DNA of 64,000 nt from Stutzerimonas stutzeri. Lineage in GTDB: Bacteria; Pseudomonadota; Gammaproteobacteria; Pseudomonadales; Pseudomonadaceae. The notes below the pieces were generated by a model. It searched no databases. It saw nothing but the letters and a program-made list of their open reading frames with translations, and was not told the DNA's origin. The stretch lies in assembly GCF_024448895.1 (NCBI RefSeq), contig NZ_JAMOIC010000018.1:1-64000 (forward strand), read 5' to 3'. Positions within the stretch are counted from its first letter, which is position 1. The number at the start of each line of letters is the position of its first letter. Positions 1 through 64,000 of this stretch are shown here, piece by piece. Made by a program: the position numbers and the translations under genes.

Positions 1-9
1 AGGGAGAGT

Positions 10-82
10 CCATTACAGCCTTCAAATTGTTCGCTGCGCTCTCTGGCACCGGCTAAAGCCGGCCCCTTAACCAAACGTTAGC
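10..82 (+). other. attC recombination site 1 (imperfect)
   Basis: This is a probable integron attC site at the left edge. It shares with the site at 785-861 the arrangement TTCGCT..CGCTC, then CTGG, then a GGCTAAAGCC palindrome, ending in an ACGTTAGC core. The upstream core (CCATTAC at 10-16) matches RYYYAAC poorly, so the left boundary is uncertain. It would be the 3' end of a cassette lying outside the window. Confidence 0.6.
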
Positions 83-102
83 TATTCTTGCCAGGGTTCG
101 AT

Positions 103-786
103 ATGAACAACATAGAAAAGACATTTATGTTAGAGAATAATATCCCTGGCAAACATAAATTTATTTGCAGAGAGTGCAGTAAGGAAACCACTCATAGTAT
201 AGTTGCGGCTTACAAGGAAAGAGGATCGCAAGACTGTGGTGGTGGCAAGCGTTGACTGGGTTGAAATCAATCAAATTATTCAGTGTCAAGGCTGTGAGGC
301 AGTCTCTTTCAGGGTTGAGTCAACAAATTCTGAAGACTATGAGCATGACTATGAAAGCCATGAGCTACATTACAACGAAACGGTAAAATTTTATCCTGGA
401 CGATCGGCAGGATTGAAAGCTATTGATAGCTACCTACTGCCTTCAAATGTTCAAGAAATTTATCAAGAAACAATCTTCGCGATTGAGCACGAACAAAATA
501 TATTGGCAGGCATTGGTGTTAGAGCTTTGATTGAAACGATATGCAAAGACCTTAATGCCGAAGGCAAAGACCTTTACCATAAAATAAATTCCCTTCAGGA
601 AAAATCCATTGTTACAAAGGAGAGAGTTGAAACCCTGCACTAGCTCAGGGTATTGGTAACGATGCAGCTCATGAAGTAAAGAAGCACGACCATCAACTAC
701 TATCACTTGCCATTCAAATTATTGAGCACATGCTGGATGGCACTTATATAATTCCGCATAAAGTTTCTCTAGCGTTCAAGCAATAG
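103..786 (+). pseudogene. DUF4145-like cassette gene broken by two frameshifts
   Basis: Three consecutive reading segments together look like one DUF4145-type protein. Segment one (ATG at 103) encodes MNNIEKTF..KFICRECSKET with a CxxC pair and stops at TGA 253-255. Segment two, in the next frame from about 236 to 643, carries QIIQCQGCEAVSFR, a second CxxC, and the long helical part with ILAGIGVRALIE. Segment three (640-786) returns to the first frame and encodes GNDAAHEVKKHDH, then a helix ending at TAG 784-786. Frames one and three are identical, so the two shifts, near 236-250 and 636-641, compensate. The family is often found in cassettes and near defence genes, but its function is unclear. 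The stop overlaps the next attC. Sequencing error is an alternative to real decay. Confidence 0.75.
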
Positions 787-861
787 CTAACAAGGCGCTC
801 AAATCGTTTGCTTCGCTCACTGGGACGGGCTAAAGCCCGCCCCGTAGCTTAATCGTTAGGC
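785..861 (+). other. attC recombination site 2 (77 bp)
   Basis: This is a complete attC-like site. It begins with AGCTAAC (785-791, fits RYYYAAC) and ends with GTTAGGC (855-861, fits GTTRRRY). The inner arm carries CGTTTGCTTCGCTCACTGGG followed by a GGGCTAAAGCCC palindrome. The length and the inner sequence match the site type of Pseudomonas chromosomal integrons. It lies immediately after the DUF4145-like gene. Confidence 0.85.
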
Positions 862-884
862 ACTGCGAAAGGATGTTAAAACAT

Positions 885-1112
885 ATGGAAAAACGGAAGT
901 GTGCGAAGTGCGATGGCAGTATGGAACAGGGGTTTATTCCCGACATTGGTCAGGGTGTTCAGTTATCGCACTGGCATGATGGGCCACCCGAGAAATCATT
1001 TTGGCTAGGGCCAATACGTAGTTCTACCTCGCAGATCCCTATTGGCGCGTTCAGGTGCTCTGAATGCGGTTACCTTGAACTTTACGCTTTGAATGACTAT
1101 TCAGCCTCTTAG
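885..1112 (+). CDS. Small zinc-ribbon cassette protein (DUF6487-like)
   Basis: This is a 75-residue protein with two Cys pairs: CAKC near the N-terminus and CSEC near the C-terminus (..FRCSECGYLELYA). This is the layout of a single zinc ribbon, and it resembles the DUF6487 family, whose function is unknown. The ATG at 885 has GAAAGGA at 867-873 at reasonable spacing; an in-frame ATG at 873 would add four residues but sits too close to that purine stretch. The gene fills one cassette, between the attC sites at 785-861 and 1127-1184. No membrane segment is visible. A nucleic-acid or regulatory role is conceivable but nothing in the sequence proves it. Confidence 0.7.
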   Translation: MEKRKCAKCDGSMEQGFIPDIGQGVQLSHWHDGPPEKSFWLGPIRSSTSQIPIGAFRCSECGYLELYALNDYSAS

Positions 1113-1126
1113 GACTATGGCTAACG

Positions 1127-1184
1127 GCCTAACATTGCGTTGCAGTTGGGCGTGCTTCGCACGCCCCTGAACTTTGCGTTCGAC
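1127..1184 (+). other. attC recombination site 3 (58 bp)
   Basis: This is a short attC-like site. It starts with GCCTAAC (1127-1133), ends with GTTCGAC (1178-1184), and has a central GGGCGTGCTTCGCACGCCC hairpin. The size and arms differ from the neighbouring 77-bp sites, so this cassette probably came from a different integron pool. Confidence 0.75.
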
Positions 1185-1199
1185 CTCTAAGGAGGTTTA

Positions 1200-1455
1200 G
1201 TGGGTTATATTCCTAAATATAAAGAGCTGGATGCGCTTACCGATAATGAGCTCATCGCTCGCTACGACGCGGCCGCAGCGAATACAGTTGTCGGAACTAG
1301 TTTTTATCGTGAGGAGATTGCTCGCCGCCAAATGGCGAAAGAAAGTACTCGGATGCTGCAACTAACGAAGACAATGCGCACCCATGCCATGAGTCATACT
1401 TGGGCTTGCAACGGTAAACGCAGCCTTCGTTGCAGTTCAGCTTTGGCAGTCGTGA
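1200..1455 (+). pseudogene. Cassette-type small membrane protein gene, frameshifted
   Basis: The GTG at 1200 has a strong GGAGG at 1191-1195. The first about 60 residues (DALTDNELIARYDAAAANTV..FYREEIARR) resemble a short protein family common in integron cassettes. After TKTMRT the original frame becomes a Cys- and Arg-rich tail without membrane character. In another frame, from 1393 to the TGA at 1453-1455, the sequence reads VILGLATVNAAFVAVQLWQS, a hydrophobic C-terminal segment of the expected kind. A single frameshift between about 1375 and 1393 therefore separates the soluble part from its membrane anchor. If translated as it stands, the protein would be 89 residues, ending at 1469, without the anchor. 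The function of the family is unknown. Confidence 0.65.
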
Positions 1456-1463
1456 GGGTTGCG

Positions 1464-1541
1464 CCCTAACTTGAGGTTTAAGCTCGTTCGCTTCGCTCAC
1501 TTGGGACGGGCTAAAGCCCTTCAGGTACTTTAAAGTTACAT
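1464..1541 (+). other. attC recombination site 4
   Basis: This is an attC-like site of about 78 bp. It begins CCCTAAC (1464-1470), contains CTCGTTCGCTTCGCTCACTT and GGGACGGGCTAAAGCCC as in the site at 785-861, and ends near AAAGTTACA. The right core GTTACAT departs from GTTRRRY, so the site may recombine poorly. Confidence 0.7.
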
Positions 1542-1558
1542 GGCGTTGGAGGTTCTGT

Positions 1559-1999
1559 ATGAATCAAATTGAAATCGAAGAATTCATGCTGGAGGCCATC
1601 GTAGAAGGTAGAAAAGCGCTGCCGAACTGCCTTCCAAATCCCCCGGTTGGCTGCGTGCTAGTCAATGCTGGAAGAGTCATTGCCAGAGGGCACACCAATG
1701 AACCCGGTGGTAAGCATGCACAGGCTATGGCCCTGAGCCAAGTAAAGGGCAGCTTTGCTGAGGTCTCAGCATTTGTCACATTGGAACCCTGCTCATTTCA
1801 CGGGCGCACACCATCCTGTGCAAAAGCGCTCATGTCAGCGTGAATCTCCGCCATATATGTAGCTCTCATTGATCCCCACCCCAGAAACAACGGAGAGGGG
1901 ATCAGGCTTTTGCAAAACTCAGGAATCACAGTCACGTTGGGTGTTTCAGCTGAGTTGGCGATTGCTGACCTTGGCCCATATCTGTACAGGGGCCTATAG
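1559..1999 (+). pseudogene. RibD-type deaminase cassette gene with internal TGA
   Basis: This reading frame encodes a cytidine/deoxycytidylate deaminase-like domain of the RibD N-terminal type. PNPPVGCVLV leads to a GKHAQAMAL segment at the position of the usual zinc-binding HAE motif, and TLEPCSFHGRTPSC supplies the PCxxxGxTPxC zinc site. Codon 95 is TGA (1841-1843). Past it, the same frame continues with ISAIYVALIDPHPRNNGEGIRLL, typical of the family, to TAG at 1997-1999. One G-to-T change from GGA (Gly) would explain the stop. The HAE motif reads HAQ, so the catalytic Glu also appears lost, which supports decay. Intact, it would be 146 residues, without the RibD reductase domain. A second ATG is absent just after the stop. 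Confidence 0.8.
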
Positions 2000-2054
2000 A
2001 AGTTCGCAGCGCCAGTTGGCACGGGCTAGCACGCCCCTCAGCCGAACGCTAGGC
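1992..2054 (+). other. attC recombination site 5 (degenerate)
   Basis: This is an attC-like site. Its left core GCCTATA (1992-1998) overlaps the stop of the deaminase gene and its right core is GCTAGGC (2048-2054). The middle contains GGGCTAGCACGCCC. Both cores deviate from consensus by one or two bases. Confidence 0.6.
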
Positions 2055-2078
2055 CATGAGACCAGGAGACCGCCATTC

Positions 2079-2339
2079 ATGCAGAAGGAACAAGCAGATT
2101 TCATTGCTCAGGCCATTTTGGAGCCTGGGCTTAGTGCTCAAGATGATATTCGTCGCAAGCGCGCTGTTAGAGCTGCGAAAGTTGCGCGCAACCGCAGGAT
2201 AGCTAGGGTCGCACTTGCCGGCTCCTGCATCGGAGCTGCGATCGCCTACTTCAGCAGCACTCACGTCTTTGGCGGAATCATAGGCGGTGGCTTGGCTGGT
2301 TGGGTGCTCGGCTGGCTGATCATTCGCCGGGCGGCTTAG
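2079..2339 (+). CDS. Small glycine-rich membrane protein (cassette)
   Basis: This is an 86-residue protein. The first about 48 residues are soluble and basic (KRAVRAAKVARNRR). They are followed by two hydrophobic segments separated by a short Ser/His-containing turn: VALAGSCIGAAIAYF and a Gly-rich helix GGIIGGGLAGWVLGWLII. The ATG at 2079 is preceded by AGGAG at 2064-2068. It follows the attC at 1992-2054, so it lies in the cassette region, but no clear attC follows it (2340-2401 shows none). A function is not recognised. The glycine-zipper-like second helix suggests oligomerisation in the inner membrane, as inference only. Confidence 0.65.
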   Translation: MQKEQADFIAQAILEPGLSAQDDIRRKRAVRAAKVARNRRIARVALAGSCIGAAIAYFSSTHVFGGIIGGGLAGWVLGWLIIRRAA

Positions 2340-2401
2340 CCCGATAAATCAGACATCTTTTCCGCGCGCCTATCAAACCCCGCCCAAATCATGAGGACAC
2401 C

Positions 2402-2890
2402 ATGATCGAAAAGAGCTTTGAGCCATCTGTAAAATTGTTTTTCAAGGCCCATCGGGCAGTTGTCAATAGGACTTGGCCCGTAAAGATCATGGTGATGATG
2501 TCTTTAGTGCTTCCTCTCATCGCTATCGCCATAACGGCGCTTACCAATACCAGACTTTCCCCTGCGATATGGGGCGGTGCCTCAGGGCTTTTCATTTATA
2601 CTTTTATAGTGCTCCCGTTATTTCAGTTTATAAGCATAAAGCGCAGTATCGCTAGCAACCCATCTGCTAATCAACTTCAAAAATACGAGCTAACAGAGCG
2701 CGGCATTCGAAATTTTGGAGACGGGGTCGATGTTAGTATTGACTGGGGTAAAGTGGTTCGTGTTGAAATGACCAGTGCATTTTTGTTGTTTTACGTATCC
2801 AGTAGTGCTGCTTATTTTATCCCTGGGGAGCTAATGGCCCCCGCGGAGCTAGATCTAATTTCCCAATGGCACAAAGATTATTGCAGTTAG
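2402..2890 (+). CDS. YcxB-like membrane protein (cassette)
   Basis: This is a 162-residue protein with two hydrophobic helices in its first half (about residues 27-47 and 55-75) and a soluble C-terminal half. The tail, YELTERGIRNFGDGVDVSI followed by DWGKVVRVEMTSAFLLFYVSS and AAYFIPGEL, fits the YcxB-like C-terminal domain: a beta-rich domain with a conserved W in the middle and an IP near the end. Such proteins are frequent cassette passengers of unknown function. The ATG at 2402 has an AGGAC purine stretch just upstream. No attC is recognisable in 2891-2995. Its genes on both sides point the same way. It could be an envelope-associated sensor or stress protein, but that is not shown. Confidence 0.65.
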   Translation: MIEKSFEPSVKLFFKAHRAVVNRTWPVKIMVMMSLVLPLIAIAITALTNTRLSPAIWGGASGLFIYTFIVLPLFQFISIKRSIASNPSANQLQKYELTERGIRNFGDGVDVSIDWGKVVRVEMTSAFLLFYVSSSAAYFIPGELMAPAELDLISQWHKDYCS

Positions 2891-2995
2891 TATGGTGCCT
2901 GGTTTGTCAGGCGTTGTGATATCAATCTGTGCTTTAAATGCCCTGAGCTAGAAGTGCATTAAAGTAACTATTTTGTCAATCCAAAGTGTGAATTA

Positions 2996-3433
2996 ATGAG
3001 CCATATAAGAGCCAAGTCTGTCTGCGTATTTCGTCATCAAGGTAAAGTCCTTCTCGCGGAGTGCTTTGATCCAGCCAAGGATGAAAAGTATTTATCACCT
3101 GTCGGTGGTGGTGTGGACTTTGGGGAGAAATCGGCAGATGCTGCTAAGAGAGAAGTCAAGGAAGAACTAGGTGCTGACATCCATCAGTTGAAATTGCTTG
3201 GCGTTATCGAAAACCTGTTCACTTACAACGGTAGGGAAGGCCATGAGATTGTATTCGTATACGAGGCGGATTTTATAGATGATGGTTTCTACGCAAAAGC
3301 GTCTGTATCGGGTGTTGAAAGCGATGGTCATGTGTTTGTAGCACGCTGGTATGATTTGGAGACTATCGATAATGGCAAGGTCAATGTTTATCCAGTCGGT
3401 TTAGTTCCTATGCTTAATGGCATCTCATCATAA
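2996..3433 (+). CDS. NUDIX hydrolase (cassette)
   Basis: This is a 145-residue single-domain NUDIX protein. The NUDIX box is visible as GGGVDFGEKSADAAKREVKE followed by ELGAD, matching Gx5Ex7REUxEExGU with all metal-binding Glu residues present. These enzymes hydrolyse nucleoside diphosphates linked to another group; the substrate cannot be predicted from the sequence. The ATG at 2996 has only a weak purine-rich stretch upstream. NUDIX genes are common integron passengers, and the gene has the same orientation and lower GC as its neighbours. No clear attC follows, only the possible remnant at 3437-3466. Confidence 0.85.
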   Translation: MSHIRAKSVCVFRHQGKVLLAECFDPAKDEKYLSPVGGGVDFGEKSADAAKREVKEELGADIHQLKLLGVIENLFTYNGREGHEIVFVYEADFIDDGFYAKASVSGVESDGHVFVARWYDLETIDNGKVNVYPVGLVPMLNGISS

Positions 3434-3436
3434 AAT

Positions 3437-3466
3437 CCTAGACGCTCGCTTCGCTTGTTAGTGGCG
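3437..3466 (+). other. Possible attC remnant
   Basis: The stretch between the NUDIX and nucleotidyltransferase genes contains CCTAGACGCTCGCTTCGCTT followed by GTTAGTGGC. It has a CGCTTCGC element like the inner arms of the intact attC sites and a GTTAG right-core-like end. It is far too short to be a whole site and may be a deletion product. Weak evidence. Confidence 0.3.
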
Positions 3467-3500
3467 GATTTTGATCGTGCGTCAACCCAATGTAGGCATT

Positions 3501-4052
3501 ATGGTTTCGAACTTCTTGAGTGATGTTTCGCTAAACCCAGCCAACGCAGCCATTCTTTCGCGTTGGGATCAGATTGATTTACCAAACGCTTGGCTTGTCG
3601 CCGGCTGCTTGTTTCAGACGGTTTGGAATCTCCAGTTAGGCCGCTCACCTAGCGCCGGTATCAAGGACTACGACATCTTTTACTTTGATGACGATGACTT
3701 GAGCTCGCGAAGCGAGCAATTGGCGCAAGCGAAGGTCGATGCCGTACTGGCTGATCTCGGAATTGATGTCGAGGTCGTAAATCAGGCCCGCGTTCATCTT
3801 TGGTATCCACAGCACTTTGGACGACCCTACCCAGCGCTTGCTTCTTCTGAAGAGGGAATCAAGCGCTTTTTGGTTCTGGAAACATGCGTCGGCGTTCGGC
3901 CGGATGAGTGCTATGCGCCGTTCGGCCTGCATGGCGTATACGCGGGTCAGCTCTCGCCAAACCCGCTGACGCCTTACGCTGAGCTCTTTTCTGAGAAAGG
4001 GGCGAGCTACCGGTCGCGCTGGCCGCATCTCAGCCAAGGCAGCGGCGCCTGA
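3501..4052 (+). CDS. Nucleotidyltransferase-like protein (NTP_transf_6 family)
   Basis: This is a 183-residue protein that matches the family described as nucleotidyltransferase-like, COG3575/PF06042. The hallmark blocks are present: AWLVAGCLFQTVWN near residue 30, GIKDYDIFYFDDDD with the acidic pair, and VEVVNQARVHLWY further on. ATG at 3501 is chosen; an in-frame TTG at 3471 would add ten residues. Substrate and role are unknown. It is the last right-pointing gene before two left-pointing chromosomal genes, so it may be the last cassette or the first gene of the chromosomal flank. 4053-4156 holds nothing recognisable. Confidence 0.8.
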   Translation: MVSNFLSDVSLNPANAAILSRWDQIDLPNAWLVAGCLFQTVWNLQLGRSPSAGIKDYDIFYFDDDDLSSRSEQLAQAKVDAVLADLGIDVEVVNQARVHLWYPQHFGRPYPALASSEEGIKRFLVLETCVGVRPDECYAPFGLHGVYAGQLSPNPLTPYAELFSEKGASYRSRWPHLSQGSGA

Positions 4053-4156
4053 CACTGCCATCGTCCATGTCGAACGTAAACCCGATAGCGTTGCCCGGCC
4101 GATCTGCAGAGTCTTTTGTTCATCAGCTACCGGATCATCTAATAGCTGCAGGACCT

Positions 4157-4945
4157 TCAAGCATCAAGTTGTTGTAGGAACTGCTCAATTGTCTCGACGA
4201 CAACCTCCGGCCGCTCCCGGTGAGGCACGTGTTTGCAGTTATCGAGCAGCAGTGTTTGCACCATACCGCGTCCCAGTCTGGCGACCCGTTTCGGGTGGGC
4301 GACCGATCCGTATTCGTCATCCGTGCCGTGTATCGCCAGTAACGGGCAGGCGAAGCCGGGGGCGCTGTCTTCGATCCTCCATTGCGCGTAGCTCTCTGAG
4401 AGCCAGGTGTCGATCCAGGCCCAGAGAATCCATTCGGCCTTGTCGCCGTGATATTTGCGTAGCCGTTCCAGCTGACCGGGGTCGGCGAATGCGGCTTGGG
4501 TCTGACGAATGCCTTGAATGGTGCGGTCTTCGACGAAGGCGAGGGCGGCGAGGGTGATCAGTGCGCGGCAGTTGCTAGCGTGATGCGCGGCGAGACTGGC
4601 AGCCATGATGCCGCCGACGCTGTGGCCGAGCGCAATGAAGTGTTCGACGTCGAGAGCGTCCCGTACGGGCGGAAAGTAGTGCAGGGCTTCGTCACGAATG
4701 AAGCTGTTTGACCAACCGCCAGGATGCGGCGCGGATCGACCGAAGCCGAGGCGGTCATAGGCAATTACATCGCGTCCGGTGGCCACCGCAAGCCGCTCTG
4801 GGAAGTCACGCCAGAGTTCGACGCAACCGAGCGAATCATGCATGAGGATGATGGGTGTCTTCGGCGCGCGGGCAAGGCGCCAGCGACGCGAGAATACGTC
4901 GCCGTGTACGGTTGGTAGATAGCGGTCTTCAGTGGTGACGATCAT
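4157..4945 (-). CDS. Alpha/beta-fold hydrolase
   Basis: This is a 262-residue alpha/beta hydrolase. It shows MHDSLGCVELWRDFPERLA around the oxyanion loop, GHSVGG as the nucleophile elbow, an Asp in HGTDDEYG and a His in NCKHVPHRERPE, giving a full Ser-Asp-His triad. ATG at 4945 is chosen because GGACC/AAGGA lies about 8 bases upstream; an upstream in-frame extension to 5092 is low-complexity and lacks a family match. It lies 201 bp downstream of the acyl-CoA synthetase on the same strand, so the two may be cotranscribed. The substrate is unknown; an ester or acyl hydrolase acting in fatty acid or aromatic metabolism would fit. Confidence 0.8.
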   Translation of the reverse strand: MIVTTEDRYLPTVHGDVFSRRWRLARAPKTPIILMHDSLGCVELWRDFPERLAVATGRDVIAYDRLGFGRSAPHPGGWSNSFIRDEALHYFPPVRDALDVEHFIALGHSVGGIMAASLAAHHASNCRALITLAALAFVEDRTIQGIRQTQAAFADPGQLERLRKYHGDKAEWILWAWIDTWLSESYAQWRIEDSAPGFACPLLAIHGTDDEYGSVAHPKRVARLGRGMVQTLLLDNCKHVPHRERPEVVVETIEQFLQQLDA

Positions 4946-5146
4946 GGTGGTCCTTGAGCCGCCGGGGTGCGTCGGTTTCGTTCCAGTTCTCTGTTCCGTC
5001 GCTAGGAATGGATGCGGAGCGGTTGGAGCCAGAGCAGTGCGGCAGCCCTGCGACGCGGGCTGCTTGCGATGGCTAGCCGGGCAAACAGGCAAGTGTCTGG
5101 CTGGCTGACGAGGCCCATCACGGTTGGGCCCCGGGCGCGCGTGCCG

Positions 5147-6781
5147 TCAGCTCGCGGCTGCGGTTGACTGCTGCTGTGCGTTCTTCTCCTGGTCGCGCAG
5201 TAGGAATCGCTGGATCTTGCCACTCGGCGTTTTGGGAAGCTCGCTGACGAATTCGATTTCCCGCGGGTAGGCATGCGCCGAGAGACGCTGGCGTACATGC
5301 AGTTGCAGCTGCTCGGCAAGGCTCGCGTCGCCCTGATGGCTGGCATGCAGCACGACGAATGCTTTCACCAGTTCGGTGCGCTCGGGGTCGGGTTTGCCGA
5401 TGACGGCTGCTTCAATGACGGCCGGGTGTTCGACCAGCGCGCTCTCCACGTCGAAGGGGCCGACGCGGTAGCCGGATGTAGTGATCACGTCATCGGAGCG
5501 CCCGACAAAGCTGATGCTGCCGTCGTCATTGAGTTCGACGGTGTCGCCGCTCAGGTAATAGTGACTGACGAAGGCCTTGGTTCGGGTGCCGGCGTATCCG
5601 TTGAACCAGAGCAACGGTGACTGGTTACGATCGAGCGCGAGCATTCCTGGCTCGCCGGGCCCAAGCTCGCGCTGCTGGTCATCGAGCACCACGACCCGAT
5701 GACCCGGCATGGCGTAACCGGCCGTGCCGATATTGACCGCATGGCTCAGCGCGTGATGATTGCAAAGCACCATGCCAAGCTCGGTCTGGCCGTAGTGGTC
5801 GTGAATCTTGCAGTCGAGGCCTGAGGCGAACCAGCGGATGACCTCTGGAGTAAGCGGCTCACCGGCGCTGCTCACTGCGCGCAGGTGTCCCTTGATTTTG
5901 CTCTCCACCTCGTCGCGCGCGGCCAGCAACAGGCGGAATGCCGTGGGCGATCCGGCCATGTTGGTGATGTTGTATTCGCTGACGATGCGGCAGGTGCTGT
6001 CCACCGTGAATCCACCCTCGTAGAACAGCGTGCTGTGGCCCATGGCGAGCGGGCCGGTGACGGCGTAGTACAAGCCGTATGCCCAACCAGGATCTGCGAT
6101 GTTCCAGAAGTTGTCCTCGGGCTTCAGGTCCACCGCGTCCCGCATATAGGTAACGAAGGCGACGATGGCCTTGAGGGGTACATGCAGCTGTTTGGCGGGG
6201 CCTGTGGTGCCAGATGTGAACATGGCAAGAAAAGGTGCCTCGCCGTCCAGCAGGACAGGGGTGAAGTCGGGCGACTTGCGGTTCACCTGCGTCCAGAAAT
6301 CATCGGCGCCATCACCTACCACCAGCCTGCGCGGAGCGGCTTCGATGGTGTCGAGCTTTTCGCTGTTGGCGCTGTCGGTGACGACTAATCTCGCGCCGGA
6401 TTCCTTGATCCGGTGCTCGACCGCCTTGGGCCCGAAGGCCGTGAACAGCGGCTGATAGATCGCGCCGACCCGCCAGGTGCCGAGGATGGTGATCAGCAAT
6501 TCCGGTGTGCGCGGCAGCAGTCCGGCAACCGTGTCGCCGGGCTTGATGCCATGGTTATCGAGAAGGTTGGCGAAGCGCGAGGCGGCTTCCTTGAGTTGTG
6601 CGAAAGTCCAGGTTGCCCGCTGGCCATCGCGGCCTTCCCAGATGAGCGCCACCTTGTCCGTATGGGCGTAACGATCGCAGCATTCGACACAGGCATTCAT
6701 GGCGGATAGATCGCCGGAGAGAATGGCAGAGACGGTCTGGTCGTAATCGAACTCACTGGCCGCAGTGGCGTAGTCGCGCAT
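5147..6781 (-). CDS. Acyl-CoA synthetase (AMP-forming)
   Basis: This is a 544-residue ANL-superfamily enzyme that activates a carboxylic acid with ATP and CoA. The P-loop-like TSGTTGPAKQ lies near residue 190, GWAYGLYY and the HYGQTE motif follow, GRSDDVITTSGYRVGP marks the hinge, and TPSGKIQR carries the catalytic Lys. The domain order and length fit the medium-chain acyl-CoA synthetase/acetyl-CoA synthetase-like branch rather than long-chain FadD. ATG at 6781 starts MRDYATAASEF. The downstream hydrolase gene may be in the same transcript. The acyl substrate cannot be told from sequence; short or medium-chain fatty acids or an aromatic acid are possible. Confidence 0.85.
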   Translation of the reverse strand: MRDYATAASEFDYDQTVSAILSGDLSAMNACVECCDRYAHTDKVALIWEGRDGQRATWTFAQLKEAASRFANLLDNHGIKPGDTVAGLLPRTPELLITILGTWRVGAIYQPLFTAFGPKAVEHRIKESGARLVVTDSANSEKLDTIEAAPRRLVVGDGADDFWTQVNRKSPDFTPVLLDGEAPFLAMFTSGTTGPAKQLHVPLKAIVAFVTYMRDAVDLKPEDNFWNIADPGWAYGLYYAVTGPLAMGHSTLFYEGGFTVDSTCRIVSEYNITNMAGSPTAFRLLLAARDEVESKIKGHLRAVSSAGEPLTPEVIRWFASGLDCKIHDHYGQTELGMVLCNHHALSHAVNIGTAGYAMPGHRVVVLDDQQRELGPGEPGMLALDRNQSPLLWFNGYAGTRTKAFVSHYYLSGDTVELNDDGSISFVGRSDDVITTSGYRVGPFDVESALVEHPAVIEAAVIGKPDPERTELVKAFVVLHASHQGDASLAEQLQLHVRQRLSAHAYPREIEFVSELPKTPSGKIQRFLLRDQEKNAQQQSTAAAS

Positions 6782-7092
6782 GGCTGGCTCCTGGCTTTCT
6801 TGTTATTGGGTTGCTTCGGATATTGGCGTCGGCGGCACACTGCAACAATGGCTAAAGCCACCAATCGCGGTGAGCGGTTTGGACAAATTCAGCGTAGATG
6901 ATGAGGCACGTCGGCGAGAGACGATCAGCGCCCGGATGTGTGGAGACGAATGGCGGAACAAAGGGGAGGTGCGCTATCGCCGCACACTTCTGCCGAGCTT
7001 GGATTGGCGCTCTTGCGACATGCGGACAGCACTAATTCAGAGGAGCTGCCTCGAAGCTAAAGGGCCATTTCCGGCCCCATCGGAGGTGATCC
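6782..7092. other. Intergenic region without recognisable gene
   Basis: This is a 311-bp divergent region between the acyl-CoA synthetase (left) and a small disordered protein (right). A run of open frame across it lacks a ribosome site and family resemblance and is treated as chance. It should hold both promoters. GGAGG at 7083-7087 is the ribosome site of the right-hand gene. Confidence 0.5.
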
Positions 7093-7296
7093 ATGAGTAT
7101 CGATCCGCTCGACAGACCCCACGACCAACAGCCAGTGCCCGGGCAAGACCAGAACCCCAGCCACTCGCCTGAGCCTGACTTCATAACTGATAACCCGGAC
7201 GTTCAGCCGGGCGCTGGCACCGGCACCGAGCCATCCGAAAAGCCTGGCAATCAAATCGACCCGAACGAGCCGGGTCTGGGTAATCCACTGCCTTGA
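7093..7296 (+). CDS. Small disordered Pro/Gly/Asp-rich protein
   Basis: This is a 67-residue protein without hydrophobic segments or cysteines. It is built from Pro, Asp, Asn, Gln and Gly and is almost certainly unstructured (QQPVPGQDQNPSHSPEPD, then QPGAGTGTEPSEKPGN). Short proteins of this composition are found in many Pseudomonas genomes; no function is known to me. The ATG at 7093 is preceded by GGAGGTGATCC, an excellent ribosome site, which is the strongest support that it is a real gene. It has its own terminator at 7355-7378. Confidence 0.7.
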   Translation: MSIDPLDRPHDQQPVPGQDQNPSHSPEPDFITDNPDVQPGAGTGTEPSEKPGNQIDPNEPGLGNPLP

Positions 7297-7354
7297 AGCT
7301 CGGAGGCAAATGAGCCCGGCGCGGTGCTGGGCTCTAATTTCAATCGTTATAAAG

Positions 7355-7378
7355 AAGGGATGCCGAACGTCCCTTTTT
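7355..7378. terminator. Bidirectional terminator
   Basis: AAGGGA (7355-7360) pairs with TCCCTT (7370-7375) around a 9-base loop, followed by a T-run. It separates the convergent small gene (7093-7296) and azlD (ends 7407). A second stem at 7313-7335 (GAGCCC/GGGCTC) lies just upstream. Confidence 0.7.
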
Positions 7379-7406
7379 AGAACAGCAGTGACGCGTCGAA
7401 TCGAAG

Positions 7407-7715
7407 CTAGAACTGCCGGACCAGCGCAGCGACCAGAATCCCGCCTGCGATTGCCGGCAAGGGTTTCTTTAGCGCCAGCATGATGATTGCGGTGGTCAAC
7501 AGCGCCAGGCGCGCGCTGATATCACCCTCGATTGCCAGCGGCGTGAGGATCGCCACCAGTACCGATCCGGACATCGCGCTGATGAACTGTTGCACCCTGA
7601 AGCTGATAGGCACGAAAGACATTACGAATACGCCGCCCCAGCGGGTCGCCAGCGTCACGACGGCCATGATCAGCACGATGATCAGGGAGCCGAAACCGGC
7701 TGTCTCAACGCTCAT
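7407..7715 (-). CDS. azlD: AzlD-family branched-chain amino acid export subunit
   Basis: This is a 102-residue membrane protein with three to four hydrophobic helices, typical of AzlD: GFGSLIIVLIMAVVTLATRW at the N-terminus and PAIAGGILVAALVRQF at the end. AzlD is the small partner of AzlC in a two-component exporter of branched-chain amino acids (in Bacillus linked to azaleucine resistance). ATG at 7715 overlaps the azlC stop by four bases (ATGA), which implies translational coupling; a longer upstream frame is dismissed because it would run inside azlC. Confidence 0.88.
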   Translation of the reverse strand: MSVETAGFGSLIIVLIMAVVTLATRWGGVFVMSFVPISFRVQQFISAMSGSVLVAILTPLAIEGDISARLALLTTAIIMLALKKPLPAIAGGILVAALVRQF

Positions 7716-8422
7716 CTTTGCTTCTCCGTCCACACGGCTCCCAGCACGCCACCAGCAAGGGCCCCGACGACCACATGGCTGTTCTCCGGCAAGTACCAAT
7801 AGGCCAGCAGCGCTGCGCCCGCGGCTACTGTCCAGATAATGAGAATGCGCAGGTTCTTGTTGCCGCCTACTGCCATCGCTAGCAGAAAGCAGCCCATCAC
7901 CATGTCCAGTCCAAAGGCTTTCGGATCACTGATCGCGCCGCCGAAGTGCAGCCCCAGCCAGCTGCCGAGCACCCAGAACGACCAAAGTGCGAGCCCGCCA
8001 CCGAGCAACAGGCCGAAGCCCGGCTGGCCACGGTTGAAGGCTTGCAGCGCCATCGCCCAGTTGGCATCCGAGGCAACGATCATCACCCCGTAGCGCCTGG
8101 CGGGCGAAAGGTGTCGCAGCCAGGGATAGAGCGAGGCGCCCATGAGCAGGTGTCTGGCATTGATGGCGAAAACGGTGATGGCTAACGGCACCACTGGAAT
8201 TCGCGTGCCCCAGAGATCAAGCGCCGCGAACTGCGAGGCACCGGCGAACACCAGCGTGCTCATGATCATGGAGAGAGGTTCGCCAAGGCCGGTTTGTGTT
8301 GCGGCCAGTCCGAACGCGGCACCGAAGGCAATCACGAATATGGAAATCGGCACCAGCTGCATGAAGCCGCGCCACACATCCTGGCGAGTGAATTCGTGCA
8401 GGTTCGCATTGCTGTCAGTCAT
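7712..8422 (-). CDS. azlC: AzlC-family branched-chain amino acid permease
   Basis: This is a 236-residue polytopic membrane protein matching AzlC. It begins with a short soluble tail, then the conserved GFMQLVPISIFVIAFGAAFG, the VFAGASQFAAL block and the FAINARHLLMGASL block. It is the large subunit of the exporter and pairs with azlD, four bases overlapping downstream. A LysR-type regulator is divergently transcribed from 8597, with 174 bp between, so this pair is probably its target. Exported substrates would be leucine, isoleucine, valine or analogues; the true substrate is unproven. Confidence 0.88.
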   Translation of the reverse strand: MTDSNANLHEFTRQDVWRGFMQLVPISIFVIAFGAAFGLAATQTGLGEPLSMIMSTLVFAGASQFAALDLWGTRIPVVPLAITVFAINARHLLMGASLYPWLRHLSPARRYGVMIVASDANWAMALQAFNRGQPGFGLLLGGGLALWSFWVLGSWLGLHFGGAISDPKAFGLDMVMGCFLLAMAVGGNKNLRILIIWTVAAGAALLAYWYLPENSHVVVGALAGGVLGAVWTEKQR

Positions 8423-8596
8423 TTCAGCCCTCTGGCTAACCTCTTGATAATGTCGAATGAGCGTTTGAGCCGCGTCGAACCAGTGGCCCGAAGCGTCCTG
8501 GCGCTCCGCTCAGCTAGAACTATGATCCCCGATATGCCCCGAGCAAAACGCATAATCCCGAAGTGTGCCATTCGATTATCTGATGTGAGCGCTGAG

Positions 8597-9475
8597 ATGA
8601 CCTTCCAAGATTTGCAGATCGACTGGCTGAAATGCTTCGTCGCGGTGGTCGATGCCGGTTCGCTGACCGGTGCGGCTCCGGAGGTGAACCGCTCCCAGTC
8701 TGCGGTCAGCATGCAGCTCAGAAAGCTGGAAAGCGCACTGGGTTGCCGGTTGCTCGTGCGCGGGCCGCGGCATCACCAGTTGACGCCTGAAGGGCAACAG
8801 TTGCTGGGTTACGCGCGTCGGATGCTCGATCTGCATGCCGAAACCCTGGCTGCCTTTCATGGCGAGGAGCTGGCTGGGCGGATTCGCCTGGGCGTGCCCG
8901 ACGACTATGCAGCGAAGTACCTGACACCGGTGTTGAAGCGTTTCGCGCCTCAGCATGGTGCTGTCGAGATCGAGCTGGACTGCGAGCAATCCACTTCATT
9001 GATTCCCCGAGTGAAACGGGGCGAACTGGATCTCGCGCTGGTCTCCCGTGACCAACCGGGGCATGGGACGCTGCTGTTTCACGAACCAATGGTCTGGGTA
9101 GGGTCGGCTCAGTTTCAGGTCTGGCGTCGGGACCCGCTGCCCATCGCGGTTTATGAAGATGCCAGCCTCGCCAAGCGCGGCGCCATCAGGTCGCTGGCTT
9201 TACAAGGCCGCCGGTACAAGGTGGTCTACAACAGTTCAAGCCTCGCGGGGCAGATTGCGGCCGTGGAAAGTGGGCTGGCCGTTGCGGTGCTGACACAGTG
9301 CAGCGCGCCGCCGCATCTACAGATTCTTGGTGGCGAGCAAGGGCTGGGCCCGCTGGAGCCCATGGAAGTCGCTGTTTACCGAAGCCGTGCATCGCATGGC
9401 TCGAAGGCGGTCGACAGCTTATACAGCCTGCTGATTCGGACGTTGCGGCAATCGACTCCGGTGCAGGAAAGCTGA
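8597..9475 (+). CDS. LysR-type transcriptional regulator
   Basis: This is a 292-residue LysR-type regulator. The N-terminal winged helix-turn-helix is visible as FVAVVDAGSLTGAAPEVNRS followed by QSAVSMQLRKLE, then the effector-binding domain. ATG at 8597 gives the usual N-terminus (TFQDLQIDWLKCF); GTG at 8585 is an alternative and neither has a strong ribosome site. It is divergent from azlCD across 174 bp, the classical layout for a LysR regulator controlling its neighbour, probably in response to amino acids. The 208 bases downstream hold a possible 27-codon frame on the minus strand (9509-9592) without a ribosome site, not called as a gene. Confidence 0.85.
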   Translation: MTFQDLQIDWLKCFVAVVDAGSLTGAAPEVNRSQSAVSMQLRKLESALGCRLLVRGPRHHQLTPEGQQLLGYARRMLDLHAETLAAFHGEELAGRIRLGVPDDYAAKYLTPVLKRFAPQHGAVEIELDCEQSTSLIPRVKRGELDLALVSRDQPGHGTLLFHEPMVWVGSAQFQVWRRDPLPIAVYEDASLAKRGAIRSLALQGRRYKVVYNSSSLAGQIAAVESGLAVAVLTQCSAPPHLQILGGEQGLGPLEPMEVAVYRSRASHGSKAVDSLYSLLIRTLRQSTPVQES

Positions 9476-9625
9476 AACCGGGGCGCGCCCCACTGCAGCG
9501 CGCGCCTCTTACATTTTCAGTTCTGGTATGTCGGCAATGACGTTGCGGGCATCCATCCAGTCGAATCCTGCCGATACGAGCTGCTTCTTCATGGAAAAAC
9601 CATTGCTAGTCGTTCGTGGCTTAAG

Positions 9626-9644
9626 CTATATGAGAATTGTTATC
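9626..9644 (+). promoter_or_regulatory. Candidate Fur box
   Basis: CTATATGAGAATTGTTATC agrees with the 19-base Fur consensus GATAATGATAATCATTATC at 12 positions and lies 40 bases before the response regulator start. It fits iron repression of a regulator-kinase-receptor set; binding is not shown. Confidence 0.45.
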
Positions 9645-9683
9645 TTCTAGCGATGGGTGTAGCTCACCCGACAGGGAGTGGTG

Positions 9684-10379
9684 ATGGGTGCGTGCCTGGC
9701 CGAAGTATTGATCATTGAAGACGATCAGGTTTTGAGTGCACAGCTGGGCGAGTTGCTGCGCCTGCAAGGCTATGCGGTGCGGTTGAGCCTGCTGGGCGAG
9801 AGCGGCCTGGCCATGGCGCTGGCCGACGCGCCGGATCTGGTGTTGCTCGATGTGATGCTGCCGGACCTCAATGGTTTTTCCGTTTTGCGCCGCCTGCGAG
9901 AACAGCAGCAGACGCCGGTGATCATGCTCACTGCTTGCGGCGCGGAAGAGGAGCGTATCCGCGGATTGCGCCATGGCGCCGACGATTACCTGGCCAAGCC
10001 CTTCAACCTGACGGAGTTGCAGTTGCGCATCGACGCCATCCTGCGCCGCACCCGCAGCGCGGAGACCCGGCCAACGCAGCCCTCGTCGCTGGAGGTCGAC
10101 ACCTTGGTGCTGGACCGGCGCCGGTTGCATGCGCGCGTCGGTGACCGTGACCTGGCACTGACGCCCTTGCAGTTCCGCTTGCTCTGGCAGTTGCTGCTGC
10201 AACGGGGCGAAGTGCTGAGCAAACCCTATCTCTACCGTGTGGTTTTCGAGCGCGAGCACAGCGGCTACGACCGTAGCCTGGACATGCACATCAGCCGTAT
10301 TCGACGCCGGTTGGCAGACGCCGGCCTCGCTGCCGACCGACTGCAAACGCTGCATGGTCGCGGTTACAGCTTTCAATGA
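9684..10379 (+). CDS. OmpR-family response regulator (PfeR/PirR-like)
   Basis: This is a 231-residue response regulator. The receiver domain has the acidic pair IIEDD, phospho-acceptor Asp56 in LVLLDVMLPD, Thr in MLTACG and Lys in LAKPF. The C-terminal winged helix (residues 130-231) carries the LTPLQFRLLWQLLLQRGEVL and YDRSLDMHISRIRRRL blocks. ATG at 9684 has AGGGA six bases upstream. It overlaps the kinase gene by four bases, and the TonB-dependent receptor follows. This arrangement resembles PfeR-PfeS-PfeA and PirR-PirS-PirA of Pseudomonas aeruginosa, where the regulator turns on a siderophore receptor. The exact orthologue is not decided. Confidence 0.9.
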   Translation: MGACLAEVLIIEDDQVLSAQLGELLRLQGYAVRLSLLGESGLAMALADAPDLVLLDVMLPDLNGFSVLRRLREQQQTPVIMLTACGAEEERIRGLRHGADDYLAKPFNLTELQLRIDAILRRTRSAETRPTQPSSLEVDTLVLDRRRLHARVGDRDLALTPLQFRLLWQLLLQRGEVLSKPYLYRVVFEREHSGYDRSLDMHISRIRRRLADAGLAADRLQTLHGRGYSFQ

Positions 10380-11716
10380 ACCGGCGATTGTTCTGGAAAC
10401 TCTGCCTTGGTGTCGCGCTCGGCAGCGTCGCGCTGTTCTGGGTCATCGCGCGTTTGAGCGGTCAGGCAGAGGAGCAGATGAGCTTCATCGATGCCGAACA
10501 CCAGCGAACCTTGCACGACTACGGCGTCCAGGCCGAGGCGTTTTACCGTGCCGGAGACGAACAGGGCCTGCAGCAGTGGCTGGAACGGTTGCAACAAGAG
10601 GAGCAGACCTGGGCGGCAGTCGTCGAGCCTGAGCTGCGCACGCTCGCCGGTAGCCAGTTGTCCGAGCGCTTCCTTCGCGAGTTCACCTTGGGTCGTGATC
10701 CGTCCTGGAAGATCCACCTCTATTTCCAGGAGAACCCGATCATGGACGTACCGTTCGCCGATGGGCAGCGGCACCTGCTGATCCAGCTGCCGCAGCGCAT
10801 GCGGCCCGGGCACTATTGGTATCCGGCGCGCTTGCTGCTTGAACTCGTGCTGCCCCTGGTGTTGCTGGTGATCGGTTGTCTGTTGCTCTATCGCCATCTG
10901 ATGCAACCGTTGCGGCGTCTGGAGCAGGCGACCCGCCAGTTCAGCGAGGGCGACTATGACGCCCGCGCCGGCGCGCTGCTGGGGTCACGGCGCGATGAGT
11001 TGGCAGCGGTCGCCGAAACCTTCGATGCGATGGCCGAGCGCATCGGCGGGCTGATCATCGATCAACGTCAGCGCCTGGCCGAGATGTCCCATGAATTGCG
11101 CACGCCGCTGGCACGCATCGAGATGGCCGTCGATTTGGCCGAGCAGGGCGTCGCGGCAGAGAGTTTGCTGCCTCGCATTCGGCAGGATTGCGCGGCCATG
11201 CGGCGGCTGGTCGAGGATGCCCTCACGCTGAGCTGGCTCGAGACTGAGCGGCCCAGGTTGCGCGACGAGACGCTGGATCTGACCGATCTGCTGGACAGCA
11301 TCCTCGATGATGCCCGCTTCGAGTATGCGGATCGCCACATCGACACGCAGCTCCCCGACGAGGCAGAGCTGGTCAACAGTTGCCATCGTGCGTTGGGCCA
11401 GGCCATCGAAAACATCGTGCGTAACGCGCTCGACCACACGCCACCGGGCGGTCGGGTCCGGATTGCCCTCCAGCAAGAGGCGCAGCGCTATAGGCTGGAC
11501 GTCATTGATCAGGGCCCGGGCGTGCCCGAGCAGTGGCTTGAACGCATATTCCAGCCGTTCGAACGTCTCAGTGACCAGCGACGAGGATTCGGCCTCGGCT
11601 TGGCGTTGGCGCAGCGGCAGATTCTCGCCATCGGCGGGCAACTGGCGGCACGCAATCACGAGGACGGCGGACTGTGCATGGCCATCTGGTTGCCGCTTGC
11701 CGACACGACAACGTAA
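10376..11716 (+). CDS. Sensor histidine kinase (PfeS-like)
   Basis: This is a 446-residue membrane kinase. One helix lies at about residues 7-27, a periplasmic sensor of about 120 residues follows, and a second helix is at about 150-172. Next come HAMP (RRLEQATRQFSEGDYDARA), the H-box AEMSHELRTPLARIE with His near residue 239, and an ATPase domain with N-box NIVRNALDHTP, DQGPGVP and FGLGLALAQR. The start overlaps the regulator stop by four bases (ATGA). It should phosphorylate the upstream regulator. In the known PfeS system the signal is the iron-siderophore complex in the periplasm; here the signal is inferred from the neighbouring receptor only. Confidence 0.9.
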   Translation: MNRRLFWKLCLGVALGSVALFWVIARLSGQAEEQMSFIDAEHQRTLHDYGVQAEAFYRAGDEQGLQQWLERLQQEEQTWAAVVEPELRTLAGSQLSERFLREFTLGRDPSWKIHLYFQENPIMDVPFADGQRHLLIQLPQRMRPGHYWYPARLLLELVLPLVLLVIGCLLLYRHLMQPLRRLEQATRQFSEGDYDARAGALLGSRRDELAAVAETFDAMAERIGGLIIDQRQRLAEMSHELRTPLARIEMAVDLAEQGVAAESLLPRIRQDCAAMRRLVEDALTLSWLETERPRLRDETLDLTDLLDSILDDARFEYADRHIDTQLPDEAELVNSCHRALGQAIENIVRNALDHTPPGGRVRIALQQEAQRYRLDVIDQGPGVPEQWLERIFQPFERLSDQRRGFGLGLALAQRQILAIGGQLAARNHEDGGLCMAIWLPLADTTT

Positions 11717-11765
11717 CAGTTGTAAAAGTGATACATGCTGGGAGCAGCGACAGGCGAGAATCACG

Positions 11766-11784
11766 AATACGAAACGTTCGTATT
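11766..11784 (+). promoter_or_regulatory. Perfect inverted repeat before the receptor gene
   Basis: AATACGAA (11766-11773) and TTCGTATT (11777-11784) are perfect 8-base inverted repeats around ACG. They lie 16 bases before the receptor start and 50 bases after the kinase stop. They are a candidate binding site for the neighbouring response regulator, or possibly a repressor site given the closeness to the start. Confidence 0.5.
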
Positions 11785-11800
11785 AAAGCTCGAGGTTCTC

Positions 11801-13756
11801 ATGCGCCAATGTCCCATCCCTCTGCCCCTTCTCGGTTCGCTTTCATTTGCCGCGTTGTTGACCGCTATGCCCAGCCATGCGCAAACAACGGAGCCGCTGG
11901 AGTTGAGTGGCAGTGAAGTCACTGCTCGTTATGTGCAGGGCGACAGCGTTGAAGCCGAACAGCTGCAGCACTACCAAGCTGCCGATCTGCAGGATGTGTT
12001 CGAGTCCAGTCCGGAAGTGTCAGTAGGCGGCGGTCCCGGTGTCGCACAAAAGCTTTATCTGCGCGGGCTCGAAGACACGCTGCTCAATATCACCATCGAT
12101 GGTGCCAACCAGCCAGGACAGACCTTCCACCACACCGGCCGAATCGGTGTCGAGCCGGAGCTGCTCAAGCGGGCTGAGGTTCAGGCCGGTACGGGCGATG
12201 CGACGGCAGGCCCTGGCGCGCTGGGTGGATCGGTGCGATTCGTCACCAAGGATCCGGACGACCTGCTGCGTGCGGGTGAGCGTGTGGGGGCGCTGATCAA
12301 GGGCGGCTATTTCAGCAACGCCGAGGGCTACAAGACCAGCACGAGCCTGTTCGGCCGCTTCAATGACGCATGGTCGGCCATGGCGGTGGCTACCTATCAG
12401 GACCAGAACGACTACGAGGACGGCAGCGGACGGGACGTTCTCGGCACCGGCGCTCGACAGAAACTGGGCTTCACCAAGCTGGTCGGTCGCCTGACCGATG
12501 AGCAGACGTTGCGCCTGTCCTACGAGAAGCGGACCGACGAAGGCGAACGCAGCCAGCGCCCGCAGTGGATTCCGAGCGGGTTCAATCCGCTTTTCCCTCT
12601 GGAAACCGAACGTGAAACCTGGGCCGCCAACTATGGCTGGAACCCGCTCGACAACGGTCTGATCGATCTGGAGGTGACCACCTATCACACCTCCACCGAG
12701 CTGCAGCAGGACGGTCGCTATGGCCTCTACATCGGCGACACCACCAGCGCCGGGCTGGATGTTCGCAACACCAGTGAGCTTGGCGCCCATCGCCTGACTT
12801 ATGGTGTCGACTACCGAGACGACCAAACCCTGCTTGGCCCGGCTGGTGACCGCAACCTCGATCAGGAAGACGGCAGCGTCCTGGGCTTCTATGTGCAGGA
12901 CAGTTATCAGCTGACGAGCAAGTTGCTGGTGGGCATGGGCCTTCGGTATGACCGATACCGTCTCGACGATCGCGACGGCCAGGACTTCTCGGATTCGGGC
13001 TTCAGCCCTAACGTGAATCTGCGCTATCAACTGACGCCGCAACTTGCGCTGCTTGCCGGACATGCGCAGGCGCTACGCGGTGTGCAGGTGCGTGATGCGT
13101 TCAAGCTCGATGCCGCTGGCAATGATCCTGATCTGGACGCGGAAAAGGCGCGCACCAATGAAGTGGGCTTCGAGTACCGCCTGGATGGCCTGGAATTGTC
13201 CGGCAGGGTCTATGACACGCGCGTGCGGGACGCCATCTATGATCCGAGCGATCGCCCCAACCTCTATGTGAACGGCGGAACCCTGAAAACCCAGGGCGTG
13301 CTGTTGCAGAGCGCCTACCACTGGCAGCGTCTGAGCGTCGGACTCAGCTACCACCATAACGATGTCGAGCTGGACGGTGACGAGCTGAACGTCTACGAGC
13401 ACAACGGACTGGGCACAACACTGGGCGACACCTGGACCGGCTTTGCCGATTACCGCGCCAGCGACCGGCTTACATTTGGCTGGCAGGGCCGCTTCGTCAC
13501 TGCGGTCGACTCGCTGCGTACAGGCGTCGGCTCAATCGACAAGCCCGGTTACGGCGTCCACGACCTATATGCCCAGTGGTCCGCGTTGAGTGATGACCGG
13601 CTTGTATTGAATGTGACGCTGAAGAACCTGTTCGACAAACAGTACCTGGACCATGCCAGCAACGAAGACTTCGAAAGTATTCCGGACTATGAAGGGGTCC
13701 GCGGAAGCTACGAGCCGGGACGTGAGCTGAGGCTGGGTGTGGCGCTGCGTATCTGA
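11801..13756 (+). CDS. TonB-dependent outer-membrane receptor
   Basis: This is a 651-residue outer-membrane receptor. The signal peptide (PLPLLGSLSFAALLTAMPSHA, with AxA-type cleavage before QTTEP) is followed by the plug domain: LYLRGLEDTLLNITIDGANQ, then RIGVEPELLKRAEVQAGTG and GALGGSVRF. A beta-barrel with alternating strands ends in ELRLGVALRI, close to the usual aromatic C-terminus but ending with Ile. ATG at 11801 is chosen because it directly begins the signal peptide; an earlier frame start at 11735 lacks one. The length suits a siderophore receptor. It is preceded by its likely regulator pair. The ligand is unknown; an iron-siderophore, particularly a catecholate, is the most likely. 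Confidence 0.88.
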   Translation: MRQCPIPLPLLGSLSFAALLTAMPSHAQTTEPLELSGSEVTARYVQGDSVEAEQLQHYQAADLQDVFESSPEVSVGGGPGVAQKLYLRGLEDTLLNITIDGANQPGQTFHHTGRIGVEPELLKRAEVQAGTGDATAGPGALGGSVRFVTKDPDDLLRAGERVGALIKGGYFSNAEGYKTSTSLFGRFNDAWSAMAVATYQDQNDYEDGSGRDVLGTGARQKLGFTKLVGRLTDEQTLRLSYEKRTDEGERSQRPQWIPSGFNPLFPLETERETWAANYGWNPLDNGLIDLEVTTYHTSTELQQDGRYGLYIGDTTSAGLDVRNTSELGAHRLTYGVDYRDDQTLLGPAGDRNLDQEDGSVLGFYVQDSYQLTSKLLVGMGLRYDRYRLDDRDGQDFSDSGFSPNVNLRYQLTPQLALLAGHAQALRGVQVRDAFKLDAAGNDPDLDAEKARTNEVGFEYRLDGLELSGRVYDTRVRDAIYDPSDRPNLYVNGGTLKTQGVLLQSAYHWQRLSVGLSYHHNDVELDGDELNVYEHNGLGTTLGDTWTGFADYRASDRLTFGWQGRFVTAVDSLRTGVGSIDKPGYGVHDLYAQWSALSDDRLVLNVTLKNLFDKQYLDHASNEDFESIPDYEGVRGSYEPGRELRLGVALRI

Positions 13757-13774
13757 ATGGGGCGGGAGGATGGC

Positions 13775-13805
13775 AGGGTTGCCGGCGTCTGGTGTCGGCA
13801 ACCCT
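13775..13805. repeat. Strong hairpin between convergent genes
   Basis: AGGGTTGCCG (13775-13784) and CGGCAACCCT (13796-13805) form a perfect 10-base stem with an 11-base loop between the receptor gene and the convergent small gene. No T-run follows on either strand, so it is a possible terminator or mRNA-stabilising stem. Confidence 0.5.
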
Positions 13806-13816
13806 GAATAATCGCG

Positions 13817-14011
13817 TCAGCCTGCGCGGCTGCTGAGCTGATGGTCGATTGCGAGATCGGGCAGGTGATGAGGCGCTGACAAGCGCGACTCCAGTAGCTG
13901 AACGAAAGCACGCGCCTCGGACTCACTGCGAAACGTGACCTTGTTTCGGTCCATGCGAACTTCCCAGGTGCTTCCTTCGAATGACGTAAGCGGTCGGACT
14001 TGGATATCCAT
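13817..14011 (-). CDS. Small conserved-type hypothetical protein
   Basis: This is a 64-residue soluble protein (MDIQVRPLTSFEGSTWEVRM..) with no membrane segment and no cysteine. A short beta-rich N-terminal half is followed by a helix (SEARAFVQLLESRL). The ATG at 14011 has GGAGG six bases upstream, a strong reason to call it. I do not recognise the family. It is convergent with the receptor gene and stands apart from hmg genes, so no role can be assigned from context. Confidence 0.6.
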   Translation of the reverse strand: MDIQVRPLTSFEGSTWEVRMDRNKVTFRSESEARAFVQLLESRLSAPHHLPDLAIDHQLSSRAG

Positions 14012-14125
14012 GATGCCTCCGGGTCGGAAAAAGTCAGACGAACGCTAGTCGCCTGTCGGCCTCTCGTCAATTTGCATCTTTGACGCAGCCCTGCTGGTCC
14101 GTCACTTGTCCGGCGCCTGCGTGGT

Positions 14126-14899
14126 TCAGGCGCCCATCCGCGCGCTGATCTTGCGCGCAGTTTCCAGCAGTCGCTTCGCCGCATTGCCATTCGCTTCGGC
14201 CATAAAACCCGGTTCGGCGCCGACAATGGTGATGACGCCAGCCAGCTTATGACCGCCGCTGAACAAAGGCGCAGAGAGAGCATTGACGCCGGCCATCAGC
14301 AGGCCGTGAACGGACTGGACGTGGGTGCGCTGTAGCTTGTTCATCATCGCCAGCAAGGCATCGGAGGAGGGCGCTGACGGCAGCTTCAACTCGTCTTCAC
14401 GCAACTGTGCGGTTTCTGCGTTTGGCATGAAGGCGTTGAACACCAGGCCGGTGGACGAGCCCAGCAAAGGCAGCACCGAGCCCATCTGGGTGACCAGCGT
14501 AACGGCGCGAACCGCCTGTTCGACATGCACGACGGCGGGGCCACGGTTACCCCATACCGCGAGAAAGCAGGTCTCGTTGAACTCGTCGCGCAGTTGCGCC
14601 AGATGCGGGGCGGCCAGTTTGACGACATCCAGCCGGCCCAGCGCGGCCAGACCTACGAACAAAGCCGCGCGGCCCAGCCCGTAGTGATTGGTCAGCGGGT
14701 CCTGTTCGGCAAAGCCGCTGGCCATCAGTGCCTGCAGATAACGGTGAACCTTGCTGGCCGGCATGCCAACGTGTTCAGCCAGGCGCGACAGCGAAGTAGC
14801 CGGCGCCAATTCGGCCAATGCCGTGAGGATATCCGTGCCGACTTCCGCCGCCTGGACCTTCTGCCGCCGAGGCGCTGCTTCCGTGTTGCTGTCTGCCAT
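14126..14899 (-). CDS. hmgR: IclR-family regulator, probable HmgR
   Basis: This is a 257-residue IclR-type regulator. An N-terminal winged helix-turn-helix (LSRLAEHVGMPASKVHRYLQ near residue 40) leads to a C-terminal effector domain with LAVWGNRGPAVVHVEQ and SAPLFSGGHKLAGVITIVG. It is divergent from hmgA across about 100 bp, as hmgR is in Pseudomonas putida. There HmgR represses hmg genes and homogentisate releases it. A 17-base palindrome lies in the intergenic space. The assignment rests on family plus position. The upstream region also has a GGCGCTG stretch and no clear ribosome site close to 14899. Confidence 0.75.
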   Translation of the reverse strand: MADSNTEAAPRRQKVQAAEVGTDILTALAELAPATSLSRLAEHVGMPASKVHRYLQALMASGFAEQDPLTNHYGLGRAALFVGLAALGRLDVVKLAAPHLAQLRDEFNETCFLAVWGNRGPAVVHVEQAVRAVTLVTQMGSVLPLLGSSTGLVFNAFMPNAETAQLREDELKLPSAPSSDALLAMMNKLQRTHVQSVHGLLMAGVNALSAPLFSGGHKLAGVITIVGAEPGFMAEANGNAAKRLLETARKISARMGA

Positions 14900-14967
14900 G
14901 AGTTCGTTGCCTGCCCTAGAAGGCGCTGTTTATAGCTTGACCTCCCGGTGAGTTCAAATTACTTTTT

Positions 14968-14984
14968 GCGTAAACGCATTACGC
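14968..14984 (+). promoter_or_regulatory. Candidate HmgR operator
   Basis: GCGTAA (14968-14973), ACGCA, TTACGC (14979-14984): a 17-base perfect inverted repeat, flanked by further pairing TTT/AAA two bases out. It lies 17 bases before the hmgA start, between hmgR and hmgA. HmgR is known to bind a 17-bp palindrome in Pseudomonas putida. Confidence 0.6.
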
Positions 14985-15000
14985 TAAATGAGAGACGGCC

Positions 15001-16311
15001 ATGCAACCACAAGAACAAACCCGCGCAACCTCTCGCTACCAATCCGGCTTCGGCAATGAATTCAGCAGCGAGGCCCTGCCCGGTGCGCTGCCGGTCGGCC
15101 AGAACTCACCGCAAAAAGTACCCTATGGGCTCTATACAGAACTGCTTTCCGGCACGGCCTTTACCGTGTCGCGCAGCGAAGCGAGGCGTACCTGGATGTA
15201 CCGCATCCGGCCCTCGGCCAGTCACGGCCGGTATGAGCGTTTGGCCCAGCAGCTCGGCAGCGAACTGGGGCCCATCACGCCCAATCGATTGCGCTGGAAT
15301 CCAGAGCCAATTCCGCAGACGGCGACCGATTTCATCGACGGGCTCAAGTGTGTAACGGCCAACGCCGAGCCCGGCCAGCCGGCGGGTGCGAGCATCTACC
15401 GTTATGTCGCGAACAGGTCGATGGAGCGGGTGTTCTTCAATGCTGACGGCGAAATGCTGATCGTGCCGCAGCAAGGTGGGCTGAGACTTGTCACCGAACT
15501 GGGCGTGCTTGAGGTACTGCCCCTAGAGATCGCGGTGATTCCGCGTGGCATGCGCTTTCGCGTGGAACTGCTGGAAGCGAAGGCACGTGGCTACGTCTGT
15601 GAAAACCATGGTTGCGCGCTGCGTCTGCCAGATCTCGGGCCTATCGGCAGCAATGGCTTGGCCAATCCGCGCGACTTTCTCGCACCGGTCGCACACTTCG
15701 AAGAGCGCGATGAGCCCGCGGTATTGGTGCAGAAATTCCTCGGCGAACTCTGGTCGACCGAGCTGGACCACTCGCCGCTGGATGTGGTCGCCTGGCACGG
15801 CAACAACGTGCCCTACAAATATGATCTGCGCCGTTTCAACACCATCGGTACGGTCAGCTTCGACCATCCGGATCCCTCGATCTTCACCGTACTGACTTCG
15901 CCAAGCGCCATTCACGGCATGGCCAATATCGACTTCGTGATCTTCCCGCCGCGTTGGATGGTGGCGGAAAACACCTTCCGGCCGCCGTGGTTCCACCGCA
16001 ATCTGATGAACGAGTTCATGGGCTTGATCGACGGTGCCTACGATGCCAAGGCCGACGGTTTCTCACCGGGCGGTGCGTCGCTGCACAACTGCATGAGCGC
16101 CCACGGGCCGGATCATGTTTCAACCGAACAGGCGATCAAGGCCGAGCTCAAACCGCACAAGATCGAGAACACCATGGCTTTCATGTTTGAAACCGGCCAG
16201 GTGCTCCGCCCCACACGCCAGGCGCTGGAAAGCCCGCAGCTGCAGAACGACTACGACAGCTGCTGGGCAGGCCTGACCAAGACATTCGATAAAAAACGGG
16301 AAATGACATGA
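15001..16311 (+). CDS. hmgA: Homogentisate 1,2-dioxygenase
   Basis: This is a 436-residue protein with the full homogentisate dioxygenase signature: [20 protein letters not shown] at the start, the [20 protein letters not shown] block, [20 protein letters not shown] with iron-ligand His/Glu, and MSAHGPDH near the C-terminus. It opens homogentisate to maleylacetoacetate with O2 and Fe(II), in tyrosine/phenylalanine breakdown. ATG at 15001 has GAGAG just upstream. It is transcribed with the fumarylacetoacetase gene, which starts four bases inside its end. A candidate operator lies at 14968-14984. Confidence 0.96.
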
Positions 16312-17612
16312 CCGTACAACAAACGCTACGCAGCTGGGTCGAGTCGGCCAATGACCATCCGGACTTTTCCCTGGCCAACCTGCCGCTGGGCGTGTTCAGC
16401 CGTGACGGCGACGTGGCGCGCGGTGGCGTCGCGATTGGTGACTTCATCCTTGATCTGCGCGCTGCCTGCGATGCCGGTCTGTTCGACGGCGAAGCACGGG
16501 ATGCAGCTCTAGCGGCCAGCGACAGCTGCCTCAATGCCTTTTTCGCCCTCGGCACATCGGCTCGCAAGGCACTGCGCGCGGCCTTGCAGGATCTTCTGAG
16601 CGAGGACGGCGCGCAGCGTGAGCGTCTGCAGGGTATGGGTGAGGCACTGCTGCAACCCATGGATCGATGCCAGATGCATATGCCGGCCAAGGTGGGCGAC
16701 TACACCGACTTCTATGTTGGCATCCACCACGCCAACAACGTCGGCAAGCTGTTCCGTCCGGACAACCCCTTACTACCCAATTACAAGTACGTGCCCATTG
16801 GCTATCACGGACGGGCGTCGACCATCGACGTATCCGGCGCGACCGTGAAGCGCCCCAATGGTCAGACCTTGCCGCCGGGTGCCAGCGAGCCGACCTTCGG
16901 GCCGAGCAAGCGGCTCGACCATGAGCTGGAATTGGGTATCTGGATCGGCGAAGGCAATGCTCGCGGGGAGTCGATACCGATCGGCGAGGCGAGCCGTCAC
17001 GTGGCAGGCTTCTGTCTGCTGAACGACTGGTCCGCCCGTGATCTGCAGGCGTGGGAATACCAGCCGCTGGGCCCGTTCCTGTCCAAGAGCTTCGCCACCA
17101 GCGTCTCGCCCTGGGTGGTGACGCCGGAAGCACTGGAGCCGTTCCGTTGCGCGCAACCCGCGCGGCCGGAAGGCGATCCTAAGCCGCTGCCATACCTTTA
17201 TGACGAGCAGGACCAGCAGCAAGGCGCGCTTGATATCGAGCTCGAGGTTCTATTGCTGACTGAGGCGATGCGCGAAAAGGGGCAGCCGCCGCAGCGCATC
17301 GCGCTGAGCAGCACCCGGAACATGTACTGGACGGTCGCGCAGATGGTCACACACCACAGCGTCAATGGTTGCAGCTTGCAGCCGGGTGATCTGTTCGGCT
17401 CTGGCACCTTGTCCGGGAGTAGCGCAGACAGCCTGGGCAGCGTGTTGGAGATCACACAGGGCGGCAAGCAGCCGCTCGAACTGCCCAGCGGCGAAACGCG
17501 CACCTTTCTGGAGGACGGCGACGAGGTGATTCTCAAGGCCCGTTGCCGACGGGAAGGGCATGCCTCGATCGGCTTTGGCGAGTGCCGCGGGCGTGTGATG
17601 CCCGCTAAGTAG
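16308..17612 (+). CDS. fahA: Fumarylacetoacetase
   Basis: This is a 434-residue fumarylacetoacetate hydrolase that splits fumarylacetoacetate to fumarate and acetoacetate, ending homogentisate breakdown. Recognisable blocks are [17 protein letters not shown] (catalytic His/metal region), [14 protein letters not shown], the metal-ligand [12 protein letters not shown] and [18 protein letters not shown]. Length and order match bacterial FahA/HmgB. The start overlaps hmgA by four bases, so the two are coupled. The third gene normally found here, maleylacetoacetate isomerase, does not follow: next is a REP-like repeat and a gene on the other strand. The acetoacetate it yields could feed the ato cluster downstream. 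Confidence 0.95.
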
Positions 17613-17723
17613 GAATCGCTTGGGCCGGCCTTCGACGGTGAGCCGTGGTATCCGGGCAATCGGCATCCATGAGCTCATTCCGCAGCCCGCTGACCTCCCG
17701 GGGTGTTTCTTTTACCGCAACAG

Positions 17724-17780
17724 CGGGCGAATAAATTCGCCCCTACGGTCCCGCTTTTGTAGGGGCGAACTTGTTCGCCC
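17724..17780. repeat. REPIN-like inverted repeat pair
   Basis: GGGCGAATAAATTCGCCCCT (from 17724) and GTAGGGGCGAACTTGTTCGC (from 17759) are near-perfect inverted copies, separated by a short spacer. This is the structure of paired REP elements in Pseudomonas. It lies between the fahA end and the convergent SGNH-gene end. Confidence 0.75.
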
Positions 17781-17805
17781 GGTAGCAGTAGGTTGGCGAT
17801 GCAGC

Positions 17806-18873
17806 TCAGTCTACGGCTGCGGTCTCAATTCCCAGTGGCGCTGTCGGGCCGGTCGCGGCGTTGCTGATCTGCTCGGCCAGGGCGACGGTGAATTCCTGCA
17901 CGGCCGACCACCGCATGTGCACGGCATCGACGAACGAACGGGTCGGCGTACTCCAGTCCTTGTCTGCGTTCCAGTAGGTGCCACCATGCGTACTCAGGGC
18001 ATCGGCGATGCGCTTGTCGAAGTCGGCGAGGAAGGTGCCATCCGGGTCGTATTTTTCTTTCCATTCCGGATGCAGCGGGGTGGAGACGACCATCAGTTTG
18101 CGGCCATCCTGTGCCAGGCGCGCGCCCATCTCGCGCAGGGCCGCGAAGCAGTTGCGGTCCAGTGGGTCAGGGCGGCCGTACAGCAGTTTGCGGGTGTTGT
18201 TGGTGACCAGTGGACCGTCGCCATAACGGTTGAACACCAGTGGATCCCATTCGATCTGTCCGGCGCGCTGCGCCTTCACGGTCAGTGCATTACGCGCCAG
18301 CGATTTGGGCGAGAAGTAGCGCATGTAATAGCCCCAGCGCGCCTCACCCTCATACACGTAAGGGTCGACATGCTCTCGGTTGAACACCGCGGCGGGCACT
18401 CGCCAGCACCCGGCGAAATCCTGCGGATCGGCAATCATCACCACGCTGCGAATGCTTGGCGATCGGTCCAGCAGCCAATGCCCGACATAGGTGGATTGAT
18501 TGGCGAACAGTCCGCAGAAGGCGCCGTTCATAGGCCTGATTTCCGGCAGTGTATTGGCCAGGATCTGGCTATCCACGTGCCGCCAGGCAACGGATGAGCC
18601 GATCACCAGGAGGTTGGGCGACTGGATAGGGTTGTCACGAAGGAAGTTGAGCTTCTCGTCCACGCATAGGTTGTTGGAGAACGCCGGAGGTGGCAGGTTG
18701 CCGGTCCGGTCCAGTGCGAAAAGCGTGGCGCAGAACAGAGTCAGCGCGCCGATCAGCCCGGCAAAGATGGAGATCAGATACCGCGACCGCACCTTACCCG
18801 GCGCGCTGGCCGTGCTGTCTTTCCTGCTGTCGGTGGTGCTCCCGTCCCTCGGGAAATCGGCGGCATGGACCAT
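17806..18873 (-). CDS. SGNH-fold membrane-anchored protein (DltD-like role)
   Basis: This is a 355-residue protein. One N-terminal membrane helix (YLISIFAGLIGALTLFCATL, about residues 32-52) leads to a periplasmic domain with LLVIGSSVAWRHVDS, a GxS-like block I holding the likely nucleophile Ser, and DAVHMRW near the C-terminus, a DxxH-like block V. This is the SGNH/GDSL layout. No full acetyltransferase membrane domain is present. It is the last gene of the MBOAT-FkbH-ACP operon, two bases after the carrier protein, with AAGGA inside the upstream coding end. By analogy with DltD it may complete transfer of an acyl group outside the membrane. Assignment beyond the fold is inference. Confidence 0.7.
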   Translation of the reverse strand: MVHAADFPRDGSTTDSRKDSTASAPGKVRSRYLISIFAGLIGALTLFCATLFALDRTGNLPPPAFSNNLCVDEKLNFLRDNPIQSPNLLVIGSSVAWRHVDSQILANTLPEIRPMNGAFCGLFANQSTYVGHWLLDRSPSIRSVVMIADPQDFAGCWRVPAAVFNREHVDPYVYEGEARWGYYMRYFSPKSLARNALTVKAQRAGQIEWDPLVFNRYGDGPLVTNNTRKLLYGRPDPLDRNCFAALREMGARLAQDGRKLMVVSTPLHPEWKEKYDPDGTFLADFDKRIADALSTHGGTYWNADKDWSTPTRSFVDAVHMRWSAVQEFTVALAEQISNAATGPTAPLGIETAAVD

Positions 18874-18875
18874 GA

Positions 18876-19124
18876 TTATCTTCCTTCGAGTTTGGCGTTG
18901 ATGACTTGGGCGAAGTGACCGACGTTACGCAGCGACTCGAGTTCGGCCGTGCGGAACTTGATGCCGAAGCGCTGCTCGGCGGCGACCGTGAGCATGACGT
19001 GGGTCTGGCTGTCCCAGCCGTCGATGTCGTTGGCCGTCAGTTCCGGCGAGAGCACGATGCTGTCGTCGTCGAATACGTCGTGAAAAACCGGTGTGAGTGC
19101 CTTGAGTACTTCTGCTTCTGTCAT
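18876..19124 (-). CDS. Acyl carrier protein
   Basis: This is an 82-residue acidic helical protein of the acyl carrier family. The phosphopantetheine attachment site is visible as GWDSQTHV, with Ser39 in the usual DS position. Length and acidity fit a discrete carrier, not fatty-acid AcpP (whose site is DSLD). It overlaps the FkbH gene by four bases and precedes the SGNH gene by two, so it is tightly coupled in one operon. It should receive the acyl unit made by the FkbH protein, as DltC receives D-alanine. A dedicated phosphopantetheinyl transferase is not in this window. Confidence 0.85.
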   Translation of the reverse strand: MTEAEVLKALTPVFHDVFDDDSIVLSPELTANDIDGWDSQTHVMLTVAAEQRFGIKFRTAELESLRNVGHFAQVINAKLEGR

Positions 19125-21040
19125 GCCTTTACCTCGATGTGGTGGTGGGAAGGGGTGTCGTGTGTAAGGTCCAGGCGCCAGAAGGTTGCCTCGCTCAACG
19201 CATCTGCCGGAGCGGGATGCTGGGTGAAGCCGAGCTGCGGGAAATGCTCGGCGACCATGCCGTTGCGCTCGGTGGGCCGGTATTCGCCGATCAGTGCCTT
19301 GTAGCCGGCTGCGATGGCTGTCTTGGCGAGCACTTCGAGCACCGCGGTTTCCACTTGCCGGCCCAGCACGCGACAGCTCATGAGCCAGCTGTCGATCAGT
19401 AACTCCTCGTCGGCGATGGCGGCGTCCGGGCGCGCCAGCACAACGCTGATCAGGCCGTTGTCGCCGAACTTGTCAGCCAGGCGGATCGCCAGAGCCACCG
19501 AGCGCGAATCGGCAGCGAGGCGTTCGACTTCAGCCTCGCTGTAGCGGCGCGTGGTGAGGTTGAACTGATTGGTTTTGTTAATCAGCTGAGTGCAGCGGGC
19601 AAGTTCGGCGGCGCCGATGGGCAAAGCGGTCATCACCATTTCCAGCCCGCGCAAATAGCCTTCCATGTCAGTGGCCTGACCCATGGCGGCCTTGCGTTCG
19701 GCGTTCAACGCGTAGTTACGGCCGCGGGTGGCGTCGTCCGAAGTAAAAGAGACGGCCTCGAAATAGCCCGCCGCGGCGACGCGGGCAGGGTAGTCGGCCA
19801 CGTCATCCGGCAATTCCGGCACTGCGACTTCAGGTAACTCGCGACGCACGATGTCACGCTCGGCCGGGTTGTCATCGACGAACACCAGGCTGTCCAGGCC
19901 GATGTCCAGCATCGAGGCGATGCGCCGCAGGTTGCCGGCCTTGTCTTCCCAGTTGGCGACGAAGGCTGCGATATCGCTGCGCTTGAGCGCCATTTCAGGG
20001 TGTTCAAAAGCCGCCTCGGCAACGCTCAGGTCATTCTTGCTGCACACCGCCAGGATGATCCCCCGACGGGCCAGCATTGCCGCATAACGTTGAAAGGCAA
20101 GAAAGGCTTCGCCGCTTGGCGAGCCCTGGCCGAGGTGGATGCCGTCAATGCCGTCGTCGCCGATGACGCCGCCCCACAGCGTGTTGTCCAGATCCAGCAC
20201 CAGGCATTTGCGCGATAGGCCGACACTGGCCGCGGCGATGCGCGCGAGCTGATCACCATAAAGAGGTGCCAGGTTAGGGCTGACCAGCTGCTTGGCCTGA
20301 TGCCAGCGCACGGGCTCAGCCAAGCCATCGCCATAGCTGCCGCGTGCGGCTTCCCAGGCAAGATCCATCAGCAAGACGCCATCTTCGCGGGCTGCAGCGC
20401 GAATGGTGGTGTTGAGTCGGTCGATCAGCGCATAGGGCGCAGCGGGAACCATCGCCTCGTAGGCCCCGAAGAGGGGCGGATCAGCCGGAACGATGGTCTG
20501 TTGCACAACCTGCGCGGCATGACGTTCACGGGCGCGACGCCAGAGCAGTCGAAGTAAATCGACGCGTTCGGCAATGGCGGCATCCACTTCCTCTTGAGTG
20601 GCCTCCAGCGGTAGTTGCAGCGGCGCATCGCGTGCGTCCAGGGCCATCACGATCAGCTGCGGTCCCAAGTCGTTGAGGGCGGCGTCTTCCATCAACAAGG
20701 CCTGACGGTACATGCCATAGGGCGCTACGTACGCTGAGATGGCCAACCCGCGCTGCAGCCCTGAGACGCGGATGGCCGGCACCAGATGGTCGACCGTATG
20801 CGAAGCGAGCAGGGCGATACGCAGCGGACGCAGGCCGGGCACGCTCGTATCCCCCTGTGCTATGGCGCGCAGGCCATCAGTTGCCAGCCGATCCAGGCGC
20901 GTGGTCTGGGTGAAATCCCGTCGAAAGCCAGACAATCGTGCGGCTTCGGCAAGTCTTACGAGCGGGTCCGCCACGCGCTTGGCCTCGCCGATGGCAGCAC
21001 CGAGGTCGGAATGTTGAGCTAGCCAGAGAAGCTGATCCAT
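19121..21040 (-). CDS. FkbH-type HAD-IIIC protein, probable glyceryl-ACP synthase
   Basis: This is a 639-residue protein of the FkbH type. The long N-terminal region of about 260 residues is followed by a HAD domain near residue 280 with LVLDLDNTLWGGVIGDDG (both Asp) and VFVDDNPAERD, then a GNAT-like C-terminal part (FNLTTRRYSEAEVERL, LADKFGDNGLISVVL). In polyketide pathways FkbH proteins take 1,3-bisphosphoglycerate and load a glyceryl unit on a carrier protein. Here the carrier gene overlaps by four bases. The dehydrogenases that convert glyceryl-ACP to hydroxymalonyl-ACP (FkbJ/FkbK-like) are absent, so glyceryl is the likely final unit. ATG at 21040 has AAAGGAG nine bases upstream. Confidence 0.8.
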   Translation of the reverse strand: MDQLLWLAQHSDLGAAIGEAKRVADPLVRLAEAARLSGFRRDFTQTTRLDRLATDGLRAIAQGDTSVPGLRPLRIALLASHTVDHLVPAIRVSGLQRGLAISAYVAPYGMYRQALLMEDAALNDLGPQLIVMALDARDAPLQLPLEATQEEVDAAIAERVDLLRLLWRRARERHAAQVVQQTIVPADPPLFGAYEAMVPAAPYALIDRLNTTIRAAAREDGVLLMDLAWEAARGSYGDGLAEPVRWHQAKQLVSPNLAPLYGDQLARIAAASVGLSRKCLVLDLDNTLWGGVIGDDGIDGIHLGQGSPSGEAFLAFQRYAAMLARRGIILAVCSKNDLSVAEAAFEHPEMALKRSDIAAFVANWEDKAGNLRRIASMLDIGLDSLVFVDDNPAERDIVRRELPEVAVPELPDDVADYPARVAAAGYFEAVSFTSDDATRGRNYALNAERKAAMGQATDMEGYLRGLEMVMTALPIGAAELARCTQLINKTNQFNLTTRRYSEAEVERLAADSRSVALAIRLADKFGDNGLISVVLARPDAAIADEELLIDSWLMSCRVLGRQVETAVLEVLAKTAIAAGYKALIGEYRPTERNGMVAEHFPQLGFTQHPAPADALSEATFWRLDLTHDTPSHHHIEVKA

Positions 21041-21074
21041 TAGCCGTTCACTCCTTTAATGAGAGCCGACGTGC

Positions 21075-22613
21075 TCAGAACTGGAAATAGAGAAACTCGG
21101 TTGGCGCCACGGAGAACGCCACGGCCAGCGCAAAGAACCCCAGCACGCCTATGGCAACACCAATCACCGGCGTCGGGCTCCACGAGAAGATCGGGAACCA
21201 GCGCAGCAGCCAGCTATCCTGCGGCCTCGCATCCAGCGCAGTGCGAAAGCGGGTGATCCATTGCTGCACGTTGGGCATCAGCCAGACGAACGCCAGCAGC
21301 ATGGCGATGGTGAGGAAGTCGGATTTGTCGAACTTGGTGGTCTGCTCGCTGAGGCCGACCATGCCGGACAGCACCGCCATCGCAGCGGTAACGCTCTCTG
21401 CACGGAAGAACACCATCGCCACGACCACGCAGAAAAAGGTCAGCAGGACGGCGCCGCAGTGATGCACCAGTTTGTCGCTATCCAGCGGTAACCCATGGCG
21501 CGCCTTGTAAGCGCGAAACCCGTGAGCGACCACCAGATAGAAGCCATGCAGCAGGCCGAACACCACGAACTGCCAACCCGCGCCATGCCAGACGCCGGAA
21601 ATGAACATGGTCAGCACCGTCGGATAAGCAACCAGCACCACGAATGTCCCAAGGCTCATCTTGCCGCGACGGGGCATTGGCTTACCGGCGGCCATGCGCG
21701 AGCGGGTGATACGCACGACGATGGGGTTATAGATGTACGCGGTGAGAAAGCGCGTCAGCGTCATGTGCCAGCGTGACCAGTAGTCGATGACGTTGTGCGC
21801 CTTGAACGGGCTGTTGAAGTTGACCGGCAGGCGCAGGCCGAACATCAGGCCGAGCCCGATGGCCATGTCGCTGTAGCCGGAGAAGTCGAAGTAGATTTGC
21901 AGCGTGTAGGTGAGGGCGCCGAACCAGGCGTCGTATAACGCCGGTACCGTGCCGTCGGCTGCAACTGCGAAGATCGGTGAGGCATTGGCGCCCAGCGGGT
22001 CGGCGATGATGACCTTCTTGAACAACCCCAGCAGGAACACAGTGATACCCAGCGCGATGTTGTCGATTCGCGGGCGAAAGGTGCTGTCGTCCTTGAACTG
22101 CTTGAGCATTTCACCGTGGTGGGTGATGGGGCCAGCAATCAGCTGTGGGAAGAAGCTGATGAACAGGCAGTAGTTGACGAAGTCATGCTCACTCACCTCG
22201 CCATCGTGGGCGTCGACCAGGTAGGCGATCTGCTGGAAGGTAAAGAATGAAATGGCGAGCGGCAGGATGATGTCGCCCACGGACCAACCCAGCCCGAACG
22301 CGCTATCAAGCGAATCGAATAGAAAGCCTGTGTATTTGTAATACCCGAGTAAGGCCACGTTAGCGCCGACGCCAACGATCAGTAGCAGGCGCGACGGCCG
22401 ACGCATCAAATAGCCGCCGATCAGGTAGTTCGCGACCATGCTGCCGACCAGCAAGGGCACGTATGCGGGATTCCACCAGCCGTAGAAGACCAGCGATGCC
22501 AGCGTCAGCCAGATCGCTGCGTATCGTTGTCTGCCAGTGCCTGCGAGAAGAACGAAGCCAAGAAGAACCACCGGAAGAAACCCGGCGATGAAGATCACTG
22601 AGTTGAAGAGCAT
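21075..22613 (-). CDS. MBOAT-family O-acyltransferase (DltB/AlgI-like)
   Basis: This is a 512-residue protein with about ten or more membrane segments. It shows the MBOAT pattern YFDFSGYSDMAIGLGLMFGL, then NFNSPFKAHNVIDYWSRWHM, and the catalytic His in ISGVWHGAGWQFVVFG near residue 340. MBOAT proteins of this branch carry acyl groups across the membrane to exported polymers, as DltB does for D-alanine and AlgI for acetyl. ATG at 22613 is chosen because MLFNSVIF is the usual MBOAT start and AAGGAAAAGGA lies just upstream; starts at 22643 are less likely. It is the first gene of the operon; the FkbH gene follows after 34 bp, ACP and SGNH next. Confidence 0.85.
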   Translation of the reverse strand: MLFNSVIFIAGFLPVVLLGFVLLAGTGRQRYAAIWLTLASLVFYGWWNPAYVPLLVGSMVANYLIGGYLMRRPSRLLLIVGVGANVALLGYYKYTGFLFDSLDSAFGLGWSVGDIILPLAISFFTFQQIAYLVDAHDGEVSEHDFVNYCLFISFFPQLIAGPITHHGEMLKQFKDDSTFRPRIDNIALGITVFLLGLFKKVIIADPLGANASPIFAVAADGTVPALYDAWFGALTYTLQIYFDFSGYSDMAIGLGLMFGLRLPVNFNSPFKAHNVIDYWSRWHMTLTRFLTAYIYNPIVVRITRSRMAAGKPMPRRGKMSLGTFVVLVAYPTVLTMFISGVWHGAGWQFVVFGLLHGFYLVVAHGFRAYKARHGLPLDSDKLVHHCGAVLLTFFCVVVAMVFFRAESVTAAMAVLSGMVGLSEQTTKFDKSDFLTIAMLLAFVWLMPNVQQWITRFRTALDARPQDSWLLRWFPIFSWSPTPVIGVAIGVLGFFALAVAFSVAPTEFLYFQF

Positions 22614-23065
22614 CGTCCTTTTCCTTCCCTGAACATCCATCACTGCCCCGAAAATCGGAACGGCGGTCGCTTAATGCATCAAGGCGGGCTGACAACAGGT
22701 TCGGGCCGTCTGATTTTGCATCGTCGCCGGCGTCGAAAGGCGCCGGCGCAGCAGGTCTAACTCCTTTCACTGCATGGATGCTTAGCTCTGTCTGTTAACT
22801 GCGACTCAAGTCTGAGAGAAAAAGTTGCTGCCGTGAACGGGTAGCTAACTCCATTCAGACGAGTGGATATGGCTGCTAAAACAAGCGAAACGGTGGAGCT
22901 AGAGCCTGTCTGTGATGAAGGCTTGAAAGAGTTGCGACGAGTGGTCAGATCGGACGACGATCTTTCACGAAGTGATTCGTTCCAGGCGTCTGGACTCGCT
23001 TCAGGGTCCGTAGGGCCGCGCCAAACCAAAATACGAACCGGTCGTCATTCCCGAAAATTAGCGGC
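22614..23065. other. Divergent intergenic region with a hairpin
   Basis: This is a 452-bp region between the MBOAT operon (left, minus strand) and a chemoreceptor (right, plus strand). No gene is supported. It holds two copies of the palindromic CGCCGGCG, at 22725-22732 and 22741-22748, separated by TCGAAAGG, able to form a stem of 8 bases in the leader of the MBOAT transcript. The function is unknown. Confidence 0.5.
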
Positions 23066-23092
23066 TGAAGTATCTGGTCGGTCAGCCGATGA
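23066..23092 (+). promoter_or_regulatory. Candidate sigma-28 (FliA) promoter
   Basis: TGAAGTAT (23066-23073), 11 bases, GCCGATGA (23085-23092). This agrees well with the sigma-28 promoter TAAAGTTT-N11-GCCGATAA, 36 bases before the chemoreceptor start. Confidence 0.6.
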
Positions 23093-23127
23093 CCCTTGAG
23101 TACCGACCACTCACTCGAGATGCACCC

Positions 23128-24810
23128 ATGCGTATGACCTTGAAACTCAAAGTGCTGCTGCTGGCACTGATACCCGTTGCCTTGTTCGCGCTGGTGCTCA
23201 GCGGAGCGGTGGCAAAAATTCTGGACAAGATGGCAGATGAAGAGATTGCTGAAACCCGCGAGCGGATGATCCAGGACAGCCGTGCCCGCCTCGAGGATTA
23301 CATGAAAATCGGCGTCAGCAGCGTGGCACACCTCTACGAGCAGGCCGCGCAAGGTGACTTGGCGAGTCGTGCCGAGGCCATCGCCATTCTCAAAAAAATC
23401 AAATTCGGAAAGGACGGCTACTTCTTCGGCCACGACTCCAACGTGGTCCGACTGTTTCGCGGCGAAAGCCCGGTCGATGTCGGCTCCAACCTGAACGATC
23501 GTCGCGATTCCAATGGCGTCTACATCAACCGCGAGTTGGTTGCGGTCGCCAAGAACAACACCTATTACGTCAACTACTCATCACCGCTGCCCACCGATGA
23601 AACGGTGCAGGTGCCCAAGCTCGCCTATAGCTACTACCTGCCCAAGTGGGACATGGCGCTCGGCACAGCAATCAACCTGGATGGCATCGAGCTGGCACTT
23701 GATGAAGTACGCGCCGATATTGAAGAGCGCGTCCAGTCGATCCTAACCAGTATCCTGGTGATCGCGGCTGTACTGCTCGTTGCGCTCGGCATTGCGGGCG
23801 TCGTAGTGAGCAACTCGATCGTCCGTCCTATTCAGGTGATCAAGGATCAGCTGGACGAAATCGCTGCGGGCGATGGCAACCTGACGCATCGGCTGCCAGA
23901 GCATGGCAAGGATGAGCTGGGCCAACTCGCCGGCTCGTTCAACCGCTTTGTCGGCAAGATCCACACCATGGTGACTCAGGTTGCCGAAATGACTGGCCAG
24001 CTCACCGGCATGGTCGCCGAAGTGGCCGCCCAGGCGCAGCGCTCCGAAAAAGCAATGGAAACCCAGCGGCAGGAAACCGATCAGGTAGCCACCGCGATCA
24101 ACGAAATGTCTGCCGCCGCACAGGAAGTTGCCCACAGCGCCCAGGGCGCGGCCGAAGCAGCACAGCAAACGGACAAGGAAGGCCAGCAGGCCAAAGCGGT
24201 CGTGGACTCCAGCATCCGTCAGATCCACTCCCTGGTTGATGAGATCCGCACCAGCGGCACCTCCTTGGATTCCCTGCAGCAGGACGTTCGCGCCATCGTC
24301 GGTGTGCTGGATGTGATCCGCTCGATTGCCGAGCAGACCAACCTACTGGCACTCAACGCCGCCATTGAAGCGGCACGTGCCGGTGAGGCTGGTCGTGGAT
24401 TTGCGGTGGTGGCGGACGAAGTTCGTGCGCTGGCCAGCCGTACTCAGAAGAGCACCCAGGAAATCCAGGGCATGATCGACCGCTTGCAGACTGGCACCCA
24501 GCAGGCTGTAGCGGCCATGAGTCGCTCCAGCGAGGCCGGTGATGCGAGCAGTGCGCAGGCCAACCAGGCCGGCGCATCACTCGATGCGATTTCTCACCTG
24601 ATCGCCACCATCAACGGCATGAACGCTCAGATCGCCAGTGCGGCCGAAGAGCAGACGGCCGTTGCCGAAGAGATCAACCGTAGTGTTCACCAGATCGCCA
24701 ACGCCGTGGAAAACGTGGCGGTTGAAACCCAGCAGGGCGCGCAAACCGCTCGCAATCTCGCCAGTGTTGGTGATCGCCTGGGCGCGCTGGTGCGTCAGTT
24801 CCGCATCTGA
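23128..24810 (+). CDS. Methyl-accepting chemotaxis protein, single Cache sensor
   Basis: This is a 560-residue chemoreceptor. One N-terminal helix lies at about residues 7-27. The periplasmic domain has a single-Cache pattern ([38 protein letters not shown]), a type that often binds small carboxylates. A second helix is at about 205-225, HAMP follows, and then the long coiled-coil with the conserved tip [20 protein letters not shown] and [17 protein letters not shown] at 23128 is chosen; a frame start at 23089 has no ribosome site. A sigma-28-like promoter and a terminator at 24853-24875 bracket the gene, so it is monocistronic. Confidence 0.92.
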
Positions 24811-24852
24811 TCGCGGCCTGATCTCGCCCGATCACTCAAATGTGCCTTAAGG

Positions 24853-24875
24853 AAACCCCGCGTTTGCGGGGTTTT
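24853..24875 (+). terminator. Intrinsic terminator
   Basis: AAACCCCGC (24853-24861) and GCGGGGTTT (24866-24874) form a 9-base perfect stem with a four-base loop and a short T-run, 43 bases after the chemoreceptor stop. Confidence 0.85.
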
Positions 24876-24986
24876 CCATTAGCGCAGGCCAGTTCAAAGT
24901 GCCGGGCTTCAACAGTCCTCGCAGTAGACGCGGCCCTCTAAAGCACAACAGAGAAAGCACCCTGCCGCGCCAATCTCCATGCTCAC

Positions 24987-25086
24987 GTAGGGTGGATCAC
25001 GCTTCATCGATCCACCGGGTGGCGGTCCACCGGTGGCGATCCACACGAGCGTGTCACGGTGGATGTAAAAGCGACATCCACCCTAC
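24987..25086. repeat. Imperfect palindromic repeat of the GTAGGGTGGAT type
   Basis: The segment begins GTAGGGTGGATCACGCTTC and ends GACATCCACCCTAC, an inverted repeat, with further GATCCACC/GGTGGATC copies inside. This family occurs in Pseudomonas intergenic regions. It lies between the chemoreceptor terminator and the atoE stop. Confidence 0.65.
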
Positions 25087-25097
25087 CGGACTCCGCG

Positions 25098-26438
25098 TCA
25101 GCCGAAGAAGTACAGACAGCCAGAAATGACGATGCCAGAGTACACCAGCATCAGCAGGCAGTAGCCCATGATGTCGCGTGCACCGAGGCCGACGATGCCG
25201 AGGATCGGCAATGCCCAGAACGGCTGGATCATGTTGGTCCATGCGTCACCCCAGGCGATCGCCATGGCCGTAACCGCCGGCGCCACGCCCAATGCCTGGC
25301 CTGCAGGCAGCATGATCGGGCCTTGCACTGCCCACTGACCGCCACCGGATGGCACGAACACGTTGACCAGACCGGCGCTGAGAAAAGCCAGTACCGGGAA
25401 GGTGTCTGCGGACGACCAGGCGACAAAGGTGTCGGTGACTTGTTTGCCCAGCGACAGCCCGTCGGCGTTGGCCCCCACCATCATCCCCATGATGCCGGCG
25501 TAGAAGGGGAACTGGATGACGATCCCGCTAATGCCGCCGATGCCATCCTGCACCGCGCGCATGTAGCGCTCCGGGGAACCATGCAGCGCCAGTCCGATGA
25601 ACAGGAACAGGCCGATGACGATGTTCAGCGTCAGGGCGAAACCGTTCTCGGCGAAGTAGTAGCCGAAATACACCACACCCAGCGCGACAATGATCAGGTT
25701 GAGGATGCGGCTGTCGTCCATGCGCTGCGCCAAGGTATTGCGCGGCAGCGGCTCATGTTCCGGGTCCAGCAGCAGCGCCGGTTCCGCAACCTTGGGATCC
25801 TTCGGATGCATCGCCCAGTTAAGGATCGGCAGACCGATCACCAGCAGCGCGATGATGGTCAGGTTCATGGTGGTGAACAGCGTGTCGCCGACGCCGATGG
25901 CGGTGGTGACTACGCCGCCAGTCATGCGCTCCAGATCCGCGCCGCCGGTGGCCAGCGATAACGGGATCGACCCGGACAATCCACCGTGCCAGATCAGGAA
26001 GCCCGAATACGCCGCAGCGACCAGCAGCGGATAGTCGACACCTTTGACTTCACGGGCCAGTGCGCGGGCGAACACCGCGCCGATCACCAGACCGAAGCCC
26101 CAGTTGATCCATGAACCTGCCAGCGCGACCAGCGTTACCATGACCACGGCGCGCCCCGGCGTGCGGGCGGTGCGAGCCAGGCCTGCGAGTAACCGGTGAA
26201 TGGCTGGCGCGCTGGCCAGGGCGTGGCCGGTAACCAGGATCAGTGCCATCTGCATGGCGAAGGTCAGAAGATTCCAGAATCCCGAACCCCAGTGCTTGGC
26301 CATGGCGGGCACGCCCTGGCCGGTCACGAGCATGCTTGCAGCGAGCACGATAAGGCTGAGGATGATGGCAAATACGAACGGCGAGGGTAGGTAACGCTGT
26401 ATGAGCTTGACGCTCAAGGCGGTAACGGAGCTGAGCAT
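25098..26438 (-). CDS. atoE: Short-chain fatty acid transporter (AtoE-like)
   Basis: This is a 446-residue membrane protein with about 12 hydrophobic segments. It matches the AtoE short-chain fatty acid uptake family: FVFAIILSLIVLAASML at the start, GSWINWGFGLVIGA and NVFVPSGGGQWAVQGPIMLP in the middle and end. It should import acetoacetate, butyrate or similar acids. ATG at 26438 (MLSSVTALSV) is chosen; a GTG start at 26480 would add 14 basic residues. It is the last gene of the atoD-atoA-atoB-atoE cluster, following atoB after 150 bp. A repeat lies directly downstream. Confidence 0.88.
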   Translation of the reverse strand: MLSSVTALSVKLIQRYLPSPFVFAIILSLIVLAASMLVTGQGVPAMAKHWGSGFWNLLTFAMQMALILVTGHALASAPAIHRLLAGLARTARTPGRAVVMVTLVALAGSWINWGFGLVIGAVFARALAREVKGVDYPLLVAAAYSGFLIWHGGLSGSIPLSLATGGADLERMTGGVVTTAIGVGDTLFTTMNLTIIALLVIGLPILNWAMHPKDPKVAEPALLLDPEHEPLPRNTLAQRMDDSRILNLIIVALGVVYFGYYFAENGFALTLNIVIGLFLFIGLALHGSPERYMRAVQDGIGGISGIVIQFPFYAGIMGMMVGANADGLSLGKQVTDTFVAWSSADTFPVLAFLSAGLVNVFVPSGGGQWAVQGPIMLPAGQALGVAPAVTAMAIAWGDAWTNMIQPFWALPILGIVGLGARDIMGYCLLMLVYSGIVISGCLYFFG

Positions 26439-26588
26439 GGTCGTTGATCCCGTGTTGTTTTTCTTTTTTATAGGCGGCACACGTGCGTGGCGTGCGCCGC
26501 CGTGTTTCAGTGCTTGAACGTTCCAGTGTTTCGACGTTGTGTTGCGCTAGCTGTGTTGTTGATCCCCCTTACGAGTGGCTGGAGCTTT

Positions 26589-27770
26589 TCAGCTGCGTTC
26601 GATTGCCAGCGCCACGCCCTGACCGCCACCGATGCACAGCGTCGCCAGGCCTTTCTTCGCGTCGCGCCGGATCATTTCGTGGAGCAGGGTGACCAGCACA
26701 CGACAGCCCGACGCGCCGATGGGGTGGCCGAGGGCAATGGCACCGCCGTTTACGTTGACCTTGCTTGCGTCCCAACCGAGTTCCTGGCCGACCGACAATG
26801 CCTGCGCGGCAAACGCCTCGTTGGCTTCGATCAGGTCGAGCTGGTCCAGCGACCAACCTGCCTTGTCCAGGCAGCGGCGGGTGGCGGAAACCGGCGCGAT
26901 GCCCATGATTGCCGGGTCGACGCCAGCGTTGGCGTAGGCCTTGATGCGTGCGAGTACGGGTAGACCGAGGGCTTTGGCCTTGTCCGCGCTCATCAGTAGC
27001 ACCGCTGCAGCGCCATCGTTCAGGCTGGATGCGTTGCCAGCGGTGACCGAACCGTCTTTCTTGAAAGCGGCCCTGAGTTTTGCCAGCGACTCGGCCGTGG
27101 TGCCGGCTCGCGGTTGCTCGTCAGTGTCGAAGCGCAGTGGCTCGCCCTTACGCTGGGGAATCTCGATCGGCGTGATCTCGTCCTTGAACCGCCCGGCCTC
27201 GATAGCGGCGACGGCTTTCTGCTGCGAGGAGGCGGCAAAGGCGTCCTGGGCTTCACGGCTGATCTCGTACTTGTCGACCAGGTTCTCCGCGGTGATGCCC
27301 ATGTGGAAATCGTTGAAGGCATCCCACAGACCATCCGTGATCATGCTGTCGACAAGTTCTGCATGGCCCATGCGCAGGCCGGTACGCGCCTTGGGCAGCA
27401 CGTAGGGTGCGAGGCTCATGTTCTCCTGGCCACCGGCGATGATCACTTCGGCGTCGCCGCAGCGAATCGCTTGCGTAGCCAAATGCAGCGCCTTGAGGCC
27501 GGACCCGCAGACCTTGTTCAGCGTGAAAGACGGCACCGCATGGGGCAGGCCCGCCTTGATCGAAGCCTGGCGCGCGGGGTTCTGGCCGGAGCCGGCGGTC
27601 AGGACCTGCCCGAGGATGACTTCATCGACTTCGGCGGGGTCCAGCCCGGTCTGTTCCAGCAGGCGTTTGATCACGGCTGCGCCCAAGTCAGGCGCGGCGA
27701 TGTTGGCCAGCGCGCCTTGAAAAGCACCGATGGCGGTCCGGGTTGCTGCGACGATAACGACGTCTTGCAT
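26589..27770 (-). CDS. atoB: Acetyl-CoA C-acetyltransferase
   Basis: This is a 393-residue thiolase. The catalytic Cys is in [15 protein letters not shown] near residue 89; the C-terminal part has [20 protein letters not shown] (His) and [13 protein letters not shown] with the second Cys. It splits acetoacetyl-CoA into two acetyl-CoA in the ato pathway; the same fold makes acetoacetyl-CoA for polyhydroxybutyrate, so the physiological direction is inferred from its neighbours. ATG at 27770. It stands between atoE and atoA with 190 bp to atoA, which contains a REP element, so a separate promoter is possible. Confidence 0.92.
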
Positions 27771-27871
27771 GTTCAGGCTCCAGTTTGAATTGGATGTTGT
27801 TGTGATGGCGGCGTGTCATTTTCTAGATCACGGGCGTGGTCAACGCATGCGTTGCCGAGCTCGCACACTCC

Positions 27872-27894
27872 GTAGGAGCCAGCTTGCTGGCGAT
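27872..27894. repeat. Single REP element
   Basis: GTAGGAGCCAGCTTGCTGGC, followed by GAT, is the common short palindromic repeat form of Pseudomonas genomes. It sits between atoA and atoB. No partner copy is adjacent. Confidence 0.75.
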
Positions 27895-27960
27895 CACGCG
27901 CCGCTAACTCCCACAATCGCGATGGGTCTGGCTTGCGTTCCCAAAGCAACACATGCGTGT

Positions 27961-28617
27961 CTAGAACGTCATTTCCGGCACGTGATCCGGCACCACCAGC
28001 TCGCCGGCTGTCTTGGCGACGATTTCCTCGACGCTCACGCCGGGCGCGCGTTCCTTGAGTACAAAGGCACCGTTCTCGATTTCAAGATAGGCCAGATCGG
28101 TCAGCACACGCTTGATACAGCCAGCGCCGGTCAGCGGCAGCGTGCACTTGGGCAGCAGCTTGGATTCACCATCCTTGGACGCATGGGTCATCAGCACGAT
28201 GATGTTCTCTGCACCCGCGACAAGATCCATCGCCCCGCCCATGCCTTTGATCAGTTTGCCCGGGATCATCCAGGAGGCGATGTTGCCCTGCACGTCGACC
28301 TCGAAAGCGCCGAGCACGGTGAGGTCGATATGGCCACCGCGGATCATCGCGAAGGATTCGGCGGAGTTGAAGATGGACGCGCCGACCCGTGCGGTGACGG
28401 TCTGTTTGCCGGCATTGATCATGTCAGCGTCGAGTTCGTCTTCCGTTGGAAAGGCGCCCATGCCGAGCAGGCCGTTCTCCGATTGCAGCATGACTTCCAT
28501 GCCCTCAGGCACGTAGTTGGCGACGAGGGTCGGGATGCCGATGCCGAGGTTTACGTAGTAGCCGTCCTGCAGTTCACGGGCGACGCGCTGGGCCATTTGT
28601 TCGCGGGAAAGTGCCAT
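27961..28617 (-). CDS. atoA: 3-oxoacid CoA-transferase subunit B
   Basis: This is a 218-residue beta subunit of acetoacetate/succinyl-CoA:3-ketoacid CoA-transferase. The catalytic Glu lies in MLQSENGLLGMGAFP near residue 47; VNLGIGIPTLVANYV at the N-terminus and VLGAFEVDVQGNIASW are typical. It forms a heteromer with the AtoD subunit encoded 22 bp upstream and moves CoA from succinyl-CoA or acetyl-CoA to acetoacetate. ATG at 28617 has AAGGA upstream. The longer frame to 29001 would run inside atoD and is dismissed. Confidence 0.93.
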   Translation of the reverse strand: MALSREQMAQRVARELQDGYYVNLGIGIPTLVANYVPEGMEVMLQSENGLLGMGAFPTEDELDADMINAGKQTVTARVGASIFNSAESFAMIRGGHIDLTVLGAFEVDVQGNIASWMIPGKLIKGMGGAMDLVAGAENIIVLMTHASKDGESKLLPKCTLPLTGAGCIKRVLTDLAYLEIENGAFVLKERAPGVSVEEIVAKTAGELVVPDHVPEMTF

Positions 28618-28639
28618 CGTCTGTTCCTTATTCTTGTGA

Positions 28640-29338
28640 TCAGCTGCGGACGGTGCGCTTTTCAATGCGCTTTTCGAAGGTTCCGCAGATGATGCGGTCC
28701 ACGTAGATGCCGGGCGTGTGGATCTGGGTAGGGTCGATCTCGCCGGGCTCGACGATTTCCTCGACTTCAACCACCGTGATTTTTCCGGCAGCGGCCGCCA
28801 GCGGGTTGAAGTTCTGCGCCGTGTGGCGGTAAATGACGTTGCCGTAGCGGTCGGCCTTCCAGCCTTTGACGATGGCGAAGTCGCCGGTAATGGCGTGTTC
28901 GAGGATATGTGGACGGCCGTTGAACTCACGTACGTCCTTGCCTTCCGCGATGGGCGTGCCGTAGCCGGTCGCCGTGTAGAAGGCGGGGATGCCGGCACCA
29001 CCGGCGCGCATTTTTTCCGCTAGCGTGCCCTGGGGCGTCAGCTCGACTTCGAGTTCACCATTGAGCAGCTGCTTTTCAAAGAGTGCGTTCTCGCCTACGT
29101 AGGAGGCGATCATCTTGCGGATCTGTCGGTCTTCCAGCAGCACGCCAAGACCGAAGCCATCGACGCCGCAGTTGTTGGAAACCACCGTCAGATCGCAGGT
29201 GCCCTTGCGCTTGATTTCGGCGATCAGGTTCTCGGGGATGCCGCACAGGCCGAAGCCACCGGCGAGCACGGTCATGCCGTCCTGCAAGCCATCGAGCGCC
29301 TCGGCGTAGGAATTCACGCGCTTGTCGAAACCAGCCAT
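28640..29338 (-). CDS. atoD: 3-oxoacid CoA-transferase subunit A
   Basis: This is a 232-residue alpha subunit of the CoA-transferase. [19 protein letters not shown] near the N-terminus and [19 protein letters not shown] are the family blocks. The ATG at 29338 has AAGGAAAGG just upstream. It is the first gene of the ato cluster and divergent from a LysR-type regulator starting at 29491. It works with AtoA; the products feed the thiolase downstream. Which donor CoA is used cannot be told. Confidence 0.92.
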
Positions 29339-29490
29339 AAACCTTTCCTTCTTGTTGTTGGTGACCCAAGGGTCGTGTTCCGAGTGTTCCTTTCACGCCG
29401 GTATTTGTTAAGTTGATTTTTAAGCGCTATTAATTGGCGAAACGAATCAATGCGGCCGCGCGACTCGTCGCGTGCGCAATGGGAAGAATC

Positions 29491-30384
29491 ATGACCGTCA
29501 AACAACTGCGTGCTTTTCTTGCCGTGGCCCACACCCTGAGCTTTGCCCAGGCATGCGAGCGGTTGCACCTGTCGCAATCGGCGCTGAGCCTGACCATCAA
29601 GGCGCTTGAGGACGGGATGGGCGGGCGCCTGTTCAGCCGTACCACACGCGCCGTGAGCCTGACGCCCGAAGGCGAAGCGCTGCTGCCACTGGCGCGTAGA
29701 TTGCTGGCGGACTGGGACAATACCGAGGATGAGCTGCGGCAGCGTTTCACCTTGAAACAGGGCAGGGTGGCGCTGGCGTCGATGCCGTCCTTCGCGGGCA
29801 ATCTGTTGCCCGCGGTGTTGCGCGACTTCAGCGATCAGTACCCCTCGATCAGCGTCACCGTGCATGACGTGATCAATGAGCAGGTGATGGAGATGGTTCG
29901 TGATCGCCAGGTGGAACTCGGCATTGCCTTCGAGCCCGAGCCGGGCATGCCGTTGAGTTTCACACCGCTCTACACGGATCGGTTCGTTGCGGTGGTGCCG
30001 GCAGATTCACCGCTGGCGGCCAGCGGCGGGCTGATCTGGGATGAGTTGCTAGAGCACCCCTTCATTACCCTGCAAAGGCCATCCACGGTGCGCTTCATGC
30101 TGGAGGACCACCTGCGTCCGCGCGGCCGCAACCTGCCGGTGCAGTTCGAAAGCCATCAGCTGGCAACGGTCGGCCGCATGGTGGCCTGCGGTCTGGGTGT
30201 CAGTGCGGTGCCGGCCCTGTGTCGCGCGCAGATGCTGGAGGTCGGCGCCCAATGCGTTGCCCTGAGCGATCCGGTGATCGAACGGCCGGTAGGCTTCCTG
30301 ACCAAACCCGGACACGAACTCTCGGTTGCGGCGCAGGCCATTGCCGATGCGTTACGTGCGAGCGTGGCCTATCCCGACGCATGA
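29491..30384 (+). CDS. LysR-type regulator, probable ato cluster regulator
   Basis: This is a 297-residue LysR-type regulator. The helix-turn-helix is at the N-terminus (LSFAQACERLHLSQSALSLT), then the linker helix, then the effector domain with LGIAFEPEPGMPL and SHQLATVGRMVACGLGVSAV. ATG at 29491 has GGGAAGA upstream; longer frames from 29434 are dismissed. It is divergent from atoD across 152 bp, the standard position for control of the ato genes. In other species ato genes are controlled by AtoSC or sigma-54 regulators, so this arrangement is a Pseudomonas-type alternative. Confidence 0.85.
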   Translation: MTVKQLRAFLAVAHTLSFAQACERLHLSQSALSLTIKALEDGMGGRLFSRTTRAVSLTPEGEALLPLARRLLADWDNTEDELRQRFTLKQGRVALASMPSFAGNLLPAVLRDFSDQYPSISVTVHDVINEQVMEMVRDRQVELGIAFEPEPGMPLSFTPLYTDRFVAVVPADSPLAASGGLIWDELLEHPFITLQRPSTVRFMLEDHLRPRGRNLPVQFESHQLATVGRMVACGLGVSAVPALCRAQMLEVGAQCVALSDPVIERPVGFLTKPGHELSVAAQAIADALRASVAYPDA

Positions 30385-30447
30385 CAGCTAACCGGCGGTT
30401 GCATGCCCCGTTTTCTTGACCAAGATCAATCCTTAGATGAGTGGTGT

Positions 30448-30474
30448 TTAAGGTCTGCGGCGCACAACCGATAA
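30448..30474 (+). promoter_or_regulatory. Candidate sigma-28 (FliA) promoter
   Basis: TTAAGGTC (30448-30455), 11 bases, ACCGATAA (30467-30474). The -10 differs from GCCGATAA at one base. It lies about 100 bases before the chemoreceptor start at 30574. Confidence 0.55.
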
Positions 30475-30573
30475 GCGAGCATGGACCGGCCTCACTACCA
30501 ACGCCTGTCCGCCAGCACCCAGCCTCGAGGCATCACGGTGCGCAGTTGGCTAACTTATGGATAGGTGACACTC

Positions 30574-32199
30574 ATGTTTCTACGCAATATTGGCATCGCC
30601 CCTCGCGCAGGTCTGGGCTTCGGTCTGGTTGCATTCTTACTGCTGTGTGTAGGCGTGTTCTCACTCACGCAAATGTCACGCATGGATATGGCCAGCAAGG
30701 ACGTGGGCGGTAACTGGGTGCCATCGGTCACGACACTCAACGAAATAAACCAGGCTGTACTGCGCCAGCGTATCCACACGTTGCGTTTGACAACTCTCAC
30801 CGATGAGGCGGCGTTGGCAAAAAGCAAAGCCAGCCTCACCGAACTTACCGGACAGATAACCGAGCTAAGCGCGGAATATGAGAAGTACCTGACCGGACAG
30901 GAAGAGACAAAGCTCTTCAACGACGTCAAGCGTCTCTATGGGATATACCAGGCGAGCCAAAAACAGGTCGCTGACTATGTTGCTCAAGGTCTTCTAGAAG
31001 ACGCCCTGAATTATCTGAGTCAGACTTTTATCAACGATGCAGAAGCATTGATGTCGTCACTTAGAGTGCTTAATGACTTCAATTCGCAGGGCATAAACAG
31101 TGCAACGCAGAGTTCCAGCGACACCTACGAGGGTGCTCGTTTGGCGGTCATTGCTGCGATCGTTATAGCCGCCATGGTCACGGCGCTGCTTGCCTGGCTG
31201 CTGATTCGCAGCATAGTTCAGCCGCTGGCTGAAGCTGTTCGGGTAACCGAGGTCGTAGCCGCCGGCGATCTGACCAAAACCATCACGGTGGTCGGCAAGG
31301 ACGAACCGGCTCGTCTGCTGGAGTCCATGAAAGCCATGCAGGCTAGCCTGCGTGAAACCATCATGAGCATCTCGGATTCATCCACACAGCTTGCGTCTGC
31401 CGCCGAAGAACTCAATGTGGTGACCGAGGATTCGAGCCGGGGCCTGCTGCAACAGAACAGTGAGATCGAACAGGCTGCCACCGCTGTAAACGAGATGACC
31501 GCAGCAGTCGATGAAGTCGCCCGTAACGCGGTGGCGACCGCAGAAGCATCCAAGCAATCGGAGCAGTCGGGTCGGGAAGGGCAGCAGCAGGTGAGCCGCA
31601 CCGTGCAATCCATCAACGAACTGGCACAAGGCGTCACCACCACGGCCGGTCAGGTGGGCGAACTGGCAAATAAGGTGCGTGATATCACCAAGGTGCTGGA
31701 CGTGATCCGCGCGATTGCAGAGCAGACGAACCTGCTTGCACTTAACGCTGCCATCGAGGCTGCGCGTGCCGGTGATGCCGGACGTGGCTTTGCTGTAGTT
31801 GCTGACGAGGTACGTGCCCTGGCGCACCGTACTCAACAGTCGACTCAGGAAATCGAAGAGATGATCGGGGGCATCCAGCACGGGACCGAAAGCGCTGTGC
31901 ACGCCATGCAGCAAAGCAATCAGCAAGCGCATTCCACACTCGTCGTGGCCCAGGCTGCAGGCCAGGCACTGGATCAGATCGCCGCCGCGATCGCGACCAT
32001 CAGTGAGCGCAACCTGGTCGTGGCCAGCGCGTCGGAGGAACAGGCGCAGGTTTCTCGTGAAGTGGACCGCAACCTGATGAACATCCGTGACCTCTCCATG
32101 CAGACCTCCGCTGGCGCCAACCAGACCAGCGCTGCCAGCCAGGAGCTGGCACAGCTCGCCGTCGGGTTGCGGGCTCTGGTGGGTCGCTTCTCGGTCTAG
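30574..32199 (+). CDS. Methyl-accepting chemotaxis protein, four-helix sensor
   Basis: This is a 541-residue chemoreceptor. The first membrane helix ([20 protein letters not shown]) is followed by a helical periplasmic domain of about 150 residues with no Cache features ([20 protein letters not shown]), typical of the 4HB-MCP type, and a second helix near residue 190-212. HAMP and the conserved cytoplasmic tip [20 protein letters not shown] follow. ATG at 30574 is preferred over GTG at 30565; TAGGTGA lies upstream. It has a sigma-28-like promoter and a terminator at 32234-32260. The ligand is unknown; this class often binds organic acids or aromatic intermediates. Confidence 0.9.
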
Positions 32200-32233
32200 T
32201 CACGGGTTACTACGCCGCTCATCGCTGACGATC

Positions 32234-32260
32234 AAACGCCTCGCTTTGCCGAGGCGTTTT
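32234..32260. terminator. Intrinsic terminator
   Basis: AAACGCCTCG (32234-32243) and CGAGGCGTTT (32250-32259) form a perfect 10-base stem with a six-base loop and T-run. It ends the chemoreceptor transcript. The rest of 32200-32517 (318 bp) shows no gene; AGGAG at 32508-32512 is the ribosome site of the kinase. Confidence 0.88.
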
Positions 32261-32517
32261 CGTTCCAGGGCTCTGGTTTGCGGGTTCCAATAGATGCGTG
32301 CATGCAGCGTCGCATCTGGGGCGTTCACGGAAACCTACAGAGCGCCGTTGGCGAGCTGCCGTCAGAGACGCTGCGCAAACACAACTTACATCCGCACCGG
32401 TCCTTGTAGAATCGTGATGCCAACAGCGGGCTGGAACGTGCTCCGGCGCTGTCGGCTTTCCTTTCCCAGTCCTGCTAACCATAATCCTGACCAAATCACT
32501 CGGATGCAGGAGCGCTC

Positions 32518-34449
32518 ATGCGCAACGTGGCATCTCTGGATGCGTCGATTGCGGCGCAAGAGCGTTACCGCCTGCTTGTCGACGCGGTCACCGATTACGC
32601 CATCTACATGCTCGATGCGGACGGTAGAGTCGCGAGCTGGAATCCAGGTGCAAAACGCTTCAAGGGCTACGACGAAGCAGAGATTCTCGGCGAGCACTTT
32701 TCCCGTTTTTATAGTGACGAAGATCGCTCGAGCGGGCTGCCGCAACGCGCGCTGGATACTGCCGTTGCTGAAGGGAGATTCGAAGGGGAGGGTTGGCGAC
32801 TGCGCAAGAATGGCACGAGATTCTGGTGCCATGTGGTGATCGACCCGATCTGGTCGCCTGACGGCACAGTGCTTGGCTTTGCCAAGGTCACCCGCGACCT
32901 CACCGAGCGGAAGCTGGCCGAGGAGTCGCTCAAGCAAAGCGAGCAGCAGTTTCGCTTGCTGGTTCAGGCCGTCACGGACTACGCCATTTATATGCTCGAT
33001 CCCGATGGCCGGGTAACCAACTGGAACCTGGGCGCCGAGCGCATCAAGGGCTATCTGCCGGATGAGATTGTCGGGCAGCACTATTCGGTCTTTTTTACGG
33101 ATGAAGATCGGCTAGATGGCGCGCCGCAGCGAGGGCTCGACACCGCGCTGCGCGAAGGGCGTTTTGCCAGTCAGGGCTGGCGGGTGCGCAAGGATGGCTC
33201 GCGATTCTTCGCCAGCGTGGTGGTCGACCCGATCCGAAGCGACACCGGCACCCTGATCGGTTTTGCGAAGGTGACCCGCGATATCACCGAAAGTATGGAG
33301 GCGCAGCGCGAGTTGGAAAGCGCGCGTGAGGCGCTGTTCCAGGCGCAGAAAATGGAATCGCTTGGCCGGCTCACCGGCGGCATCGCGCATGACTTCAACA
33401 ACCTGCTCATGGCGGTGGTTGGCGCGCTCGAACTGGTGCGTCGCCGTGCTCCGGATGATCAAAAGATCATTCCCTTGCTGGATAACGCGATACAGGGTGC
33501 CCAGCGCGGCATCACGCTGTCCCAGCGCATGCTGGCATTTGCGCGGCGGCAGGAGCTGCATCTGGAGCTTGTCGATGTCCCGGCCATGGTGCGCGGGATG
33601 GCTGATCTGCTGCGGCAATCGCTGGGTCCGCGAATCGAAATCGACACCCGTTCTCCGCTGACGCTGAAGCCCGTTCTGGCGGACGCCAACCAGCTGGAAC
33701 TAGCCCTACTGAATCTGGCGGTGAATGCACGCGACGCGATGCCGGACGGCGGCTCCGTGACGATATCGGCCCGTGAGCACAGGCTCGATGCGGGGGACGA
33801 TTCGCTGTCGCCTGGCGTTTACGTCTGCCTGGCGCTCACCGATGAGGGCGAGGGCATGGACCAGGCAACGCTCGATCAGGCAATGGAGCCGTTTTTCACC
33901 ACAAAAGGAGTGGGCAAGGGCACGGGACTCGGGCTTTCAATGGTCCATGGTCTTGCCGCGCAATCTGGCGGCCGGTTGGTGATCAAAAGTGAACCGGGGC
34001 GCGGCACCACGGCAGAGTTGTGGCTACCAGTGGCCGCGGATACCCACGAGGCGCCCGAAGCCGAAGCGTGTCCGGCACCCGATGTGCAGTGCCCGGTCGC
34101 GCTCAGGGTGCTTGCTGTGGATGACGACCCGCTGGTGTTGATGACCACCGCTGCGATGCTGGAGGAACTCGGCTGTCATGTTCTCGAAGCGGAGTCAGCT
34201 GAGCAGGCGCTCGATATCCTGGCGCAGGACAGCGTGCAGCTGGTGCTGACCGATCAGGCCATGCCACACATGACCGGGTCGCAACTGGCCGACTTCATAA
34301 GGCATCGATACCCGGCGCTGCCCGTCATCCTCGTCACCGGCTATGCCGACAAATTGACCGGCAGAGCAGGCCGACTTCCCAGGCTGGGTAAGCCGTTTGG
34401 GCTGGATGCGCTGGCCGAGAAGATCGCCGCGGTGATGAGCAAGGCGTGA
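32518..34449 (+). CDS. Hybrid histidine kinase, PAS-PAS-HK-receiver
   Basis: This is a 643-residue soluble hybrid kinase. Two tandem, closely similar PAS domains occupy the first about 260 residues (ITDYAIYMLD-type blocks repeated). The H-box is [20 protein letters not shown] near residue 290, then come the ATPase motifs [14 protein letters not shown] and [20 protein letters not shown]. The C-terminal receiver starts VLAVDDDPLVLM, with Asp in LVLTDQAMPHMTG and Lys in RLGKPFG. No membrane segment, so it is a cytoplasmic sensor. No response regulator lies next to it. Its place between a chemoreceptor and pcaR gives no clear target. Confidence 0.88.
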   Translation: MRNVASLDASIAAQERYRLLVDAVTDYAIYMLDADGRVASWNPGAKRFKGYDEAEILGEHFSRFYSDEDRSSGLPQRALDTAVAEGRFEGEGWRLRKNGTRFWCHVVIDPIWSPDGTVLGFAKVTRDLTERKLAEESLKQSEQQFRLLVQAVTDYAIYMLDPDGRVTNWNLGAERIKGYLPDEIVGQHYSVFFTDEDRLDGAPQRGLDTALREGRFASQGWRVRKDGSRFFASVVVDPIRSDTGTLIGFAKVTRDITESMEAQRELESAREALFQAQKMESLGRLTGGIAHDFNNLLMAVVGALELVRRRAPDDQKIIPLLDNAIQGAQRGITLSQRMLAFARRQELHLELVDVPAMVRGMADLLRQSLGPRIEIDTRSPLTLKPVLADANQLELALLNLAVNARDAMPDGGSVTISAREHRLDAGDDSLSPGVYVCLALTDEGEGMDQATLDQAMEPFFTTKGVGKGTGLGLSMVHGLAAQSGGRLVIKSEPGRGTTAELWLPVAADTHEAPEAEACPAPDVQCPVALRVLAVDDDPLVLMTTAAMLEELGCHVLEAESAEQALDILAQDSVQLVLTDQAMPHMTGSQLADFIRHRYPALPVILVTGYADKLTGRAGRLPRLGKPFGLDALAEKIAAVMSKA

Positions 34450-34510
34450 TTCCACCACGCATGCCCTGAGTGCAACCTGACGCTGATGACGACTGTTCTG
34501 GGCTGTTTTT

Positions 34511-34540
34511 GCGATTATCGCCCTGCTGGACGATAATCGC
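34511..34540 (+). promoter_or_regulatory. Candidate PcaR operator before pcaR
   Basis: GCGATTATCG (34511-34520) and CGATAATCGC (34531-34540) are perfect 10-base inverted repeats around CCCTGCTGGA, 27 bases before pcaR. Each arm agrees at about 12 of 15 positions with GTTCGATAATCGCAC, the PcaR site as I recall it from Pseudomonas putida. This suggests autoregulation. Confidence 0.6.
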
Positions 34541-34567
34541 CCATCGCTCTTAGCCAGGCTTCCGCTC

Positions 34568-35410
34568 ATGACCGACGAATCCCGCCCCAGCATTTCGCCC
34601 ATGGTTCCAGCCATCATCGCCTCGCCGGCCAAGCGCATCGAGGCGTTGACCGGCGACCCGAACTTCATGACCTCACTGGCACGCGGGCTCGCGGTGATCC
34701 ATGCGTTTCAGGAGCGCAAGCGACATCTCACCATTGCGCAGATCAGCCACCGCACCGAGATCCCTCGTGCGGCAGTGCGGCGTTGCCTGCATACGCTGAT
34801 CAAGCTCGGCTACGCGACTACTGACGGACGCACTTATTCGTTGCTGCCCAAGGTGCTGACGCTCGGTCATGCTTACCTGTCATCGACGCCGCTGGCTGTT
34901 ACGGCCCAACCGATCCTCGACCGCCTCAGCGATGAGCTGCACGAAGCCTGTTCGATGGCTACGCTGGAAGGCGACGAGGTGCTTTATGTCGCGCGATCGG
35001 CCACGCCGCAGCGTCTGATCTCTGTGGATCTGAGCGTCGGCAGCCGTTTGCCGGCTTACTGCACGTCCATGGGCCGCATTCTGCTGGCAGCTCTGGACGA
35101 TGCGGCTCTGACCGACTATCTCGAACATGCCAATCTGCAGATCAAGACCAGCCGCACGCTACACGCGCCTGAGGCGATTCGGGCATCGGTCGACGAGATC
35201 AGGCAGAAGGGTTGGGTGATCATCGATCAGGAGCTGGAGGTCGGGTTGCGGTCGCTGGCTGTGCCGCTGAAGGATTCCGCCGGGCAAGTGCTGGCAGCGC
35301 TGAATGTCGGCACCCACGCCAGCCGGGTGTCCAAGCAGGAACTGGAGGCGCGCTTTCTGCCGGTATTGCTGGAGGCGAGCAAGGAGCTGAGCACACGGCT
35401 CTTCCACTGA
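34568..35410 (+). CDS. pcaR: IclR-family pca regulator PcaR
   Basis: This is a 280-residue IclR-type regulator with the family pattern of PcaR: after the N-terminal tail, SLARGLAVIHAFQERKRHLT and RTEIPRAAVRRCLHTLIKLG form the winged helix; the C-terminal domain has ARSATPQRLISVDLSVGSRL and YCTSMGRILLAAL. It activates beta-ketoadipate genes in response to beta-ketoadipate. It is followed 169 bp downstream by pcaIJF in the same direction. ATG at 34568. The inverted repeat at 34511-34540 suggests self-control. Confidence 0.9.
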   Translation: MTDESRPSISPMVPAIIASPAKRIEALTGDPNFMTSLARGLAVIHAFQERKRHLTIAQISHRTEIPRAAVRRCLHTLIKLGYATTDGRTYSLLPKVLTLGHAYLSSTPLAVTAQPILDRLSDELHEACSMATLEGDEVLYVARSATPQRLISVDLSVGSRLPAYCTSMGRILLAALDDAALTDYLEHANLQIKTSRTLHAPEAIRASVDEIRQKGWVIIDQELEVGLRSLAVPLKDSAGQVLAALNVGTHASRVSKQELEARFLPVLLEASKELSTRLFH

Positions 35411-35466
35411 CGGGCCAGTGTTATTGCCCTGAACTCGTTTATCGCTTTATCTCCCACAACGCTTTT

Positions 35467-35500
35467 GTTCGTTAATCGCACAATGATTCGATTATCGGAT
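35467..35500 (+). promoter_or_regulatory. Candidate PcaR sites before pcaI
   Basis: GTTCGTTAATCGCAC (35467-35481) differs from GTTCGATAATCGCAC at one base. A second, inverted copy (GATTCGATTATCGGAT, 35485-35500) follows and its reverse complement agrees at about 11 of 15. They lie about 80 to 110 bases before pcaI, where PcaR should activate. Confidence 0.6.
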
Positions 35501-35579
35501 TGTTCTCGTTCCGGCCGCTGGTTAGTGTTGTTCTCACGCGCAGCTCCACGCGCATCCAGACAACGACACGAGACTGACC

Positions 35580-36449
35580 ATGGCCGAACTCCTTTCCCTT
35601 CGCGAGGCCGTCGAGCGCTTCGTCAGCAATGGCGACACCGTTGCCCTCGAAGGCTTCACGCATCTGATTCCCACGGCTGCCGCGCACGAGATCATCCGTC
35701 AGGACAAGAAAGACCTGACGCTGGTACGGATGACGCCCGATCTTGTCTACGATCTGCTGATTGGCGCCGGCTGCGCGAAGAAGCTGGTTTTTTCCTGGGG
35801 CGGTAATCCGGGCGTCGGCTCTCTTCATCGTCTGCGTGATGCCGTGGAAAAGCAGTGGCCGCAGCCGCTGGAGATCGAAGAGCACAGCCATGCCGATCTC
35901 GCGAATGCCTATGTCGCTGGCGCTTCGGGTCTGCCATTCGCCGTCCTTCGGGCCTATCTGGGTTCCGATCTGCCGAAGGTCAATCCGATGATCAAGTTTA
36001 TCGATTGCCCGTTCACCGGCGAGACGCTGGCAGCTGTGCCGAGCGTGCGTCCTGATGTGACCGTGATCCATGCGCAGAAAGCCGACCGCAAGGGCAACGT
36101 GCTGATTGCCGGGATTCTGGGCGTGCAGAAGGAGGCGGCGCTGGCGGCCAAGCGCTGCATCGTCACCGTGGAGGAAATCGTGGACGACCTGCAGGCGCCG
36201 ATGAATGCCTGCGTACTGCCAACCTGGGCGTTGAGCGCGGTATGCCTGGTGCCGGGCGGCGCACATCCGTCTTATGCCCATGGCTATTACGAGCGAGACA
36301 ACCGTTTCTATCAGCAGTGGGACCCGATTGCCCGTGACCGCCAGACCTTCACTGCCTGGGTCGATGAATTCATCCGCGGCACCGTAGATTTTTCAGCCTT
36401 TCAAGAAAAGATAGGGGCCAAGCTGGCCGCGCAGCAGGAGGCCAAGTGA
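35580..36449 (+). CDS. pcaI: 3-oxoadipate CoA-transferase subunit A
   Basis: This is a 289-residue alpha subunit of 3-oxoadipate:succinyl-CoA transferase, which makes 3-oxoadipyl-CoA in protocatechuate and catechol breakdown. Recognisable blocks are NGDTVALEGFTHLIPTAAAH, KLVFSWGGNPGVGSLHRLRD and VTVIHAQKADRKGNV. The ATG at 35580 follows the two candidate PcaR sites. The stop overlaps pcaJ (ATGA), so the two subunits are coupled. It differs clearly from the ato CoA-transferase subunits at 27961-29338 in length and sequence. Confidence 0.93.
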   Translation: MAELLSLREAVERFVSNGDTVALEGFTHLIPTAAAHEIIRQDKKDLTLVRMTPDLVYDLLIGAGCAKKLVFSWGGNPGVGSLHRLRDAVEKQWPQPLEIEEHSHADLANAYVAGASGLPFAVLRAYLGSDLPKVNPMIKFIDCPFTGETLAAVPSVRPDVTVIHAQKADRKGNVLIAGILGVQKEAALAAKRCIVTVEEIVDDLQAPMNACVLPTWALSAVCLVPGGAHPSYAHGYYERDNRFYQQWDPIARDRQTFTAWVDEFIRGTVDFSAFQEKIGAKLAAQQEAK

Positions 36450-37231
36450 TGAGCGACTACAGCACCAATGAAATGATGACCGTCGCCGCATCCCGCCGTC
36501 TGGGCGATGGCAGCGTCTGTTTCGTCGGGATCGGGTTGCCCTCCAAGGCGGCTAACCTGGCCCGACTGACTCACGCGCCAGAAGTCGTGCTGATCTACGA
36601 GTCCGGCCCCATCGGCGCCAAGCCCTCGGTATTGCCACTGTCGATAGGTGACGGCGAACTGGCCGAGACCGCCGACACCGTGGTGCCCACTGCCGAGATC
36701 TTTCGTTACTGGCTGCAGGGCGGTCGCATCGACGTCGGCTTTCTCGGCGCGGCGCAGGTCGACAAGTTCGGCAACATCAACACCACGGTGATCGGCGACT
36801 ATCACCAACCGAAAGTTCGCTTGCCAGGGGCGGGCGGGGCGCCCGAAATTGCCGGGTCGGCCAAGCAAGTACTGATCATCCTCAAGCAGTCGCATCGCAC
36901 CTTCGTCGACAAGCTGGCGTTCATCACCTCCGTCGGTTTCGGCGATGGTGGTGACCACCGCAAGCAGCTTGGTTTGCCGGGCAACGGGCCTGTGGGAATC
37001 ATCACCGACCTGTGCATCATGGAGCCCGAATCCGGGTCCAACGAGTTCGTAGTGACCTCGCTGCACCCGGGCGTGACCCGCGAGCAGGTGATCGAGAACA
37101 CCGGCTGGGCGATCCGGTTCGCTGATGATCTGAGCGAAACCGCGCGCCCGACCAAGACTGAACTGGAGGCCTTGCGCGCCCTCGAGGCTCGCACCGCCGC
37201 CGCCCACGGACAATCTGGAGGTGACGAGTGA
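36446..37231 (+). CDS. pcaJ: 3-oxoadipate CoA-transferase subunit B
   Basis: This is a 261-residue beta subunit of the 3-oxoadipate CoA-transferase. It has [20 protein letters not shown] near the N-terminus, the catalytic-Glu region [14 protein letters not shown] and [20 protein letters not shown]. It starts four bases inside pcaI and its stop overlaps pcaF, so pcaI-pcaJ-pcaF is one coupled unit. Confidence 0.93.
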
Positions 37232-38433
37232 CACGCGAAGTCTTTATCTGCGATGCCGTACGCACGCCCATCGGGCGCTTCGGCGGGGCTTTGGCTGCCG
37301 TGCGTACCGACGACCTGGCCGCCACGCCAATCAAAGCCCTGCTGGAACGCAATCCCGGACTCGATCCTGCAGCGATCGAAGAGGTCTTCATGGGTAGCGC
37401 GAACCAGGCCGGCGAAGACAACCGTAACGTGGCGCGTATGGCGGCGTTGCTGGCCGGACTGCCGGAAACCGTACCCGGCGTGACCCTTAACCGCCTCTGC
37501 GCCTCGGGGATGGATGCCGTTGGCAGCGCCTTCCGCGCCATCGCCTGCGGTGAGATGGAGTTGGCCATCGCCGGCGGCGTCGAGTCCATGACCCGCGCGC
37601 CTTACGTGATGGGCAAGGCCGACACAGCCTTTGGCCGAACCCAGAAGATCGAGGACACCACTATCGGGTGGCGCTTCATCAACCCGAAGATGAAAGAAAT
37701 GTACGGCGTCGATGCCATGCCGCAGACCGCTGACAACGTTGCGGAAGCGCACAAGATCAGCCGCGAGGATCAGGACGCTTTCGCCCTGCGCAGCCAGCAG
37801 CGCACCGGCAAGGCGCAGGCGGCCGGTTTCTTCGCTGAAGAAATCGTTCCGGTGGTGATCAAGGGCCGCACGGGTGACACCGTCGTGGATACCGACGAGC
37901 ACCCGCGTCCGGACACCACGGCCGAGGCGCTGGCAAAGCTCAAACCTGTCAACGGACCGGACAAGACCGTCACGGCCGGCAATGCCTCGGGCGTCAACGA
38001 TGGCGCTGCTGCGCTGATTCTCGCCAGCGCCGAAGCCGTGCAGAAATACGGACTAACGCCTCGCGCCAAGGTGCTTGGTATGGCCAGCGCTGGCGTCGCG
38101 CCACGCGTCATGGGCTACGGTCCGGTGCCGGCTGTGCGCAAGTTGTGCGAGCGGCTGAATATGGCGGTGAGCGACTTCGACGTGATCGAACTAAACGAAG
38201 CCTTCGCTGCACAGGCGCTGGCGGTCACCCGTGATCTCGGCCTGGAAGACGACAGCCCTAAGGTCAATCCGCAAGGCGGCGCCATCGCCCTTGGTCACCC
38301 GCTGGGCATGAGCGGCGCGCGCCTGGTGATGACCACCGTGCATGCGCTGGAAAAATCCGGCGGCAAGCTTGGCCTGGCGACCATGTGCGTGGGCGTAGGG
38401 CAGGGCCTGGCGTTGGCGGTTGAGAGGGTCTAA
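37228..38433 (+). CDS. pcaF: 3-oxoadipyl-CoA thiolase
   Basis: This is a 401-residue thiolase that splits 3-oxoadipyl-CoA into succinyl-CoA and acetyl-CoA. The catalytic Cys is in [20 protein letters not shown], His in [20 protein letters not shown] and the second Cys in [14 protein letters not shown]. The start is GTG at 37228, four bases overlapping pcaJ, with TGGAGGTG at the right spacing. It is longer and more divergent than the AtoB thiolase at 26589-27770; the pca context supports PcaF. A small TGGGCT/AGCCCA hairpin follows at 38448-38461. Confidence 0.94.
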
Positions 38434-38563
38434 GAGGCGCGTCGTGCTGGGCTTCAGCCCACCAACGTTTTCACTGCTGTGATGGGCTTTGCCGCGCATG
38501 GCTTGTGTGGCGGCCGCCTAGCTCATCTGTTCAACCTTTAAGTTCGACTCCAGGAGGGCTGCC

Positions 38564-39352
38564 ATGCCCAGCGTAAAGCTCGCCGATGGCGAACTGAGTT
38601 ACCGTTTCGATGGCCCGGTCGACGCCCCGGTGCTGGTGCTGTCCAACTCGCTCGGCACCTCGCTCGGTATGTGGGATGCGCAGGTTCCGGCGTTCACTGA
38701 ACACTTTCGCGTTCTGCGCTACGACACCCGCGGCCACGGTGGCTCATCCGTAACGCCGGGGCCTTACAGCATCGATCAGCTGGGCCGCGACGTGCTGGCG
38801 CTGGTGGATTCGCTCGGTATCGATCGTTTCGCTTTCTGCGGTCTGTCCATGGGCGGTTTGATCGGTCAGTGGCTTGGCATCAACGCGGGCGAGCGATTGA
38901 CGCGACTGGTGATCTGCAACACCGGCGCGAAGATCGGCACCGAAGAGGTGTGGAATGACCGCATCGATACCGTGCTCAAAGGCGGCGCACAGGCCATGCG
39001 TGACATGCGCGATGCGTCCGTATCACGCTGGTTCACGCCGCCCTTCGCCGAGCAGCATCCCGAGCAGGTCAACCGCATCACCCAGATGATCGCCAGCACT
39101 TCGCCAAGCGGCTACGCCGCCAACTGCGGCGCCGTGCGGGACGCCGATTACCGTGAGCAGCTGAGCGGGATCAAGGTGCCAATGCTGATCGTCTGCGGCA
39201 GCAAGGACCCGGTGACCACCACCGAACACGGCCGTTTCATCGAGCAACGGGTCGCCAACGCCGAGCTTGTGGAGCTCGATGCTGCGCACCTGTCCAACGT
39301 CGAAGCGGGAGAGCGTTTCACCCGCTCAGTGCTGGAGTTTCTTCGCGACTGA
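38564..39352 (+). CDS. pcaD: 3-oxoadipate enol-lactonase
   Basis: This is a 262-residue alpha/beta hydrolase matching PcaD: LSNSLGTSLGMWDAQVPAFT, DTRGHGGSSVTPGPYSIDQL, nucleophile in GLSMGGLIGQWLG, Asp in VCGSKDPVT and His in LDAAHLSNVE. It opens the enol-lactone to 3-oxoadipate. ATG at 38564 has AGGAGGG about ten bases upstream. It is 130 bp downstream of pcaF, in the same direction. The genes for carboxy-muconate lactonisation (pcaB, pcaC) and transport (pcaK, pcaT) are not in the window. Confidence 0.92.
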   Translation: MPSVKLADGELSYRFDGPVDAPVLVLSNSLGTSLGMWDAQVPAFTEHFRVLRYDTRGHGGSSVTPGPYSIDQLGRDVLALVDSLGIDRFAFCGLSMGGLIGQWLGINAGERLTRLVICNTGAKIGTEEVWNDRIDTVLKGGAQAMRDMRDASVSRWFTPPFAEQHPEQVNRITQMIASTSPSGYAANCGAVRDADYREQLSGIKVPMLIVCGSKDPVTTTEHGRFIEQRVANAELVELDAAHLSNVEAGERFTRSVLEFLRD

Positions 39353-39374
39353 ACTGGTGAGCGATCCAAAAAGG

Positions 39375-39396
39375 AAAAGGCCCCGCAGGGCCTTTT
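39375..39396. terminator. Bidirectional terminator
   Basis: AAAAGGCCC (39375-39383) and GGGCCTTTT (39388-39396) form a perfect stem with loop CGCA. A-rich on one side and T-rich on the other, it serves the convergent pcaD and chemoreceptor genes. Confidence 0.88.
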
Positions 39397-39416
39397 CTGT
39401 TAACGAGTGCCTCGCG

Positions 39417-41414
39417 TTAGCGCACCTTGAATCGATTCACTAGAGCGGTCAGTCGTCCGTTGGTGCTGAGCAGCGACTCGGTGCTGCGGTCCACGCTCAC
39501 ACCGCTTTCCACCAGTTCGTCGACCACGTGGCGAACCGCGACCATGTTCCGATTGATCTCCTCGGCCACTGCGCTTTGCTCTTCGGCGGCGGTGGCGATC
39601 TGGGTGCTCAGATCGTTGATGTGAACGACCGAGTTGGTCATCTCGTCGAGGCCGACTGTGACCTGGGCAGTCTTGTCTGCAGTCGCCTGGCAGCTGACCT
39701 TGGTCTGCTCCATGGCTTGAACGGCGGAACCGACTGCTTGCTGCAGGTGGTGCAGCATTTCGTTGATCTCCGACGTGCTCTGTTGGGTCCGTGCCGCCAG
39801 GGCGCGAACCTCATCGGCAACTACTGCGAAACCACGGCCTTGTTCACCTGCTCGCGCGGCCTCGATTGCGGCGTTCAGGGCGAGCAGATTGGTCTGCCCG
39901 GCGATGTCGCCGATGACGCCCAGCACGTTGTTGATGCGCTTGGCGTCGGCTTCCATCGCCTGCACCTTGGCAGTTGCGCTTTCGACTTCGCTTACCAGCG
40001 CGCGCACGCTGGTGGATGCATCGTCGACGACCCGTTTCGAGGACAACGCGTTCTGGTTGGCAGTCTGCGTGTAGGCAGCGGTGTCGCTGGCGCTTTGCGC
40101 AACGGACTCCGCGGTCGAACTCATTTCATTGATGGCCGTGACTGCCTGATCTGTTTCCGATGCATGCCGTGCCAGCGCATCGTTGGTCGAACGTGACAGC
40201 TGCTTGAGCTGGCCGATTTCCGAGTGGATCTGGGTAGTCGCGTCGCTCACGTCGATCATCATGTTCTGCAGATAACCGATGAAGCCATTGACCGAGCGGC
40301 CGACCTGATCGACCTCGTCCTGGCCTTTGATATCGATTCGCTTGGTCAGGTCAGCATCGCCAGCGGACAGCGCATCGATATTAGAGCGCAGCACGTCAAG
40401 ACGCTTCATCAGCTGGTTCAGCGCAACGATCATCAGCACCATCAGGATCAGCACCATCGGGATCTGCAGAGACGCCAGCGCCTTGAGCATCGCATCGCTC
40501 TTCGCCTCGAGATGAGCAGTGGGCAGCGCGGCGGCCAGCAGCCAGGGTGTTCCTTCGATGGGCGTCAGGAAGAAGCTGAACTCTTCTCCGGTTTTGCTGC
40601 TGTAGGTTTCCCGCTGAAGCTGTTGTGACGTGCCCGCCAACGCCTTCTGGATAGTGGCGATGAAAGGTGACTGGCTGGACAGCTCGGACACGTTGCGCAG
40701 CACCATGTCGCCACTCAGCTGCGGCTGGTTGCTCAGAATCTTGCCGTCGGCTTCAACGACCATGACTTCGCCACCGATCTCGTCCTGCTTTTCCGCAACC
40801 AGGCGGTTGAAGAAGCCCAGGGTCAGGTCGATCGTCGACACGCCCCACGCCGCGCCGTCCTTGTAGATGGTCATGGCGCAGTTGGTGCGCGGTTCGGCGC
40901 TGGCATCGTCCTTATATGCTGCGGCCCATACGCACTGGCCGCGCGGTGCCTGCAGGCCGCCACGGTGCCAAGGCTGTTCGAAATAATTCAGCGATTCGGG
41001 GGAGTTCCAGTGGGTGTTCACCACCAGCTTTCCGGACTGATCGCGATGATAGAAGGTGCTGTGCTTGGCGCGTCCGGGTGTGCGCTTTTCCGGCAGGGGC
41101 CAGATGCCGCCGCCGAAGACCTTCACATCACCGTACTGGTCCACCAGACCAGGCAGCACGCGGTCGATCTCATCGCTGTCCAACATGGGGACGGTTTGAG
41201 TGATGCTCCGCGCCTGAGCAGCAACCTGCGCCAGTTCGATCGAGATGCGCTGGCCGATTTCATTGACATCGGAAAGCACGATGGACTCGCCAGCTGCAAT
41301 GAGTTGAGGCGTGACGAAACGCTTGATACCCAGAACAGTAAACAGTACGACCACGAGCACGAAGCCCACGAAAGTGATCGTATAGCGAGCCTTGATGGTT
41401 TGAAGCGAAAACAT
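39417..41414 (-). CDS. Methyl-accepting chemotaxis protein, double Cache sensor
   Basis: This is a 665-residue chemoreceptor. The first helix is about residues 11-30; a large periplasmic domain of about 300 residues carries [15 protein letters not shown], then [15 protein letters not shown] and [20 protein letters not shown], as in double-Cache domains. The second helix is near 325-345, then HAMP and the tip [23 protein letters not shown] at 41414 (MFSLQTIK) is chosen because the upstream frame to 41462 lacks a start signal. A sigma-28-like promoter lies at 41471-41497. Double-Cache receptors often sense amino acids or organic acids. Confidence 0.9.
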
Positions 41415-41470
41415 GAGTGAGAAACCTCTAGTCCAATCAGCCGTCGAGTGAAGACGCGGCAACAGGAGAG

Positions 41471-41497
41471 GTATCGGCTCTGGCCCAGGTAGCTTGA
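41471..41497 (-). promoter_or_regulatory. Candidate sigma-28 (FliA) promoter
   Basis: Read on the minus strand: TCAAGCTA (41497-41490), 11 bases, GCCGATAC (41478-41471), close to TAAAGTTT-N11-GCCGATAA, 57 bases before the chemoreceptor start. Confidence 0.55.
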
Positions 41498-41649
41498 GGC
41501 CTCAGGGACCAGTGGTAGTGATGGCAGCTGGCGGAGGTCTGCATCGGCTCGATGCGTTCAGCCGACACGATAAGGGCTCGCATTGACGGCCGACTCGGCT
41601 GGGGCAATCAGGTTTTTTGCAGGCACATGTAATGCGGCTCGGCGAGGTG

Positions 41650-41692
41650 GGACGGAGCGCACGGCAGACCGAAGCGCTCCGTCCGGTTTTTC
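41650..41692 (+). terminator. Stem-loop with T-run between two minus-strand genes
   Basis: GGACGGAGCGC (41650-41660) and GCGCTCCGTCC (41674-41684) form an 11-base perfect stem with a 13-base loop; TTTTTT follows on the plus strand. It ends one base from the minus-strand esterase stop. On the minus strand the T-run is absent, so its direction is odd, though it may still end that transcript. Confidence 0.6.
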
Positions 41693-43429
41693 CTAGTTCT
41701 GATGACCGCGGCTTCTCATGCAGACGAATCTCGACGCATCGTTGATGTCGCCTCGCCCTTTGTACCTCGGCCAGGCCGGGTACTCACAGAGCGGCCGGGT
41801 GCGGCCAGGCACCGCGACGGTGTCGGTCACGATCTGCCGTCTGGGCGCGACGCCGAGTTCGACCCAGTTTTCCAGCGCTGTCAGCGAGTCCCAGGCGGCG
41901 TTGAACACCGTGCTGGCCGCGTGGGCGTAGCCGGGGATCTCGTAATAGCGCATGAAGTGCCGGGTTCGGCCCATCCCCATGTCCTGCTGAACGCGGCGAT
42001 AGTAGTCCGCCGTGGCGCGTGTGCTGACCAGCTGATCGGAGGTGCCGTGAGCCATCAGGATCTTGCCGCCGTTTGCTGCAAAGTCGGACAGGTCGGTCTG
42101 GTTGACGTCCTGGCGCAGCGACAGCTGGTCTACTCGCGCCTGCCAGGGGCCGAGATTGCTTGGATCGAGCGAAAGCGAGTTGAACGAGGAATTGCGAGTG
42201 ACGAAGTAGCGTACCCATTCATCCCAGAAGCCCGAATGATAGGGCGCTCCCTCGGTAAAACCGGTGCCGTGCAAGGGCATCGGATAGTCTGGCTGCAGCG
42301 TATTGAGCCCTAGCCGGTTGACCACCAATTGCAAACCTGTGCCGGGACGCCCCAGATCGGTGCCCCAGGTGTTGAAACCGGGGTAGCCGCGCTCGCCACT
42401 GGCCAGCGGTTGACTGAAGCGGATCGGCGTATCGAACACCTTGAGTGCTTCGATCTGCGCGTCGGACAGGCAGCGTTCACCGGTATCGGCGCCGCCAGCA
42501 CAGCGTAACGGACGCCCGTCGAGCGTGGCTTTGGCAGGGTCGAATCTGGCATTGCAAGCCGCCTGATTACTGATGACACGATCACGCGCGCCGTCCATTT
42601 CGTCGCAGGCCTGCATCGCGGCCTCCAGCAATGCGGCTCGTTTTTCCAGGCTCGGGAAGGCACCGGGAGCGGCCAGCGCGCGGGTGATGCGGCCGAACTG
42701 CAGGTCAAGCGCTGCGGCGTTGTAGGCTGGATAGAGCACGATGGCGCCCTGAAAGTCGGTCGGCCACTGCTGCACCACCGCAAGCGCTTCACGGCCACCG
42801 GTCGAGCCTCCAGCGAAATAGCTGCGCTCAGGCGCGCGGCCGTAGCGCTGCGCGATCAGGTAGATCGCGGTATCACGGGTTTTCTTCAGCGCGTCGTGAG
42901 CGTAGTTCGCCAACGCTTCGTCGTTCCAGGCGAAGTCACCGGGGCTGATCGGATTGGCGACGTGTCCCGAGTCGCTGCCGAATACGGCATACCCGCGTCC
43001 GAGTGGGGTTGGCTGGTCGACCGGGCCGGCCGGCACGTTGCCGACAACGTTGGGAATGGTGCCGTTGTATCCGCCGCCGCCATACATCATCGCTTTGCCG
43101 TTCCACTGCTCGGGCAGCGCAATGCGCATTTTTATCGTCGGTGCGCTTGGGTCGACCGGTGCGATCTCCACATTCAAGTCGCAGTAGGGTCCATTAACCT
43201 GTGGTGCAGTGCCGCCACCTGGGGTCAATGTAGCGGCAGTCACGCTGGCACCGGAGGTCGGTAAAGCAATGGCGGAGGCGGGGATCATGGTGCCAGGCAG
43301 CTCATTGCATCCCGCCGCGAAGCCAGGTTCGGCAATTGCCAACGCCAGCAATGCGGGTGCGGCCACTAGCAGGTGAGGCGGGCGTCTGCAGTCATCGCGG
43401 ATGACACGAAGAACACGGGGAGCAGTCAT
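41693..43429 (-). CDS. Tannase/feruloyl esterase-family protein, secreted
   Basis: This is a 578-residue protein with a signal peptide-like N-terminus (HLLVAAPALLALAIAEPGFAAG). The tannase/feruloyl esterase pattern is visible: an early Cys (CNELPG), the nucleophile elbow YFAGGSTGGREAL, Cys residues near it, Asp in LMAHGTSDQLVS and His in EIPGYAHAAS. Such enzymes free phenolic acids (ferulate, gallate) from esters in the periplasm or outside. ATG at 43429 is chosen; the frame to 43507 lacks a signal peptide at its start. Neighbouring pca genes degrade protocatechuate, so a link is possible but unproven; vanillate genes are not present. Confidence 0.82.
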   Translation of the reverse strand: MTAPRVLRVIRDDCRRPPHLLVAAPALLALAIAEPGFAAGCNELPGTMIPASAIALPTSGASVTAATLTPGGGTAPQVNGPYCDLNVEIAPVDPSAPTIKMRIALPEQWNGKAMMYGGGGYNGTIPNVVGNVPAGPVDQPTPLGRGYAVFGSDSGHVANPISPGDFAWNDEALANYAHDALKKTRDTAIYLIAQRYGRAPERSYFAGGSTGGREALAVVQQWPTDFQGAIVLYPAYNAAALDLQFGRITRALAAPGAFPSLEKRAALLEAAMQACDEMDGARDRVISNQAACNARFDPAKATLDGRPLRCAGGADTGERCLSDAQIEALKVFDTPIRFSQPLASGERGYPGFNTWGTDLGRPGTGLQLVVNRLGLNTLQPDYPMPLHGTGFTEGAPYHSGFWDEWVRYFVTRNSSFNSLSLDPSNLGPWQARVDQLSLRQDVNQTDLSDFAANGGKILMAHGTSDQLVSTRATADYYRRVQQDMGMGRTRHFMRYYEIPGYAHAASTVFNAAWDSLTALENWVELGVAPRRQIVTDTVAVPGRTRPLCEYPAWPRYKGRGDINDASRFVCMRSRGHQN

Positions 43430-43948
43430 GGGGCTTCCTTCTTCTTGTTGTTGGTTTTGCGGACTGACGCGTCGAGGCGAGCAGGGCAGCGATCGGGCAT
43501 TAGCCACGCGTGGATCGAAGAGCTAAAGCTATGCCAGCCGGCGCTGACGAGCCGCAAGCGGCGATGACCGGTCCGGTCGTGGGATCTCCAGCGCTCTGGC
43601 TCGGCATTCGCGAGTGTAAGAAGCGGAAGCCTGATCGGCGGAACCTTGTCCAGTTGTCAGGACAACGAGCGAAGAAATGTCATGCCAACTGGACACTGTG
43701 TCTTCTGTTCGGGACGTTTGCGACAGGCGGTACGGCTGAATGCCGCTAAGCGTCCTCTCGCGCGTGACGGAAAGACAGGGAAGTGACGTCTTCGCTTGTA
43801 TTGCGATGAGCGCGGCAGCTATCAACGCGTTAGGTCGATCCGATCTGACGAGCGAGCCGGCTATTCCCAAACCCCTGACTATACTTTTGTCGTATGCGCG
43901 CAATCGCCGCATTCCGCCTTCATTTTTTTGTCGAGATCCGCCCGCCCC
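43430..43948. other. Intergenic region without recognisable gene
   Basis: This is a 519-bp divergent region between the esterase (minus) and the antiporter (plus). Open frames crossing it have no ribosome site and no family match. It must hold both promoters; I see no clear motif. Confidence 0.5.
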
Positions 43949-45589
43949 ATGGAAACGCTTTATCTGATTTTCCTGCTGTTGCTCGCTGTAGGCGTAAGCC
44001 GTGTTCTGGCCAATGTCGTTCCGCTGCCGTTGCCCATCCTGCAGATCATCATGGGAAGCCTGCTGGCGCTCCCGCCGTTCGGCATGGGTGTCGAGTTGCG
44101 TCCCGAGATATTCATGCTGTTGTTCATCCCGCCGTTGCTGTTCTACGACGGCTGGAAGATTCCTAAGCGCGAGTTCACCGAGCATGGTCCCGAAATGACC
44201 GCGATGGCCTTGGTGCTGGTGCTGATCATCCTGGTAGTGGTCGGTTACTTCATTCACTGGTTGTTACCGGCGATTCCGCTGGGTGCTGCCTTTGCGCTGG
44301 CTGCCATTCTTTCTCCCACCGACGCGCTTGCAGTGATCGCCATCGCTCAAGGGCGGCTACCTCGGCACATGGCCCACCAGCTGGAAGGCGAGGCGATGAT
44401 GAACGACGCCACCGGCCTGGTTTCCTTTAAGTTCGCGCTGGCTGCAGCCATTACCGGTAGTTTTTCGCTGGTCACGGTAACCGGCGAATTCTTCGTCATT
44501 GCCCTTGGCGGACTGTTGATCGGCGCAGGCCTGAGCTGGGCCGTTGGGAAAGGCAAACAGTGGATGACGGCCCGTGGGCTGTTCGATCCAGCCACCTATG
44601 TGGTGATGATTCTGCTGCTGCCCTTTGCCGCGTTCTTTCTCGCGGAGCATGCCGGGATGTCGGGCATCCTCTCGGCCGTGGCGGCGGGCATGGTGCAGAG
44701 CCGTATCGACATGCTTCCGGTGAAGACCAGTACGCGCATCCTCAACCGCAGCATCTGGGAAATGCTCGATTTCAGCTTCAACGGCCTGGTGTTCCTGCTG
44801 CTGGGTCTGCAGTTCCCTCGAATCGTAGAGCGCGTATGGCAGGACTCCGGCCAGGAGACCTACAACATGCCGATGCTGGTGTTCAGCGCCCTGGCGATCA
44901 TGGCGTTGCTGCTGGTCATCCGTTTCGTCTTTGTATTTGCTTATCACTGGGGCGAAGCGCGGGTGCTTCGACTCCTTGGCAAGACGGTCCAGCCGAAGCC
45001 GCTTCGCTTGTTCTCCGCACTCAGTGCAGTGGCGGGCGTGCGCGGAGCGATCACGTTGGCCGGTGTGCTTTCGATTCCGCTGATGATCGGCGATGCGCCG
45101 TTTCCAGGCCGCGACCTGATGATCTTCCTGGCGTCTGCAGTGATCATCCTGTCGTTGCTGGTTGGCGCGGTGGGCATTCCGTACTTCCTCAAGCACATCC
45201 CGAACACCGAGGACAAAGAGCATCGAGAAGAGTTGAAGAAAGCGCGACGGCTCGCGGCGCAGGCGGCGGTCAGCTGGATGGAGAGCTGGAAGCAGGCCAA
45301 CCCGGTGGAAGATGTCGACGATGCACTGCTGCGCAGCGAGGTTACCGCCCGGGTTACCGAGTCTTACCGAAAGGACATTGAAGCCCTTATGGATTATCAG
45401 GGCCGGGAAAACCAGGCGCGTGAAGCGATGGCACTGGAGCGAGATATCCGCGCCCAGGCCATTGCTGTGCAGCGAAAGGAGATGTACCGGATGAGGAAGC
45501 GTCACCAGATCGATGAGCAGATGCTGCAGACCCTGCTGCGCGAACTCGATTATGAAGAGGCCGCGCTGGGCGCAGGCGAGACGGCTTAA
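43949..45589 (+). CDS. CPA1-type cation/proton antiporter
   Basis: This is a 546-residue membrane protein of the Na+/H+ antiporter (NhaP/CPA1) type, with about 12 hydrophobic segments and a soluble, helical C-terminal tail of about 100 residues (ELKKARRLAAQAAVSWMESW). The core transport motif AAILSPTDALAVIAI is present, with Asp in the TDAL position, and the GEAMMNDATGLVSFKFA block carries the ND pair. It likely moves Na+ or K+ out against protons. ATG at 43949 begins METLYLIFLLLLAV; longer frames upstream are not supported. The stop overlaps the convergent gene's stop by four bases. Confidence 0.88.
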   Translation: METLYLIFLLLLAVGVSRVLANVVPLPLPILQIIMGSLLALPPFGMGVELRPEIFMLLFIPPLLFYDGWKIPKREFTEHGPEMTAMALVLVLIILVVVGYFIHWLLPAIPLGAAFALAAILSPTDALAVIAIAQGRLPRHMAHQLEGEAMMNDATGLVSFKFALAAAITGSFSLVTVTGEFFVIALGGLLIGAGLSWAVGKGKQWMTARGLFDPATYVVMILLLPFAAFFLAEHAGMSGILSAVAAGMVQSRIDMLPVKTSTRILNRSIWEMLDFSFNGLVFLLLGLQFPRIVERVWQDSGQETYNMPMLVFSALAIMALLLVIRFVFVFAYHWGEARVLRLLGKTVQPKPLRLFSALSAVAGVRGAITLAGVLSIPLMIGDAPFPGRDLMIFLASAVIILSLLVGAVGIPYFLKHIPNTEDKEHREELKKARRLAAQAAVSWMESWKQANPVEDVDDALLRSEVTARVTESYRKDIEALMDYQGRENQAREAMALERDIRAQAIAVQRKEMYRMRKRHQIDEQMLQTLLRELDYEEAALGAGETA

Positions 45590-46017
45590 CGGCCCGCCTG
45601 ATCCTGCTGTGGTTCAGGTTCGAGCACGACGATCGTATGGTCGCTGTGCTTGAAGGAGACCAGTTCAACCAGCCATGCCTGTAGCACTGCAGAATTGGCT
45701 TTCTGGTTACGCATCGCGATAGAGAGTATTTCCCGCGCGATTGTCACTACCGCGCTTTTGCTGCCGAGAAAGTGCCAGTTGAACCAGCCGTCGCCATAGG
45801 TGAGCGGCGCCTTCTGGCCTGGCGCCAGGGGTATGTAAACCTTGACCGACAGGTCGAACAGAACCTCCGGCTTGGAGATGATCAGCAGCTTCACATCCGT
45901 CACTTTTCTCAACCAATAACGATGATCAAAGTGCCCTCCAGTGAGCGTCGCGGACTGGCTCAGGGCATCGTTGATCAGCGCTCGGTTATCGATGAGTTGC
46001 ACAGTGAAGGCTTCCAT
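45586..46017 (-). CDS. Hypothetical protein, unknown family
   Basis: This is a 143-residue protein with no membrane segment and one cysteine-free core (SKPEVLFDLSVKVYIPLAPG; WFNWHFLGSKSAVVTIAREI). The C-terminal end is rich in Gln and Pro. I do not recognise it. ATG at 46017 starts MEAFTVQL but no ribosome site is clear; the frame stays open to 46326, in a less protein-like stretch. Its stop codon TAA overlaps the convergent antiporter's TAA over the TTAA palindrome, a compact arrangement. Nothing more can be said from context. Confidence 0.55.
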   Translation of the reverse strand: MEAFTVQLIDNRALINDALSQSATLTGGHFDHRYWLRKVTDVKLLIISKPEVLFDLSVKVYIPLAPGQKAPLTYGDGWFNWHFLGSKSAVVTIAREILSIAMRNQKANSAVLQAWLVELVSFKHSDHTIVVLEPEPQQDQAGR

Positions 46018-46302
46018 ATGCAGGGTGTGATGCCGGTCTTGAAAGGCTCGCGATAGGGCCGCTGAGCCACGAAACCAGCCGAAAGATCCTGGCGGTCGGT
46101 GCATCCTCGATGCAAGGTCCGCTTGGCATGCCGGGTTATCGGTACGTTCGCGTTTTTGTTTAATGCCGGATAGTGAAACGGTGATCGGTTTAGCCACCTT
46201 TAACACCGGCCACGCATGTGCCGAACCGGCGCTCAGTAGTGGTGAAGGCGCCGTATTCGCGGCGCCAGTGCTGCGGAAAACTCCCTTGGTCAGGAAGAAA
46301 AG

Positions 46303-46340
46303 AAACCGGCCGGTGAGCGTACTCACCGGCCGGTTTTTTT
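46303..46340. terminator. Strong bidirectional terminator
   Basis: AAACCGGCCGGTGAG (46303-46317) and CTCACCGGCCGGTTT (46322-46336) form a 15-base perfect stem with loop CGTA and a T-run of seven. It ends the alpha/beta hydrolase transcript (stop at 46346). Confidence 0.92.
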
Positions 46341-46345
46341 AGTTA

Positions 46346-47143
46346 CTACCTCGTAGTGGCCTGGGCCGCTTCATCGATCAGTGCGGCCACCTCTTCCGGA
46401 TAGGAGGTCATCACTACGTGGGAGGCGCCCGGGATGGTCACTGTCTTCTTCGATCCGGCCCGATCAGCCATGAACTTCAGCGCTGCTTCCGGAATGTTCT
46501 TGTCACCTGTGCCGTAGACGAACCAGGAGGGCACGTACTTCCACGCGTTTTCCTGGCTCTCCTCATTGAGCGCAGCGGCAGTGATGGGGCGTTGCGTGGC
46601 GGCCATGAGCGCCGCCTCGGCCGGTGCGACATCAGCGGCGAACTGTTCGGCGAATTTATCCTGCTGGATGTACAAATCCTGATTGCCATCGCTCAACTGC
46701 ACCGGCTCCGCCAGCGTCGGGCCGAGCGTTCCGCCTGGAAACTTGCCAGCCAAGGTGGCCGCGCTTTCGCCGATGGCCGGGGCAAACGCGGCGACATACA
46801 CCAGCGCCTTGACCTTGCTGCTGCCCTTCACCGCGTTGGTGATGACGCTGCCGCCGTAGGAGTGGCCGACCAGTACGACGGGGCCGGGGGTGTGCTCGAT
46901 GATGTCGGACACGTACTCCGCGTCATTAGCCACGCCGCGCAGCGGGTTAGCGGCGGAGATAACTGGGTAGCCCTGGTCGATGAGTCGGGCCGCGACGCGG
47001 TTCCAGCTGGAAGACTCGGCAAAGGCGCCGTGCACCAGAATCACCGTCGGCTTGGCGGCGAAAGCCATGGCGCTGCCCAGGGTAGAGGCGGCAGCGAGGA
47101 CAGTGGCGGCTACAACTTTGCGGCTTTTGGATGCAGTGGTCAT
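46346..47143 (-). CDS. Exported alpha/beta-fold hydrolase
   Basis: This is a 265-residue alpha/beta hydrolase with a signal peptide (VVAATVLAAASTLGSAMAFA before AKPTVI). The oxyanion loop HGAFAESSSWNRV, nucleophile elbow GHSYGG, Asp in YGTGDKNIP and His in GASHVVMTSYPEE are present, giving a full triad. It is of the type often annotated as salicylate or methyl esterase-like, or as a C-C hydrolase; the substrate is unknown. An AraC-type regulator is divergent from 47347, 203 bp away, and probably controls it. A strong terminator lies right after the stop. Confidence 0.82.
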   Translation of the reverse strand: MTTASKSRKVVAATVLAAASTLGSAMAFAAKPTVILVHGAFAESSSWNRVAARLIDQGYPVISAANPLRGVANDAEYVSDIIEHTPGPVVLVGHSYGGSVITNAVKGSSKVKALVYVAAFAPAIGESAATLAGKFPGGTLGPTLAEPVQLSDGNQDLYIQQDKFAEQFAADVAPAEAALMAATQRPITAAALNEESQENAWKYVPSWFVYGTGDKNIPEAALKFMADRAGSKKTVTIPGASHVVMTSYPEEVAALIDEAAQATTR

Positions 47144-47346
47144 GACGTTGATCTACCTTTTTCGTTGAGGTGGCTCGGATTCGGTTTGGTTGCTGGCTAT
47201 GCTCAGGACCGGAGCACCAATGCTGAAACGGCTCAGGTCTTCAGGAGTGCCTTGCGTCAGGTGCAGGTACATAATGCGCAGACGAATCGGCGCTTCGGAT
47301 TCAGAACGTCGACAATATGCAACTGATCGTCTAATCGAGGCTTGGA

Positions 47347-48171
47347 ATGGATCGTCTATCTAGCCTGCTCACTCATTTCGGCATGAGTGCGGGGCTCTAT
47401 CACAGCGGGGAGTTGTGCGGCGTTGCGGCGTTCGAAACCGCGGATCAGGTGGGCTACATCCATGTGTTGCGCGAGGGCAGCATGACGCTGCGCTTGGAGG
47501 ACAACAGCGAGGTCAAGCTGACCGAGCCAACCGTCATGGTTTTTCCACGGCCCTATCGTCACCGGATGATCGCCAGTGAATCCGAGCACGCACGGCTGGT
47601 TTGCGCGACGCTGCGCTTCAGCGGAGGCGCGAACAACCCGCTGGCTGCGGCATTACCCGATGTGTTGCTTCTGCCGGTTGCCGAAGCGCCGATTCTCGAT
47701 GGTGCACTGGGCTGGCTGTTCGAGGAGGCACTTGCCGGTTACTGCGGTCGGGAGGCGGTCATGGGGCGGCTTTTCGAGCTGCTTATCGTCCAGATGCTGC
47801 GCCACCTTATGGCCAGTCAGACCATGACCTCGGGAATGATGGCGGGGCTGGCGGACCTGCGACTGGCCCGCGCGATGACCTTGATGCATGCCGAACCCGA
47901 GCGTGCCTGGTCGGTGGCTGAACTGGCTGCCGAGTCGAACATGTCACGCGCAAGCTTTGCTGCAAGCTTCAGATCGGTGGTCGGCCAGACACCAGCCGAC
48001 TACCTCACCAGCTGGCGCATAAGCCTGGCGCAGAAGCGCCTGCGAGAGGGTCGTCCTATCGCCCTGATCGCCGACGAAGTGGGCTACGAAAGCCCGTCCG
48101 CGCTTGCCCGCGCGTTCCGTCGCAAGACCGGGACCAGCCCGCGCGAGTGGCAGGCCGCCGCGAACGCATGA
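47347..48171 (+). CDS. AraC-family transcriptional regulator
   Basis: This is a 274-residue AraC-type regulator with a cupin-like N-terminal domain (VLREGSMTLRLEDNSE, FPRPYRHRM) and a C-terminal double helix-turn-helix of about 100 residues (WSVAELAAESNMSRASFAAS; IADEVGYESPSALARAFRRK). The N-terminal region resembles the cupin AraC_binding form in regulators that respond to small molecules. It is divergent from the exported hydrolase gene. ATG at 47347 has GAGG ten bases upstream. The 45-bp space to the next gene could allow readthrough. Confidence 0.87.
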   Translation: MDRLSSLLTHFGMSAGLYHSGELCGVAAFETADQVGYIHVLREGSMTLRLEDNSEVKLTEPTVMVFPRPYRHRMIASESEHARLVCATLRFSGGANNPLAAALPDVLLLPVAEAPILDGALGWLFEEALAGYCGREAVMGRLFELLIVQMLRHLMASQTMTSGMMAGLADLRLARAMTLMHAEPERAWSVAELAAESNMSRASFAASFRSVVGQTPADYLTSWRISLAQKRLREGRPIALIADEVGYESPSALARAFRRKTGTSPREWQAAANA

Positions 48172-48216
48172 CCGGCCCGGCGACGCAGTGCCAGATAGAC
48201 CAAGCAGGACAGAGAC

Positions 48217-48546
48217 ATGACTGAACGGCTTTTCGTATACGGCACCCTCGCGCCCGGGCGGCCCAATGCGCACATTCTGGCTGACGTACCGGGCTCTTGG
48301 GAGCCGGCCAGCGTGACCGGCACCTTGCGAGCAGAAGGGTGGGGCGCGGCGATGGGCTATCCCGGCCTCGACCTGGACGAGAACGGCGAGACGATTGACG
48401 GTTTCGTGTTCAGTTCAGAAGCACTCGCCGACCATTGGGCCAGACTCGATCAGTTCGAGGGGGATGCCTACCGGCGCATCCCGACTGCCGTGCGGCTTGC
48501 CAATGGTGAGAGCGTGCAAGCCTATCTTTATGCGCTCAAAGCCTGA
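48217..48546 (+). CDS. Gamma-glutamylcyclotransferase-like protein
   Basis: This is a 109-residue protein of the AIG2/GGCT fold. YGTLAPGRPNAHIL at the start is the family's YGTL motif, and DQFEGDAYRRI carries the catalytic Glu. These enzymes cyclise gamma-glutamyl amines, but many small members have unknown substrates. ATG at 48217 has a GACAGAGAC purine stretch. The EamA transporter gene ends eight bases beyond, on the other strand. Confidence 0.82.
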   Translation: MTERLFVYGTLAPGRPNAHILADVPGSWEPASVTGTLRAEGWGAAMGYPGLDLDENGETIDGFVFSSEALADHWARLDQFEGDAYRRIPTAVRLANGESVQAYLYALKA

Positions 48547-48554
48547 GGCAGGCA

Positions 48555-49469
48555 CTACCGCCTGGCGATCGCAACAATCCAGCCGTAGCCGCTGACGAGA
48601 ACGATGCCCGTCAGCGCCATCAAGGCACCGGCGACGAATCCTGGTTCGATGGGCTCGCTCAGCAGCCAGACGCCCAGCGCGACACCGAACAGCGGCGTCA
48701 GGAATGACAGTACGCCCAGCCGCGACGCCAGGTAGCGGCGCAACAGGCTGAACCAGATCAGATAGCTGGCAAAGGACACCAGCAGTGATTGGAAACCCAA
48801 GCTGAGCCAGACCAACCCGGTGGGATTGAACGTGGTGTGGCTGGTAAGCAGCGCTATTGGCAGCAGCAGCGCGAACCCCATCAGCAATTGATAAAGCAGC
48901 GTCTGGGTGGCCGGCAGTGACGACAGCCGAGTCGTGCGGACCAGCACCGTGGTCGAGCCCCAGGCCGCTCCGCCCAGTAACGCCAGAAAGTCACCCCAGA
49001 GCACGTCTCCCATGGCCGAATCGCTGGCGGCCCCGCGCAAGAAGGCTACCGCGATGCCGGCAAATGCAAGGCCCACGCCGATCCATTGCAGAGGTGCAAG
49101 CCGCTCGTTTGGCAGTTTCCAGTGCAGGCCCAGCGCGGCAAAGACCGGCGCGGTATAGAGAAACACCACCACATGCCCGGAAGAAGTGTGGAGCACGGCT
49201 TCGCCTACCAGCAGAAACTCCAGCGCGAATAGCAGGCCGGCCAGGCACCCGGCTTTCCAGATGCCTTGCGAGACGCTCAGCCGTTCTCGGCGAAACAGCA
49301 TCAGGGCGCCAACCAGCAGCGCACCGACACCGGAGCGCAGCGCGATCTGCAGAACCGGGGAGAAATCCGCTGCGGTCGCCTTTAAAGCAATCTGCTGCAT
49401 GCTCCAGATCAGACAGAGCATCAGCATCAGGCTAATGGCGGTGAAATCGAGCGGTTTACGGCTGTCCAT
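48555..49469 (-). CDS. EamA/DMT-family transporter
   Basis: This is a 304-residue membrane protein with ten hydrophobic helices, arranged as two repeats of five, the DMT/EamA pattern. Blocks are SLMLMLCLIWSMQQIALKA at the start and GVLSFLTPLFGVALGVWLL near the end. Such proteins export amino acids or metabolites; the substrate is unknown. ATG at 49469 has GGAG upstream; a longer frame to 49547 is not supported. It is convergent with the cyclotransferase-like gene. Confidence 0.85.
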   Translation of the reverse strand: MDSRKPLDFTAISLMLMLCLIWSMQQIALKATAADFSPVLQIALRSGVGALLVGALMLFRRERLSVSQGIWKAGCLAGLLFALEFLLVGEAVLHTSSGHVVVFLYTAPVFAALGLHWKLPNERLAPLQWIGVGLAFAGIAVAFLRGAASDSAMGDVLWGDFLALLGGAAWGSTTVLVRTTRLSSLPATQTLLYQLLMGFALLLPIALLTSHTTFNPTGLVWLSLGFQSLLVSFASYLIWFSLLRRYLASRLGVLSFLTPLFGVALGVWLLSEPIEPGFVAGALMALTGIVLVSGYGWIVAIARR

Positions 49470-49604
49470 CGCTAACTCCGGGGCGGTTGGCCGGGCATTG
49501 TCGGTCAGCTCGCCGCCGGTGTAAGCCACAGCCCGAGCCTGACACACCGCACAAGCGCCTCGCGCTGGCAGCGCAGTGCAGTCCCCCGATATCGCGGCAG
49601 GAAT

Positions 49605-50030
49605 TTACTTCGCGAACAGCTGGCTCATGTCTTTGAAGGCTTTGAACTCCAGTGCATTGCCGCACGGGTCGAAGAGAAACATCGTGGCCTGCTCGCCCAC
49701 CTGTCCTTGAAAGCGGACATAGGGCTCGATGACGAATTGCGTGTCACGCGCGCGCAGTCGCTCGGCCAGCGCCTCCCATTCGGGCCAGCTCAGAATGATG
49801 CCGAAATGCGGGACCGGCACGTCGTGACCGTCCACGGCGTTGGTGTGCGCCGCTTCCTGCGAGGCAGTTCTCGGGTGCTCATGGATGACCAGTTGATGGC
49901 CGTAGAAGTCGAAATCTACCCAATGCTCAGAGGAGCGGCCTTCGGCCAGGCCGAACACTTCACCGTAGAAACTCCGTGCGGCGGGTAAGTCGTAAACCGG
50001 GATGGCAAGGTGAAAAGGAGAGAGGCTCAT
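49605..50030 (-). CDS. VOC-superfamily (glyoxalase-like) protein
   Basis: This is a 141-residue VOC-fold protein. Two betaalphabetabetabeta-type modules are visible: [20 protein letters not shown] at the start and a metal-ligand Glu candidate in [12 protein letters not shown] at the end, plus PHFGIIL with His. Members include glyoxalases and extradiol dioxygenases; this short one cannot be assigned to a reaction. It is divergent from a LysR-type regulator at 50143, 112 bp away, which probably controls it. Confidence 0.85.
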
Positions 50031-50142
50031 CTGGGCTACCTGCTGTGGTTAGACGTGACGGCCATCTTGTCAATTTGTCGCACCCGTCGACAGCGGATAT
50101 CTTTGCCATCGAGCCTCGAAAAAATCGATCAATGAAGGGCCT

Positions 50143-51009
50143 ATGATCCGTGAACTGAAAACCCTGCTCGCCATCGCCCGGTGCGGCAGTTTCGCCTCCG
50201 CGGGTAACCATATCGGCCTCACGCAGTCGGCGGTGAGCGCCCAGATCAAGAACCTGGAAGCGGCATTGGGCTTTCGCCTTTTCGATAGAACGGGACGCTC
50301 TGCATACCTCAATGCAAACGGGTTGCGCGCGTTGCCGCTGGCCGAACAGATCGTCGAGACCTTTGCGCTGATGGGGCAGCCAGAGTCGCTCGATGACTAC
50401 CGCGGCGAGTTGCGCATAGGGGCAATCGGCACGGTACAAACCGGGCTGCTTCCGGGCGCGTTGCTGCGACTGCTGGAGGAAGCACCAGGGGTCGCGCCCA
50501 AGCTGGTCCCAGGCGTTTCGCTGAATCTGCTTTCTCAGGTCGACGCCGGGGAAATCGATCTGGCGATCCTTATTCGTCCGCCCTATGCACTTCCGAAGGA
50601 GCTACACGCCGAGCTGATCGTGAAGGAGCCGTTCGTGCTCATTACGCCGCTGAAAGCTGTCGGCGACGATCCGCTCAAACTGATCATGGAACATCCATTC
50701 GTGCGGTACGACCGAAGCTCCTTCGGCGGCCGCCAGGTGAGTCAGTTTCTGCGCAAGCACCATCTGGACGTGCGGCCAGGGCTCGAACTGGACGAGCTGG
50801 ATGCCATCGTCAAGATGGTTGAAAACGGCCTGGGTGTAGCGTTGGTGCCGAAGGCCGGGCTGTGGCTCGAACGCACACCTGCGGTGCGCATCATCTCCCT
50901 TGGCGCTGCAACCTTTTACCGGGACCTGATGCTGGTCAGCCGTTACAGCGCGCACAGGTTGCCTTTGCATCAGCTGTTTAGGCGCTGCCTGAAGGAGAAA
51001 GTGGACTAA
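50143..51009 (+). CDS. LysR-type transcriptional regulator
   Basis: This is a 288-residue LysR-type regulator with helix-turn-helix ARCGSFASAGNHIGLTQSAV and the SAQIKNLEAALG linker, then an effector domain (VSLNLLSQVDAGEIDLAIL; LDAIVKMVENGLGVALVPKA). ATG at 50143 has AGGG upstream. It stands between the divergent VOC protein and the convergent Fsr-like pump, so the VOC gene is the likeliest target. Confidence 0.86.
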   Translation: MIRELKTLLAIARCGSFASAGNHIGLTQSAVSAQIKNLEAALGFRLFDRTGRSAYLNANGLRALPLAEQIVETFALMGQPESLDDYRGELRIGAIGTVQTGLLPGALLRLLEEAPGVAPKLVPGVSLNLLSQVDAGEIDLAILIRPPYALPKELHAELIVKEPFVLITPLKAVGDDPLKLIMEHPFVRYDRSSFGGRQVSQFLRKHHLDVRPGLELDELDAIVKMVENGLGVALVPKAGLWLERTPAVRIISLGAATFYRDLMLVSRYSAHRLPLHQLFRRCLKEKVD

Positions 51010-51036
51010 CCGGACTGTTGACCGGCGCGCTTGCAA

Positions 51037-52257
51037 TCAAGCTGTGCTTTTCGTTCCCGGTAGGAAGATCGCCAGTACGCCGAACAGCGGCAGGAACGAG
51101 CAAAGGAAATACACGTACTGGACACCGTGGATATCGGCCAGATGCCCGAGCAACGCTGCGCCGATCCCGCCAAAGCCGAACATCAGGCCGAAGAACAATC
51201 CTGCAATCATGCCGACGTTCCCTGGCACCAGTTCCTGGGCGTATACGACGATGGCTGAGAACGCCGAGGCGAGGATGAAGCCGATCACGATGCTCAACAC
51301 GGTGGTCCAGAAAAGATCAACGTGTGGCAACGCCAATGTGAATGGCGCTACGCCTAGGATCGAAAACCAGATCACCGCCTTGCGGCCAATCCTGTCGCCA
51401 ATCGGCCCGCCAAAGAAGGTTCCAGCAGCAACCGCGCCCAGGAACAGGAAAAGGTGCAGTTGCGAGTTCGCAACTGACAGCTCGAATTTCTCGATCAGGT
51501 AGAAAGTGAAATAACTGGTGAAGCTGGCCATGTAGAAATACTTGGAAAAAACCAGAAGACCGAGCACGACCAGCGCGCTCAGAACCCGGTCTTTGGACAA
51601 GCCATGCGTGGCGGCCTGGCCTTGTTTGAGCTTGAACAATGCGAGGTGATCGGCGTACCAGCAGCTGATCCGGTACAGCACGAAAAGTGCAAACACCGCG
51701 AACAGCCCGAACCAGGCGACGTGGCTTTGCCCATAGGGAATGATTATGGCCGCAGCCAATAACGGCCCGAACGCCGAGCCTGCGTTGCCGCCCACCTGAA
51801 AGGTCGATTGCGCCAGCCCGAAACGCCCGCCGGAGGCCAGCCGCGCTACACGTGACGCTTCTGGGTGGAAGGTCGAGGAGCCGATGCCGATCAACCCGGC
51901 TGCCAACAGGATCATGGCAAAGCTGCCGACCACGGAGACCATCACGATGCCGATCAAGGTGCATACCGAGCCGGCTGGCAATAGCCATGGCTTGGGATGG
52001 CGGTCGGTGTGGTAGCCCACCCAGGGTTGCAACAGCGAGGCGGTGAGCTGAAAGGTCAGGGTGATCAGGCCAACCTGGGTGAATGTCAGGCCATAGCTCG
52101 CTTTGAGCATCGGGTAGATCGCCGGCAGCACCGCCTGGATCAGGTCGTTGATCAGGTGCGCCAGCGCAACTCCGCCGATGATACGCATTGCCAGCGGGCT
52201 GCCAGGGGAGGTTCCAGGTGCCTGCGTCACGCCTGTCTGTGCATTGCTAACGGCCAT
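51037..52257 (-). CDS. MFS efflux transporter, Fsr-like
   Basis: This is a 406-residue MFS transporter with about 12 helices. It matches the fosmidomycin-resistance (Fsr) branch: LAHLINDLIQAVLPAIYPML at the N-terminus, WVGYHTDRHPKPWLLPAGS for the A-motif, and GIGSSTFHPEASRVARLASG, a Fsr hallmark. The substrate in this organism is unproven. ATG at 52257 (MAVSNAQT) is chosen; the longer frame to 52377 is poorly supported. It is convergent with the LysR gene and divergent from a GGDEF-EAL gene. Confidence 0.87.
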   Translation of the reverse strand: MAVSNAQTGVTQAPGTSPGSPLAMRIIGGVALAHLINDLIQAVLPAIYPMLKASYGLTFTQVGLITLTFQLTASLLQPWVGYHTDRHPKPWLLPAGSVCTLIGIVMVSVVGSFAMILLAAGLIGIGSSTFHPEASRVARLASGGRFGLAQSTFQVGGNAGSAFGPLLAAAIIIPYGQSHVAWFGLFAVFALFVLYRISCWYADHLALFKLKQGQAATHGLSKDRVLSALVVLGLLVFSKYFYMASFTSYFTFYLIEKFELSVANSQLHLFLFLGAVAAGTFFGGPIGDRIGRKAVIWFSILGVAPFTLALPHVDLFWTTVLSIVIGFILASAFSAIVVYAQELVPGNVGMIAGLFFGLMFGFGGIGAALLGHLADIHGVQYVYFLCSFLPLFGVLAIFLPGTKSTA

Positions 52258-52537
52258 GAGAGTCCATCTAAAGAGGGGGTAACGGTCGATGCGCAAATGT
52301 GCCATCTTCCGATGTGAGTGCACCATCCCGAGCGATTCATCGCTCTGTTTCGAACGCCCACTGGTGCCTCCATGCATTTTCCTGATTTAGGCCAGGTCGA
52401 TCGGTGTGATCCCGCGGGAGACGCTGACTTGCGCTACGCTGTTACATGTCCGTTGTATGCTTCAACCCGCGCTAGAACGCCGCGTCGCGCCCAGGGTCGA
52501 AGCCCGTAGTAGCCGCCACCATGTTTGGAGAACTTGC

Positions 52538-55123
52538 ATGGCCCAACCTGATCTCCAATCCCGTCTTGCTTTCACGCTTCAATCTGCCGGTATGCTGGAG
52601 TGGTACGTCGAACTCGACGAGCCGCTTAATGACTCGAAGGCCGCAGTCGAAGCGGTTACTCACGCACTGGACGCCTGTTCGCTGGGCAGCACCTCACTGA
52701 CCGAGTTTCTCGAGCACATTCATCCTGAAGACCGCGACACCGTCGCCGAAGAGGTCGCCATTGCGTTGTCGACCGGCGACGAGGTGCGTTTTGAATGCCG
52801 TGTCCTCGTCGGTGAAACCGGTGTCCAGACGGTCTGCGTCACGGGGCGCTCTACCGCACATCCCGAATTTCGATCGCTGCACTTCGTCACTCAGGACGTC
52901 ACCGATTGCCGCCGTTCCGAAGCCATCGCCGAAGGCCAGATGCGCGCACTGGAGCGGGCGGTGGCGGGAGCACCGTTGACCGAGGTGCTGGTTGAACTCA
53001 CCCAATCCGCGCAGAAGCAATCAGCCGGGATGATCCGGGCAGCGATCATGCGCCTGGATGACGATGGCAAGCTACGATTCGTCGAGTCGTCCAGCCTTCC
53101 GGATGATTTCGTTCGATCTCTCGATGGGATGGATGCGGGATCCAACGAAACGAGTTGCAGCGTATCGGTGCGCACCGGCGAGCCGAGCATCACCGCAGAC
53201 ATCAGAGTCGATCCGAATTGGCAACGACATCGCGGCAAAGCCCTGGAACACGGGTTTCATGCCTGCTGGTCGACACCCATTCTGTCAGCTGAGCGCGAGA
53301 TCATGGGGACCATCGCCTGCTACAGCAGCATGCCATCCGTGCCGTCGGCCTTGGAACAGGAGGGCATCACGCTGCTTGCCAACACGGCGGCGATGGTCGT
53401 GCAACGTGACCGAGCCAATCGGGCCCGTGCCAAGGCAGAGCAACGAATGGCCATCAATGAGCGGCGCTTCCGGGGTCTGGTAAAAGCCACCAATAGCCTG
53501 ACCTGGTCGACGAGCCCGGCGGTGGACATTATCGAGCCGCAAAGCGAGTGGAGCGAGTTCACTGGTCAGAGCTTCGAGCAAGCCTGCGGCAAAGGCTGGC
53601 TGGATGCCGTGCATCCTGATGATCGTCCGGAGCTTGAAGTGGTGGTCGGCGAAATGCATTCGGTCTTTACCAACAAGCGCGCCGAATATCGCGTACGCCG
53701 GTTGGACGGGCAGTACCGGCACATGGCAGGGCACGCGGTCCCGATCTTCGATGAGCGCGGCAACATCAAGGAGTGGTCCGGCGGCCTGACCGATATCACC
53801 GACCGCAAGCAGGCCGAGCACCGGTTGAACCACATGGCCACCCACGATGCCCTGACCGGGCTACCGAACCGGACCTATCTCAACGACCATCTGCGCGAAC
53901 TGGTCAACTTCATTCCCGAAGGCCAGCAGGTGATGATCATGCTGATCGACCTTGACCGGTTCAAGGAAGTGAACGATTCCATGGGGCACGGTTATGGCGA
54001 CGTACTCTTGGTACAGATCGCCCATCGGCTGCGTCAGGCGCTGCCCTCCGGTGATCTGGTGGCGCGATTGGGCGGTGATGAGTTCGTGGTGGTTGCACAC
54101 TTGCCGGATGGAATCAGGTCAGCCGAGCTGATCGCGACCAACCTGCTGCGGGCCATCCAGGTGCCTTGTGATGTGCTTGGTACGCGCTATTACCCGTCGG
54201 CCTCGATGGGCATGTGTCTCTATCCCAACCCCGATACGACCATTGACGAACTGCTGCAGCATGCCGATATCGCCATGTACCGGGCAAAGGATGCAGGCGG
54301 CACGCGGATACAGTTCTTCTCTGCTGAGATGAGCATTGAAACCAAGAACCGCATGGCCCTTGAACTGGACCTGCGCGACGCGCTGGAGCGTGACGAGTTC
54401 GTGTTGCACTACCAGCCGCGCATTCGCCTGGGCGACGACACGGCCTGTGGCGTCGAGGCGTTGATTCGCTGGAATCACCCCACAAAGGGTCTGATTCCGC
54501 CCAATGCCTTCATTCCGATTGCCGAGGCCACAGGACTGATCTGCAATATCGGCAGTTGGGTCCTGCGCCAGGCCTGCGCGGACATTCAGCTATTGGTCGA
54601 GCGCATCGGGATCGATCTGGTGTTGTCCGTGAACGTGTCACCTGTTCAACTCAAATCGCCGACGCTGTGCAGCGATGTTCGACAGGCGCTGGAAGCATCG
54701 GGCATGAACGCGGCCCACCTCGAGCTGGAGTTGACCGAGTCTGGTCTGATCGAAGATACCGACACCTCGCACAAACTCCTGCGGGACCTATGCAACATCG
54801 GCGTCAGGCTGGCCATCGACGACTTCGGGACCGGATACGCCGGCATTGCTTACCTGCGGCAATATCCCATCGATGTCGTCAAACTCGATCGCTCCTTTCT
54901 CGGGCCGTCGTCCAATACGGACAGCTCACTTGATTTCATCAAGGCGGTGACCGAGATGTGCCATTCGCTTGGCATGCGAGTGGTGGCAGAAGGGGTCGAG
55001 GATTCGAACATGCTGCAGCAGCTGGTGCGGTCATCATGCGATGAAGCCCAGGGCTACCTGTTCGCTCAGCCCATGCCGTTGGCTGGGCTCAATGACTTCA
55101 TCATCGACCGGCAAGCGAGCTGA
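52538..55123 (+). CDS. GGDEF-EAL protein with PAS and GAF domains
   Basis: This is an 861-residue soluble protein. A PAS-like region (about 20-130), a GAF domain with CSVSVRTGEPSITADIRVDP and HGFHACWSTPILS (about 150-290), a second PAS (about 310-430), then GGDEF (RLGGDEFVVV near residue 515) and EAL (GVEALIRWNHP; DDFGTGYAGIAYL). Both catalytic signatures are intact. The product-inhibition site is not RxxD: the residues before LVARLGGDEF read PSGD. It may make or break c-di-GMP depending on signal. ATG at 52538 has GGAG at 52527. It is convergent with another GGDEF-EAL gene. Confidence 0.9.
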   Translation: MAQPDLQSRLAFTLQSAGMLEWYVELDEPLNDSKAAVEAVTHALDACSLGSTSLTEFLEHIHPEDRDTVAEEVAIALSTGDEVRFECRVLVGETGVQTVCVTGRSTAHPEFRSLHFVTQDVTDCRRSEAIAEGQMRALERAVAGAPLTEVLVELTQSAQKQSAGMIRAAIMRLDDDGKLRFVESSSLPDDFVRSLDGMDAGSNETSCSVSVRTGEPSITADIRVDPNWQRHRGKALEHGFHACWSTPILSAEREIMGTIACYSSMPSVPSALEQEGITLLANTAAMVVQRDRANRARAKAEQRMAINERRFRGLVKATNSLTWSTSPAVDIIEPQSEWSEFTGQSFEQACGKGWLDAVHPDDRPELEVVVGEMHSVFTNKRAEYRVRRLDGQYRHMAGHAVPIFDERGNIKEWSGGLTDITDRKQAEHRLNHMATHDALTGLPNRTYLNDHLRELVNFIPEGQQVMIMLIDLDRFKEVNDSMGHGYGDVLLVQIAHRLRQALPSGDLVARLGGDEFVVVAHLPDGIRSAELIATNLLRAIQVPCDVLGTRYYPSASMGMCLYPNPDTTIDELLQHADIAMYRAKDAGGTRIQFFSAEMSIETKNRMALELDLRDALERDEFVLHYQPRIRLGDDTACGVEALIRWNHPTKGLIPPNAFIPIAEATGLICNIGSWVLRQACADIQLLVERIGIDLVLSVNVSPVQLKSPTLCSDVRQALEASGMNAAHLELELTESGLIEDTDTSHKLLRDLCNIGVRLAIDDFGTGYAGIAYLRQYPIDVVKLDRSFLGPSSNTDSSLDFIKAVTEMCHSLGMRVVAEGVEDSNMLQQLVRSSCDEAQGYLFAQPMPLAGLNDFIIDRQAS

Positions 55124-55183
55124 GCATGCGCTGAGCTAGCTCGCCGTGTGGAGGTCCGGCCATGCCGGGCCGCCAAGGACTGC

Positions 55184-57709
55184 TCATCCTCTTGCCGCAC
55201 TTCGGCTGATCGCTTGCTCCTGGTGCTCGTCGACGATCCGCTTGAAAGGCTCCGAGGCGGTAGGACGGCCCAGGTAGAACCCCTGGGCCTGGTCACACGA
55301 CAGTTCGGTCAGCTTTCCAAGCTGCGTCACTGTCTCTATGCCCTCGGCCGTTACCGTGAGCGACAAGGCATGACCCATGCTGACGATGGCATGCACGATC
55401 GCCTCGCTGCTTTGCGAGTGATCCAGGCCGGAGATGAAGCTGCGATCGATCTTGATGCCGTCGAACGGGTAGGTGCGCAGATAGCTGAGCGATGAATAGC
55501 CGGTGCCGAAATCATCCATCGACAGCCGAACACCCAGCGCCTTCAAATGGTTCATGGTAATCAGCGCGGCGGCGGCGTCTTCAAGCATCACACTCTCGGT
55601 GATTTCCAGCTCAAGCCGTTCCGGTGATATGCCGGTTTCAGTCAGCGCCGCAGCGATGCGGTCCACCAGATCATTGCGCTGAAACTCCACCGACGACAGG
55701 TTTACCGAAACCATCATGCTGTCACCCCATGTCAGGGCGTTGGTGCAGGCCTCACGGATCACCCAGTCGCTGAGCTCGATGATCTGCCCGGTTTCTTCAG
55801 CCAGCTGTATGAAACTGTCCGGTGGCAGCAGGCCCCGGGTGGGATGATGCCAGCGCACCAGCGCCTCGGCCCCGACCAGCTTCTGCCCAGCCGCTTCGTA
55901 GCGCGGTTGAAAGTCCAGGCGGAACTCACGCCGACGCAGCGCGTGCCGCATGTCGATTTCCAGCTGTCGGCGCTCCATGATTCGCTCGTTCATAGCCGGC
56001 TCGTAGAAGCGGAACAGGTTGCGGCCGCTGGATTTGGCTTCGTACAGCGCGATGTCGGCGTACCGCAGCAGGTCCTCCCCATTAATGCCATCGAATGGCG
56101 CGCAAACCACGCCGATGCTGGTGCCGACACTGACTTCATTGCCGGCTATCGTAATTGGCTGATTGATGCGCTCGATAAGCCGTTGGCAGAGTCCCTCCGC
56201 TTGTTCGCGGGTCTTGCAGTCGGTCGCAACCACGACGAATTCGTCCCCGCCGAGCCTCGCCACCAGGTCGGTCGAACGAGTGCAACTGTTGAGCGCATTG
56301 GCCACTTCGCGCAATACCATGTCGCCCGCTGCGTGACCGAACGCGTCGTTGACCGGCTTGAACCGATCAAGGTCGAGCGCCAGGAGAAACACGGGACGGT
56401 CCGCGTTCAAGCCTTCGCTGAGGCGGCTATTGATGAAATGGTTGAGCCGATGACGATTGGCAAGGCCAGTCAGCGCATCGTGATGGCTGATGTGTTCGAT
56501 CCGTGCCTTGGCTTCAATTTCTTCGGTGATATCGCAAACCGTGCCCTGGTAGCCCAACAGCCGGTCACCTGCACGCACCGCGCGTGCGGAGAGCTGGCAA
56601 TAGCGCAGGCTTTCGTTCGCGGCGTTCATTTCGCAAGGTATAGGTCGTCGCCCGCTATTCGCACTCACCTCTGCCGTGATCGCCAGCAGCCTCCGGTCAT
56701 AGGCAAGTAGATCGGTCAATGAGCGTCCCAGCCATTGTTTAGGAGACAGCCCGGTCAACTGGGCGAAGCGATCGGAAAGGTAGGTCAGGTTTTGCTGCGA
56801 GTCGGTTTCCCAGATCCAGTCCGATGACGCCTCGGATATGTTCTTGAAGCGCTGCTCGCTGATCTGCAATGCCTGCTGGGCAGCATCGATCATGCGGGTG
56901 GCGTGCATGACGCGCATGCGCAGCCAGCACACCAGTACCCCAACCAGCAGGCCGACGAGAAACAACACCGGCAGGAAGATTTTGAGGAGCGAAAGGCCGA
57001 GCTCTTCACTGTTCCATTGAAGGGTTACGGGACTGCCTAAAGCGGCCTGTAGCGTCAGTTTCGGGCTGGGCGAGCCGGGCAGGGTGCCAATGGTTGCCCT
57101 GAGATCGTCCAGGTCGAATGCCAGGTCGATGACCTTCAGCTTTGCCTCGGTCAGCACATCGACGTAAACGAGGTAGGACAGCGTCGAGAAGTCGTCATAG
57201 GAGCTGTCAGGGCGTATCACTGCTGCGGAAACAACGGTCGGGATTCCGGCCACCGAAAAATAGGCATGGGCCACCTCATCATCCGTGGACTTGTCGCGGG
57301 CCTCTTTCAGCAGGGCTGGGATGTCTCCCGAGATCCAGTCATTGGCAGGCGTTTCGCTCAAGGCGCCATCGATGATGCCGTAGCGGGTAGCGGCATCCGG
57401 CCCAAGGATGAAAACGCCGTCCAGACCGTAAGTCGAAAACAGTGAGGGCCCAATATTGTCTCCTTCAAAGGTCCAGGTCAGATCAATTTTGCTATGCGTG
57501 TAGTTGTAGGCGTCGTACCAGAATGCGTAGTCAGCTAGTGCAGTACCTATCTTGTCCTGGCGGCTTTCCATTGCCCTGGCAGCATCCGTTTCGCTGTGGT
57601 TCACCTGATGCTCATCCAGCGCAAGGCATAAATAGACCAGCGCCAACCCAGCCGCGATGAACAGTGCTGCAACTACGTAAACAAAACTGAGGGAGGCTTT
57701 GCGGGTCAT
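55184..57709 (-). CDS. Membrane GGDEF-EAL protein with CHASE4 and PAS
   Basis: This is an 841-residue membrane protein. One helix (SFVYVVAALFIAAGLALVYL), a periplasmic CHASE4-like domain of about 230 residues (DYAFWYDAYNYTHSKIDLTW; YGLDGVFILGPDAATRYG), a second helix, PAS, then GGDEF and EAL domains. ARLGGDEFVVV and VGAEALVRWHHP are intact, and RSTD sits five residues before GGDEF as a likely I-site. ATG at 57709 is chosen because the hydrophobic anchor follows; starts at 57760 or 57949 are possible. It is convergent with the other GGDEF-EAL gene. Confidence 0.88.
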   Translation of the reverse strand: MTRKASLSFVYVVAALFIAAGLALVYLCLALDEHQVNHSETDAARAMESRQDKIGTALADYAFWYDAYNYTHSKIDLTWTFEGDNIGPSLFSTYGLDGVFILGPDAATRYGIIDGALSETPANDWISGDIPALLKEARDKSTDDEVAHAYFSVAGIPTVVSAAVIRPDSSYDDFSTLSYLVYVDVLTEAKLKVIDLAFDLDDLRATIGTLPGSPSPKLTLQAALGSPVTLQWNSEELGLSLLKIFLPVLFLVGLLVGVLVCWLRMRVMHATRMIDAAQQALQISEQRFKNISEASSDWIWETDSQQNLTYLSDRFAQLTGLSPKQWLGRSLTDLLAYDRRLLAITAEVSANSGRRPIPCEMNAANESLRYCQLSARAVRAGDRLLGYQGTVCDITEEIEAKARIEHISHHDALTGLANRHRLNHFINSRLSEGLNADRPVFLLALDLDRFKPVNDAFGHAAGDMVLREVANALNSCTRSTDLVARLGGDEFVVVATDCKTREQAEGLCQRLIERINQPITIAGNEVSVGTSIGVVCAPFDGINGEDLLRYADIALYEAKSSGRNLFRFYEPAMNERIMERRQLEIDMRHALRRREFRLDFQPRYEAAGQKLVGAEALVRWHHPTRGLLPPDSFIQLAEETGQIIELSDWVIREACTNALTWGDSMMVSVNLSSVEFQRNDLVDRIAAALTETGISPERLELEITESVMLEDAAAALITMNHLKALGVRLSMDDFGTGYSSLSYLRTYPFDGIKIDRSFISGLDHSQSSEAIVHAIVSMGHALSLTVTAEGIETVTQLGKLTELSCDQAQGFYLGRPTASEPFKRIVDEHQEQAISRSAARG

Positions 57710-58069
57710 GGCTGTATAGCCGGCTGACTCGAGAGCGGGGTTCGCTGCGGTAAGTGTCATTAGATCATTCGCCAAGCTGGAACAGGACTGCGCGAACTGA
57801 CTGTGCGCAAGCTCTGTATCGGCGGTAGCGCGGTCTAGGTTGATAGCGGCTGCGTGATTCCGACCGGCGGCGGCCTCGCCTGGAGCCCGTCCAGCCGGCA
57901 CTCGGGCGTCGTCCTCTTCGCGACATGTAAGGACATTGTAAAAAGCCATCGCCAGCGCCGATCCGGGCGCAGTACCATTTCGCGGACTAACTACCTGACG
58001 CCTCCATCAGCTCGTCCAACATTGGTCGTGCGGCTTTGTCACATCAGCGGTATCCCCTCTTGGTGATCG

Positions 58070-60241
58070 ATGTGCCAATTCGAGATTGCGTGGCGGTTCG
58101 GCAAATATCTGCCAGCCGTAGGCCCGCCTTTCCAACCGACGAGCATCGATGTGAGCGCAGACGTGTCTTCCGAAGAAAAACGAATACTCATCGGTGCGCG
58201 CGAGGGCTCTAACGCTGCCGGCGCAATCAATGTGCTAACAGAAGAGGGTTATGCAACCCTGTTTTGCGGTGACGCGGCCGGTCTGATTCAACGGCTGGAT
58301 GATGGTGTCGGCGCCGTGATCATCGACGACGCCTTTGTTTTGGCTCTGCTCGATCTCTCACCTGCGTCGAGGGCAACACCGGCCTGGACCAACATCCCCG
58401 TCATCCTGATAACGCAGCGTCAGGGCATGTCCCGTGCCGACTTCGCGGCGTTGAGTGCGCAGCTGCCGGCGAGTATCGCTGACCTGGTGGTTCTTGAATC
58501 GCCGCTGGGCGAGGCATCGCTGCTGAGCACGGTGGCCGCGGTATGGCGTTCGCGTCAGCGTCAAGTCGAGATACGCGACCGTTTGAATGAGCTGGCCGAG
58601 CAACGCGCCACGTTCGAAAGCCTGGTCGAACATCTTCCGGTCGGGGTGTGCCTCATCGACATGAACGGCGCCACGATACTCAGCAACCCGGCCTACGAGC
58701 GTTACGTGCCGAATCGGCAGATCCCCTCCGCCGATGACGCTCGTGCGGGGCGCTGGCTAGGTGTGGATAGTGACGGACAACCGCTGCCGCGTGACCAGTT
58801 TGCAGGTGCGCGCGCTCTGCGTGGCGAGCGGGTCTCGAGTCTCGATGCACGTTACTTCCCAGAGGAGGGTGGCGAGTTATGGGCCCGTATCAGTGCGGTG
58901 CCTTTGTACGATGCCAATCAGACGGTCAAGGGCGCTGCACTCGTCATCATCGATATCGACGCTCAGAAGCAGAACGAGGACATGTTGCGTCGTTTCAATG
59001 ATGATCTGGAAGCACAGGTAAAGGCCCGCACCCGAGCGTTGGAAGATGCGCTGGAGAAGCTGACGCTTGAAACTCAGGAGCGCGCCCGTGCTGAGGAGCA
59101 GTTGCGACAGTCCATGAAGATGGATGCCGTAGGCCAGCTTACTGGCGGCATCGCGCACGACTTCAACAACATGCTCACTGGCGTCATCGGAGCGCTTGAC
59201 CTGATGCGTTTGCGCATCGGCCGGCAGCAGTACGGAGATCTGGACCGCTACATGAGTGCTGCGCATTCATCTGCCAGCCGCGCCGCCGCCTTGACCCAGC
59301 GCTTGCTCGCATTCTCACGCCGGCAATCGCTGGAGTCTCGCGTCGTTGCAGTCAATCCGTTGATTCTTTCCCTGGGCGAACTCCTGCAGCGGACCCTTAC
59401 AGAGCGAATCATCCTGGACATTCAGCTGGATGAAGCCAGCGGTCTGGCCGAGGTGGACCCCAATCAGCTGGAAAACGCATTGTTGAACCTGAGCATCAAT
59501 GCCCGGGATGCAATGCCCGATGGCGGCACCCTGACCATTACCACCCGCCTGGCCCGGATCGATGCGGCAGAAGCCGCCGATCTGGGCGGTAACGCGGGCA
59601 CCTACGTCGCGATCGATATAGCGGACACAGGCGTAGGTATTCCGGCCGCCATGCTGACGAAGGTCTTCGAACCCTTTTTCACGACCAAGCCGCTGGGGCA
59701 GGGGACCGGGCTGGGGTTGTCCATGGTCTACGGTTTTGTTCAGCAGAGCAGCGGGTTCATTTCGGTAAGCAGCACCGAAAATGCAGGAACCTCGATCACC
59801 TTGTATTTGCCGGCAGCGCAGGCATCGACCGAGGTGGCGGAAGCGCGCGCGGCTAATACCGAGGTCAGGTCGGGTACTGGTCAGGCCATTCTTGTGGTGG
59901 AAGACGACGACTCCGTTCGGTTGTTGCTCGATAGCGTCCTACAGGACCTCGGCTATAGGGTTCATCTCGCCGAGAACGGTCAGCAGGCATTGGACATGCT
60001 TCCTCGCATTGGCACCTTGGACCTGCTGGTTACCGATGTCGGGCTGCCGGGGTTGAATGGTCGTCAGCGCGCCGAGATCGTTCAACAGCGCCGTCCGGGG
60101 CTACCGGTTCTGTTCATCAGTGGTTATGCGGAGAACGCTGCCACCCGTTCCGAGTTTCTCGGGCCCAGGATGCGGTTGATGACCAAGCCTTTCACCCTCG
60201 AATGTCTGGCCGAAACGGTCTCGAGCGTGTTGCAAATCTGA
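58070..60241 (+). CDS. Hybrid histidine kinase with degenerate N-terminal receiver
   Basis: This is a 723-residue soluble kinase. The N-terminal about 130 residues look like a receiver fold: [31 protein letters not shown], where the usual Lys-Pro is Glu-Ser-Pro. A PAS domain ([19 protein letters not shown]) and a coiled segment follow, then H-box [21 protein letters not shown]-box [29 protein letters not shown], and a C-terminal receiver with Asp in [13 protein letters not shown] and Lys in MTKPFTL. It resembles the kinase at 32518-34449 without being adjacent. The target is unknown. ATG at 58070; a later GTG at 58151 is possible. Confidence 0.86.
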
Positions 60242-60382
60242 CGCTCCGCTCCGCTCCAGTCGTGCAACTTGGTGAGATGCGCCCGGTACGAAGCGGGTTG
60301 GTGCACAGACGTTCTAGAACGGTGAGTGGGCGTTCGGCCCATAATCTGCAATTCGAAACCGATGCGAGTGGCGCACCCGCGT

Positions 60383-61231
60383 ATGAGCGGCATCATCAGC
60401 AACAGCTGGATCGACCTGAATCTCGATGCCGAAACCGGCATCGAGACCATTCGTGCGCACTTCGAAGGGCACGCTTACGATGCGCACTGGCACGACGCCT
60501 ACCTCGTTGGCTTTACCGAGCAAGGCGTGCAACAGTTCAATTGCCGCAAGACACTGCACAACAGCGTAGTAGGGCAGGCGTTTTTGCTCGAACCCGGTGA
60601 GATCCACGACGGACGCGCACCGGTCCCCGGCGGCTTTACCTACTCGACGTTTTACCTGCAACCCCATTGGCTGGAAGCCCAGCTGCGAGAGTTGTTCGAG
60701 GACGCCCCGAACGATTGCCTGCCAGGTTTCGCCGAGACACTCGCCGACGAGCCGGGCCTTGTGAGCCACATTGCATTCGCCTTCCAGGCAGTCCATCAGA
60801 GTGAGTTGCGCATCGTGCGCCATGCCGCACTTGACGCTCTGCTGGAGATCCTGTCGCGCCGTACGCACTGGCGTAAACGTCTGGAGACGACCGCGCCGCT
60901 GCCAGCGGTGGCGATCAGGGCCAGAGATTATCTTCATGCGCATCTGGATCAGGACGTCGGGCTCGATGAGCTGGCTAGCGCAGCCGGCATCGATCGTTTT
61001 CGGCTTTCCCGCGCCTTCAAGGCTTCGTTCGGGCTGGCGCCCCATGCCTATCTGGTCCAATTGCGGCTGAGCGTGGCGCGTAAGCTGCTACGTCAGGGCT
61101 TGGCGCCCGCCAAGGTTGCCATGGAGCTCGGGTTTTCCGATCAGAGCCATCTCGGTCGATGGTTTCGCCGTGCCTACGGCATGAGCCCCGCGGCTTATCG
61201 CAAACGTTGCTCAAACCTTCCAGACCGCTAG
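60383..61231 (+). CDS. AraC-family regulator, probable LysE gene regulator
   Basis: This is a 282-residue AraC-type regulator. The N-terminal ligand domain has a cupin-type HxH region (DAHWHDAYLVGFTEQGVQQF; LEPGEIHDGRAPVPGG). The C-terminal two helix-turn-helix motifs read VGLDELASAAGIDRFRLSRA and VAMELGFSDQSHLGRWFRRA. ATG at 60383 is preferred; starts at 60326 or 60362 are possible. A LysE-family exporter follows after 105 bp, a common AraC plus exporter arrangement, so it probably controls amino acid export. Confidence 0.84.
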   Translation: MSGIISNSWIDLNLDAETGIETIRAHFEGHAYDAHWHDAYLVGFTEQGVQQFNCRKTLHNSVVGQAFLLEPGEIHDGRAPVPGGFTYSTFYLQPHWLEAQLRELFEDAPNDCLPGFAETLADEPGLVSHIAFAFQAVHQSELRIVRHAALDALLEILSRRTHWRKRLETTAPLPAVAIRARDYLHAHLDQDVGLDELASAAGIDRFRLSRAFKASFGLAPHAYLVQLRLSVARKLLRQGLAPAKVAMELGFSDQSHLGRWFRRAYGMSPAAYRKRCSNLPDR

Positions 61232-61336
61232 TTCGAGCGAATGCAAAGTGGCAGAACCGAAACCGGAGGTTCTGTCCATGCCATCCACCAATCCTGAACA
61301 TTCAACGCCTGACCGATCGTCTAATGAGCTGCAGGG

Positions 61337-61930
61337 ATGAGCCAGTTGTTGCCATTCTTTCTGTTTGTCCTGGTTGCTTCGATCACCCCAGGGCCGACCA
61401 ATATGCTGGTGCTCAGCAACAGCGCGCGTTTCGGCTGGCGTGCCGCACTGCCGCTGATATTCGGCGCCTGCGCAAGCGCTGCGGCTATCGTCCTGCTTGT
61501 CGGGCTGGGGTTGGGGGAGCTACTGATGCGGGCGCCAACCGTGCAGCAGATCATGGCTTGGCTGGGTGTCGGCTGGATAAGCTGGTTGGCTTGGAAACTC
61601 TGGTGCAGCGCTGATACGTCTCTGGATTCCGCATCGCCTGCCATGCGAATCGGTGCCTGGGGTGGGGCGGGGCTGCAGCTGATAAACCCCAAGACCTGGA
61701 TGATGGCGCTTGCGGTAGTCAGTGTGTTCGCCGGCGCTGACGCCGGGCTGGCCGGCTATGGCATATTCGCGCTGATTTTCCTCCTAGTAGCCATACCCTG
61801 CCTGATCGTATGGGCCGCGATTGGGCGGGGTGCGGTCAGTCTGCTGCGCTCCAACGCGGCGCTTCGGCGGTTCAATCAGGTCATGGCGCTGCTGTTGCTT
61901 GTCTCTGCCTGGAGCAGTCTGCTCATGTAG
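61337..61930 (+). CDS. LysE-family amino acid exporter
   Basis: This is a 197-residue protein with about six hydrophobic segments. The N-terminus FVLVASITPGPTNMLVLSNS is the LysE/RhtB signature, and AGLQLINPKTWMMALAVVSV is the second conserved block. It should export an amino acid or analogue. It follows an AraC-type regulator in the same direction. The 217 bp downstream to pgm holds no recognisable gene. Confidence 0.87.
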   Translation: MSQLLPFFLFVLVASITPGPTNMLVLSNSARFGWRAALPLIFGACASAAAIVLLVGLGLGELLMRAPTVQQIMAWLGVGWISWLAWKLWCSADTSLDSASPAMRIGAWGGAGLQLINPKTWMMALAVVSVFAGADAGLAGYGIFALIFLLVAIPCLIVWAAIGRGAVSLLRSNAALRRFNQVMALLLLVSAWSSLLM

Positions 61931-62147
61931 GCGATTTCAGCGTGTTTAGCTCAGTACGCCAGATTCGCAAAAGCCTCTATCGCGGCGGTACAGTCGCTTG
62001 CACATTCATCTCGCCGCTGGGGAAACAAAGCCCGGTGATTCATGGTCTGAGCGGCTAGACAATAACCTTGACCCATCGTGGTTTTTGATTGCCTCCCGTG
62101 CGGCGCTGTTGCCTGAGGCGACCTTCTTACCCCCAAAGGAACGATAG

Positions 62148-63812
62148 ATGAGCATCGACCTCAACGCAGGACGCCTTCCCGAAGAACACACGCTAACCAA
62201 CATCCCGCGCCTGATTTCGCGTTATTACAGCGAGCGCCCGGATCCGTCTGACCCGGCGCAGCAGGTTTCTTTCGGCACATCTGGCCATCGTGGCTCGTCG
62301 CTGAAAAACAGCTTCAACGAGTGGCACATCCTGGCGACCACCCAGGCGATCTGTGATTACCGCCGTGAGCAGGGCATCGACGGCCCGATCTTCGTCGGCA
62401 TGGACACCCACGCGCTGTCCGAGCCGGCATTCGTATCCGCCCTGGAGGTGTTGGCAGCCAACGGCGTCGAGACACGCATCGACGCCGGTTGCAGCGAAAC
62501 CAATGGCGAGCCCGGATTCACGCCGACACCCGCCATTTCCAACGCGATTCTCGAATACAACGCCGGCCGCAGCAGCGGTCTGGCTGACGGTATCGTCATC
62601 ACGCCGTCACACAACCCGCCTGCTGACGGTGGCTTCAAGTACAACCCTACCAATGGCGGCCCGGCCGACACGGGCGTGACCAAGTGGATCCAGGAGCGCG
62701 CCAACGCGTTGCTGGTTGCCGGTCTGAAGGGCGTGCAGCGGATGGATTACGCACAGGCACTCAAGGCACCGACCACCCAGCGCTTCGATTTCATTGAGAG
62801 CTATGTGGGCGGCCTGGAACAGGTGGTCGACCTCAATGCGATCCGCAGCTCGGGTCTCAAGTTTGGCGTCGATCCGCTCGGTGGCGCCGGTGTGCATTAC
62901 TGGTCGCGCATCGCCGAGCGTTACAGCTTGCCGCTTGAAGTGCTTTCGACTCGCGTCGATCCGACCTTCCGGTTTATGCGCCTTGACTGGGACGGCAAGA
63001 TCCGTATGGATTGCAGCTCGCCTCACGCCATGGCCGGGCTGATCGAAAACAAGGACCGCTTCGACGTGTCCTTTGCCTGCGACACTGACCATGACCGCCA
63101 CGGCATCGTCGCGCGCTCGGTTGGTCTGCTGAACCCCAATCACTACCTGGCCGTCGCCATCGAATACCTGTTTACCCACCGGCCCGAGTGGAGCGCGCAG
63201 GCGGGCATCGGCAAGACGCTGGTGTCGTCCTCGATGATCGATCGCGTCGCCAAAGGCATCGACCGCAAGGTCGTGGAAGTGCCGGTGGGCTTCAAGTGGT
63301 TCGTCGATGGCTTGATGGATGGCAGCTTGGGCTTCGGCGGCGAAGAGTCTGCAGGTGCTTCTTTCCTGCGCAAGCAGGGCGGAGCCTGGTCGACCGATAA
63401 AGACGGCTTGATCCTCGGCCTGCTGGCTGCAGAGATCACCGCCGTCACCGGCAAGGACCCAGGCGAGCGTTACCAGGCGCTTACTGAGCGCTTCGGTGCA
63501 CCGGTCTATGAGCGTATCGATGCTCCGGCCAATCGCGAGCAGAAGGCCAAGCTTGGCAAACTTTCGGCTTCCCAGGTCACCGCTGGCGAACTCGCTGGCC
63601 AGCCGATCACCCAGATCCTCACCGAAGCCCCAGGCAACGGCGCTGCCATCGGCGGACTCAAGGTCGTGACTGACAACGGCTGGTTTGCCGCTCGGCCTTC
63701 CGGCACCGAAGACGTTTACAAGATCTACGCTGAAAGCTTCGAGGGTGACGCACACCTCAAGCGCATCCAGGAAGAGGCCAAGGCGTTGGTGGATGGCGTG
63801 TTGAACGGCTGA
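62148..63812 (+). CDS. pgm: Phosphoglucomutase (alpha-D-glucose phosphate-specific)
   Basis: This is a 554-residue phosphohexomutase. It interconverts glucose-1-phosphate and glucose-6-phosphate and feeds glycogen, trehalose and surface sugars. The catalytic Ser is in [16 protein letters not shown] near residue 46; the metal loop is [10 protein letters not shown] (DxDxDR form), the sugar loop [11 protein letters not shown] and the phosphate loop [14 protein letters not shown]. Length and motifs match the E. coli Pgm type, distinct from AlgC. ATG at 62148 has AAAGGAACG upstream. A strong terminator follows at 63825-63860. Confidence 0.95.
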
Positions 63813-63824
63813 GACGCGGTAGTG

Positions 63825-63860
63825 AAAAAGCCGTCACCCGTTATAGGTGACGGCTTTTTT
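63825..63860. terminator. Strong bidirectional terminator
   Basis: AAAAAGCCGTCACC (63825-63838) and GGTGACGGCTTTTT (63846-63859) form a 14-base stem with a seven-base loop. It sits between the convergent pgm and RidA-family genes. Confidence 0.92.
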
Positions 63861-63878
63861 GTGGGCGGTAGCTGTTGA

Positions 63879-64000
63879 TCAGCCCGCAGACCGGTCGGGC
63901 AGTTTCGCGATCACCTTGATTTCGAACTGAAACCCATAGAGCCAGGTCACGCCAACAGCGGTCACCGTGGGGTGTGGCGCGCTTCCCCAATATTCCGGCA
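63879..64000 (-). CDS. RidA-family protein, C-terminal part (cut by window edge)
   Basis: Only the last 40 codons are in the window, ending at TGA (complement of 63879-63881). They read PTVTAVGVTWLYGFQFEIKV followed by IAKLPDRSAG. The TAVGV..WLYGF.FE.KVIAKL pattern is typical of the C-terminal strand of RidA/YjgF-like proteins, some of which remove reactive enamine/imine intermediates. The start and the conserved Arg cannot be seen. It is convergent with pgm. Confidence 0.7.
   Translation of the reverse strand, partial: PEYWGSAPHPTVTAVGVTWLYGFQFEIKVIAKLPDRSAG

Follow-up and report, generated by a model that had tools for sequence, protein, structure and literature searches.

Among systems that pair an MBOAT acyltransferase with an SGNH protein, the closest to the locus analysed here are the Dlt system for teichoic acid D-alanylation and the PatA/PatB, AlgI/AlgJ/AlgX and WssH/WssI O-acetylation systems. 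The acyl-shuttle motif FxYxxF has been shown for PatA and DltX, and according to the same paper no comparable carrier protein exists in MBOAT/SGNH pathways apart from Dlt (PMC12148441, 2025). FkbH enzymes and stand-alone carrier proteins are found together in tetronate glycerate-utilisation cassettes, e.g. mad7/mad8 with the FabH-like mad16, for which glyceryl-ACP is the proposed end product (PMC7489565). L-glycerate esters are also O-acyl substituents of gellan and other sphingans, rhamnose-containing exopolysaccharides (PMC9104527).

Here we analyse a four-gene operon of Stutzerimonas stutzeri that, judged from its sequence, probably encodes an MBOAT-SGNH system for envelope acylation that depends on a carrier protein and is charged by an FkbH enzyme (probability about 0.6). 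Among the titles and abstract openings listed by searches of the open-access literature, with subscription papers and preprints outside the search, no description of an MBOAT-FkbH-ACP-SGNH operon was found, and the four-gene combination appears to be undescribed so far.

The operon and its four products

The window, the whole stretch of 64,000 nucleotides that was analysed, contains MBOAT, FkbH, ACP and membrane-anchored SGNH-like genes in a single tight minus-strand operon. The ORF check found all four where the original prediction had placed them as coupled genes, and the ORF coordinates bear out its 4-bp FkbH/ACP overlap and 2-bp ACP-SGNH gap; MBOAT and FkbH are separated by 34 bp. The operon is flanked by genes for fumarylacetoacetase (fahA) and homogentisate dioxygenase (hmgA) and by a chemotaxis receptor (MCP) gene, with no polysaccharide gene among its immediate neighbours in the window. 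An inverted pair of REP-type palindromes (17724..17781) lies between the operon end and fahA. Such palindromes occur in 75 copies genome-wide, compared with 0 for a reversed-pattern control; the pair is outside the acylation machine and possibly marks the 3' boundary of the operon. A promoter scan found none, and terminator-like sites (6 versus 4.2 in shuffles) were not clearly in excess.

The MBOAT gene (21075..22613, minus strand) encodes 512 residues. Its ORF opens at GTG 22643 (522 aa), but we took ATG 22613 as the start because an AAGGA-like site precedes it and 512 residues is the ORF length in many relatives. The protein matches PF03062 (90.1 bits, cut-off 27) and the DltB structures 6bug and 8jem (E about 1e-27), and it is the only MBOAT match in the 5.39 Mb genome. 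Against the DltB equivalog TIGR04091 it scores 179.6 bits, below the cut-off of 375, although homology is clear nonetheless. As is typical of MBOAT-SGNH systems, it combines catalytic His with a C-terminal FxYxxF. H283 and H343 (293 and 353 in the 522-aa ORF) belong to two DltB-aligned stretches, WxRWHM and WHG, and the C-terminus is FLYFQF (21078..21095, minus strand; Tyr codon 21087-21089). The pattern F.Y..[FYLIVM] was matched by 75 of 84 MBOAT ORFs, a set in which some places are counted twice, as G loci and as named loci of one genome; the nine others comprise V.Y variants and ORFs that are truncated or wrongly called. These features make the protein a candidate channel and transferase that may move the acyl group from the ACP to its own C-terminal Tyr. 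Of the six DltB contacts to DltC named in PMC11035591, four are kept or similar in the alignment (Val, Val, Arg, Arg) and two are lost (Met to Asn, Met to Thr). Since, in addition, Met occupies the position of the DltC Glu partner in the ACP alignment, docking in the Dlt manner is unproven.

The FkbH-type HAD protein (19121..21040, minus strand; 639 aa) has an N-terminal FkbH_N-like domain and scores 286.8 bits against TIGR01686, well over the cut-off of 146.65. Residues D283, D285, S334, N336, K367, D389, D390 and C556 are invariant in all nine FkbHs aligned, four of them from Streptomyces plasmids, so that the HAD residues and a Cys are common to tetronate-type and methoxymalonyl-type enzymes. 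With the domain model and the HAD catalytic residues both in place, the protein is a candidate glyceryl transferase/phosphatase that would load the ACP from 1,3-bisphosphoglycerate. The expected product of FkbH is D-glyceryl. In the FK520 system FkbJ is the ACP, and FkbI and FkbK are dehydrogenases. The original prediction had remarked on missing "FkbJ/FkbK-like dehydrogenases"; it was right that none adjoins the operon, but it misnamed FkbJ. Because no dehydrogenase gene lies beside the operon in the window, where the neighbours are fahA, hmgA and MCP, one would expect glyceryl-ACP to be the end product, in line with the proposal for tetronate clusters (PMC7489565). From family knowledge and the missing dehydrogenases we infer a plain glyceroyl group.

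The ACP (18876..19124, minus strand; 82 aa) scores 16.2 bits against PF00550, under the Pfam cut-off of 20.8 yet still recognisable. Its candidate attachment site is Ser39 in GWDSQ (codon 19008-19010), and W37-D38-S39 is invariant in 21 of 21 aligned proteins; Ser39 had already been singled out, within GWDSQTHV, by the original prediction. Sub-cut-off as it is in Pfam, the protein thus has the putative phosphopantetheine Ser of a Dlt-type carrier. The genome has a single ACPS-family match, a candidate phosphopantetheinyl transferase.

For the last protein (17806..18873, minus strand; 355 aa), neither Pfam nor NCBIfam gave a match at E up to 0.1, and this includes the DltD sequence family PF04914 (number from PMC9487903). 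Since family models give no match, the SGNH assignment rests on invariant Ser/Asp-His residues and the predicted fold. G92-S93-S94 and D316-x-x-H319 are invariant in 24 of 24 sequences, and the one hydrophobic segment, starting near residue 36, provides a single-pass membrane anchor, the other attribute of an SGNH partner in this class. The predicted model (pLDDT 88.7) has DltD 6pfx as its best Foldseek match in PDB (E 5.4e-6, TM-score 0.45); rows 1-10 are all DltD chains (E 5.4e-6 to 1.3e-4), with low TM-scores of 0.36-0.45. This protein is a candidate final transferase.

Conservation and distribution

The four-gene operon is present in most sequenced Stutzerimonas species, and some distant bacteria have a similar one. 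The original prediction had proposed a synteny search, and in the genus the result is uniform: gene order and strand are identical in 33 of 33 loci with readable FkbH, with no room for an extra gene between the four. The FkbH/ACP overlap is 4 bp in 28 of them and larger in the other five, where ORF starts were set at the first start codon. Because order and strand are kept in every locus and the genome has a single MBOAT match, the operon is not a chance arrangement. MBOAT was found in 50 of the 56 genus genomes (that of G009 being only a 32% relative) and a readable FkbH in 35; G035 and G044 have a full-length FkbH, but their places are not among the 33 loci. The idea that another enzyme joined to the ACP replaces FkbH in 14 sister genomes was rejected, as the stretch reads N there (runs of 1,917-2,013 bases). 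One further N run, of 387 bases, lies elsewhere, at L173.

An MBOAT lies within 5 kb of FkbH in 48 of the 80 closest FkbH loci of named genomes. The window's SGNH family is also present at 18 of these 48, a figure that includes seven Stutzerimonas loci, L082 and L083 counted among them. The 32 loci with no MBOAT near include 14 with less than 5 kb of sequence on one side. In the genus of Sphingomonas mali, 16 of 201 genomes have an FkbH of this kind, with an MBOAT within 5 kb in 12 of 18 loci, some of which coincide with loci of the named set. Linkage of FkbH to an MBOAT is found repeatedly, in members of the alpha-, beta- and gammaproteobacteria, the Acidobacteria and other groups. A search of viral contigs gave no match; phage records gave two, both unannotated.

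Trees were built without loci whose FkbH is 450 aa or shorter or whose MBOAT is 350 aa or shorter. In the MBOAT tree, loci with the window's SGNH family form an exact split (support 0.999), L092, which ends at a contig edge, being counted among them; the FkbH tree gives no clean split. FkbH and MBOAT distances are correlated (r 0.515, n = 51; 0 of 999 permutations as high), less so without Stutzerimonas (r 0.319), and the trees agree in part only. Near the MBOAT or FkbH of relatives, 13 alternative partner proteins were collected. All 13 have an N-terminal hydrophobic segment, 12 have DxxH and five have GSS in the N-terminal third; a model built from four rows was poor (pLDDT 56.2), and its Foldseek matches were set aside. 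An SGNH nature is putative for these proteins.

Proposed mechanism and alternative readings

Components, gene order, conservation and catalytic residues can be read from the sequence, and from these we infer the chemical steps, the acyl group and, above all, the acceptor. The genome's phosphopantetheinyl transferase would first produce holo-ACP. FkbH would then use 1,3-bisphosphoglycerate and, with the remaining phosphate removed, leave a D-glyceryl thioester on the ACP, so that a glycolytic acyl phosphate, rather than an ATP-dependent ligase, would supply the activation energy. The ACP would dock at the cytoplasmic face of MBOAT, and the glyceryl group would pass to the Tyr of the C-terminal FLYFQF on the periplasmic side. 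Finally, the Ser of the membrane-anchored SGNH protein would take the group and esterify an acceptor in the periplasm; a surface glycan is the likeliest candidate, and it may contain rhamnose.

A more specific version of this machine places the group on an LPS O-chain or an exopolysaccharide that contains rhamnose and is made by genes at other sites in the genome; this version we consider somewhat unlikely as stated. It draws on rmlD, which is within the examined flanks of 6 of the 33 genus loci in several arrangements; at L037 it starts 23 bp past SGNH, with a polysaccharide pyruvyl transferase gene two genes beyond. The remaining 27 flanks are without rmlD, and none is adjacent in the window. 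Across named loci, rmlC or rmlD accompanies 6 of 18 loci with the window's SGNH family versus 1 of 62 others (Fisher test, p 0.00037; without Stutzerimonas 3/11 versus 1/61, p 0.010), although neither test corrects for relatedness or for differences in flank length. The rmlC gene of Roseomonas nepalensis (L088) begins 65 bp past ACP, with a glucose-1-phosphate cytidylyltransferase gene nearby, and rmlC is also present at L202 from the Sphingomonas search. As for LPS, LpxR is encoded 3' of the operon, on the same strand and 1,394-1,437 bases past FkbH, in 19 of 35 genomes with readable FkbH. Yet LpxR occurs in 47 of the 56 genus genomes regardless, and the link looks like one inherited chromosomal context. 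The interval between FkbH and LpxR has room for ACP and SGNH. A cluster of 517-aa ORFs adjoining the operon (c18) was discarded; it has no Pfam match and is, by position, the antisense of LpxR. Overall, the dTDP-rhamnose genes near relatives' operons point weakly to a rhamnose-containing surface glycan; together with the nearby lipid A genes they favour a surface glycan or LPS as acceptor without settling it.

The ACP might instead carry another group, for example phosphoglyceryl or a glycerate modified by enzymes encoded elsewhere, which the MBOAT-SGNH pair would then move. The family does seem to diversify its group. A methyltransferase gene sits between FkbH and MBOAT in three modules with other MBOAT partners (L118, L186, L187), and further modules of this kind contain a VOC-family gene (L035, L036) or dehydrogenase genes (SDR in L124, FMN-dependent in L104). 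With no extra gene fitting between the four in any of the 33 genus loci, this reading seems rather improbable for the present operon. Lower still we place the view that MBOAT-SGNH is an ordinary acetyl-CoA-dependent O-acetyltransferase merely sharing an operon with an FkbH-ACP pair that makes a separate product. PatA does use acetyl-CoA, and the paper that describes it carries the point over to other MBOAT/SGNH pathways (PMC12148441); FkbH-ACP pairs without a nearby MBOAT also exist, in 27 of the 80 named loci. Against this stand the constant company of the four genes in the genus and the recurrence of the FkbH-MBOAT link across the groups listed above; moreover, ORFs, Pfam and NCBIfam reveal within the operon no other enzyme able to use glyceryl-ACP. 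MBOATs as a class also acylate lipids. It is nevertheless very improbable that the product of the operon is a secreted lipid or small molecule, with MBOAT-SGNH acylating a lipid or metabolite head group in place of a polymer, since a shuttle motif fused to the MBOAT, together with an SGNH partner, is typical of systems that acylate polymers (PMC12148441). Such a product would have parallels in the suomilide cluster, where the proposed target of an MBOAT is a small molecule (PMC13122637), and in Paroceanicella (L034), where an FkbH-ACP relative, with no MBOAT annotated, lies beside lipid genes, near mprF.

Envelope acylation charged by FkbH, the reading we prefer, can be extended, with slightly less than even odds, to a Gram-negative counterpart of Dlt. 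In it, 1,3-bisphosphoglycerate would power glyceroylation of a probably rhamnose-containing surface glycan through FkbH, ACP, a fused MBOAT Tyr shuttle and SGNH. FkbH-ACP-MBOAT would be a portable donor module, paired elsewhere with other partners and in some cases a methyltransferase, and the envelope acyl groups derived from glycerate would form a family. If true, both the acyl group and the energy source would be new to transmembrane acylation of envelope polymers, and there would be a candidate type of enzyme for the glycerate esters of bacterial polysaccharides. FkbH, familiar from the biosynthesis of polyketide and peptide natural products, would acquire a role at the cell surface across most species of an environmental genus. 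A set of only four genes could be reconstituted, which makes the claim directly testable.

Comparison with known systems

The methoxymalonyl-ACP cassettes (FK520 type; L183, L185) share FkbH and ACP with the operon but have a short FkbH, 30% identical to that of the window, and two dehydrogenases; two dehydrogenases and a methyltransferase are absent beside the window FkbH, whose neighbours are MBOAT, ACP, SGNH, fahA, hmgA and MCP. Tetronate cassettes are closer. They combine FkbH with a stand-alone ACP and have glyceryl-ACP as proposed end product, and the FkbH of the Streptomyces cassette L182 has a similarly long N-terminal part and 34% identity. There, however, the consumer proposed for glyceryl-ACP is a KASIII enzyme (PMC7489565); a FabH/KASIII-like gene is present in L182 and was not found in the window operon (ORFs, Pfam, NCBIfam), which has MBOAT-SGNH instead. 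The banyaside/suomilide (bsl) cluster also unites an FkbH domain and an MBOAT, but its FkbH starts a peptide synthetase and the target proposed for its MBOAT is the hexose of a small molecule (PMC13122637). Gellan and other sphingans resemble the proposed product in having glycerate as an O-acyl substituent on a rhamnose-containing polymer, with L-glycerate there (PMC9104527) and D-glyceryl expected here.

With Dlt (DltA, DltB, DltC, DltD, DltX) the operon shares a carrier-bound donor, an MBOAT, an SGNH protein whose model is best matched by DltD in Foldseek, at low TM-scores, a Tyr shuttle hexapeptide and the proposed order of events. It differs in having FkbH in the role of the DltA ligase, a DltA-type adenylation ligase being absent from the operon (no AMP-binding match among the four genes in Pfam or NCBIfam). 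The shuttle motif is fused to MBOAT, and the gaps of 34, -4 and 2 bp leave no room for a separate DltX microprotein. The host, moreover, is Gram-negative. With no DltA or DltX in the operon and the DltB equivalog cut-off missed, it is not a Dlt system proper. The label "Dlt-like" in the original prediction therefore holds for a possible working mode and fails for membership, whereas its logic of FkbH to ACP to MBOAT/SGNH is now better supported, by synteny, catalytic residues, the C-terminal shuttle motif and the SGNH fold. PatA/PatB, AlgI/AlgJ/AlgX and WssH/WssI likewise combine an MBOAT ending in FxYxxF with a separate membrane-anchored or periplasmic SGNH transferase. Their donor is acetyl-CoA, whereas the window operon has an ACP and its likely loading enzyme, making it an apparent exception to the rule, as stated in PMC12148441, that among MBOAT/SGNH systems only Dlt uses a carrier protein.

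Organization and conservation of the operon

In the window, the minus-strand genes for an MBOAT protein (21075-22613), FkbH (19121-21040), an acyl carrier protein (ACP; 18876-19124) and an SGNH-like protein (17806-18873) form one tight unit, flanked by a chemotaxis receptor gene on one side and by converging fumarylacetoacetase and homogentisate dioxygenase genes on the other. At 17724-17781, where the operon and fahA converge, two REP-type palindromes (GTAGGGGCGAAYTTRTTCGCCC) stand in inverted orientation with 12 nt between them. With one mismatch allowed, this palindrome has 75 genome copies, and a reversed-pattern control has none. Elsewhere in the window (52406-60241), two GGDEF-EAL proteins are encoded on opposite strands, adjoining a hybrid sensor kinase gene.

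The four-gene operon described in the original prediction is real and conserved: gene order and strand are kept in all 33 Stutzerimonas loci fetched and, since these sit in several genomic settings, the operon appears to have been inherited or moved as a unit. FkbH is present in 35 of 56 genus genomes and MBOAT, at 74% identity or higher, in 49, a count that excludes one genome with 32% identity (G009). In the 14 genomes that make up the gap between these counts, the segment separating MBOAT from ACP/SGNH is unreadable (N); neither FkbH nor MBOAT was seen in 7 of the 56.

Three genomes (G001, G004 and G018) have two full-length FkbH operon copies each, and of the four proteins SGNH has diverged most; the duplicates perhaps serve two acceptors or sites. 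One rmlD-adjoining copy lies near an STY4534-family ICE replication gene (locus L037, 15944-16999), and another has neighbouring genes that weakly match helicases and defence ATPases (L052, 1670-5250). Such neighbours suggest that the extra copies of G001 and G004 are carried on genomic islands. About 6 kb from the intact copy in L052 (G004:C14) there is a broken second MBOAT gene fragment (936-1433), 88-90% to the window MBOAT over its best part, which is a trace of loss or movement.

Distribution beyond the genus and gene histories

Beyond Stutzerimonas the operon is uncommon within the order, FkbH relatives (E up to 1e-40) occurring in 11 of 293 genomes, two of these from Stutzerimonas itself. 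The seven other-genus loci of the order that were fetched (L057-L063) gave no match to the window MBOAT. Among the closest named loci, taken as the best 80 of 581 candidates encoding an FkbH relative, MBOAT lies within 5 kb of FkbH in 48, and 18 have MBOAT plus the same SGNH family as the window. These 18 belong to Stutzerimonas, Pseudomonas baltica, Roseomonas-type and other Alphaproteobacteria. The remaining 32, of which 14 are flanked on one side by less than 5 kb, show only ACP nearby (27) or neither (5). In the genus of Sphingomonas mali, such an FkbH is found in 16 of 201 genomes, with MBOAT within 5 kb in 12 of 18 loci fetched. Other inspected MBOAT loci encode a different single-pass protein near MBOAT, and in L118, L186 and L187 FkbH and MBOAT are separated by a methyltransferase gene. 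The pattern suggests a constant donor module whose partners are exchangeable, these partners being only putative SGNH proteins.

On Sinorhizobium meliloti pSymB (L035, 3864-9743), the genes encode a VOC protein, an MBOAT ending in PFLYQGF, a 409-aa protein, ACP and FkbH. The 409-aa protein is annotated as a 'TonB-dependent receptor' but is more likely the partner of MBOAT. In strain 1021, the FkbH match is in two pieces. On a Rahnella sikkimica plasmid (L159, 5152-7665), FkbH is used differently: the FkbH-type protein is encoded in a cluster with aminotransferase, CDP-alcohol phosphatidyltransferase, ATP-grasp and MFS genes.

The evolutionary histories of FkbH and MBOAT are in no more than moderate agreement (r 0.515 with Stutzerimonas included, 0.319 once it is removed), a weak point of the proposal. 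In the MBOAT tree, loci carrying this SGNH family form an exact split (support 0.999), but in the FkbH tree they do not; thus, MBOAT travels more strictly with SGNH than with FkbH.

Neighbouring genes and the candidate acceptor

Of the 18 named loci that carry this SGNH family, 6 have rmlD or rmlC nearby, versus 1 of 62 others (p 0.00037, uncorrected for relatedness). Without Stutzerimonas, the comparison is 3/11 versus 1/61 (p 0.010); for all MBOAT-linked versus unlinked loci it is 7/48 versus 0/32 (p 0.023). In Roseomonas nepalensis (L088), a glucose-1-phosphate cytidylyltransferase gene accompanies the four operon genes, and rmlC follows ACP by 65 bp. Within Stutzerimonas, 6 of the 33 loci have rmlD in a flank. 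A gene for LpxR, a lipid A deacylase family, is downstream of the operon in 19 of the 35 genomes with readable FkbH, an arrangement that looks like one inherited context. The window copy has neither an rml gene nor LpxR as a neighbour. Together, the rml and LpxR neighbours in relatives make a surface glycan or LPS the candidate acceptor.

Donor and membrane sides compared with known systems

FkbH enzymes are described as loading glyceryl from 1,3-bisphosphoglycerate (PMC7489565; PMC8949500). The window FkbH belongs to the long type, which has an N-terminal part, as in the tetronate-type cassette L182 (KASIII, FkbH, ACP and phosphopantetheinyl transferase) and unlike the short FkbHs beside two dehydrogenases in L183 and L185. 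HAD residues and Cys556 are invariant across the window, these three loci and the other FkbHs compared; the Cys of the VCSKN stretch is not. From the literature, the long type and these invariant residues, we therefore infer that glyceryl-ACP is the expected product. FkbH is expected to give D-glyceryl. In contrast, the glycerate of gellan polysaccharide is the L form (PMC9104527), another weak point of the proposal.

The window MBOAT ends in FLYFQF, and a C-terminal FxYxxF-type hexapeptide is found in 75 of 84 MBOAT ORFs checked. As described in PMC12148441, such a hexapeptide occurs in DltX and in Campylobacter PatA, and its Tyr accepts the acyl group from MBOAT and passes it to the SGNH Ser. 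The same paper presents MBOAT/SGNH pathways other than Dlt as lacking a DltC-like carrier protein, evidently because they use acyl-CoA. The shuttle motif and the carrier-protein exception are two findings beyond the original prediction, which proposed a Dlt-like operon with FkbH replacing the D-alanine ligase and glyceryl-ACP as donor. Synteny, FLYFQF and the invariant residues support that mechanism better than could be known then, and the predicted FkbH-charged MBOAT-SGNH acylation is plausible. Compared with the known DltB-DltC contact, the corresponding ACP-MBOAT contact is only partly kept, a further weak point. The operon is a variant within MBOAT-SGNH acylation rather than a Dlt member: it would join a Dlt-type donor side, comprising a carrier protein and FkbH as the likely loading enzyme, to a Pat-type membrane side.
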